Assembly (NCBI GenBank): GCA_002862985.1
Contig: PKCY01000174.1
Location: 1 to 38,129, forward strand
Length of the DNA: 38,129 nucleotides
DNA from: Haliea sp.
Lineage (GTDB): Bacteria; Pseudomonadota; Gammaproteobacteria; Pseudomonadales; Halieaceae
Reading direction: 5' to 3'
In this document: piece by piece, positions 1-38,129 of the stretch
Layout of the letters: each line of letters starts with the position of its first letter
Numbering within the stretch: position 1 is the first letter of the stretch
The notes under the pieces: model-generated
Databases searched by the model: none
The model's input: only the letters and a program-made list of their open reading frames with translations
What the model was told of the DNA's origin: nothing
Position numbers and translations under genes: made by a program

Positions 1-124
1 ATTCCCCTGGGGGTGGCTGTGACTCAAAATATTCAGAAGAGAGCATCCAGGTTCCAAGCATCGCTATCGTGACCAACCAGAAGGCGATGAACATCTTGAT
101 GAACAGATTGCCCCGTAGCGTCAT
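1..124 (-). CDS. cpxA: Sensor histidine kinase, N-terminus only (CpxA-like)
   Basis: This partial gene runs off the left edge of the window. It is too short at its edge to appear in the ORF track, but reading the minus strand from the ATG at 124 gives MTLRGNLFIKMFIAFWLVTI followed by more hydrophobic residues. That is a short basic N-terminus and a first membrane helix, as at the start of CpxA-family kinases. The start lies 2 nt after the TGA of the response regulator, so the two are translationally linked. The membrane sensor would phosphorylate the neighbouring CpxR-like regulator in response to envelope stress. The kinase domains are outside the window, so the assignment rests on context and this N-terminus. 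Confidence 0.75.
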   Translation of the reverse strand, partial: MTLRGNLFIKMFIAFWLVTIAMLGTWMLSSEYFESQPPPGE

Positions 125-126
125 CG

Positions 127-825
127 TCAACCGTCTCCGTCAATAATTTTGAACTGATATCCTACGCCGCGCACGCTGATGATCAGTTCTTCACCGCCAA
201 GTGCGGCCAGCTTTTTGCGGATTTTGCTAACATGCACGTCGATGCTGCGGTCATAGGCCGTGAGGGGACGACCCAGCGCCTGCTGGCTAAGTGTTTCTTT
301 GTCTACGACATGGCCGGCATTGCCAACAAGCAATTGCAAAACGCTAAATTCTGCACTGGTAAGCTGTAGTTCCGCGCCGGCGAATGTGGCGCTGCGATCG
401 GCAGGTTTGATGCAGGTTTGTCCCGCTTCAAGACGCAGTATACTGTGTTGCGCGATAGGCTGTTGGCTGCGCCGCAGAATCGCGCGTAGCCTGGCGGATA
501 ATTCTCGGGGATTGCATGGCTTGGGTAGATAGTCGTCGGCCCCCAGTTCCAGTCCCAGAATGCGGTCAGTGTCCTCCCCTCGGGCTGTGAGCATGAGGAT
601 GGGTGTCGTGATCGACTGGCGTAACTGCCGCAATACATCCAGCCCCAATAGCCCAGGCAGCATGATGTCCAGCACGATGGCATCGTAGTGATGCGCGCGA
701 CAGTGCTCTACAGCCTCGGCACCGTCGTGGACTGCACTGGTCTGAAACCCTTCTAATAGCAGGAAATCTGACAATAGTGCACAGAGCTCTTTGTCGTCGT
801 CAATGATCAATACTGCGGTACTCAT
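127..825 (-). CDS. cpxR: OmpR-family response regulator, CpxR-like
   Basis: This is a two-domain transcriptional regulator of about 232 aa. The receiver domain has an acidic pocket (IIDDD, residues 7-11), phospho-acceptor D53 in VLDIMLPG, T80 in LMLTA and K102 in LPKPCNP. The C-terminal winged helix carries the OmpR-type ending (DVHVSKIRKKL, then SVRGVGYQF). The ORF track starts 15 nt further upstream, but MSTAVLIIDDD fits the family better. It is followed by the kinase start 2 nt downstream. It is divergent from a CpxP/Spy-like gene, the arrangement seen for cpxRA and cpxP. It probably controls its own promoter and the divergent one through the repeats at 922-977. Another OmpR-family pair is possible, but the CpxP neighbour makes Cpx the best call. 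Confidence 0.82.
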   Translation of the reverse strand: MSTAVLIIDDDKELCALLSDFLLLEGFQTSAVHDGAEAVEHCRAHHYDAIVLDIMLPGLLGLDVLRQLRQSITTPILMLTARGEDTDRILGLELGADDYLPKPCNPRELSARLRAILRRSQQPIAQHSILRLEAGQTCIKPADRSATFAGAELQLTSAEFSVLQLLVGNAGHVVDKETLSQQALGRPLTAYDRSIDVHVSKIRKKLAALGGEELIISVRGVGYQFKIIDGDG

Positions 826-852
826 GGCGCAATCTCGCATGGGTTGGTACCG

Positions 853-887
853 GGTGTCAGGTGTCAGGTGTCAGATGTCAGATGTCA
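853..887. repeat. Heptamer tandem repeat (GGTGTCA)x3 (GATGTCA)x2
   Basis: Five consecutive 7-bp units lie 28 bp upstream of the cpxR start: three GGTGTCA followed by two GATGTCA. The 7-bp period is not a multiple of three and the stretch is non-coding. Such short perfect repeats can change copy number by slippage and here could alter the cpxR leader. Confidence 0.9.
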
Positions 888-921
888 GTTTGAACAACCC
901 CAGCACACTTGTCACCCCGCC

Positions 922-977
922 TTAACACTAGCCAGTGATTTTTAACAATTCTTTACTTCCTCAAGGCAGAGCTTAAC
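922..977. promoter_or_regulatory. Candidate CpxR-binding direct repeats in the divergent promoter
   Basis: TTAAC occurs at 922-926, 942-946 and 973-977, and TTTAC at 952-956. The central pair TTAAC-AATTC-TTTAC (942-956) matches the reverse complement of the known CpxR box GTAAA-N5-GTAAA with one mismatch. The half-sites are spaced by 20, 10 and 21 bp, that is on one face of the helix, as expected for an OmpR-family regulator. The position between cpxR and the CpxP-like gene suits regulation of both. This is pattern matching only. Confidence 0.45.
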
Positions 978-1077
978 GGCAGGTTGTCGCTAGTATGCGT
1001 TCCAATGCCTGGCAACTGATGCCGTGCATTCATCGCCGCACTGGCGATCATTAATAGGACGAATAGGAGTATATTGT

Positions 1078-1551
1078 ATGAAAAAGTCGATGACCAAAGC
1101 GGTTATCAGCACTGTTGCTGCTGGTGTCGCTCTGTTGTCGTTCGCAGTCGGAAGCTGGTCAATGCCTCTTGGTGCTGGCTACGAAAATGATCCGGCGCGC
1201 ATGACGAGTTTTATGTCGAAAAAATTGGATTTCACTGAGTCGCAAGAAGCGTCAGCAAAGGTGATTCTCACGACTTCTTTTGAAGAAGTTGAGGCGGATG
1301 TCCAGCGTTTAAAAATCTTAAAGAAACAGCTCCGTGTCCAGGAAGACGGTTTTGATGCGGCAGTCGCCAGAGAATCTGCGGATGAAATCGGTGAGATTAC
1401 CGCTCGCCTGGTTTTTCTAAAGGCCAACACGTTTGCAGAAATATCTGGACTGTTGAATGAGGAGCAGCGATCGAAAGTTGCCCGGCTTATAGAAAAACGA
1501 GAAGAGCGTGGAGGTATGCGGCGTGCTCTCAGGAAAAGTCGCCTCGAGTAA
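1078..1551 (+). CDS. CpxP/Spy-like periplasmic protein
   Basis: This is a 157-aa secreted protein. The start at 1078 has AGGAG eight bases upstream and gives a signal peptide (MKKSMTKAVISTV, then a hydrophobic run to about residue 30). The track start at 1024 would bury this. The mature part is helical and charged, with degenerate LTxxQ-like motifs of the CpxP/Spy family (LDFTESQ and LNEEQRSK). Family members are periplasmic chaperones or sensors induced by envelope stress, and CpxP dampens CpxA. Divergence from cpxR supports this role. It is monocistronic, ending in a strong terminator. The similarity is by motif and architecture, so a generic periplasmic heavy-metal-resistance (CnrR/Spy) protein is the alternative. 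Confidence 0.72.
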   Translation: MKKSMTKAVISTVAAGVALLSFAVGSWSMPLGAGYENDPARMTSFMSKKLDFTESQEASAKVILTTSFEEVEADVQRLKILKKQLRVQEDGFDAAVARESADEIGEITARLVFLKANTFAEISGLLNEEQRSKVARLIEKREERGGMRRALRKSRLE

Positions 1552-1584
1552 ACCTGGAGGACGCACTTTCACAGGTCCATTTAG

Positions 1585-1606
1585 GGCGGCATAAGCCGCC
1601 TTTTTT
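1585..1606 (+). terminator. Rho-independent terminator of the CpxP-like gene
   Basis: GGCGGC, loop ATAA, GCCGCC and then six T form a textbook intrinsic terminator 33 bp after the stop codon. The A-rich opposite side is weak, so it mainly serves the plus strand. Confidence 0.88.
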
Positions 1607-1642
1607 ATGATACGGATTGTCCATGGCCCTCAGCGACGGCTG

Positions 1643-4594
1643 TTACAACTCCTCCACACTCAAGTTCAGCTTGTCCCGCAGTGAAGCAGTAGCCTCCAAT
1701 TGCACTGCATTGGTAACAAGGGCTGTACTGGCGAGGTGGGGCTTAAGGTAGGTTTCGGTCACGCGCCGCAAATCATCCAGAGTGACTGCCAGTATTTGTT
1801 GGCGAAACTGCGCGCGCGTTTCATGCGTTCGGCCAAAGATACTGTTGTGGAAGTGTTGTTTGGCTTCGCCAGCAGGCGAGCTGGGTTTATCCATGCTACC
1901 AATGACGCCGAGAATGGCTTCTTCCAGTGCACGATGGTCGTGCTGCGTATCCAGCACCCACGAAACAGCCGTATCGAAATCATCAAGTGTTTCTGCGAGG
2001 CGCGGGTCGCGATAGGAATAAAAACGGAATGCCGCTATACCGGAATCCTGCGAGGCGCCACCACCGTAAGCACCGCCCTGTTCGCGGATGGCGCGGTGCA
2101 GATAGCCGTTGCGCAGGAAGCCACCGAGAACCGTTAATGCAGCGGAATCCGCATGCTGCACGGCAACGGTCGGATAAGCCCGCGCGCAGAAGTTTACCTG
2201 GGTATTGGTAAGCCACATTTGGGTGCGTTGTTCACGTATGGGCGGCAAGCTGAATGATGGTTTGTTGGCGTTAGCAGCGGCTTGTGACCAGAGCGAGCTG
2301 GCGTGCTCTGCGAGCAGCGCAAGCTTGTCTTTCTCGGCAATTGCAAGAAATTGCATAGGGGTGCTGAGAAGCTCGCCATGTAATGCGCCGAGTTGCTCTG
2401 CAAACGTGTTTAGCGCCTCTTCATCAGCGAGGCTATCGTCCAGGGTTCGCAGTTGCCGGATACCCGCAAGCCCGGATTGCTCGTGCTGAAGCTTTGCCAG
2501 TGGACTCATGCCGGCACAGGCGGCCGCCATTGCCAGGCTGTGTCCATTGCCGGTAACGGATTGATCGCGACGGGCACGCATCTGGCTCACCAGTTCGCGA
2601 ATTCTACCGGTTTCGTTAAAGCGAACGTTGTGCAAGGTATCGAACATGAGCTGAGTTTGCGCTGGCGCATTGCGTAGCAACGCTTTGGAGGAAAGGGTGA
2701 AATTGGCGCTTATCGACTGTTCGTTGTCGACTGTCCCACGCATCGCCGTGAATGCCGAAATCGAACCGATGGTTGCTGCTTGTCGCTGTTGCACCTCCAG
2801 GTACGATTCATCACCCAGTCCGACTTCGGTAAGGATGCTGGAATATAGCGGTAGCAGACCAAGTGCTGAATCACCCAGGGGAGGCAGAGGGGCTATGGCC
2901 TGTTGATAGACGAGACCGTTAGTGCCCTGGCTATACGTGGTAAACGGAACCCCGTGTGGGCGGATTTTCTCGAACGTGAGATCAGGGAGTGCGGCAGGGA
3001 CATCACTCAGTTCTACTCGGGGAAGCACGCTGTCGTCATCCACCTGCTCCTGGCGTGCACTCAGGTCGGCAGCCAGCTTGATAGTCGCTTTTCGCTGAGA
3101 TTCACTCATAGCCGCTTTGATGTCGGCCAGACGGGCGGTTTCAAGGGCCAGGTTTTTGGCGGATAACTTAGTGTCCGGGGTCATAACCAGAGTCACACGG
3201 TGCTCATTCTCCAGCAGCAACTGTCGAGCCAGTTGGCGGATGTAATCAGGGTTCTGGATTTGCTCCTGCAGCCTGGCAATAACGGGGTCCAGGTTTAGGA
3301 CAGCAATAGGGTCACTGTAGTGTGTGGCGCAGCCGAGCGCTTGCAGGATGAGCTGCAGGCCGTAGGGGTAGCTGTCACCACTGATCTCTCTTTGGTGTAA
3401 CTCCAATTGATGCAAGACCGCTTCCAGGCGTGCCTGTGGCACTCCCTCCTGGGACACCTGTTCGATCACACCTAACACCAGGTCTTCAAGTGCCTCGGCA
3501 TGTTCCGCTTCGCTACCTTCAATGCCGCAACAGAACACCAGTTCGCGCATGGAATCTTCAAGCCCACAAAGAGGAGAGGGCGCTCGTCCGAGTTCGGTCG
3601 TCTCCAGTGCAAGTTGCAGGGGCGAAGCGCTGTTGTCCAGCAGCACGCTGGCCAATAGTTGGGCCTCCAGAAGCTGCTTAAGGTCGGCGCTCTCACCCAG
3701 CATCCATCCCATCACCAGATGTGTTTTGTTATCGGTGGTGTCCTTGTCATCAAAGACGTAGCGGTCCTGTACACGCAGTGATTGTGACAGCCGTTTCTCT
3801 GGTTGCACCTGAATTTTTTCAGTCATTTTATCGAATTGGGACAAGGCGTTTTCTTCGAAAACACGCTGGTGCTCCCCAGCCTCAATATTGCCGAACGTCA
3901 TAAAGATGGCATTGCTGGGGTGATAGTGGCTGCGGTAAAAGGCCTGCAATTCTTCGTAGCTGAGATCGGGAATGTGCTGCGGGTCACCACCGCTGTTGTA
4001 GTGGTAGGTACTGGTAGGGAATAAATGCTTACACAGCGCACTCCACAAGGTACTGCTGATGGAGCTCATTGCCCCCTTCATCTCATTGAAAACAACACCT
4101 TTAAAGACCAGTTCACTATCTGGATTGCCAGGTTCTGCAAATTCAACCCGATGCCCTTCCTGAGCGAAATCCAGAGGGTCCAGGCGTGAGAAAAATACGG
4201 CATCAAGGTAGACCCGCAGCAGGTTGTCAAAATCCTTGCGGTTCTGACTGGCGAAGGGGTAGGCGGTCCAGTCGGAGCTGGTAAAGGCATTCATGAAGGT
4301 ATTCAGAGAGCGGCGCAGCATCATAAAAAATGGATCGCGCACCGGGAAGCGCTCGCTGCCACACAGCGCAGTGTGTTCCAGGATGTGGGCGACGCCGGTA
4401 GAGTCATGGGGCACAGTGCGCAGGGCCACCAGAAAGACATTCTCGGTATTTTCCGAGGCTAGATGGTAGTGCACAGCTCCGGTCTTTTTGTGCTTATACT
4501 GCTCCACTCGAATATTCAGGGATTCGATTTTCTCCTGGCGAATTGCCGCAAACGAAGGGTGAGGGGTGGAAAGGGCAGTACCGCTGTTGCTCAT
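1643..4594 (-). CDS. M16C metalloprotease (PreP/Cym1-like insulinase family)
   Basis: This 983-aa zinc protease has the inverted HxxEH motif HILEH at residues 70-74. The third ligand is probably E171 in FNEMKGAMSS. Length and order match the M16C presequence-protease group: two fused M16 halves, an active N-terminal half and a degraded C-terminal half with YGGGASQDSG. Family members clamp and degrade unfolded peptides. There is no signal peptide, so it is probably cytoplasmic. It is preceded by its own gap after the glutaminyl cyclotransferase gene (4637) on the same strand and may be co-transcribed with it. The call is secure at family level, but the substrate is unknown. Confidence 0.9.
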   Translation of the reverse strand: MSNSGTALSTPHPSFAAIRQEKIESLNIRVEQYKHKKTGAVHYHLASENTENVFLVALRTVPHDSTGVAHILEHTALCGSERFPVRDPFFMMLRRSLNTFMNAFTSSDWTAYPFASQNRKDFDNLLRVYLDAVFFSRLDPLDFAQEGHRVEFAEPGNPDSELVFKGVVFNEMKGAMSSISSTLWSALCKHLFPTSTYHYNSGGDPQHIPDLSYEELQAFYRSHYHPSNAIFMTFGNIEAGEHQRVFEENALSQFDKMTEKIQVQPEKRLSQSLRVQDRYVFDDKDTTDNKTHLVMGWMLGESADLKQLLEAQLLASVLLDNSASPLQLALETTELGRAPSPLCGLEDSMRELVFCCGIEGSEAEHAEALEDLVLGVIEQVSQEGVPQARLEAVLHQLELHQREISGDSYPYGLQLILQALGCATHYSDPIAVLNLDPVIARLQEQIQNPDYIRQLARQLLLENEHRVTLVMTPDTKLSAKNLALETARLADIKAAMSESQRKATIKLAADLSARQEQVDDDSVLPRVELSDVPAALPDLTFEKIRPHGVPFTTYSQGTNGLVYQQAIAPLPPLGDSALGLLPLYSSILTEVGLGDESYLEVQQRQAATIGSISAFTAMRGTVDNEQSISANFTLSSKALLRNAPAQTQLMFDTLHNVRFNETGRIRELVSQMRARRDQSVTGNGHSLAMAAACAGMSPLAKLQHEQSGLAGIRQLRTLDDSLADEEALNTFAEQLGALHGELLSTPMQFLAIAEKDKLALLAEHASSLWSQAAANANKPSFSLPPIREQRTQMWLTNTQVNFCARAYPTVAVQHADSAALTVLGGFLRNGYLHRAIREQGGAYGGGASQDSGIAAFRFYSYRDPRLAETLDDFDTAVSWVLDTQHDHRALEEAILGVIGSMDKPSSPAGEAKQHFHNSIFGRTHETRAQFRQQILAVTLDDLRRVTETYLKPHLASTALVTNAVQLEATASLRDKLNLSVEEL

Positions 4595-4636
4595 AGTGTA
4601 TCTCTGAAAAATGGGAAAAAATGAAGGCGCGCTATT

Positions 4637-5431
4637 CTAACCCGAATTGGCTTGGCTTTGCTGTGTTTCGCGGACTTCCGTCAATGGCACCAGTTCTATC
4701 TGATATAGCCAGGGCCAGCGTTTGCCGGTAACCCAAATAGAACCATCCTTGGGATCTCGGGCGATGCCGTTCAATACATCGGTGCCGGGACGGCGGTCTT
4801 CGCGGGGTAGCAGGCCGCGCAGGTCGATAGTGGCGGTGACTGTCCCGTTGGCCGGATCGATGATCACGATGCGATCGCTCTGCCAGATGTTGGCCCAGAT
4901 AGCACCTTCTATCCACTCCAGTTCATTGAGCAGTCGCACCGGTTTGCCGTTTTCGGTTGTTTTGATAGTACGCAGAATTTGCGCAGTATCGGGCGATATA
5001 AAATGAAGGTTTTCACTGCCGTCGCTGTAGATTAACTCGATGCCATTATTGGTTAGGCCCCAGCCCTCGCCGCTGATGGGGAGTCGTCGCAGGAACTCCA
5101 AGTCCGATTTACGATAGACCAGCATGGACTGGTTGCGCCAGGTTAGTTGGTAGACTTTGTCACCGAGCACCGACAGACCCTCGGCGAAGATGCGCGCGTT
5201 CATGCGTCGCGAGTGATCAAGTGTGCCATCGGCGAATCGATAGCGCAGCAAATGCGACTGGCCATAATTACCGCTACTGACGTAGAGGTAATCGTCGAGA
5301 ATCTCCAGCCCTTGTACGAAGTTCTCCCGCGGCTGTGGTTTTTGGTCTGTCACTCGAACGGTATAGTGCTGGATCGACCACGCCGTTATCGGCAAGCAGA
5401 GAAGAAGTATTATTAGGGAGCGTAGTATCAC
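4637..5431 (-). CDS. Glutaminyl-peptide cyclotransferase-like protein (exported beta-propeller)
   Basis: This matches the bacterial/plant glutamine cyclotransferase family, in which a five-bladed propeller converts N-terminal Gln to pyroglutamate. Recognisable stretches are FVQGLEILDDYLYVSSGNYG, YQLTWRN, LNELEWIEGAIWANIWQSD and DVLNGIARDPKDGSIWVTGK. A signal peptide (VILRSLIILLLCLPITAWS) predicts a periplasmic enzyme. The track start at 5497 overlaps mnmC by 61 nt. The GTG at 5431 starts just before the signal peptide and 5 nt past the mnmC stop, so I prefer it, though no strong ribosome site is visible. It is the last gene of the operon 8582-4637. Confidence 0.82.
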   Translation of the reverse strand: MILRSLIILLLCLPITAWSIQHYTVRVTDQKPQPRENFVQGLEILDDYLYVSSGNYGQSHLLRYRFADGTLDHSRRMNARIFAEGLSVLGDKVYQLTWRNQSMLVYRKSDLEFLRRLPISGEGWGLTNNGIELIYSDGSENLHFISPDTAQILRTIKTTENGKPVRLLNELEWIEGAIWANIWQSDRIVIIDPANGTVTATIDLRGLLPREDRRPGTDVLNGIARDPKDGSIWVTGKRWPWLYQIELVPLTEVRETQQSQANSG

Positions 5432-5436
5432 CAGTG

Positions 5437-7449
5437 TTAAATCCGATTTCGGGAGAGATCCCGAATTATAAAACGTGCGGGGGCCAAGGCGCGACACAAC
5501 TCTCGGCTAAAAGGCGCGGGTTCTGAGCAAATCATGCTGGCCAGCAGCTCCGCGGCAAGTGGGGTGGAGGTCAGACCGCGGGAACCATGGGCGGTGTTGA
5601 GAAAGAGGCCTGGTAGGTAGGTGCCCGGGTGTGACAGGAGTAGCCCGGCATCTTTCCGCAACGGACCGAAATCTTTGAGGAAAGCAGCCAGGTCAGGTGC
5701 CGGACCTACTGTCGGCAGGTAGTCGGGACTGGCACAGCGGTAGCCAACCCGTCCCTGAAGTGATGCGGGATCCAGTGCCTCTAATGCTTCTCGCCACGCC
5801 GGTACTGCACTGGCAAGCCTTGTTAAGTTGATACTATGATCGCTGTTTCGCACGCTCGGATCGTCTGAGTCGAGATCGAAGGTAGCGCCAATGCAATGAT
5901 TTCCCATACGGGCAGGTGCAATATAGCCCTTATGGCACAGGGTAGCGCGCAAATTGCTAAACACGTCTGAGGCAGGCAGCTGTGTCGTTTGCCCCCGCAC
6001 TGCCTGCAGAGGTAGCCAGTCAAACTGTTGTATTGAGGTTGTTTGAGTTCCCGCCGCGGCAATGACGCAGGTGGCGCTGGCCAGAACATCGCCGCCGGCC
6101 AATGCCTGCCATTCCCCGTTATCCAGGCACAGGCTCAGGTCACCACAATTTTCTATTACCTGAATGTTTGGGTGTCCTAGCAGAGCCCGGCATACAGACG
6201 CAGGTCGCAGCCACCCTGATCCAGGAAACCAGTAACCGCCACTGGACTGCTCGATACCCAGGACTGTTGTCGCGGCGACGTGATCCAATACACACGCTAT
6301 GTCTTCCAGTCCAGACAGGGCTTTTTCCAACATCACCATTTCGCTGGTGTTGCTACTCTGTTGAAAGTTCCCGCAGAGTTCACCATCCACCTCCTCTTTG
6401 AGTGTGCCAGCGCGGAACATATTTCGATAGAAGGTCGACGCGAATCGGAAGCTTTGCAATCCGAAATCCAAGAGTGGTGAGTGCTGACGCGACAGCCGGG
6501 TGTACAGGATGCCCTGGTCATTTCCCGAGCCGGCACTAGCGATGGTATTTCTTTCTAACAACGTAACAGTTATGCCGCGCCTGGCCAGCGCAGATGCCGA
6601 TGCGCACCCGGCCAAGCCTCCGCCTATTACAAGTGCGGTTTGAGGTCGGCTTCCATGGATGCGTGGTCTATCCCAGGGTACCAGCCCTGCAATTGGTGGT
6701 CGCCCAGGTCGAGAGTCGATTACTCCACGCAGGCTCTCGCGTTTGCGTCCATAGCCGGAGGCTTTGTGTACTGAAAATCCCGCAGCTGACAGTTGACGAC
6801 GAACTGCGCTTGCTGCCGTAAAGGTTGCGAAGCTCGCCTGTGGTCGACTCAGCGCGGCAATAGCATTCAGTAAGGAGGCTGTCCACATGGACTCGTTGCG
6901 CGCAGGCGCGAAGCCGTCGAGATACCAGGCGTCAATGAGGGGTTGCTCGCGACCGGCCAAATCGACTAATGCGTCGGTAGCGTCCTCCCACCATAAATCC
7001 AGTCGAACCCGCTCCCCGTCCAGCAACAGGCGATGTTGTCCCGGCAGTAGTCCGGGATAGGCGTCCAGTAGTTCCCTGGACCAATTTTCCAGGGTCGGCC
7101 AGGCCGCTAGAGCCCGTGTCAGGTCTTTTAGGCACAGCGGGTATTTGTCGATTGATAGGTAGTGAAGGTCGGGACGGGGTTCTGGAAGTTCAGACCAGGC
7201 TTGCCAGGTCAGCAGGAAGTTGAGGCCGGTACCAAAGCCAGTCTCGCCTATGCAGAAATGCTTGTTGGGATGGTGCCGCCAGCGACCTGGCAGGTCATTG
7301 CCTTGAAGAAAGACATGGAGGCTTTCTTTAAGGCCATTGTCACTGGAGTAATATATGTCGGCAAATTTTTCGGAGACGGGGTCCCCGCCCTTATCCCAGT
7401 TCACTGCCGCCCCAAGGACGGAATGCCAGGGCATATTCGACCGTTTCAT
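5437..7449 (-). CDS. mnmC: Bifunctional tRNA wobble-uridine modification enzyme MnmC
   Basis: This 670-aa protein is a fusion of a SAM-dependent methyltransferase (MnmD, residues about 1-240) and an FAD oxidoreductase (MnmC1, about 265-670). It catalyses the last two steps to mnm5s2U34 in tRNA. The SAM motif GETGFGTGLNFL is at 68-79, the catalytic motif is DGFAPARNESMW, and the FAD Rossmann motif is VIGGGLAGCASASALARRG. The track extends 59 codons further upstream, but the ATG at 7449 overlaps the stop of the preceding gene as ATGA and starts exactly at the conserved N-terminus. Length matches the E. coli enzyme (about 668 aa). It is translationally coupled to an unknown coiled-coil protein. 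Confidence 0.93.
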   Translation of the reverse strand: MKRSNMPWHSVLGAAVNWDKGGDPVSEKFADIYYSSDNGLKESLHVFLQGNDLPGRWRHHPNKHFCIGETGFGTGLNFLLTWQAWSELPEPRPDLHYLSIDKYPLCLKDLTRALAAWPTLENWSRELLDAYPGLLPGQHRLLLDGERVRLDLWWEDATDALVDLAGREQPLIDAWYLDGFAPARNESMWTASLLNAIAALSRPQASFATFTAASAVRRQLSAAGFSVHKASGYGRKRESLRGVIDSRPGRPPIAGLVPWDRPRIHGSRPQTALVIGGGLAGCASASALARRGITVTLLERNTIASAGSGNDQGILYTRLSRQHSPLLDFGLQSFRFASTFYRNMFRAGTLKEEVDGELCGNFQQSSNTSEMVMLEKALSGLEDIACVLDHVAATTVLGIEQSSGGYWFPGSGWLRPASVCRALLGHPNIQVIENCGDLSLCLDNGEWQALAGGDVLASATCVIAAAGTQTTSIQQFDWLPLQAVRGQTTQLPASDVFSNLRATLCHKGYIAPARMGNHCIGATFDLDSDDPSVRNSDHSINLTRLASAVPAWREALEALDPASLQGRVGYRCASPDYLPTVGPAPDLAAFLKDFGPLRKDAGLLLSHPGTYLPGLFLNTAHGSRGLTSTPLAAELLASMICSEPAPFSRELCRALAPARFIIRDLSRNRI

Positions 7450-8582
7450 CCCTTTTTGGTCTTGAGGTCCAAATCGGCGGGCAGCCATGCGGGAATATGC
7501 GGAGCGTCCTGTGCCAAGAGCTCGTCGACGGCAAAAATGTGCAACTCTGGTGGTGCATTGAGAGGACTGTAAAGTGTGATCAAAAAGTCCTGTGCATTGG
7601 CGTGGGAGGGTAATCTGATTTGCCAATGATTCGATTGAATGCCGATACTAGTGTCACCGGGCTGGAGACGAATTTTGGCGATGTAGTGGTTTTTTCCGAC
7701 GGGCTTCAGGCTGCGATTTTCGCTTCCAACCAGGGTGTCGAACAGGCGTGTTTTAATTGTGATAATAGGCGCAATGTCCCGTCGGCTCTCGGGAATTCTA
7801 GAGTCAGTTAGACGCTGAGTGATGAGCAGCAAAGAGGTGCTGCCCTCGGCGCCATTGAGTCGTATCTTATCGATGTTAAATGGAATTTTGGTGAGTGATT
7901 CCGCGGCTCGCCGTGCTATCTCACGGTTAGCAAGTTCACCTGCGGTGGGCAGTATGCGCGCGGACTCTTGCAGCTCCGTGTAATAGTTCTCAAGAAGTGC
8001 GTGCAGGCGTTCAACGTTCTTTGCCTCGCGCTCACGGGCGTAGGCAACGTTATAAGTTCGCAGTGGCTTACCTTCAATACTGTCATCCGGTTTGGTCTCT
8101 ATCTTCGCCAGTGCTACAGGCGTGTCGGTTTTCTGCACCGGGTTTGTATCCAGCTTTACCTTGGCAGCAATAATCTGCTGCTGTAGTAGGGTCACCTCCT
8201 GCTCGGTAACGGCAATGAGTTGCTCCTTGAGCTTGACCACTTGCACGGCGAGCGATCGAATGGCCGGATTGGTGCTTTCCTCTGGCGGAGTGTCGTCGCT
8301 TTGAAGGATCCTCAGAGTATTCTGAAATTGGTCCAGCTCTGCCATCAACATCAGACGCTCTTCGGTGAGCTGCTGCAGCATTCTTGTCTTATCGGCCGAT
8401 TGCCCGCCGGCCTGAACAGAAAAAAGCAGGATGAGCGCGCACGTTAAAAATTGGGCATAGCGTCCTGGCGCAGTAGGTAGAATGTTCGGTGCAGGTCGCA
8501 TGTATATAGCCGCTGAAGTGTCAGCAATAGTCCCCAATGGTCTGGAAGAGAATAATACCAGATCGCGGGCTGAACTATCCAT
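7446..8582 (-). CDS. Unknown membrane-anchored or exported coiled-coil protein
   Basis: I do not recognise this 378-aa protein. The ATG at 8582 has CAGGAG seven bases upstream, making it the best start, better than the track start at 8618. A hydrophobic segment (FLTCALILLFSVQAGG) sits about 45 residues in, so it is either an unusually long signal peptide or a membrane anchor. The alternative ATG at 8501 gives a conventional signal peptide but lacks a good ribosome site. After it come a Gln/Leu-rich coiled coil (roughly residues 60-140: LQQLTEERLMLMAELDQF), a linker and a beta-rich C-terminal half. The stop overlaps mnmC as ATGA, so the two are co-translated, although no functional link with tRNA modification is known to me. 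Confidence 0.7.
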   Translation of the reverse strand: MDSSARDLVLFSSRPLGTIADTSAAIYMRPAPNILPTAPGRYAQFLTCALILLFSVQAGGQSADKTRMLQQLTEERLMLMAELDQFQNTLRILQSDDTPPEESTNPAIRSLAVQVVKLKEQLIAVTEQEVTLLQQQIIAAKVKLDTNPVQKTDTPVALAKIETKPDDSIEGKPLRTYNVAYAREREAKNVERLHALLENYYTELQESARILPTAGELANREIARRAAESLTKIPFNIDKIRLNGAEGSTSLLLITQRLTDSRIPESRRDIAPIITIKTRLFDTLVGSENRSLKPVGKNHYIAKIRLQPGDTSIGIQSNHWQIRLPSHANAQDFLITLYSPLNAPPELHIFAVDELLAQDAPHIPAWLPADLDLKTKKG

Positions 8583-8719
8583 ATAGTCGCTCCTGTTAGA
8601 GAAGTAGGTCACACGCAAGCGTCCATAGATGCACCATAGCGACCTTTTTGGACCCTTATACGTTGCTTGCCTCAGGTGTGCCTATTAGACTGAAAGCTTC
8701 CTGAAGTGTGAGGTTTCCT

Positions 8720-9208
8720 ATGGCACGTTTTCAAACCGAATCGCTACCCCAGGAGAAATTCCTGTTGGTGGCAGTAAATCTGCTCCATAAAACCTTCGTT
8801 GATGCCTCGCGCACAGAAGCAAAAAAGGTGTACCAGCAGATTTCAGCTGGCGACATTGTCCATCTGACCACGGTGGCGTTAGAGGATGCATCCACTGCGC
8901 GGTTCAATGTCTCACTGGCACACAGCGAATTTCAGGGCAAACTCAATTACAGCGCGTTTCGGACCAGTCTGGTTACCCTGATAGCCAATATTTCACAGGC
9001 ACTGCGAGAAGAGAGGGCATTAAAGGTCTTTAATGCCCGGAATGAAGGCAGCGCTATGATATTTGGTGTCACGGCGGTTACGAAGGAGGGTGAGCGTGCC
9101 AACGTTATGGTGTTGGCAGCTGACATGGGCCAACAGGCGGGCGCCACTACGTTGCAGCTAATGTATCTGGATCCGACACAGTTTTCCCCGCAGCAAACTC
9201 CAGCCTAG
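8720..9208 (+). CDS. Conserved-looking protein of unknown function, 162 aa
   Basis: The start at 8720 has GAGG six bases upstream; the track starts at an upstream GTG. The product is soluble, with no signal peptide or membrane helix. It has an alternating alpha/beta pattern (KFLLVAVNLLHKTFVDASRT, VTLIANISQALREERAL) and a Pro/Gln tail (DPTQFSPQQTPA). It stands alone, divergent from the mnmC operon and convergent with a MaoC gene. I cannot assign a family. The even codon use and the good ribosome site argue that it is real. Confidence 0.7.
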   Translation: MARFQTESLPQEKFLLVAVNLLHKTFVDASRTEAKKVYQQISAGDIVHLTTVALEDASTARFNVSLAHSEFQGKLNYSAFRTSLVTLIANISQALREERALKVFNARNEGSAMIFGVTAVTKEGERANVMVLAADMGQQAGATTLQLMYLDPTQFSPQQTPA

Positions 9209-9221
9209 GTCCAATGGAAAA

Positions 9222-9698
9222 TTAATCTCCAATATGGACCGTAGGGAGGACTGGTGCCTGAAGTGAAATTTTCTCCTTCGGAGCCATGACCTCCGCACTG
9301 CCCGAGACCACGAGTTTATCGTGCTGGTTATACACCTTGCACTCAAGCGTCACGAAGTTGCGTTTGTCTTTTTTGTCGACTACCTCCAGCTTGACTGTGA
9401 TGGTGTCGTCTAGTTCAACGGGTGCACGGAAACGCAGGGTTTGACCGAGGTAAATAGTCCCTGGTCCCGGAAGCTCCATGGCGATGGCCGCTGAAATTAC
9501 GGCGCCGCTTAACATGCCGTGTGCGATGCGATTCTTAAATTGCGTGGTCGCGGCAAACTCTGCATCAAGGTGCACCGGGTTCACGTCGCCAGAGACTGCG
9601 GCAAATAACTGCACATCACGTTCTTCGATCAGCTTGGAATACGTGGCAGTTTGCCCTATGGTTATCTCGCTGTAGGTATAGTTACTAATCGCTGGCAT
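9222..9698 (-). CDS. MaoC-type (R)-enoyl-CoA hydratase, PhaJ-like
   Basis: This 158-aa hotdog protein has the hydratase-2 signature: the catalytic Asp/His pair in SGDVNPVHLD and the HGMLSGAVISAAI helix. Such enzymes hydrate trans-2-enoyl-CoA to (R)-3-hydroxyacyl-CoA, linking beta-oxidation to polyhydroxyalkanoate or other pathways. The single short domain fits PhaJ better than the two-domain peroxisomal type. GAGG lies eight bases before the ATG. No phaC or fatty-acid gene is adjacent, so the pathway is unknown. It is divergent from hrpA, and the left arm of an inverted repeat covers its start. Confidence 0.85.
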   Translation of the reverse strand: MPAISNYTYSEITIGQTATYSKLIEERDVQLFAAVSGDVNPVHLDAEFAATTQFKNRIAHGMLSGAVISAAIAMELPGPGTIYLGQTLRFRAPVELDDTITVKLEVVDKKDKRNFVTLECKVYNQHDKLVVSGSAEVMAPKEKISLQAPVLPTVHIGD

Positions 9699-9736
9699 AT
9701 GCTGAGCCTCGTGAAATAAAAATCCTGCTCAGCATA
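9698..9736. promoter_or_regulatory. Perfect 10-bp inverted repeat between maoC-like gene and hrpA
   Basis: TATGCTGAGC (9698-9707) and GCTCAGCATA (9727-9736) are perfect inverted copies separated by 19 bp. The left arm starts at the initiation codon of the hydratase gene, so a protein bound here would block its translation start region or promoter. It could be an operator or an mRNA hairpin sequestering the GAGG ribosome site. No regulator is encoded next to it. Confidence 0.45.
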
Positions 9737-9787
9737 ACCGATTTTCACGCCCCGCTGGGCGAACAACCTCACTGGCAGGCCAGCTGT

Positions 9788-12700
9788 ATGCAAGAAATCA
9801 CCGGTTTAGACCGGCGTGTCCACAATATCGTTTACCCTGAAGAGCTGCCGATATCCCAGAGTCGCAGTGAAATTGCTCGCACTATCAGCGATCATCAGGT
9901 GGTAATAATTGCCGGTGAAACTGGTTCTGGAAAAACCACCCAGTTACCGAAAATTTGTCTGGAAATGGGCCGCGGTAACAAGCAGCTTATTGGGCACACG
10001 CAACCGCGAAGATTGGCAGCGCGGACGGTGGCGGGGCGCATAGCTCAGGAACTGGGTGCCGAACTGGGCGACCTGGTGGGTTATCAGGTGCGCTTTACCG
10101 ATCGTGTCTCCGCCAATACCGCTATAAAGTTGAGGACCGATGGTATTTTGTTAGCAGAAATGCAACGTGATCCGCTGCTGCGCCGCTACGACACATTGAT
10201 CATAGACGAGGCGCACGAGCGCAGCCTCAACATCGATTTTCTGTTGGGATACCTCAAGCGCATCCTGCCCAAACGGCCTGATCTCAAACTGATCGTCACC
10301 TCTGCCACCATCGACGTCGACGGTTTTTCCAGGCACTTCAACGATGCACCGATTATTGAGGTATCTGGGCGCAGCTACCCGGTTGAAACGCACTACCTGG
10401 AACGTGATCAGGGGGCTGAAGTGGGAGTGGAAGCGCAGATTGTGTCCCTGGTTGGGGGAATCGATGGTGGTCAGTTTGGTCCCCGTGGAGATGTGCTGGT
10501 GTTTTTGCCTGGCGAGCGTGATATCCGGGAACTGGCGAAAACACTGCGTCAGCAAACCGAGGTAGAAATACTCCCCCTGTATGCCCGGTTGAGCCAGGCG
10601 GAACAGAACAGAGTATTCGAAGGTGGCCGGCAGCGCTCCGGTATCAGGGTGATACTGGCGACCAACGTGGCAGAGACCTCCCTTACTGTACCCGGTATAC
10701 GTTATGTCATCGATCCCGGCGAGGCGCGCATCAGCCGCTATAGCCACAGAACTAAATTGCAGCGACTGCCAATAGAACCTGTTTCCCGTGCCAGCGCCGA
10801 TCAGAGGCAGGGCCGCTGCGGTCGTGTCGGTCCGGGAGTGTGCCTGCGGCTCTACAGTGAAGCAGATTACCTCGGTCGAGCAGAGTTTACCGACCCTGAG
10901 ATACAGCGTACGAATCTCGCCGCCGTGGTGCTGCAAATGCTCACACTGGGCCTTGGCGAGGTGGAACAATTTCCCTTCATTGACCCACCTGATTCGCGCA
11001 TGGTGCACGATGGTTACAAGTTGCTGGAGGAGTTGGGTGCTGTCAGCGCTGCCGGTAAGTTGACCGATGTAGGCAAGCGCATGGCCCAGCTTCCGGTTGA
11101 CCCAAGGGTGGCGCGAATGGTCCTGGCCTCAGCCGAGCAAGGCTGCCTCGATGATATTCTGGTCATCGCAAGTGCTCTGACAGTGCCGGATCCGAGAGAG
11201 CGCCCCGCGGAGAAGCAGCAACAGGCTGATCAGATGCACGCTCGCTTCCGCCACCCCCGGTCAGATTTTATGGCATGGCTAAATCTCTGGCGATACTACG
11301 AAGAGCAGCGTCAGGCGCTGAGCCAGAGCCAGCTCAGGAAATTGTGCCGTCGGGAGTTCCTATCTTTTTTACGCATGCGGGAATGGCGGGACATGCATAC
11401 TCAGCTCACCATCGCCTGTCGTAAGCAAATGGGAAGTATTCGGTCGGCTCCACGCTCTGATGACGCGGAACCCGAGCCGGAACCGGAACACTATCGGGAA
11501 ATTCATACGGCTTTGCTCAGCGGGTTGTTAAGTAATATAGCGCAGCATGCGGAGGGCAGAGACTATTTGGGTAGCCGCAATCGTAAACTCCAGATATTTC
11601 CCGGATCCTTTCAGGCACGAAAACCTCCCAAATGGTTGGTGGCGGCAGAAATTGTCGAGACCTCGCGTGTATTTGCGCGCGAAGTGGGGGCCATCGATCC
11701 AGGCTGGGCTTTGGATATCAACCCGCACTTACTCAAGCACCACTATTATTCGCCACGCTGGCAGGCCCGGCGCGGCCAGGTACTGGCTTATGAACGAATC
11801 AGTCTTTATGGCTTGACGTTAACCGACAAACGGGTTGTCCACTACGGACCGCTAGCGCCTGCTGAGAGTCGTGAGTTAATGATTCGCGAGGGCCTGGTTA
11901 CTGGTAACTACCGCCAGCCACCACAGTTTCTAACACACAACTTGAAACTGGTGCAGGAGCTGCAAGAGTTGGAGTCGCGCACTCGACGGCGCGATATCCT
12001 GGTTGAAGAGCAGGCCTTGTTTGATTTTTACCAGGAGCGCCTTCCAGAGCATATCGTGACCGCTATAAGTCTCCGCAACTGGCTAAAGCGCTATCCGGAG
12101 GCAGGTCGTGCCCTTAATATGACGAGGGAGCTGCTGCTCGCCCGAGATCCAGGCGCGGCGGTAGGTGAGCAGTTTCCCGATGAGCTTAAATTCGAAGACC
12201 TTCGATTTGAGCTCAGTTATCACTTCGAGCCGGGCAGCGAAGCCGATGGCGTTTCTGTGACCATCCCCGTGGCGTTACTCAACCGCACACCCCGGTATCG
12301 ATTCGATTGGCTGGTACCTGGCCTCTTGCGGGAAAAGTGTATTCAGTTGACCAAGGGTCTGCCCAAGGAGAAACGCAAGCATCTGGTGCCGGTGCCTGAT
12401 TACGTCGACCGTGCGCTGGAGTCATTGCCCCCTGATAATAGTGATTTGCTGGTAGGCCTTGCGGCGCGTTTGGGGACTCTGGGCGGCATCACGTTAAGCT
12501 CCAATGACTGGTCGCCGCAGAAGCTTGACGATTATTACCGTATGAATATCAGGGTTGTGGATGCGCGGGGTGAATTGTTGGCGCAAGGTCGTGATCTGGG
12601 CGTACTGGTTGAGCGTTTTCGAACAGACACGCGGCAGAGCATCAGTGCCAACCGGGAATCGTCCCCGGTGCGCGAAGGGCTCACTCGCTGGGATCTGGGA

Positions 12701-13558
12701 GATTTGCCTCAGGAGTGGCGGTTTCGTCAGGCGGATATGGAAATCGTGGCCTATCCCGCGCTGGTCGATAAGCTTGATTCAGTGGCGATTGAGCTTTGTG
12801 ACTATCCCAGTGAAGCCTGGCTGCGACACCGGCTGGGTCTATTGCGGCTGATGCGTCTGGGTGCCGCGCAGCAGGTCAAGTATCTCAACAAGCAGCTTCT
12901 TCGTGGCAATGAATTCAATCTGGTGCTGGCGGGAGCCCAATTGGAACGCAGTTCGCTGTTGGACGACCTGATCCATGCAGCCTTTTCGCAAGCGATGGCG
13001 TTAGGCGTCGATTTACCTTACACCGAAGACGCTTACTACGCGTTGATAGAGCAGCGTAAGGGGAGGGTGGTAGGGCTGGCGAATGATATTGAAGCAACGC
13101 TACTGAATGCAGTGCGTCTGCTGGCAGAGATTCGCCGCAAACTCGCCGCGCTTGAGCCAGGAAAATGGTTGGATACACGGGCAGATATTACGGAGCAACT
13201 GCAGGGGTTGCTGGAAAATGACTTTCAAAGGGATACGCCTGCTGATTGGTTGGCCCAGTATCCCCGCTATATGAAAGCCCTGCTACAGCGGATAGAGCGG
13301 TTAGCAGGGCAATATGCAAAGGATCAAGCGAATACGCGTAGTCTGCAGTCGTTGCTTCAGCCGCTGCAGGCATTGCGGGCTGTTCGTCCGGGGCTACTGC
13401 TATTGAGTGAGGAGGCCAGAACGTACCGCTGGATGGTGGAAGAGTTCCGCGTTTCTCTATTTGCGCAAAACCTGGGTACCCGGCAGGCCGTATCTCAGAA
13501 ACGGTTGCAGGAGCAGTGGCATTTGGTTAGTCAGTGGGTTGATAAAAACCCTCGCTAG
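9788..13558 (+). CDS. hrpA: ATP-dependent RNA helicase HrpA (DEAH box)
   Basis: This is a full-length 1256-aa member of the bacterial HrpA family. Motif I is GETGSGKT (residues 43-50), motif II DEAH (140-143), motif III SAT (172-174), and motif VI falls in ADQRQGRCGRVGPG. Winged-helix/ratchet regions follow, and then the long DUF3418-type C-terminal region typical of HrpA (about 670-1256). E. coli HrpA rescues stalled or collided ribosomes by splitting them. The acidic insert EPEPEPEH around residue 560 is a local linker peculiarity. It is monocistronic or loosely linked to the following RiPP genes, 164 bp away. The large antisense ORF at 10151-11008 is a shadow of it. Confidence 0.96.
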   Translation: MQEITGLDRRVHNIVYPEELPISQSRSEIARTISDHQVVIIAGETGSGKTTQLPKICLEMGRGNKQLIGHTQPRRLAARTVAGRIAQELGAELGDLVGYQVRFTDRVSANTAIKLRTDGILLAEMQRDPLLRRYDTLIIDEAHERSLNIDFLLGYLKRILPKRPDLKLIVTSATIDVDGFSRHFNDAPIIEVSGRSYPVETHYLERDQGAEVGVEAQIVSLVGGIDGGQFGPRGDVLVFLPGERDIRELAKTLRQQTEVEILPLYARLSQAEQNRVFEGGRQRSGIRVILATNVAETSLTVPGIRYVIDPGEARISRYSHRTKLQRLPIEPVSRASADQRQGRCGRVGPGVCLRLYSEADYLGRAEFTDPEIQRTNLAAVVLQMLTLGLGEVEQFPFIDPPDSRMVHDGYKLLEELGAVSAAGKLTDVGKRMAQLPVDPRVARMVLASAEQGCLDDILVIASALTVPDPRERPAEKQQQADQMHARFRHPRSDFMAWLNLWRYYEEQRQALSQSQLRKLCRREFLSFLRMREWRDMHTQLTIACRKQMGSIRSAPRSDDAEPEPEPEHYREIHTALLSGLLSNIAQHAEGRDYLGSRNRKLQIFPGSFQARKPPKWLVAAEIVETSRVFAREVGAIDPGWALDINPHLLKHHYYSPRWQARRGQVLAYERISLYGLTLTDKRVVHYGPLAPAESRELMIREGLVTGNYRQPPQFLTHNLKLVQELQELESRTRRRDILVEEQALFDFYQERLPEHIVTAISLRNWLKRYPEAGRALNMTRELLLARDPGAAVGEQFPDELKFEDLRFELSYHFEPGSEADGVSVTIPVALLNRTPRYRFDWLVPGLLREKCIQLTKGLPKEKRKHLVPVPDYVDRALESLPPDNSDLLVGLAARLGTLGGITLSSNDWSPQKLDDYYRMNIRVVDARGELLAQGRDLGVLVERFRTDTRQSISANRESSPVREGLTRWDLGDLPQEWRFRQADMEIVAYPALVDKLDSVAIELCDYPSEAWLRHRLGLLRLMRLGAAQQVKYLNKQLLRGNEFNLVLAGAQLERSSLLDDLIHAAFSQAMALGVDLPYTEDAYYALIEQRKGRVVGLANDIEATLLNAVRLLAEIRRKLAALEPGKWLDTRADITEQLQGLLENDFQRDTPADWLAQYPRYMKALLQRIERLAGQYAKDQANTRSLQSLLQPLQALRAVRPGLLLLSEEARTYRWMVEEFRVSLFAQNLGTRQAVSQKRLQEQWHLVSQWVDKNPR

Positions 13559-13605
13559 TGTGGGGAAATGCTCCCGTTTTTCTTTTAGTCGGGTATCCGT
13601 GCAAC

Positions 13606-13633
13606 GAAACTTCTCGTTTGGTACTCTGTCGAA
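13606..13633 (+). promoter_or_regulatory. Candidate ECF-sigma-type promoter before the RiPP operon
   Basis: GAAACTT (13606-13612), 15 bp, then GTCGAA (13628-13633) resembles the GAAC...GTC layout recognised by many extracytoplasmic-function sigma factors. It lies about 90 bp before the precursor gene start. Related copper-peptide operons are known to be sigma-regulated in some bacteria, but this match is by eye. Confidence 0.3.
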
Positions 13634-13722
13634 GCTACCTCGAACGTAAGTCACGCAGGTTTTGCCTTCAGGACACTTCGGGTAATACGCATCAAACACT
13701 GACTACTGATAGGGAAATAACC

Positions 13723-14076
13723 ATGGCTATATCAAAAAAACCGCTAGCGGCCGCCCTCGGCGCAGCATTTTTAGCAACTTCACTGTCACCTCTGGCCTCT
13801 GCGGAAGTGAATCCATTTTCCGCTCAGCAGCTTAGCGGTGGCTATGATCTGGCCAATTTTGCGCACCACGTTGAAGGCAAATGTGGCGAAGGCAAATGCG
13901 GCGACGAGAAAGCTGATGGCAAAGCTTCGGGAAGCGACACAAAAGCTGACGGCGAAGGTTCCTGCGGCGACAAAAAAGCTGACGGTGAAGGTTCCTGCGG
14001 CGACAAGAAAGCCGACGGCGAAGCTAAAGCTGACGGCGAAGGCAAATGCGGCGAAGGAAAATGCGGCGGTAAGTAA
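13723..14076 (+). CDS. hvfA: HvfA-like RiPP precursor, Cys-rich copper-binding peptide
   Basis: This 117-aa precursor has a Sec signal peptide (MAISKKPLAAALGA to ASA, cut near residue 27) and a short leader-like part (EVNPFSAQQLSGGYDLANFA). Its Cys-repeat core has six motifs: EGKCG at 51-55 and 56-60, EGSCG at 78-82 and 89-93, and EGKCG at 106-110 and 111-115. Each Cys (54, 59, 81, 92, 109, 114) is the expected modification site. In the Haemophilus HvfA family, EGKCG cysteines are converted by an MNIO enzyme to oxazolone/thioamide pairs that bind copper. KADGEG spacers separate the motifs. AGGG lies eight bases before the start; the longer track ORF is upstream noise. It overlaps the oxygenase gene by 1 nt (TAATG). 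Confidence 0.9.
   Translation: MAISKKPLAAALGAAFLATSLSPLASAEVNPFSAQQLSGGYDLANFAHHVEGKCGEGKCGDEKADGKASGSDTKADGEGSCGDKKADGEGSCGDKKADGEAKADGEGKCGEGKCGGK
13942..14007 (+). repeat. 33-bp coding tandem duplication in the RiPP core
   Basis: Two adjacent 33-bp units each encode KADGEGSCGDK (residues 74-84 and 85-95 of the precursor) with few base differences. Partial copies flank them. Unit gain or loss would change the number of modifiable cysteines while keeping frame. Confidence 0.85.
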
Positions 14077-14936
14077 TGTCTGAACCTCACCGAGTGCTCC
14101 AGGGAGCGGGACTCGGTTTGCGGCGGGCTCTTTTGGGCCCGCTTCTCACTATGGATCAGGGAGAGATCGATTTTATTGAGGCGGCGCCCGAAAACTGGAT
14201 AGGTGTTGGAGGTCGCTCAGGCAAAAAATTGCGTGCCATGGTGGAGCGATACCCATTGGTACTGCACGGGCTGTCGCTTGATATCGGCGGGCCAGATCCA
14301 ATTGATACCGAGCTCGTACAGTCTGTGCGAGCGTTGATGGATGAGATCAATGTGCCGCTGTACAGCGAACACCTCACTTACTGTGCTGCCCAGGGTCATC
14401 TTTACGATCTTCTGCCAATACCTTTTACCGAAGAAGCCGTGCATTACGTTGCGGCGCGCGTGCGCCAGGTGCAGGATATTTTGGGCGTCCCCATCGCCCT
14501 GGAAAATGCATCGTACTATGCGCAACCGCACGCAGACATGAGCGAGGTGCAGTTTGTTAGCGCCGTCCTTCAAGAGAGCGGCTGCGATATGTTGCTCGAC
14601 GTGAACAATATCTATGTCAATTCGATCAATCATTGCTATGACCCCATTGAGTTTCTCGATGCACTCCCGTTGCAACGCGTGCGCTATATTCACGTAGCAG
14701 GGCACTACGATGAAGCTGATGACCTTAAGGTCGATACCCACGGCGCGGCGGTCATCGACCCGGTTTGGGCTTTACTGGCGCAGACTTACCGACGGCTTGG
14801 GCCAATTCCTACACTGCTGGAGCGCGATTTTAACTTTCCCCCATTGACTGTGTTGTTGCAGGAAGTTGCCTCTATTCGTGCCCTCCAAAGAGACTCCCGG
14901 CACCAATCATCTGAGGGTAGGGGGAGTAATGGCTGA
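14076..14936 (+). CDS. hvfB: MNIO (DUF692) peptide-modifying iron oxygenase, HvfB-like
   Basis: This 286-aa TIM-barrel multinuclear non-heme iron oxygenase should oxidise the precursor cysteines. The metal-ligand pattern of the family is present: H64 in LVLHGLSLDIG, E98 in YSEHLTY, E143 in ALENASYY, D175/N177 in LLDVNNIYVN, H206/H210 in YIHVAGH, D220/H222 in DTHG and E249 in LLERDFN. MbnB, TglH and BufB belong to the same superfamily. The start overlaps the precursor stop (TAATG) and the end overlaps the next gene by 8 nt, so the three products are translationally coupled. Nothing suggests loss of function. Confidence 0.93.
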   Translation: MSEPHRVLQGAGLGLRRALLGPLLTMDQGEIDFIEAAPENWIGVGGRSGKKLRAMVERYPLVLHGLSLDIGGPDPIDTELVQSVRALMDEINVPLYSEHLTYCAAQGHLYDLLPIPFTEEAVHYVAARVRQVQDILGVPIALENASYYAQPHADMSEVQFVSAVLQESGCDMLLDVNNIYVNSINHCYDPIEFLDALPLQRVRYIHVAGHYDEADDLKVDTHGAAVIDPVWALLAQTYRRLGPIPTLLERDFNFPPLTVLLQEVASIRALQRDSRHQSSEGRGSNG

Positions 14937-15669
14937 AGCCTTCTTCCAGGAAAGCCAATTGACGATGGCGCGCTATTTGAGAGACCCGGGTCACCAGCCA
15001 CCCCCGCCGGGTGTGGAAGCGCGCCGCCTCAAGATCTATGAAGAACTCATCTACAACAATATTGAGGGGTTTATCAGTGGGGGCTTCCCGGTCCTGCGTA
15101 GTTTGTACAATGAGGCTGAATGGCAGGGTCTGGTGCGGGCATTTATCAACCAGCATCGCTGCCAAACCCCTTATTTCCTTCAAATCAGTGAGGAGTTTCT
15201 TGAGTTTCTGGTGAATAACTTTGAGGCACGACCCTGCGATCCACCGTTCATTGCTGAGCTGGCGCATTACGAATGGGTGGAGCTGGCGCTGGACGTCTCC
15301 GAAGAGGAGGTCTCCAGTGTCGCCGTTTTTACTGATGTGCTGGCTATTGTCCCCCGGCTTTCACCGCTGGCCTGGCCGCTCAGTTACCAGTTTCCCGTGC
15401 ACCGTATAGGTCCTGGATTCAGGCCCACGGAAGCGGTGGAACCGGTTTATTTGCTGGTCTACAGGACGAACGAAGATGACGTCCGGTTTATGGAGTTGAA
15501 TGTCACCACAGCACGCCTTTTGGAGATGATAAGAGTCAACGATGGCGCGACAGCCCGCGACTTGCTGGCGAGGCTGGCGGGTGAGCTGGATATGGCGGAG
15601 GATGCCGTCCTGGCCTTTGGGGCTGAGCAGCTTACGCAGCTGATAGACCAATCTGTTGTGGTGGTCTGA
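14929..15669 (+). CDS. hvfC: DUF2063 RiPP maturation partner, HvfC-like
   Basis: This 246-aa protein starts at 14929 behind a GGGGGAG ribosome site inside the end of hvfB; the track start at 14866 is too early. The N-terminal DUF2063 region (about residues 3-95, with ARRLKIYEELIYNNIEGFIS and GFPVLRSLY) is the conserved partner domain of MNIO enzymes, thought to bind the precursor and present it to the oxygenase. A beta-rich C-terminal region follows (FPVHRIGPGFRPTEAVEPVY, then a winged-helix-like tail). The DoxX-like hvfD gene often found after hvfC is missing; an mlaA gene follows instead, 87 bp on. Confidence 0.9.
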   Translation: MAEAFFQESQLTMARYLRDPGHQPPPPGVEARRLKIYEELIYNNIEGFISGGFPVLRSLYNEAEWQGLVRAFINQHRCQTPYFLQISEEFLEFLVNNFEARPCDPPFIAELAHYEWVELALDVSEEEVSSVAVFTDVLAIVPRLSPLAWPLSYQFPVHRIGPGFRPTEAVEPVYLLVYRTNEDDVRFMELNVTTARLLEMIRVNDGATARDLLARLAGELDMAEDAVLAFGAEQLTQLIDQSVVVV

Positions 15670-15756
15670 GGCAACGGCTATGCTCGCTAAACTGCGGTTG
15701 AACATGCCACGACGTGAGCGTACCATTCTTCCACCAAAATCCTGACTGTCGACGAA

Positions 15757-16476
15757 ATGAGATTATCCCGTTATTTGCTGCTTCTCATAGCGCTGCCCCT
15801 CGCCTCGGCCAGAGGGGAGGGAGCGACGCCAGATATCGATCCCTGGGAGCCGATGAATCGAAACATCTTCGCTTTCAACGAGACTCTGGATAAGTACGCC
15901 CTGCGGCCAGTGGCAAAAGGCTACCGGTTTGTTATGCCCGATCCGGCTGAGCGGGGGGTGTCGAATTTCATTACCAATATTTACGAGTTCAACTCTTTTT
16001 TTAACTCCTTGCTACAGGGACGCGGCGAAAATGCGCTTGTAAGCGGAGGGCGATTTCTCATTAATAGTAGTTTTGGTTTGTTTGGTCTCTTCGATGTGGC
16101 CACGCCTATGGGCATTGAGCACAGTCCAGCAGATTTTGGGCAGACCCTGTCTGTCTGGGGGTTCGAGCAGGGTCCCTATCTAATGCTCCCCATTATTGGT
16201 CCGCGGACCGTTCGCAGTGGCGTCGGCTATGTGGTCGATACCTATGCCTCCATACCATCGCTGATCGATAATCCTGAAATAGCTTACTCATTTTGGACAG
16301 TTGAGGCCATTGATATCCGCGCGAACCTGCTTAAGGCGGATGAATTAGTGTTTGGAGATCGTTATATTTTCATACGCAACGCCTACCTGCAGCGGCGAGC
16401 CACCTTTCTCAATGGTGGCATTGTTGAGGATACTTTTTCGGACTATGGGGACGAGGCCGACTACGAGGAGTTCTAG
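15757..16476 (+). CDS. mlaA: MlaA/VacJ-family outer-membrane lipid transport protein
   Basis: This 239-aa exported protein contains the MlaA signature DPWEPMNRNIFAFNETLDKYA, then PVAKGYRFVMPDPAERGVSNF and the ADFGQTLSVWG segment. MlaA sits in the inner leaflet of the outer membrane and pulls mislocalised phospholipids out for return by MlaBCDEF. It has a signal peptide (MRLSRYLLLLIALPLASA), but I see no lipobox Cys, whereas E. coli MlaA is a lipoprotein. No mlaBCDEF genes are nearby. It may be transcribed from the RiPP operon, since the gap holds no clear terminator, but a functional link is unproven. Confidence 0.9.
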   Translation: MRLSRYLLLLIALPLASARGEGATPDIDPWEPMNRNIFAFNETLDKYALRPVAKGYRFVMPDPAERGVSNFITNIYEFNSFFNSLLQGRGENALVSGGRFLINSSFGLFGLFDVATPMGIEHSPADFGQTLSVWGFEQGPYLMLPIIGPRTVRSGVGYVVDTYASIPSLIDNPEIAYSFWTVEAIDIRANLLKADELVFGDRYIFIRNAYLQRRATFLNGGIVEDTFSDYGDEADYEEF

Positions 16477-16622
16477 GTCTTCGCTGTGGTCTGTGTGCCT
16501 CGTCAAGATACCAACCAAAAGACGGTAAAAATGTGTAAATGCTGCGAAAAAAGCGGTGCAGCAGCTTGCCCGAACTCCATGATGGGCGTAGTGTCACGCC
16601 CAATGCACGGTCACGGCCCTTT

Positions 16623-17807
16623 ATGATTTCTTCCCACGGCAACGTCCTTATCGTTGATGATCACGCCGATCGCGCCACCGCTTTGGGCGATTTGTTGTCG
16701 TCTGAGGGATTTCAGGTTCAGTTGGTCACCGACGTCAGTAATTCTACATATTCCATAGGGCCTGACAGCGATCTGGATGTGATTTTGTGTGAGCTGGATC
16801 TTGAGAATTTCTCCTGGGTCGATGCGCGTCATGCGCTGCGGGATATGGATGTTCAGGTACCGGCAATAATGCTATGCGATGTTGCCGATGCAGATCGGAT
16901 AATGACCGTCTTGAGATTAGGGGCCAGTGACTTTTTTCTGCGCCCGGTAGCGGATAAGGAAGCGCTTGTAAGATCGATAGAACGCTGTGTAAAGCAGCGA
17001 CGTATGCGCCGAGAACTTCAGGATTCGAGCAAGCGATTGCAAGCCGCCAATAACGAGTTGCGCAGCACTGTGAAGGTGCTGGAGCAGGATCTGCAGGCGG
17101 GTAGGCAAGTGCAGTTGCGTATGTTGCCGGTGACACCGTTGGTGTTAGATGATTATGTCTTTAGTCATACGGTGATTCCCTCACTGTATCTTAGCGGTGA
17201 TTTCACTGATTACTTCACTTTGGGTGAGGATCACGTCATCTTTTTTATGGCCGACGTGTCAGGTCATGGCAGTTCATCGGCATTTGCTACCGTTTTGATT
17301 AAAAATCTGTTTGCACGAAAGAGGTCTGACCTGTTGCGGCGCGATGATCCTACTATAATGAATCCAGTGTCTATGTTGCAGCATGCTAATAAGGAGTTGC
17401 TCGATTTGGGCGTGGGAAAGTTTGCCACTATGGTCGTTGGGCTGTTGGATATGCAGGCCAATACACTTCGTTACAGTATAGCGGGGCACCTGCCTTTGCC
17501 GGTGCTGGTCTCCGCCGAAGGTGTCCGTTATCTGGAGGGCGAGGGTTCAACCGTTGGGATCATGGAGGAAGCGGACTATGAGGAACATGCGGTGGAGCTT
17601 CCTGATAGCTTTATGCTGGCACTCTTTTCCGACGGTATACTTGAAATTCTCCCGCCGAAAGATCTTATTGAAAAGGAAAAGTACTTTCTCAGAGTTTTTG
17701 AGGAAACCGTCGACTCTCCCGATGAACTGGTGACTAGTCTTGGCCTGAACCGGGTGGAAACCGCTCCAGATGACATAGCAGCGCTGTTTGTGAACAAGCG
17801 AGGCTGA
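16623..17807 (+). CDS. Pseudo-receiver/PP2C (SpoIIE) phosphatase, HsbR/RssB-like
   Basis: This is a 394-aa partner-switching phosphatase. The receiver (residues 8-125) keeps VDD but has E57 where the phospho-acceptor Asp is expected (DVILCELDLE), C85 at the Thr/Ser position and R107 instead of the switch Lys. It is therefore probably not phosphorylated normally, and E57 may mimic the phosphorylated state. A coiled coil (about 126-160) links to a SpoIIE-type PP2C domain with the metal motifs SGDFTDYF, ADVSGHGSSSAF, FSDGILE and DDIAAL. It should dephosphorylate the STAS protein encoded 1 nt downstream. The start at 16623 is chosen because the receiver begins there; the track adds 28 unlikely residues. 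Confidence 0.88.
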   Translation: MISSHGNVLIVDDHADRATALGDLLSSEGFQVQLVTDVSNSTYSIGPDSDLDVILCELDLENFSWVDARHALRDMDVQVPAIMLCDVADADRIMTVLRLGASDFFLRPVADKEALVRSIERCVKQRRMRRELQDSSKRLQAANNELRSTVKVLEQDLQAGRQVQLRMLPVTPLVLDDYVFSHTVIPSLYLSGDFTDYFTLGEDHVIFFMADVSGHGSSSAFATVLIKNLFARKRSDLLRRDDPTIMNPVSMLQHANKELLDLGVGKFATMVVGLLDMQANTLRYSIAGHLPLPVLVSAEGVRYLEGEGSTVGIMEEADYEEHAVELPDSFMLALFSDGILEILPPKDLIEKEKYFLRVFEETVDSPDELVTSLGLNRVETAPDDIAALFVNKRG

Positions 17808-17808
17808 T

Positions 17809-18291
17809 ATGCAAAAGGGTCGGGTCCTTGCAGCGAGTCAGGATGGAGTATACGTCATACGATTGGTCGGCGATGTGCGCCTTACACTGTGCACCACACT
17901 GGATGATTATTTTCACAGTATGTTTGATGACCCGGGTTTCGCAAGTGTTTGGGTAGATCTCTGCGATGCTGAGGGTATCGATAGTACAACACTAGGCTTG
18001 CTGGCGAGGCTGGCGCTGTCAGTCAAAGAGAGGTTTGGTTTCAAGCCCGCGATATATTCCTGCGAGCCGGGAATTAATCGCTTGCTAAAGAGTGTCGCCT
18101 TTCATCGTCTGTTTGAGTTGCATGAGGCGGCCTGCAGTAACGTCGATGACATTGTCGAAATCCCTGTCGTGAAAGGTAGTGAGGAGGCGGTGAAGCAAAA
18201 AGTGATCGAGGCTCATCGCACCTTAATGAACATTTCAGAAGAAAATCGTATTCGTTTTAAAGATTTGATTAATGCGCTGGAACAAACCTAA
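17809..18291 (+). CDS. STAS anti-anti-sigma factor antagonist
   Basis: This 160-aa protein has a STAS domain over about the first 105 residues. The switch serine lies in GIDSTTLGLLARL, the site normally phosphorylated by an anti-sigma kinase and cleared by a PP2C phosphatase. It resembles HsbA, the partner of HsbR in Pseudomonas. The C-terminal 50 residues (VKQKVIEAHRTLMNISEENR) are a helical extension. It follows the phosphatase by 1 nt, so the pair is co-translated. The kinase and the sigma or FlgM-like target are not in the window. Confidence 0.88.
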   Translation: MQKGRVLAASQDGVYVIRLVGDVRLTLCTTLDDYFHSMFDDPGFASVWVDLCDAEGIDSTTLGLLARLALSVKERFGFKPAIYSCEPGINRLLKSVAFHRLFELHEAACSNVDDIVEIPVVKGSEEAVKQKVIEAHRTLMNISEENRIRFKDLINALEQT

Positions 18292-18292
18292 T

Positions 18293-18733
18293 TCAGGGTC
18301 GGGTCGCGACTTTGCAATGGATATAATCCGAATGAGTCACGTAGGTTAAGTCAGCTACCTGTCGAATCAGATGTTCTTCGTATTTGCTTAGATTTCCGTC
18401 CGCATAGGCCACAGCCCACATGGCGCGGATAAGCTCTAGTTTTTGCTCCGCATTATAGTGGTCGTTGATGATGCGGGTAAAATCGAATAACGATGTGGAT
18501 TCTTCCACGCGCTCCTCAGCCGCAGTGACCAGGGCGTGCACCTCGTCGTCTCGCAACTGTAGAGAGCTTTTCAGTAGATCTTTCAGTTTTTTCATTTCGG
18601 TGATGTCCTCGGTAAAATCTGCGCGGGCGGTCTCTACTAATAGAACCGCTGCAGCGAGGCGTATAGAGCGGCGCTGCGTTTCTTCGTCATCGCTCGGGGG
18701 AGTCTGGAGCAGAGCCTTGAGTGATTTAATCAT
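18293..18733 (-). CDS. TerB-family protein
   Basis: This 146-aa acidic all-helical protein has the TerB-like layout: [19 protein letters not shown], then [29 protein letters not shown], two halves each ending in an acidic metal-binding-like loop. TerB-like proteins are linked to tellurite resistance and membrane stress, but stand-alone copies such as this have no established role. Its ATG overlaps the transaldolase stop (ATGA). It is convergent with the STAS gene, 1 nt apart. The name does not imply tellurite resistance here. Confidence 0.85.
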
Positions 18734-19683
18734 GCCGCCTCGATCAATTTTTCAAGTTTTATTTGGTCAGCGACAAAAGTGCGAATACCTTCTGCTAGCT
18801 TTTCGGTCGCCATTGCATCGTTATTGAGCTGGTAACGGAACGCGCTCTCGGTGGGGCTGGTTTTTTCCTCGTCACTGATCGCGGTCTCGGTGCGGAGCTT
18901 TGGCTCCAGGGAGCCGACGTCTTCAGAGAGTTCCTGCAAGAGTGCCGGACTAATTGTAAGTCGGTCGCAGCCGGCCAGCGCATCTATCTCCTGTGTATTG
19001 CGGAAACTTGCCCCCATGACGACGGTCCCAAAGCCATATTGCTTGTAATAGTTGTAGATTTTTGTCACTGACTGGACGCCAGGGTCATCCTCGGCCGTGG
19101 CAATCACAAGGTCGGTGCTGGCTTTGTGCCAGTCAAGGATGCGCCCTACAAATGGCGAGATGAGAAATACGCCGGCATCTGCACAGGCGACTGCCTGCCC
19201 AAAGCTGAACAGCAGAGTGAGGTTGCAGTTAATGCCTTCCTGCTCCAGTTGCCTGGCGGCACAAATTCCCTCCCAGGTGGCTGCCAGCTTGATCAGTATG
19301 CGTTCGCGGCCAAAGCCAGATTCCTCATACATGCCAATTAGCTTTTTGGCGCGCTCCATTGTATTGGAAATGCTAAAAGAGAGACGCGCATCTACTTCTG
19401 TGGATATGCGGCCGGGGATAAGTCCCAGGATCTCACAGCCTACGTCCACCGCAAACCTATCACAACAGTTTGCCAGTTGCTCTGAATCTGAGCCCCCCCG
19501 GCTGCGTGCCCTGGCTCTGGCATTCGCGAGCAGTGTTTGATATTGCGGCAGCGCCGCTGCCTTTAACAGTAGGGAGGGATTGGTTGTAGCGTCCAACGGC
19601 TGGAAATGCCGGATGGCCTCGATATCGCCGGTATCGGCAACAACGATCGACATCGATTTCAGTTGTTCAAGCTTGTTGTTCAT
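18730..19683 (-). CDS. tal: Transaldolase (TalA/TalB class)
   Basis: This is a 317-aa enzyme of the pentose phosphate pathway that moves dihydroxyacetone units between sugar phosphates. The Schiff-base lysine is K132 in [23 protein letters not shown] (31-40) and [19 protein letters not shown] are family signatures. Length matches E. coli TalB (317 aa). The gene starts 17 nt inside the end of dusA and overlaps terB at its own end, so dusA-tal-terB form one tight operon. No other pentose phosphate genes are adjacent. Confidence 0.95.
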
Positions 19684-20665
19684 AGCATTTGGCTACCTGC
19701 GCATGGGCAGTGGTAAGAACTTCGACACCAGCGTTTTCCTTGTAGGCATTCTCGCTTAAGTAGCGCCTGAATTTTTTGGCCCCCGGAACGCCCTGGTAGA
19801 GTCCAAGTATGTGACGGGTGATGTGATTCAGCTTCGCTCCTCGCTCGAGTTGGCGATGTGCATAGGGCAACAGTGCCTCGATAACATCATCGCGGGAAAC
19901 GGCGGGCTTGTCCATTGCGAACAGCCTCTGATCCACCTCAGCAAGCATCCAGGGGTTCTGATATGCCTCGCGCCCAAGCATCACACCGTCTACATGGCGC
20001 AGATGCGTTTCGCAATCTTCAAGTGTTTCAATCCCGCCGTTCAGCACGATAGTGAGGTCGGGGAAATCCTGTTTCAGTTGATAAACCCATGGGTAGTTCA
20101 GAGGGGGGATTTCTCGATTCTCCTTTGGCGACAGGCCCGCAAGCCATGCCTTGCGAGCATGCACGATGAATACCGAGCAGCCGGCTTCAGCAATTGGACA
20201 GATGAATTCAAGTAGCTCTTCGTAGGATTCCATGTGGTCAATGCCGATGCGATGTTTCACGGTCACGGGAATGTCACAGGCATCGAGCATCGCTTTCACG
20301 CAGTCGGCTACCAGCGTTGGCTGCGCCATCAGACAGGCACCGAACATGCCAGACTGTACACGGTCTGAAGGGCAGCCGCAGTTAAGGTTAACCTCGTCGT
20401 AGTCCCATTCCTGTGCCCACCGTGCACAACGCGCAAGGTCGGCGTATGAGCTCCCACCCAGTTGTAGAGCGACCGGATGCTCTTCTGCGTTGAAATGTAG
20501 AAATCTTTTCCTGTCGCCGTGTATGAGGGCCCCTGTTGTGACCATTTCTGTGTACAACAAAGCTTGCCGTGTCAGCAGACGCCAGAAAAAACGACAATTG
20601 TAGTCCGACCAGTCCATCATTGGAGCGATGGAGAATTGTCTGTTGATAGGTGAAGTCGTATTCAT
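19667..20665 (-). CDS. dusA: tRNA-dihydrouridine(20/20a) synthase DusA
   Basis: This 332-aa flavoenzyme reduces uridines 20/20a in the tRNA D-loop. The N-terminal [20 protein letters not shown] is the DusA signature. The catalytic Cys region is [20 protein letters not shown], and [19 protein letters not shown] follows. Length is standard. It is the first gene of the overlapping dusA-tal-terB operon and is divergent from a TonB-dependent receptor across a 246-bp gap. Confidence 0.95.
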
Positions 20666-20911
20666 GTTTGTGTTGGTCTAGGTTAAAGCACTGCACATGT
20701 GACACAAAAAAACACAAAGTTCAGATTTTCCGCGCGAGTATAGTGCATGATGCGCTCTGGCTGGATTTAGGCGCTGTTGATATGATACTCGCCTCGGCTC
20801 GATAGTAGTAGTGTCATGGTATGTGTAACAGCCCGATTAGAAAGCGTTTTTCAATTTGCATTCTTTTTTGTCAAGATCACTCATTAGAGCGCTCAGGAGA
20901 CCAGCAGTTGC
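20666..20911. other. Divergent intergenic region, dusA / TonB receptor
   Basis: This holds AT-rich stretches and an AGGAG 12 bp before the receptor start, but no convincing Fur box or cobalamin riboswitch. Promoters for both directions must lie here, though I could not place them with confidence. Confidence 0.4.
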
Positions 20912-22810
20912 ATGAAGAGTAGTGCGAAGCGGTATAGGTTAATTTTACTAGCAGGATTGATCGCAAATTCAACACCGCCGGCTTTTGCCTCGGAGCAACT
21001 GGAATCCGTAATGGTTACCGGCTCCTATACGCCTGTGCAGTCCGGAAGCCTTAGCAGTTCGCATACAGTGCTAACCGCCGATTTTTTTCGAGCAACGAAT
21101 ATGCGAAGCGTCGCCGACGCCTTGCGCACAGTCCCCGGCTTGCTGATTGAGGCGTCGGGTGGTCAAGGCGGGCTAACGGCTGTTTCCATCCGGGGTGGAG
21201 AGGCAAACTTTACTCTGGTACTAGTAGATGGTGTAGAGGTTAATGATCCCACCAATACGCGCGGCGGTAGTTTCGATTTCTCCAACCTGGATATCGCCAG
21301 TGTTGAGCGCATAGAAATTGTGCGTGGGCCTGAGTCTGCCGTCTACGGTTCAGATGCGATGGCAGGGGTGATAAACGTGATTACCAGAGGTCCTACAGAA
21401 CAACACCAGCAACGAGTGAAGGCCGAGTGGGGAGATGACGATTTCGAGCGCTATTCCATAGGCGCAACGGGTACTCTGGGAGAGTTTGGGTACTCAGCAC
21501 AGTTTGCCCAGTGGGACAGCGGCGAGCCGACTGAGGGCAGTGAGCGCGAGAACGACGAGGCAAATCTTGGGCTGCATTGGTCGCCTTCAAACGCACATGA
21601 TCTGCAGTTAAATTATCGTTACCTTGATGGAAATAGTAAAACCTTTCCGGAACAGAGTGGTGGTGCGAAATTTGCAGTCTCACGAAAGCTGGATCACACC
21701 GATTACACAGACGAAACTTTCGGTGCCAGTTGGGGTTGGAGAATATTGCCAGACTGGGACAGTGAGTTATCTGCCAGCCGGTTCGACCACGACGAGGACT
21801 ACCGGTCGCCGGGTATTTCCCCGTTTTCTGAAGTTCCCCCGCAACAGTCGCAGACCCATTTTACGCGTGATCAATATCGATGGGTGAACAGCATTACTGT
21901 CTTGGAGGCGGTTCATGTCGCAACCGGGGCTGACTATCGGAACGAAGAAGGCGACAGCGTAGGTGAGCTTGATTTTGGATTTGCCACTTTGCCCACTGAT
22001 TTCTCTCTCGATCGCAGCTCCAGCGGTGTATTTCTAGACATCCATTCAAGAGTCTTGCCAGCGCTACTGTTACAAGCCATCGTTAGATATGATGACCCTG
22101 ATGATTTTTCATCGCAGACGACGTTGAAACTGGGGGGCGAGTACAACCTGACATCGCTGATGTCTGTATCGGCTAATTGGGGTGAGGCCTTTAAATTACC
22201 AAGTTTTTTCGCCCTTGGCCATGGGTTGGTGGGCAATCCAGATTTGGTTCCGGAGACCGCTGAGAGTTGGGATGTGGGCGTGCGCTTTTCTTCTGCTGAT
22301 AAATTTTCACTAGAGACCGCGTATTTCTCAAATGTCTATAAAGATCTCATTGACTTCGATTCCGAATTGTTTATCAACGTAAATCGTCGACAGGTAGACA
22401 CAAGCGGGGTAGAGCTTCAGCTCAATTGGATGCCAACGACCAGCCTTAATATTCTTGGCCATGCGACGTATACCGCCATTGATGTCAAGGATGAGGGCGC
22501 ACCATTGCTGGGTCGACCCGACTGGACGGCGGGTGCAACGGCACTGTGGCAGATTTCAGCCAACTGGCATGCTGCATTGGATTATCAATGGACTGGCGAA
22601 CAGTATGCTTCTTCGCGATACACCGGTAGCACCGTAATCGAAACTCTGGATGATTTTAATCAGTTGGATATGAGCCTGGCCTGGCAGATACTTGATTGGG
22701 CTGCGGTGGAAGTGGCTTTTGATAACGTGTTGGATGAGGATTTTCAAACCGCTGTTGGGTTTCCCAGTCCCGGGCGCAGCGTTCGTTTAGCGCTGACACT
22801 AAGCAATTAA
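20912..22810 (+). CDS. TonB-dependent outer-membrane receptor, BtuB-like
   Basis: This is an intact 632-aa receptor with a signal peptide (to about residue 26, PAFAS), a TonB-box-like LESVMVTG, and a plug (about 40-155: DALRTVPGLLIEASGGQ, VSIRGGEANFTLVLVDGV, RIEIVRGPESAVYGSDAMAG). A 22-strand barrel follows, ending in the outer-membrane signature (SPGRSVRLALTLSN). The plug resembles BtuB, the vitamin B12 receptor, but plug similarity is a poor guide to substrate. I see no cobalamin riboswitch or transport genes next to it. Catecholate siderophores or other ligands are equally possible. A sugar-type aldolase gene follows 110 bp later on the same strand. Confidence 0.88.
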   Translation: MKSSAKRYRLILLAGLIANSTPPAFASEQLESVMVTGSYTPVQSGSLSSSHTVLTADFFRATNMRSVADALRTVPGLLIEASGGQGGLTAVSIRGGEANFTLVLVDGVEVNDPTNTRGGSFDFSNLDIASVERIEIVRGPESAVYGSDAMAGVINVITRGPTEQHQQRVKAEWGDDDFERYSIGATGTLGEFGYSAQFAQWDSGEPTEGSERENDEANLGLHWSPSNAHDLQLNYRYLDGNSKTFPEQSGGAKFAVSRKLDHTDYTDETFGASWGWRILPDWDSELSASRFDHDEDYRSPGISPFSEVPPQQSQTHFTRDQYRWVNSITVLEAVHVATGADYRNEEGDSVGELDFGFATLPTDFSLDRSSSGVFLDIHSRVLPALLLQAIVRYDDPDDFSSQTTLKLGGEYNLTSLMSVSANWGEAFKLPSFFALGHGLVGNPDLVPETAESWDVGVRFSSADKFSLETAYFSNVYKDLIDFDSELFINVNRRQVDTSGVELQLNWMPTTSLNILGHATYTAIDVKDEGAPLLGRPDWTAGATALWQISANWHAALDYQWTGEQYASSRYTGSTVIETLDDFNQLDMSLAWQILDWAAVEVAFDNVLDEDFQTAVGFPSPGRSVRLALTLSN

Positions 22811-22920
22811 TTGGTAGTGGCCACGCGGTGCCTGGCTGATCGGCTATCAAAGATCACTTGGCTTTTTAACATTGAGAAATGTAACCTAGTGTTGTCGTGT
22901 GATGAAGAAGGATTCTGTTA

Positions 22921-23565
22921 ATGAATCATGATGAGGTGAAGGCGTCATTACTCCGGGTCGCGAAAGAGATGATCGTCTGTGGGTTGGTCGAGGGGACAGC
23001 CGGGAATGTGTCTGCACGCCTGCCCGATGGCAATGTTGTTCTTACCCCGTCATCGATTGATTATGGAGCGATGACCCTTGGCGACCTCGTGGTGACCGAT
23101 ATAAGCGGTAACGTGCTCGAAGGCGAAAAAACACCCACAACAGAAAAATCGTTGCATTTGGACTGCCTCCGAAAACACCAGGACATCGGTGCAGTCATGC
23201 ATTGCCACGCCATGTTTGCCACTATGTTTGCCATCGTCCGTCAGCCTATACCCTGCGTTATTGAAGAGTTTGATGTTTATGTTGGTGGAGATGTGGAGGT
23301 CGCGGATTACAAAATGACGGGTAGTGATGCGCTCGGAGAAGAGGTTTCAGACCGGATTGCAGATAAGGGTGCGGTGTTGATGGCTAACCACGGTTTGCTG
23401 TGCGTGGGTAAAGATCCAGTCGATGTGCTGAAAGTGGCTAAGTTGGTAGAGCGCACCGCGCAAATCGTTTGGGGCGCGCGCCTGTTGGGTGAGCCAGTTC
23501 CGCTCCCCTCGGCTACCCGGAAGCAGTTTGCACCCCTGTACAAATTAATGGGGCGCAACCCGTAA
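22921..23565 (+). CDS. Class II aldolase/adducin-family protein
   Basis: This 214-aa enzyme resembles L-fuculose-1-phosphate aldolase (FucA, about 215 aa). Probable Zn ligands are H94 and H96 in VMHCHAMF and H157 in LMANHGLL, with E75 at the catalytic Glu position (TPTTEKSLHL). EGTAGNVSARLPDGNVVLTPSS is the conserved N-terminal motif. Substrates in this family range from fuculose and rhamnulose phosphates to methylthioribulose phosphate, and no kinase or isomerase is adjacent to tell which. There is no strong ribosome site. Convergent with the thiamine-type transporter. Confidence 0.85.
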   Translation: MNHDEVKASLLRVAKEMIVCGLVEGTAGNVSARLPDGNVVLTPSSIDYGAMTLGDLVVTDISGNVLEGEKTPTTEKSLHLDCLRKHQDIGAVMHCHAMFATMFAIVRQPIPCVIEEFDVYVGGDVEVADYKMTGSDALGEEVSDRIADKGAVLMANHGLLCVGKDPVDVLKVAKLVERTAQIVWGARLLGEPVPLPSATRKQFAPLYKLMGRNP

Positions 23566-23588
23566 ATTCCAGCCCTGTAAAGCGAGCA

Positions 23589-24173
23589 CTATGCAGACTG
23601 CGCCTGATACGTTTTGCGCCAGCTTATATACCCCCAGATTGAAAGCAGACTATAAAATCCAATTAATACTGCGTAAATATCAAGATCTCGGTCGTGGTAG
23701 AGCCACACCGATGCGACATTGATAATCAGCCAGTAGACCCATGCCTCCAGTACTTTGGTGATTTCTAGGTAGGTGCCTAGAAAGCTGAATACAGTGGTGA
23801 AGGCATCGAAAAGTGGCCGTTGTGCATCAGTGTAATGTTGTACTGTAAATCCAAGCGCGGCTGCCAGAACACATGCAATGATGATGGCTATTAGGTGCCG
23901 GTGAGCCTGCCATCTAATGACTGGGTTCGAGTCAGCCTCCAGTTTCCGGTGCCAGTAAATCCAACCCCACACGCCCATTCCCGCATAAAACAGATACAGT
24001 AAAGACTCCGAGTACAGTCGCGCGTCGATAAAAAGGTAGATACTTAACAGGCTACCAACAATGCCAAATGCCCAGCATGCTATTTTTTCCTTTATCAGTA
24101 GCACGATATAGACCAGGCTTGCGCCGGTAGCAAAGATTTCCAGTAGCAAAGCAGTGGTTAGAGTCCCGCTCAC
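23589..24173 (-). CDS. pnuT: PnuC-family transporter, probably thiamine (PnuT)
   Basis: This 194-aa inner-membrane protein has about seven helices of the PnuC fold (LLLEIFATGASLVYIVLLIK, CWAFGIVGSLLSIYLFIDARL, GMGVWGWIYWHRK, WVYWLIINVASVWLYHDRDL). PnuC proper carries nicotinamide riboside; the PnuT branch carries thiamine. The TPP riboswitch upstream of the operon (25110-25212) makes thiamine the better call. It follows a decayed TonB receptor by 28 bp. The protein looks intact, so inner-membrane uptake may still work without its own outer-membrane partner. Confidence 0.8.
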   Translation of the reverse strand: MSGTLTTALLLEIFATGASLVYIVLLIKEKIACWAFGIVGSLLSIYLFIDARLYSESLLYLFYAGMGVWGWIYWHRKLEADSNPVIRWQAHRHLIAIIIACVLAAALGFTVQHYTDAQRPLFDAFTTVFSFLGTYLEITKVLEAWVYWLIINVASVWLYHDRDLDIYAVLIGFYSLLSIWGYISWRKTYQAQSA

Positions 24174-24201
24174 AAGTACGCCTCATTATATTGTCGAATA
24201 A

Positions 24202-25059
24202 TCAAACCATTAGCACCTCAGAAGGAATACAGTAGTTCAACACCATAAATGAGAGGCTCACCGGGCTGCAGGTAAGTCTGGTTCTGGAAAGCGCAAAATC
24301 GTCGCGGGATTCATTTCCAAAATACAGTTCGTGCACGGCGTAGTCCTCGTCGCCAAGATTGCGTCCCCACAAGGTGACGGACTGCCATCGAAGGCTGGCA
24401 TTGATGAGCTTACAGCTGTCCAGCCCACCGTCGTGATAGTAACCGAAGAAGGTGTCGTCCTGACCTTCGATCTTCAGGCGCCCACTTGACTGGCTACTGA
24501 GCGGACAACTGACCAGTTCTAGATTGTAGCTGTCATAGTTGCCGCCGCCGGAGAGCTCTGCCTCGAACTCATCGGTGGGCGCATTGGAGTGCATGAAGAC
24601 CATGCCCGCGTGGCCATTAGCGCCAAAACGCGTGCCCTGTGGCCCACGCAACACTTCGACTTGGGCGATGTCGAACAATATGCCGGCACTGGCGGTATCG
24701 CCCAATTCCATGTCGTCCAGCATGATGCCTACTGCGGGGTAATACTTGGGGTCATAGAGCTGTTCCAACTCGCCCACGCCGCAGATCTGCACAAAGCGAC
24801 CCCGGGAGGCGCCTGCAGTCCCGGTCACATTGGGAGCGGCGCTGAGGATGTCCTGTAGGTGCTGAGCGGCGCGTTCGGTAATCGTGTTTTGGGTTATGGT
24901 ACTAACGCTACCCACTGTCTGCATAAGCGTAGTATCACGAAAATTGGCAGTGACAATAATTTCTTTGAGCGCTTCCCCAGCCTGGGCAAATGCAAGTGGG
25001 GCACCGAAAACGCTCGCGAAGGCCAACAGAGTTGTGGGGAGAAAAGGTCTTGGTGACAT
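24202..25059 (-). pseudogene. Decayed TonB-dependent receptor in a thiamine operon
   Basis: The ORF encodes only 285 aa. It keeps the signal peptide, the plug (VGSVSTITQNTITERAAQ to VEVLRGPQGTRFGANG) and the start of the barrel (LSGGGNYDSYNLELV), then jumps to the last barrel strands (LINASLRWQS, VTLWGRNLGDEDYAV). Roughly 350-400 residues are missing. Near the end the frame is wrong: in another frame, after a shift at 24289-24292, the sequence reads FQNQTYLQPGEPLIYGVELL and ends YSF with TGA at 24218. That is the normal C-terminus of such receptors. A large in-frame deletion plus a frameshift make it a pseudogene. A functional short plug-only product is unlikely. Confidence 0.85.
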
Positions 25060-25109
25060 GGTGAGCCTCTAATACTAATAAGAGACCCGGAGTACGACGC
25101 GAGAGCAGT

Positions 25110-25212
25110 ATGACTGCACCTATTCCTACGCCGGTATTAACCGGATCAGGTTCAAGGGTTTGCCTGTCACCAGAACAGACATCTCAGGCCACCGGGCCAC
25201 CCCTTAGGATTA
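25110..25212 (-). ncRNA. TPP (thiamine pyrophosphate) riboswitch
   Basis: On the minus strand the core reads AAGGGGTGGCCCGG, then GGCCTGAGATG, then CCCTTGAACCTGATCCGG followed by TTAATACCGGCGTAGGAA. CTGAGA, the ACCTGATC-GG-TTAATACCGGCG-AGG stretch and the flanking P1 pair (TCCTA/TAGGA) are the Thi-box hallmarks. It sits 50 bp before the receptor remnant and should switch off that gene and pnuT when TPP is plentiful. A TATACT -10 candidate lies at 25221-25226 just upstream. Confidence 0.95.
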
Positions 25213-25339
25213 GAGCGAGGAGTATACGGGGTAGGGTTTGCGATTCATAGGGTGTTGCCATCACGGTAGCTGCTGAGTTTAAAATTTGATGGGCTGACGG
25301 CACGGGAGCCAATCAGTGGGATTTAGCCGCTCCACACCG

Positions 25340-25345
25340 TATAAT
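25340..25345 (+). promoter_or_regulatory. Candidate -10 box of gltX
   Basis: A perfect TATAAT lies 33 bp before the gltX start and would give a leader of about 26 nt. No good -35 box stands at the usual distance. Confidence 0.4.
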
Positions 25346-25377
25346 TGCCAGCATTGTTTTTATTGCACCGGATACCT

Positions 25378-26868
25378 ATGACCGTACGCACCCGTGTTGC
25401 GCCATCTCCGACTGGCGATCCCCACGTGGGCACTGCCTACATCGCCCTGTTCAATTACTGTTTTGCGCGCGCCCACGGGGGCCAGTTTTTGTTGCGCATC
25501 GAAGATACCGACCAGGCGCGCAGCACCCCTGAATCCGAGCAGGCGATAGTCGACTCCTTGCGCTGGCTGGGCCTGGAGTGGGATGAGGGTCCGGATGTTG
25601 GTGGTGAGCACGGGCCCTATCGACAGAGTGAGCGTATGGACCTATACGCGGAGTATGCGCAGCAACTCGTCCAAGAGGGTAAGGCCTTTATTTGCTACCG
25701 CACTTCGCAGGAGTTGAATGACTTGCGCGAGTCACGGCGCGCAGCGGGGAACAGTACTGCACTCAAGCCATCGGATCTTAAGTTAGACCCGGTAGAGGTT
25801 GAAAAACGCCGCGAGGCTGGTGATGCGTATGTGATTCGGATGATGGTGCCGGAGGAGGAGGGCACCTGTACCATTGCGGATATGTTGCGTGGCACCATTG
25901 AGTTGGACTGGAGTCTGGTGGACGCGCAGATATTATTGAAATCTGACGGCATGCCCACCTATCATTTGGCCAATGTGGTGGACGATCACCTGATGGGGAT
26001 TTCTCACGTCCTGCGCGGTGAAGAGTGGATCAACTCTGCTCCAAAGCACAAATTATTGTACGAGTACTTCGGTTGGGAAATGCCGCAGTTGTGCCATTTG
26101 CCCCTGCTGCGCAACCCGGACAAGTCTAAACTTAGCAAGCGCAAGAACCCCACCAGTATTTTATATTACCAGCGCATGGGCTATCTTCCTGAAGCATTAC
26201 TTAACTATCTGGGTCGCATGGGTTGGTCTATGCCAGATGAACGTGAGAAATTTTCGCTTGTGGATATGTTGGAGCAGTTCGATATTCAGCGCGTCTCTCT
26301 CGGGGGGCCTATTTTCGACGTGGAGAAGCTTAGCTGGCTCAACGGCATGTGGATTCGCGAGAATCTCGACGAAGCTCAGTTGGCACAGCGGCTGCTGGAG
26401 TGGGCTTACAACCGGGAAAATCTCATGAAGGTTCTGCCCCATGCGCAGAAGCGCATGGAAAAGCTCAGTGATTTTGCCCCCCTGGCGAGCTTTTTGGTAG
26501 CGGGAACTCTGCCGCTGGATGAATCCAGTTTCGCCGCGGTGAAAGGTGAGCGTGAGGATGTTGTGAGGGGCCTGCAGTTTGCCTTGTGGCGCCTCGAAGG
26601 CCAGCAACAATGGAATCGCGACGCAATTTGGAGCGATCTTAAGGGGCTGGCTGATACCTGTGGCGTCAAGGTTAAGGACTTTCTGGCGCCACTGTTCATT
26701 GCGATCGCCGGTACCAGCGCCTCATTTTCGGTGGTGGATTCAATGGAGCTGTTGGGGTCGGATATGAGCCGCGCGCGAATTCGCCACGCGATTGAGGTAT
26801 TGGGTGGCGTGTCCAAGAAGTCGCTCAAGAAGATTGAGAAAGAATACCAGCAATTGAGTCAGGACTAG
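25378..26868 (+). CDS. gltX: Glutamyl-tRNA synthetase
   Basis: This 496-aa class I aminoacyl-tRNA synthetase charges tRNA-Glu. The HIGH-type motif is in [15 protein letters not shown] (residues 7-21). The KMSKS-type motif is [17 protein letters not shown] and the anticodon-binding C-terminal half are present. The start at 25378 is chosen because [12 protein letters not shown] is the canonical N-terminus; the track adds 11 residues. It is followed after 3 nt by a GST-like gene, so the two share an operon. Confidence 0.96.
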
Positions 26869-26871
26869 GTT

Positions 26872-27639
26872 ATGGCGGGAAATATCGCAACATCAATGGT
26901 AGCGACATTACTCCGGGCAGCTAACGGCATTCAGAGCATACCGGCAGCGGTGAAACCGGAGCAGACTCTACAGCTGTACGACATAGAGAATTGCCCCTAT
27001 TGCCGTCTGGTGCGCGAAGCCTTAACCGAGCTCGATCTTGATGCAGAAATTCATCCTTGCCCTAAATCCGGGCAGCGCTTTCGTCCGCAGTTGGTGGAAC
27101 GCGGCGGCAAGGCGCAGTTTCCTTATTTGGTAGACTCAAACACAGGTGTTGAGCTGTATGAATCTCTGGATATTATCGCCTATCTATTCGAAACCTACGG
27201 CCAACGGGAAGTGCCCTTCAAATGGAAGGCGGGGAGACTGCAAACTCTGGGCTCCATGCTGGCCAGTGCACCAAGGGTGAGCCGAGGGATGCTAGCGCAC
27301 CCCGGCGACGCACCGCAGTATCTGCTCGAGTTGTACAGTTTTGAGTCCAGTCCCTATGCACGACCGGTGCGTGAGCTGCTGTGTGAGATGGAAATTCCCT
27401 ACATCGTGCGCAACTGCGGCCGAACGCAACTGCAGGAGTGGATTTTACCGCCTATGAGAGAGACGCTGAAGATTCAGCCGGACAGTGATCTGCAGAACCG
27501 TCAGCAACTGCAGCGTGCGGAGGGCAGGGTGTCTATCCCCTACCTATATGACCCCAATACGGACCAGGGCTTATTCGAATCTGCGGATATCCTCGAATAT
27601 TTGCGCGAAACATACGGGCAACTGGCGCGCGAATATTAG
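26872..27639 (+). CDS. Tandem glutaredoxin/GST N-terminal domain protein
   Basis: This 255-aa protein is made of two thioredoxin-fold GST_N-type domains. Domain 1 (about 32-115) has a glutaredoxin-like CPYC at 41-44 and the cis-Pro motif QFPYLVD. Domain 2 (about 150-255) has SPYA at 160-163 and SIPYLYDPNT, so its redox cysteines are lost. Each ends in a similar helix (ESLDIIAYLFETYG, ESADILEYLRETYG), showing internal duplication. A glutathione-dependent redox or transferase role is likely, but the substrate is unknown. It follows gltX by 3 nt and overlaps the end of the slyD-like pseudogene on the other strand by 4 nt. Confidence 0.85.
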   Translation: MAGNIATSMVATLLRAANGIQSIPAAVKPEQTLQLYDIENCPYCRLVREALTELDLDAEIHPCPKSGQRFRPQLVERGGKAQFPYLVDSNTGVELYESLDIIAYLFETYGQREVPFKWKAGRLQTLGSMLASAPRVSRGMLAHPGDAPQYLLELYSFESSPYARPVRELLCEMEIPYIVRNCGRTQLQEWILPPMRETLKIQPDSDLQNRQQLQRAEGRVSIPYLYDPNTDQGLFESADILEYLRETYGQLAREY

Positions 27640-28115
27640 TGGTGGCCTCCCGCGCCATGTGCGTGTCCATGCGCTATTTCTTCTGCGCTGGCGTCTCTTA
27701 GCTCGATGACTTCAATATTGAAAACCAGGATCTGACCGGCCAGTGGGTGGTTGGTGTCGATGTCGACGGTGTGTCTACCCGCTTTGGTTACAGTGACCGC
27801 ACGCATCCCTTCTTTGGTATTTAGTTGCACTACGTCGCCTAGCTGAAGTTTACCCTTGAACACCAGGTGTTTTATGGGAAGGCGCTGCGCCTGGTCAGGG
27901 TTGCGTAAGCCTTACGCTTCCTCGGGACTCAGCGTTACGCTGAAAATATCGCCAGTGCCTTTGCCACTCATCGCCGTTTCCAGTCCGCGGATTATGTTGT
28001 TGGCACCGTACAAATAGGCGCTAGGCTCCGACGTGCGCGAAGTCTCCAATTCTGTTCCCGACTCATCGTGTAGGGTGTAATGAAAAGTGACTACGGTTTT
28101 TGGTCCAATTTGCAG
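27636..28115 (-). pseudogene. slyD: slyD-like FKBP prolyl isomerase, inactivated
   Basis: Two same-frame pieces join across one stop codon. The front encodes TVVTFHYTLHDESGTELETS to VTLSPEEA. Then TAA at 27912-27914 replaces the Tyr codon of the conserved PEEAYGLRNP, and the frame goes on as GLRNPDQAQRLPIKHLVFKG to DTNHPLAGQILVFNIEV and the metal-binding tail HGHAHGAGGHH. The expected start codon (before QIGPKTVV) reads CTG at 28113-28115, correctly spaced behind AGAGGAAA, suggesting ATG was also lost. SlyD is a prolyl isomerase and metallochaperone. Two separate lesions favour a pseudogene over a sequencing error. The track start at 28160 is unlikely. Confidence 0.88.
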
Positions 28116-28291
28116 AAGCGGTTTCCTCTCTATGGCAGCGCAGAAAGTAAGGTTTTGCACGTAAAAGTCCTAGTGATTCCGTCCCTTGGGAATGCATGTA
28201 GCGGTTCAAGCCAATACACCCACCGCATTGCCGCCTGTGCCTCAATACGCCACTATGTGCCTCGAATTTTATTGGGCGTTGGGAGTAATGC

Positions 28292-28933
28292 ATGTCGGAT
28301 GAGAGCGCAGAGCGGGAAAATAATGGTTTGTCCGAGGCGGTGAATCGAGATGTCAGTCAGCTGATCAATCACCTGCGCTGCAGCGATGCCCCGGATGAGG
28401 TATTGGCCAAGGCCACCGAGCACATCCAGCAGGCACTGAGTACGCTCAAGCCGTGGCTGCAAGAGGGGGAGGGGTGGTCGACTATTTCAATCGGTGGCGA
28501 CGTACCGGGGTTTCCCTGGCAGGAAGATGATCTCACCGCTGTCATGCCCTACAGCCCTGTCAGTGGCAAGAGGAATCCCGTTGCGCCACCTATGCGTCTC
28601 TGGAAAGCGGGTGAGAGCGAAGTGAAAGGAGAGGTAATATTTTCGCCGACCTATGCTGGCCCGCCGGATAGTGTGCACGGCGGCATTATCGCCGCTGTCT
28701 TTGACGAAATTCTGGCAATGGCCAACGTGATCTCTGGTACTGCTGGTTTTACCGGGACGTTAACGATTAAGTATCGCAGAAAAACGCCACTGAATACGCC
28801 GATCGAGTTGTGGGGCAAGAACATTCGTCAGGACGGACGCAAGCAGCTATGTCACGGAGAGATGCGCGTGAACGGCGAGGTAACTGCCAGCGCTGAGGGC
28901 CTGTTTATTTGTGCTGCGGAGCTCAATGAGTAG
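28292..28933 (+). CDS. PaaI-type hotdog thioesterase
   Basis: This is a 213-aa protein with a helical N-terminal extension (about 1-70) and a hotdog thioesterase domain. The PaaI motif is PPDSVHGGIIAAVFDEILAM, followed by TGTLTIKYRRKTPLNTPIEL. Such enzymes hydrolyse acyl-CoA or aryl-CoA esters. GGGAG precedes the ATG. It is divergent from the slyD remnant. The substrate cannot be inferred from context. Confidence 0.85.
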   Translation: MSDESAERENNGLSEAVNRDVSQLINHLRCSDAPDEVLAKATEHIQQALSTLKPWLQEGEGWSTISIGGDVPGFPWQEDDLTAVMPYSPVSGKRNPVAPPMRLWKAGESEVKGEVIFSPTYAGPPDSVHGGIIAAVFDEILAMANVISGTAGFTGTLTIKYRRKTPLNTPIELWGKNIRQDGRKQLCHGEMRVNGEVTASAEGLFICAAELNE

Positions 28934-28966
28934 TCGACACTCTGGCGTACGGGTTGTTTCAATAAA

Positions 28967-29347
28967 TTAGCGCGGGGATAGCCTCAGCGCGACTGCAGCC
29001 AGCAAAGCCGTGAGCAATTCGAAAACCATGGCACCGTGGGTATAGGTACCAACGGACTCTGTACCCGTTAGTGTTGAGTAGAGGCGAGCCAGGGCAAGGC
29101 CACCTACAAGCAGCACAATTGCCATCAATGCCGGTCGATAGAGGTCTTTTCGCAATGCACCGAGTAAGCAGAATATGCCGAAGCCGGTCTGCAAACCACC
29201 GTACATAGCGCCCATTTCAGCAAATGCATCCCCTGAATTTATCGTTAGCCCGGCATAGTCCGCAGGAACTGCCGGTGAGAAAAGACATACTAATCCGTAG
29301 GACATGAAGATAATGGCAGAAATCCAAAGAAGCAATTTTCCTAACAC
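28967..29347 (-). CDS. DUF4345-like four-helix membrane protein
   Basis: This is about 126 aa with four hydrophobic segments (LLLWISAIIFMSYGLVCLFS, GLQTGFGIFCLLGAL, ALMAIVLLVGGLALARL, MVFELLTALLAAVALRL). The glycine-rich MGAMYGGLQTGFG and GLALARL motifs are typical of the DUF4345 family, whose function is unknown. GTG at 29347 with GGAG five bases upstream is the likely start; the track ATG at 29443 adds a charged, non-membrane stretch. Convergent with the thioesterase gene. Confidence 0.75.
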   Translation of the reverse strand: MLGKLLLWISAIIFMSYGLVCLFSPAVPADYAGLTINSGDAFAEMGAMYGGLQTGFGIFCLLGALRKDLYRPALMAIVLLVGGLALARLYSTLTGTESVGTYTHGAMVFELLTALLAAVALRLSPR

Positions 29348-29495
29348 GAGTACTCCAAGCTGGGGACAAGTTTCAACAGGCGTTAGCTTATCACAGCCTG
29401 CGTCAACATCGCGAAGCGCGAATTTCGTGTTCTGCCGATGCACGGGCAGGGTTCGAGTGAGGAGCCCGGGGTCGGGAGCTGTAGCTTAGCGTCAG

Positions 29496-29524
29496 GTTGA
29501 CAGTGGCAGCCGCTATCACTAGAA
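29496..29524 (+). promoter_or_regulatory. Sigma70 promoter of the tRNA-Ala gene
   Basis: TTGACA, exactly 17 bp, then TAGAAT, followed by a GC-rich discriminator (GCGCGGC) as in growth-rate-controlled stable-RNA promoters. The 5' leader before the tRNA would be about 60 nt. Confidence 0.78.
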
Positions 29525-29593
29525 TGCGCGGCTCCTTAGTGATCTTTTTTTGGACGAAAAGTTCATTTTGATCAATTAGTTAGGATGATTTTT

Positions 29594-29669
29594 GGGGCAT
29601 TAGCTCAGCTGGGAGAGCGCGACGCTGGCAGCGTCGAGGTCAACGGTTCGATCCCGTTATGCTCCACCA
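29594..29669 (+). tRNA. tRNA-Ala (anticodon GGC)
   Basis: This is a 76-nt cloverleaf: acceptor GGGGCAT pairs with ATGCTCC (one G-U), the D-arm is TAGCTCAGCTGGGAGAGC, the anticodon stem is CGACG/CGTCG with loop CTGGCAG (anticodon GGC), the T-arm is AACGGTTCGATCCCGTT, and a genomically encoded ACCA ends it. It reads GCC/GCU codons. tRNA genes are common island boundaries, and the sequence downstream is unusually eroded. Confidence 0.97.
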
Positions 29670-29680
29670 AATAAATCAAA

Positions 29681-29706
29681 GGGTTACAGAGATGTAGCCC
29701 TTTTTT
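29681..29706 (+). terminator. Terminator of tRNA-Ala
   Basis: GGGTTACA, loop GAGA, TGTAGCCC (8-bp stem with one G-U), then six T, 11 bp after the tRNA end. Confidence 0.88.
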
Positions 29707-29819
29707 ATGTCTGGAGAAAATGCAGTGGGGGACTTACGCGGGACTTCATACTGTCGTTTGGGCTTGTTCGATGTTTCGCTAGTATGGGAGCCGGACATGG
29801 GCCGCTTTGGGGCGTGAAT

Positions 29820-30304
29820 TTAACCGTTAGCCGCAAGGCAGGCGGCACGCATTTCCCAGAGGCTGTGCCAGCCATCCTCAAGCGCTTCATAGCCAAGGTC
29901 GATGCAAAACTCTGCTGTGTTGGCTAATGTCGATCTGACCGCATAAGCCGGCTCTCCGTCAAAGCAGTTGGCACTGGTATATCCAATTTTCAGACGTTTT
30001 CCCCCGGCGCCTCCACCAACTCTGCTCGGGGGTAGGGATTGTCGCAGGCGCGATTTTTGGTCGCCGCAGATAACGCCGCGCTGTCGCTGCCATAAGCGAT
30101 GGGAACACTCCCGGCTGCTACAGAGCTGCCGCTGGATCCGTCGACGGTAAATTCCAAGCTCCACGGATTGCGGGCTGCGCCAAATGCATCGTTATCGGAT
30201 TGATCCGGCAGCGCGCGTGGCTTATGCCAATCGGGCTTATTTATGCGGGCGCCGGAATCACTAAGATGTTTTTCCATTTTGTGCGAGCATTTTTGGACGA
30301 CCAC
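29820..30304 (-). pseudogene. Amidase-signature family remnant
   Basis: Two overlapping frames on the minus strand carry pieces of an amidase. The first (from 30304) has SDNDAFGAARNPWSLEFTVD followed by GSSGSSVAAGSVPIAYGSDS, the Gly/Ser-rich signature around the catalytic Ser. The second (ending 29820) has KRLKIGYTSANCFDGEPAYA and FCIDLGYEALEDGW, a later part of the same family. The central and C-terminal parts and the frame between the pieces are lost. The upstream end runs antisense into a membrane-protein remnant, so the true edge of homology is probably near 30230-30260. Confidence 0.75.
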
Positions 30305-30409
30305 CCACCGTCCAACCTGGGTTACTATTTGGCATTCAATCTCCCATGGCTTGTTGCGCCGATAGTGCTGGGATGTCGTGTACTTGTTAATAAGGATTTA
30401 CAGCTATGA
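30200..30409 (+). pseudogene. C-terminal remnant of a small membrane protein
   Basis: The last 55 or so codons read GLIYAGAGITKMFFHFVRAF, then DDHPPSNLGYYLAFNLPWLV and APIVLGCRVL. This looks like the last helices of an EXPERA/emopamil-like integral membrane protein (tentative). The part before about 30230 overlaps the amidase remnant and shows no membrane pattern, so the gene seems truncated by the rearrangement that brought the amidase piece in. Its TGA overlaps the next gene's ATG (ATGA), showing it was once, or still is, translated ahead of it. A short functional membrane peptide cannot be excluded. Confidence 0.5.
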
Positions 30410-31440
30410 CCTATAAAGTGATTCAGTGGACGACCGGCCACGTTGGCCGCGAAGCAGTCAAGGGTATTATGAGGCATCCAGAATTGGAATTGGTGGGTTG
30501 TTACGCTTGGAGTGAGCATAAGGCGGGCAAAGATGTCGGTGAACTTTGCGGCATTGACCCCACCGGCGTTATCGCCACTTCCAATATAAATCAGTTGCTG
30601 GCATTGGAAGCAGATTGTGTTTGCTATATGCCAACATTCCCTGACATTGACGAGGTCGAGCGTATCCTGCGCTCTGGGAAAAACGTGGTTTCCAGCTATT
30701 TCATTAATGCTCGCTCTTGGGGGCCTGAAGTTCAGACTCGCCTGATTCAGGCCGCGGAGCAAAGCGGAGTCAGTTTGTTTGGTTCCGGCATCTTTCCAGG
30801 ATTTGCTAATTTTGTTGCCGCCATGATGGCATCAGCTAGCTATGGCTTTAGCAAAGTACGCTTTTTGGAATCGGTGGATCTTACACACTATGAAGCGATA
30901 GCCAATTATGCCAACCTCGGCTGGGGCCAACCGCCGGAGGAGAAGTGGCGCGCTACTAACGAGAGTGTGCTGGGAACCTATGCTGAGTGCATCGATGTAA
31001 TTGCTGACTTGTTGCACATTCCAATCACAGAGATTCGCTTTGACTATGAGTCAGCGACCGCGGCAGATGATCGTGAATTTCACGGCTACTCGATTCCCGC
31101 CGGCACCATCGCGGGACAAAAGTGCCAGTGGACCGGCATGGTAGGGGAAGAAGCGGTGATTGAATTGGAAGTGGTGTGGAACGCCGGCAAGGGGCTGCAA
31201 CCGGAATGGCCCGTGAGCCATGGCTATACTATGGAAGTTCAAGGAGATCCTGGTGTTCACACGCGCGTAAAGTTCGTACCGTCGAAAAGCCAAATGCAAG
31301 GGGGCCGCCCCGCTGATCTGGCCAACGTCGTGACGGCTATGCCGGTCGTTAATGCTATTTCAGCGGTATGCGAGGCCAGGGCCGGCATCCGAACTTACGC
31401 AGATTTACCGCTGATCAGGGCATACTACACTGCCAAATGA
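30406..31440 (+). CDS. DapB-fold NAD(P)-dependent oxidoreductase
   Basis: This 344-aa protein belongs to the dihydrodipicolinate-reductase-like family of unknown substrate, related to 2,4-diaminopentanoate dehydrogenase. The Rossmann start VIQWTTGHVGREAVKGIMRH binds NAD(P). CYMPTFPDIDEVERILRSGK and SGIFPGFANFVAAMMASA are typical of the group. AAGGA lies nine bases before the ATG, which overlaps the preceding remnant. Paralogues of this family are abundant in sterol- and xenobiotic-degrading actinobacteria and gammaproteobacteria and often sit beside P450 genes, as here. It is not a lysine-biosynthesis DapB (too long, different core). Confidence 0.82.
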   Translation: MTYKVIQWTTGHVGREAVKGIMRHPELELVGCYAWSEHKAGKDVGELCGIDPTGVIATSNINQLLALEADCVCYMPTFPDIDEVERILRSGKNVVSSYFINARSWGPEVQTRLIQAAEQSGVSLFGSGIFPGFANFVAAMMASASYGFSKVRFLESVDLTHYEAIANYANLGWGQPPEEKWRATNESVLGTYAECIDVIADLLHIPITEIRFDYESATAADDREFHGYSIPAGTIAGQKCQWTGMVGEEAVIELEVVWNAGKGLQPEWPVSHGYTMEVQGDPGVHTRVKFVPSKSQMQGGRPADLANVVTAMPVVNAISAVCEARAGIRTYADLPLIRAYYTAK

Positions 31441-31739
31441 CACTGCGAAATCTATCAAAAGTGGACGGTGATATCCGCCAAGACAACCTCGTCTCGATAA
31501 TTTTCTTTGCCACAGACAAACGCGCCCGTGTTGCTAATAGGCGAAGTGGGGTCCCATGTGCCCGGGGGCATGGTAACCGCGAGTATTATCTGACAGGGCT
31601 GCCATACCGGTTACAAAATGGATGCGAAACGTAGGCACAGTTTAAACTATCTACTACCGAATTTTGCAAACAGGTATTACACTACTATCTGAAATCGCTG
31701 CTTGTACCCCATTACAATGAAACTGCCGTGGAGAAAATT
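31441..31739. other. Intergenic gap before the P450 gene
   Basis: About 300 bp without a supported gene. It contains a GC-rich patch (TGCCCGGGGGCA) and an AT-rich stretch nearer the P450. I see no clear terminator or promoter. The ORF at 31368-31634 is a frame shadow. Confidence 0.5.
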
Positions 31740-33008
31740 GTGAGTACTTGCCCCTTCGCCAATCTAATTGACCCTGAAACCTACGCCAATGGAATGCCCT
31801 ATGAAGAGTTGAAACGGATCAGGGATGACGGCCCTGTGCACTATATGGAGGACGATGTGAGGGGAGTGCCCTATTGGCTTATTACCGGTCGCGATGAAAT
31901 TGACTATATTTCAAAAAACCCCAAAATATTTTCCAGTGAAGCTCGAAGTGTCCTTGTGGACGAATGGACTGAGGACGAGATGGTAAGTATTCATCGTAAT
32001 ATGACCATAAACATGGATCCGCCGCGTCATCTCCAGAATCGACGTATAGTGCGAGCCTCTTTTAGTCCGTCTGCGGTAGATTCATACGAAGGAAGTTTTC
32101 GAGCGCATGCAAAGCGTATTATTGATGCCGTAGCAGAACGTGGCGAATGTGAGTTTGTGGAAGAAGTAGCGGCCGAACTACCACTGCTGGCGATCTTGGA
32201 GTTGTGCGGGATCCCACCTGAAGACCGTAAAGATTTTTTCCAGTGGACCAATACGATGATGTTTAGTGAAGACCCGGATATGTCCATCGGCGAGGAGGAA
32301 GCACAAGAGGCCTCGTTACACATTATTGAATACGCAATGAAGCTGGCGGCACAACATAAGGAAAATCCCAAGGACGATATTATCGGCGCACTGCTGAGCG
32401 GCAAAGAAGACGATAAAGGGCTGACGGAAGATGAATTTGTCTGGTTCTTTTTGATGCTGATCGCCGCTGGTAATGAATCCACACGGACCATCACCAGTCA
32501 CGGTATGCGTATGTTGATGCAGCATCCAGATCAACTGCAATACTTAGTCGATAACCCCGACAAGATTCGCGGTGCATGTGAGGAGATGCTGCGCTACAAC
32601 ACTGCGTTTATTCTTATGCGACGCACAGCGCTAGAGGATATTGAGGTAGCGGGCCACCATATCAAAAAAGGGGAAAAGATCATCATGCACTACCACACAG
32701 TAAATCACGATGAAACTGTGTTTGGTGATGATGCAATGGAATTTGATGTGCGGCGTGCAGAGCGAATGCCAGACCTGTACAAAGAACATCGCGCCTTCGG
32801 CGTTGGGCAGCATTTCTGTTTGGGTTCACACCTTGCCCGTTTGGAACTGCTAATTATCATGCAGGAGATTATCCCCCGTCTTCGCAACCCCAAGTTGGCA
32901 GGTTCAATAACTTATACGCGTTCCGCCCTGGTGAACGGCATCAAACGTATGGACATTACGTTTGATCCTGAAGTTAAACCTGGAGAGGACAAACTAGCGG
33001 TGGCGTAA
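31740..33008 (+). CDS. Cytochrome P450, CYP125/CYP142-like
   Basis: This 422-aa soluble bacterial P450 has the oxygen-binding I-helix LIAAGNEST, the ExxR motif in EEMLRYN (with R after NTAFILMRR) and the heme loop FGVGQHFCLGSHLARLEL with the Cys ligand. The I-helix and the N-terminal MDPPRH motif place it near CYP125/142/124-type sterol or terpenoid hydroxylases. The GTG at 31740 has GGAG six bases upstream and is preferred over the GTG at 31728. No ferredoxin or reductase gene is adjacent. The substrate is inferred only. Confidence 0.88.
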   Translation: MSTCPFANLIDPETYANGMPYEELKRIRDDGPVHYMEDDVRGVPYWLITGRDEIDYISKNPKIFSSEARSVLVDEWTEDEMVSIHRNMTINMDPPRHLQNRRIVRASFSPSAVDSYEGSFRAHAKRIIDAVAERGECEFVEEVAAELPLLAILELCGIPPEDRKDFFQWTNTMMFSEDPDMSIGEEEAQEASLHIIEYAMKLAAQHKENPKDDIIGALLSGKEDDKGLTEDEFVWFFLMLIAAGNESTRTITSHGMRMLMQHPDQLQYLVDNPDKIRGACEEMLRYNTAFILMRRTALEDIEVAGHHIKKGEKIIMHYHTVNHDETVFGDDAMEFDVRRAERMPDLYKEHRAFGVGQHFCLGSHLARLELLIIMQEIIPRLRNPKLAGSITYTRSALVNGIKRMDITFDPEVKPGEDKLAVA

Positions 33009-33331
33009 CGAGGCTGACGCCATTGGGTCATTCCATCCGCCGGGCTTTCGCAGCAAACGGAAAAATGGCCATGAAGATGCATTGGGTGATACATCATCGT
33101 CGGATTACTGATCCGAAGCCGCGCGCTCTCTCCGTAACGGATCCGAAGCGGATCCGCTTTGCCGTCAGCCGAAAATAGTTGCAGATGCGATACCGGACTC
33201 CCTGCGTATATTATTCGGAACCGGCCGTAGTCAAAGAGGGTATTATGACGATGGAACTTGGGTTACGGACAGAACTCTGACGTTTTCACCGCAGAGACGA
33301 TATGCAGCACAGAGTCGTCTAAGCTATTCTT

Positions 33332-33373
33332 GGCAAATGGCAAATGGCAAATGGCAAATGGCAAATGGCGAAT
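33332..33373. repeat. Heptamer tandem repeat (GGCAAAT)x5 plus GGCGAAT
   Basis: Five perfect GGCAAAT units followed by one unit with a single change. The period is again 7 bp, as at 853-887, but with a different sequence. It is non-coding and lies between two convergent genes. Confidence 0.92.
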
Positions 33374-33474
33374 AAAGACAACAGCGTTATATTCGATGAA
33401 TTGTTAGATGTACTCGATTTTGTCGTTGCCTTGCTAAGCACCTCAAGTATAGGACAAACAAAGGGGCGATCGTG

Positions 33475-33502
33475 GGCACTGACAAGTTAATGTGTCAGTG
33501 CC
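33475..33502. terminator. Stem-loop downstream of the TSP3-protein gene
   Basis: GGCACTGACA, loop AGTTAATG, TGTCAGTGCC is a perfect 10-bp stem located 20 bp past the end of the minus-strand gene. The tail on the minus strand (CCCCTTTGTTTGT) is only moderately T-rich, so termination is plausible but not textbook. Confidence 0.5.
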
Positions 33503-33521
33503 AGCTGGTAGTGGGGAATGC

Positions 33522-34733
33522 TCAAATACACCCAGGCGGGAGCTGGCACACATTACCCTGGCCATTGCCATCGCTGTCCTCCTGATCCGGATTGGCAACC
33601 TCCGGGCAGTTGTCGCATGCATCCAATATACCATCGAGATCAGTATCGGGTTGAGCCGTGGTAATTTGACCGTGTACGATTGGCATCATACAAAACCCAG
33701 TGCCTATAGCGCCAGAAAAGTCCATGCCGGTGACAAATCCCTGGGGGTCAGCAGGATTGACCTCCGCTTCCAGTTCAATGCCTCGCAGCTCAAATCTCCT
33801 CAATCCAGCCCCCAGATTGATGGCAAAGTCAAAATAGGTAGTCGTTGCTATATCAACTCCCGAATCAATGTAGGTCAGCAGTAATTCGTCATACAAAAAC
33901 AGGTCGAAACTGCCATCGCCGTAATCGTAGGGTATCTTGACACCGGCAAATACCAACTCATCGCTATTGGTTTCATAGCTGTAGCCGACTGCAACTTCCG
34001 GGTCGTAATAGTCAAATTCAGCCGAAGAATCAAACCGCCAGCCGCCACCTGGAGGGGCCGGGGGAGGCAAGACGGGGTTTTCTGGATCCGCGATATGGCT
34101 GCTCACGAACAGCCGGGGCAAGCTACTCATATAAATCGCCGGCAGCGGAACGTCCCCCAGGTTAGGCGGCGCCAGAGCCAAACCCATTGAGAATAGCCCA
34201 CCTGAGTTATTTATGAGAGCTATCGCCTCGGCATTCAAAGGGACGTTTACGATGCCGGGTGTGGTGATAGGTTGTAGCTGACTAAGCTCTTGTCCGGCTA
34301 TGATGACGCCGCCAACTGCTTGCCAGTCAGAATAGGTCACCGGACCGGTGGGCAACGCCGACAGCTCGCCAGCCGTAAGGCCCTGCACCTTCTGTATTTG
34401 CAAGAGCACACCGGGTCCCGCGTGTGCAACACCTGTCAGGTCGAACTGTAACCAGGCGTCCTGGATCGGAGATGCCAGGAGGGACGAGTCGAATATGAGG
34501 TAGCCTCCAGTATATAAAAGGTTAATCGTCCCCATCGGCCCGAGGCCTTCAAAGGTTATACCTATGAGGTTTAGGGGGCCGCTGTGGGCATACGTGGCAG
34601 GGTCTCCCTCCCAATATACGGTCTTGGTGATTTGTCCGGAATCGACAGGGTCTAGAGAGCTGATATCAGCCGATGTGATGGAAGCAGGGAGCCAAAACAG
34701 CAGCGTAATGCATCGCAGCAAGTTCTTCATCAT
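33522..34733 (-). CDS. Secreted protein with thrombospondin type-3 calcium repeats
   Basis: This is a 403-aa exported protein. A signal peptide (MMKNLLRCITLLFWLPASIT) is followed by two beta-rich regions separated by a proline linker (PENPVLPPPAPPGGGW, about 225). The C-terminal calcium-binding motif is DTDLDGILDACDNCPEVANP then DQEDSDGNGQGNVC, the TSP3 repeat pattern with two Cys. The tail CQLPPGCI has no PEP-CTERM or membrane anchor. GAGG precedes the start. The globular domains are unrecognised; a surface or extracellular structural role is likely. Confidence 0.8.
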   Translation of the reverse strand: MMKNLLRCITLLFWLPASITSADISSLDPVDSGQITKTVYWEGDPATYAHSGPLNLIGITFEGLGPMGTINLLYTGGYLIFDSSLLASPIQDAWLQFDLTGVAHAGPGVLLQIQKVQGLTAGELSALPTGPVTYSDWQAVGGVIIAGQELSQLQPITTPGIVNVPLNAEAIALINNSGGLFSMGLALAPPNLGDVPLPAIYMSSLPRLFVSSHIADPENPVLPPPAPPGGGWRFDSSAEFDYYDPEVAVGYSYETNSDELVFAGVKIPYDYGDGSFDLFLYDELLLTYIDSGVDIATTTYFDFAINLGAGLRRFELRGIELEAEVNPADPQGFVTGMDFSGAIGTGFCMMPIVHGQITTAQPDTDLDGILDACDNCPEVANPDQEDSDGNGQGNVCQLPPGCI

Positions 34734-35040
34734 TTACACCTCAGCGCAGTCCACAGGGTATTCACGTCACGCGCAGATTCAGATCACCTTCAAGAGCATA
34801 GCACAGCCTAGAAGGGTACTGTGGTTGAGAGAAAAGAGGACGGATTTATTATTAGTTAACTTAGATAGGCTGATCGGTTAACTACAAATAAATGCGTCCT
34901 CATTAACTCAGTTGACTTTTGCAAGCGGAGTAATTGGCCTACAAACTCGCGGCCTTGCGATCTACTTCAAAACGCTATACCAGTGAAAAGCCTGATCAAG
35001 CAGTCTGCCCCGTTCATTCATTTTTCAAAAATTTTGGCAG
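34734..35040. other. Intergenic region with a GTTAAC-type inverted repeat
   Basis: About 307 bp with no gene. TAGTTAAC (34853-34860) and GTTAACTA (34877-34884) form a perfect 8-bp inverted repeat with 16 bp between, a candidate operator ahead of the TSP3-protein gene. The rest is AT-rich, and no clear terminator for the Rho-like gene is visible. Confidence 0.5.
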
Positions 35041-35985
35041 CTAACGGTTCAATAGCTCTGCATTTGTTGGGTATTTCTTAAGTAACGCAACAAGCTTCTT
35101 AGTGCCTTCTGCAGGTTTAAGATGAGTAAGCGCCCTCCGTAAATCTCTTATCTTTTCGATTTCTTTCGGATCTAAAAGAAGTTCCTCACGCCGCGTGCTA
35201 CTTTTTGAAATATCCAGCGCGGGAAAAATCCGTTGTTCTGCAACCTCCCGTGATAAAACGATTTCCATATTACCTGTGCCCTTGAACTCCTCAAATATTA
35301 CCTGGTCCATCCGGCTTCCAGTATCAACGAGTATCGTCGCTAGAATGGTAAGCGACCCGCCATTCTCAATCTTTCTAGCTGCGCCAAACAACTTTCGTGG
35401 TATTTCCATTGCTCTAGCATCAAGCCCGCCCGTCATGGTACGACCGCGGCCCTGTTGCTCTGCATTGTGTACACGGGAGAGTCTTGTGAGAGAGTCAATG
35501 ACAATCATTACATCATGCCCCTCGCCAGCTTGCTGGCGCGCAGTGCTGAGAAGGGCATTGGCCACACGAACGTGTTGGCCATAGCTTTCATCCGAGGATG
35601 AGGCGTGTACCTCTGCCGGCACGCTGCGCCTAAAATCAGTCACTTCTTCCGGTCGCTCATCAATGAGTAACGCATAGAGCTTTATCTCGGGATAAGCTTC
35701 CCCCACTGCCTGGCAAATATGTTTTAAAAGGGTTGTTTTCCCGCAGTCCGGTGGAGCAACAATCAAACCTCGCTGCCCCATTCCTATTGGCGTGATCAAA
35801 TCCATCGCTCGCGTGGTGAGTTGCCCAGAAGCTAATTCCAGGCGAATGCACTGACAAGGATTAATGGCTATACCATTTAAAAAACGCTTTTGTGGGTCAC
35901 CATGAGATACAGCTTTGATCACCTCATCTGCACTTTTGGGGTCTTTATTTCTTTTCACTTTCAAAGACAGTGTCTTTCTCGTCAT
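35041..35985 (-). CDS. Short Rho-like hexameric helicase paralogue without the primary RNA-binding domain
   Basis: This 314-aa protein aligns by eye with the ATPase half of transcription terminator Rho (E. coli about 150-419) but has no N-terminal cold-shock RNA-binding domain. Instead it has about 40 Lys-rich residues. Walker A is APPDCGKTT (77-85) and the catalytic segment is LLIDERPEEVT (E110 region). Walker B is IVIDSLTRL (D164), the Q-loop is GRTMTGGLDARA, the R-loop is EEFKGTGNM, and the arginine finger is R265 in SSTRREELL. All motor and secondary-channel motifs look intact, so it is not a random fragment. Codon use is more AT-rich than its neighbours. Acting as an accessory terminator, a Rho antagonist or an element-encoded protein are all possible. 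Confidence 0.87.
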   Translation of the reverse strand: MTRKTLSLKVKRNKDPKSADEVIKAVSHGDPQKRFLNGIAINPCQCIRLELASGQLTTRAMDLITPIGMGQRGLIVAPPDCGKTTLLKHICQAVGEAYPEIKLYALLIDERPEEVTDFRRSVPAEVHASSSDESYGQHVRVANALLSTARQQAGEGHDVMIVIDSLTRLSRVHNAEQQGRGRTMTGGLDARAMEIPRKLFGAARKIENGGSLTILATILVDTGSRMDQVIFEEFKGTGNMEIVLSREVAEQRIFPALDISKSSTRREELLLDPKEIEKIRDLRRALTHLKPAEGTKKLVALLKKYPTNAELLNR

Positions 35986-36010
35986 GATATCGGTCTTAGG
36001 TTATGTAGGT

Positions 36011-36036
36011 TATGGGGGCAGACCCCTTTAATTTTC
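36011..36036. repeat. REP-like short palindrome (GGGGGCAGACCCC)
   Basis: TATGGGGGCAGACCCCTTTAATTTTC resembles the GGGGTCAGACCCC-type repeats linked to RAYT transposases. It lies just before the Rho-like gene start and after the PQQ pseudogene end. Confidence 0.45.
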
Positions 36037-36044
36037 GGTAACAA

Positions 36045-37622
36045 CTAATCCGGTAGGCGAAAGGCCACAAGGTAGTCACCGGAGGGCAAAGGCGAAGTGA
36101 AATGCCCGCCGGCTGCAATCACCACGTATTGTCGGCCTCGGTAATGGTAACTCATTGGGACCGCGTTGCCGGTCGTCGGCAAGTCAATCTTCCACAACTC
36201 ATCACCATTCTCAATATCGAAGGCTCGCAGGTAGGCGTCACTGGTGGCAGCAATGAATACCAGTCCGGCCGCCGTTACCATCGGGCCGCCCATCTCCATG
36301 CCGCCTTTGATGAGGTGGTAAAAAGGCCAGGACACCATTTTTTCAAGTGTACCCAAGGGCACACTCCAAAGTATCTCGCCTGTCTCGAGATCGGTCGCGT
36401 CTAGGGTGGCCCAGGGTGGTGCAGAGCAGGGAATTCCCAGGCTGGATGTCAGCACATCCATGATCACACAGTAGGGAGAATCACGCTGTGGGAAGGGTAG
36501 GTTGTCCGGGCACTCGGCCTGCGGTGCCAAGCGCAAGTGAATAGGAAGACGCTTGGTGTTGGTAATCATAATCTTGCGATCAGGATCAACCGCCGGTGCT
36601 CCCCAGTTATGACCACCGAGGTTAGAAGGATACAGCACGACACCTTGCTCGGAGGGTGGCGTGTAAATTCCATGACCGCTGACAGACTCAATAATGTCAC
36701 GGCACTGACCTCTATCCCAGAATGTCAGGCCCCATGCGCCCTCAGGCATCAGGCCCAGAGGGTGCAATGGTTCCGGTTTCACAGGGAACGGCTGAGTCGG
36801 GCTCAGGTATTCCCCCGGCACAGCACCTTCCTGAGGAACCGGGCGCTCTATCATCGGGTGCAGGGGTCTGCCAGTCTCGCGATCCAGCACGAAGGTCATT
36901 CCCATCTTGGTGACCTGTACTACTGCGGGTCGCGTTTTTCCATCGATGGTGAGTTCGGCGAAGGTAGGCTGGGCCGGCACATCAAAATCCCAGATGTCAT
37001 GGTGCACTGTCTGAAAGTGCCAAGCCACCTCGCCCGTCTCCACCTTCAGCGCCACCACCTAGCTGGAGTAGTAGTCTTGGTGCCTATCTCTGTCACCGCC
37101 GTAGTAATCAGGCGAGGAATTCCCTGTCGGCACAATCACTAGTCCCAGTCGCACCGTCCAGGGCGATAAGCCGGGCGTCCAACGTGCCGGTAATAATGCG
37201 GTGCCTGCAAGACCACGGCAATTGGTGATGGTCTCTTTGCTCATGTCCACACCGGGGTCGTAAACCCAACGTTGTTGACCGGTTGCCGGGTCAAGCGCGA
37301 ATACACGGTTGAAAGATGTGCAGTAGTAGAGCGTGTCCTGCACGAGGATGGGTGTCACCATAAATGACGTGGGACGACTGGCGACGTCATCCATCGTGAC
37401 TTCCTCAGTCAGACTCTGTGTCCCGGCTCGGTAGTCGCCTGAGCGGTGTACCCACGTCTGCTCCAGTCGTGAGACGTTGCGCCCGTTGATCTGAGTTATG
37501 GGTGCGTAATGTCCGCCGCCGGGCGAGCCCCCATATGCGGGCCATTGGATCGTCTCTGCGGCCAAGGTGGGGCTGCCGTTGAGCAGGCTGCCGCTAAGTA
37601 GCGTCAGAAAAAGTCTGTACAT
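36045..37622 (-). pseudogene. PQQ-dependent (quinoprotein) dehydrogenase, broken
   Basis: The remnant has a signal peptide (MYRLFLTLLSGSLLNGSPTL), the quinoprotein start WPAYGGSPGGGHYAPITQIN and later propeller blades (TVHHDIWDFDVPAQPTFAEL, IAATSDAYLRAFDIENGDEL, GRQYVVIAAGGH). Three lesions are visible. TAG at 37059-37061 interrupts DYYSS-VVALK in frame. Around 37150-37205 the true sequence RIITGTLDARLIALDGATGT is readable only in another frame. The stretch then jumps to VPTGNSSPDYYGG, with perhaps 200 or more residues missing. Intact relatives are periplasmic alcohol or sugar dehydrogenases of 600 aa or more. The track shows it as two ORFs (36045-37058 and 37059-37622). Confidence 0.88.
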
Positions 37623-37973
37623 GAAAATTGCCAGTTCCTATTTGATGAGGGGGGCAGGTCTTACATTTTACTTACCTTTGTGTGGGATGTAAGGCCTGAC
37701 TCCTTGATCAGGCAGTTGTTTGTTAAGCTCTGCATTTCTCAAGTTGGAAATTTTCCCAAGGAGCCATCGCCATCGCGCTATCCTCTTTGGCATCAGATAA
37801 CCGATAAGTTTCAGGATCTTCAGAAAACGACTAGCGATGAGAAATAACTCGCTCGGGATGCAGGCGGCGCGCAAGAATCAAGTCTGTAATAGTGTTCATG
37901 TGGTCAAAATAGCCGACACTAATACGAAAAGTGATACTCTCCAAGGAGGACTACGGGATTTGGATGAAGCGTT
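37623..37973. other. Intergenic region before the monooxygenase
   Basis: About 350 bp. It contains the REP-like inverted repeat at 37650-37703 and a purine-rich AAGGAGGA at 37943-37950. The 68-codon minus ORF (37668-37874) overlaps the repeat, has no ribosome site I can see and matches nothing I know, so I do not call it a gene. Confidence 0.5.
37650..37703. repeat. REP-like imperfect inverted repeat
   Basis: GGGGGCAGGTCTTACAT (37650-37666) and ATGTAAGGCCTGACTCC (37687-37703) are 17-bp inverted arms with three mismatches around a 20-bp loop. The arms resemble the GGGTCAGGTCTTGCAT...ATGCAAGACCTGACCC family of dispersed palindromes seen in many gammaproteobacteria. Confidence 0.6.
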
Positions 37974-38129
37974 ATGAGTGAAATAGTTGAGAGTAAGCCG
38001 TCACTGGCCAATGTCATTAAAGTTGATGTAATTATAGTTGGCGCAGGCCTGTCGGGAATTTCAGCCGCTTATCATTTACAAAAACATTGCCCGCAAAAAA
38101 CTTATCTGATCCTGGAAGGTAGAGATGCT
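37974..38129 (+). CDS. Flavin-dependent monooxygenase, N-terminus only (Baeyer-Villiger type)
   Basis: The gene runs off the right edge and is absent from the ORF track. Reading from the ATG at 37974 gives MSEIVESKPSLANVIKVDVI, then IVGAGLSGISAAYHLQKHCP and TYLILEGRD. This is the FAD-binding GxGxxG Rossmann motif of NAD(P)/FAD monooxygenases; the spacing to the acidic end of strand 2 (LEGRD) fits Baeyer-Villiger and related enzymes. A strong ribosome site is not at the usual distance: AAGGAGGA is 24 bp upstream, and a five-codon ORF (37964-37981) overlaps the start. With the P450 it hints at oxidation of hydrophobic substrates. Confidence 0.8.
   Translation, partial: MSEIVESKPSLANVIKVDVIIVGAGLSGISAAYHLQKHCPQKTYLILEGRDA

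Follow-up and report, generated by a model that had tools for sequence, protein, structure and literature searches.

The window analysed here is the whole stretch of 38,129 nucleotides of the Haliea sp. contig PKCY01000174.1. On its minus strand, a TPP riboswitch is followed by an open reading frame of 285 codons and then by the gene pnuT. The divergent neighbour gltX (25345..26868, plus strand) marks, by synteny, the orthologous locus in relatives. The succession of riboswitch, receptor and pnuT on one strand is the layout of a thiamine operon, which has been kept; the receptor in it is broken. A full-length BtuB-like TonB-dependent receptor of 632 aa is also encoded near the thiamine locus, at 20912-22810. 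In the window, no cobalamin riboswitch scored higher than the gathering threshold.

The TPP riboswitch aptamer (RF00059) lies at 25106..25214 on the minus strand. With cmscan, the match from 25214 to 25106 reached 73.0 bits (E 1.1e-12), where the gathering score is 54.3, and covered model positions 1-105, and the curated cut-off was passed across the full aptamer. The original prediction of a riboswitch that is intact by motif is therefore upheld by the covariance model. The receptor-linked TPP riboswitches of relatives (n=20) scored 66.7-78 bits. Between the aptamer and the open reading frame, a hairpin of 7 pairs (GGGUCUC/GAGGCUC, 25063..25088, minus strand) is predicted in which the receptor ORF has its ribosome-binding site. 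When 16 sequences, among them those of the window, G115 and G131, were aligned, 99.1% of the cells were paired. The variation was one-sided and showed no compensatory pair, and the hairpin appears conserved, without proof by covariation. It is the likely expression platform and would act by translation control, which is the mode of the known Gram-negative TPP switches. A terminator scan gave no signal above chance. A predicted leader fold that would act as an anti-sequestering switch was dropped because its pairing partner is not conserved in the relatives.

The receptor ORF occupies 24202..25059 on the minus strand, the strand of all its parts described below. Pfam recognised only the plug (PF07715, 52.6 bits; aa 45-152, 24604..24927) and gave no match to the beta-barrel domain PF00593 in the 285-aa ORF. 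The translation retains a signal-peptide-like N terminus and a TonB box, EIIVTA, at aa 33-38. The nearest homologues run to 717-777 aa without a stop, and two stretches of them align with the ORF: the initial ~190 residues and ~65 residues further on. An in-frame gap of about 430 barrel residues separates the two, at aa ~190 to ~192 of the ORF, with the deletion junction (aa ~190-195, SQ/SGRL) at 24475..24492. The residues 192 to 257 behind it (24289..24486) are in frame and match the C-terminal region of the relatives. Three more small gaps of 1, 1 and 4 aa were seen in the alignment, all in frame. The last barrel strand, which ends with QNETYLQRGEPRTYGVELRYAF in the relatives, was found by three-frame translation within 24218..24298 as QNQTYLQPGEPLIYGVELLYSF, out of frame with the ORF, which continues past it to 24202. 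The predicted loss of most of the barrel and the predicted frameshift near the receptor end were thus both borne out by comparison with intact relatives. With ~430 residues absent and the last strand out of frame, no complete beta-barrel is encoded, and 24202-25059 is a pseudogene that yields no working TonB-dependent receptor. Direct repeats encoding SGRL were considered as the origin of the deletion, which was not established: the best relatives matched at 13 of 18 bases at the junction and other relatives at 12-13 of 18, at unrelated offsets.

To follow the decay of the part that is left, we took the 113 columns of the kept region that are invariant in 13 intact relatives and used leave-one-out controls. 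In the window 19 of the 113 residues were altered, compared with 0-6 in the controls, and the decay is therefore independent of any one assembly join. The changes include invariant residues of the plug, where the IRG motif has lost its arginine and reads ICG. In a tree from 256 shared columns, the window receptor had the longest end branch, 0.53 compared with 0.045-0.31. A branch codon model gave an omega of 0.107 for the receptor against 0.068, a difference that was not significant (LRT 1.67), and the synonymous sites were saturated. The omega value therefore neither proves nor excludes relaxed selection and cannot date the lesion, and the count of invariant residues is the better evidence of decay. 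Judged from these sequence comparisons, the remnant looks like a recent pseudogene.

Could the organism have a complete receptor, with the deletion and frameshift arising as errors of a fragmented metagenome assembly? The assembly consists of 329 contigs (89.7% complete, 0.89% contamination), and frameshifts of a single base are frequent errors. However, invariant residues are altered on both sides of the junction, and the missing middle of the barrel is nowhere in the assembly, where the best match is a paralogue with 33% identity. In the relatives, the sequences at either end of the missing segment agree at no more than 13 of 18 bases, which is too little for a k-mer misjoin, and the same locus is still more eroded in other genomes of the genus. 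A misjoin as the full explanation is unlikely on the first three of these grounds, and we regard an artefact as scarcely credible.

The pnuT gene (23589..24173, minus strand) starts with GTG 28 nt past the end of the remnant ORF and encodes a putative inner-membrane thiamine transporter of the PnuC family with 194 aa. PF04973 (NMN_transporter) matched it with 156.6 bits over model positions 2-175 of 175, in agreement with the expectation of a whole gene, and TIGR01528 (PnuC) scored above its cut-off. The omega of the pnuT branch was 0.055, which corresponds to strong constraint by purifying selection. The linkage of pnuT to riboswitch-led receptors points to thiamine as the substrate, rather than nicotinamide riboside.

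The arrangement was then surveyed in 140 genomes of the family, of which 127 had matches to the TPP riboswitch. A receptor of the kind found in the window, and on contig C58 of the same assembly, came next after 120 of 133 riboswitch sites (119 genomes), with a median gap of 105 bp. The next gene after the receptor was pnuT in 106 of 124 cases, and nearly all receptors stood behind TPP riboswitches. These counts make the order riboswitch, receptor, pnuT the rule in the family. A riboswitch leading to pnuT without a full receptor occurred at only four of the 133 sites, all in the genus of the window. The receptors form two clades, that of the window (genera g1, g10, g11, g18 and g23, with a close pnuT) and a larger one to which the C58 receptor belongs. 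Broken receptors were also seen elsewhere: in the single-contig genome G054, a receptor led by a TPP riboswitch is interrupted by a change of frame near residue 514 (L193, G054:C1:3566000-3570500), and one behind a TPP riboswitch in G110 lies in two frames, split around residues 175-185 (L195, G110:C4:73500-77500).

Within the genus, the locus was found in several states. Eight genomes (G116, G119, G120, G124-G128) have an intact receptor beside pnuT, and the window genome (G000) has the gutted one between riboswitch and pnuT. In G115, G121 and G131 the receptor is gone and pnuT follows the riboswitch within 266-376 bp. The distance is 375-376 bp in G115 and G121. In G115 the receptor ORF is down to about 20 codons, the riboswitch before pnuT is still above the cut-off, and the gap holds two short receptor-like stretches with weak matches (E 0.006 and 1.6). 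A similar C-terminal reading in the gap of G121 was judged by eye; the riboswitch there is degraded (37 bits). In G131 (L098, about 3741-4113) an intact riboswitch and hairpin are followed by AUG-UGA, an ORF of one codon, and pnuT begins 266 bp past the aptamer. In G118 and G122, the interval from gltX to pnuT contains no riboswitch and no receptor, and pnuT gave no match in G130. In G117, thiC lies behind a TPP riboswitch, a pnuT scrap contains a stop and no receptor is present (L102, L103); this prototroph seems to have shed its uptake operon.

The shortened ORF of the window might still be a kept product, either a periplasmic protein of plug and TonB box or a leader that, through its translation, couples riboswitch control to pnuT. 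Its 285 codons are open, four of its five indels are multiples of three, the N-terminal signal and the TonB box are retained, the stop lies close to pnuT, and omega = 1 was rejected for the whole receptor branch. That branch, however, takes in the time before the lesion. The excess of changes at invariant columns corresponds to about 0.2 neutral changes per codon, for which 1.4 stop codons are predicted. None was observed, which is not significant (P = 0.24), and we rejected the missing stops as a sign of function; the open frame alone is no evidence for it. Plug residues that are otherwise conserved, among them the arginine of IRG, have been lost, and the riboswitch stands above the cut-off before pnuT in G131 and G115, where the ORF has shrunk to the one and about 20 codons given above. 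A kept product is therefore highly improbable.

A second TPP riboswitch was found in the window assembly at the end of contig C151, immediately in front of an intact receptor of 721 aa on contig C58. The last 123 bases of C151 are identical to the first 123 of C58 in reverse complement, within the riboswitch region, and the unit covers 15440-17892 of L130 (C58) and 8849-9057 of L131 (C151). Compared with G115, the unit has 90-92% DNA identity over ~2.5 kb. The matched stretch comprises the riboswitch, the receptor and about 200 bp beyond; it stops on both sides, where other genes flank it. The gltX genes of the two genomes share 73% DNA and 78% protein identity. Since 90-92% DNA identity is found with unrelated flanks, whereas gltX has 73%, the unit looks horizontally acquired: the similarity is confined to the unit, exceeds that of gltX and ends at different flanks. 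In the receptor tree, G000, G115 and G129 stand together (SH-aLRT 100). By gltX, G115 groups instead with G121, a genome that lacks a C58-type receptor. No mobile element, integrase or repeats were found at the edges examined on C58 and C151. From these comparisons, the riboswitch and receptor unit has probably been laterally transferred. Most related receptors are followed by pnuT; this unit is not.

C58 and C151 were assigned to the genome by binning and composition, and they could be misbinned from another organism. Their tetranucleotide correlation with the window was 0.82-0.83, compared with 0.87 between the window halves, which is not decisive. G115 (8 contigs, 99% complete) has the unit and the eroded locus in one well-assembled genome.

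We looked for thiamine synthesis in the same genomes. No match to thiC was found in the window genome (89.7% complete assembly), and among the 18 genomes of the genus only G117 has the gene. As thiC is missing in the other 17, thiamine or its precursors would have to come from outside there, completeness permitting, and the gene content suggests that the window bacterium is probably unable to make vitamin B1. Thiamine pyrophosphokinase (PF04263) gave no match in any of the 18 genomes, so that this family assigns no gene to the conversion of imported thiamine into TPP. Elsewhere in the family, thiC stands behind a TPP riboswitch in G025, G036, G135 and G054 (L197), the last being the single-contig genome with the split receptor. 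Riboswitches linked to thiC occurred only in genomes with thiC, namely these four and G117. They share the aptamer family with the window riboswitch; the window genome differs in having no thiC match. In a coastal survey, B1 auxotrophs made up to 78% of the bacterioplankton taxa (PMC10881298).

Taken together, we consider it probable that the receptor of a riboswitch-receptor-pnuT operon has recently become a pseudogene, that a second riboswitch-led receptor, probably transferred, serves the outer membrane, and that the old riboswitch was kept for pnuT. Thiamine would pass the outer membrane by way of the C58-type receptor and then the inner membrane through the product of the window pnuT, each of the two being governed by its own TPP riboswitch. 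At the window locus, TPP would mask the ribosome site near the start of the mRNA and control translation of the first ORF, and the effect would reach pnuT by coupling or by Rho-dependent polarity. We propose that the receptor was lost because the second one with its own riboswitch serves the outer membrane, and that the window riboswitch was kept because pnuT is still under its control. We infer that the second receptor carries thiamine and so permitted the loss, that TPP still represses the window pnuT, and the order of these events. In the best explanation the operon is remodelled and not abandoned: its outer-membrane half is replaced, and its inner-membrane half keeps the riboswitch. The original prediction offered another route for thiamine or a decaying operon. 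The other route is supported, with the C58/C151 receptor as its candidate, and decay applies to the receptor of the window. It does not extend to the whole operon, where the aptamer, the ribosome-site hairpin and pnuT are kept and three relatives that have lost nearly all of the receptor still show a match to the TPP riboswitch before pnuT, degraded in G121.

It is also conceivable, but improbable, that the receptor was simply lost, by chance or because thiamine is plentiful or comes in through porins, the second receptor being irrelevant. No second receptor was detected in G131, G121 and G118, all of which lack a receptor at the gltX/pnuT locus, and replacement is therefore not the sole way of loss. 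In a biosynthesis mutant of B. thetaiotaomicron, deletion of OMthi raised the thiamine EC50 from 2.8 to 15.8 nM and did not abolish growth (PMC5613172), so that other entry is possible, on which these three genomes may rely. On the other hand, G000, G115 and G122 have no working receptor beside gltX/pnuT and all have an intact receptor behind a TPP riboswitch, which in G122 is of the C58 type and lies elsewhere in the genome. Mutual exclusion of the old and the new receptor in the genus was not significant (0/4 versus 8/14, P = 0.069).

A wider form of the replacement reading, which we put forward tentatively and hold to be unlikely, is that riboswitch and receptor are a self-contained unit that moves from one bacterium to another and leaves the inner-membrane partner behind. 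The resident receptor would then become dispensable and erode, and its riboswitch would be re-used for pnuT alone, with the shrinking ORF as a temporary leader that hands control on to pnuT.

The genus provides a series at one locus, from an intact receptor to a gutted one, to scraps and to none; in several lineages of the series, the riboswitch has outlasted its first gene. How B1-auxotrophic bacteria exchange parts of their uptake systems is little documented. Two questions are made testable here: whether a riboswitch retains control of a downstream gene once its original target has vanished, and whether a vitamin receptor can be swapped as a regulated cassette while the inner-membrane partner remains.

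The BtuB homologues named omr are regulated by TPP riboswitches (Kazanov et al. 2007, PMC2211319, citing Rodionov et al. 2002). As in the window locus, a BtuB-like receptor stands there behind a THI element. In its passages on omr, that account presents it as a predicted regulated gene and does not describe replacement or erosion. A literature search joining riboswitch, horizontal transfer, TonB-dependent receptor, pseudogene and vitamin returned no match in the collection of papers covered, which does not in itself show novelty. In Bacteroidetes, a TPP riboswitch, a TonB-dependent receptor and PnuT are likewise found in one operon. These OMthi/pnuT/tnr3 operons can split and lose genes; on splitting, they usually retain the riboswitch or come to have two copies of it (Costliow and Degnan 2017, PMC5613172). 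They belong to another phylum, and the genus of the window has no PF04263 match. Here, unlike in those operons, riboswitch and pnuT enclose a receptor remnant, and the presumed replacement receptor has its own riboswitch and no pnuT. Split receptor/pnuT operons are thus already known from Bacteroidetes; what is new is the graded erosion and the mobile unit of riboswitch and receptor.
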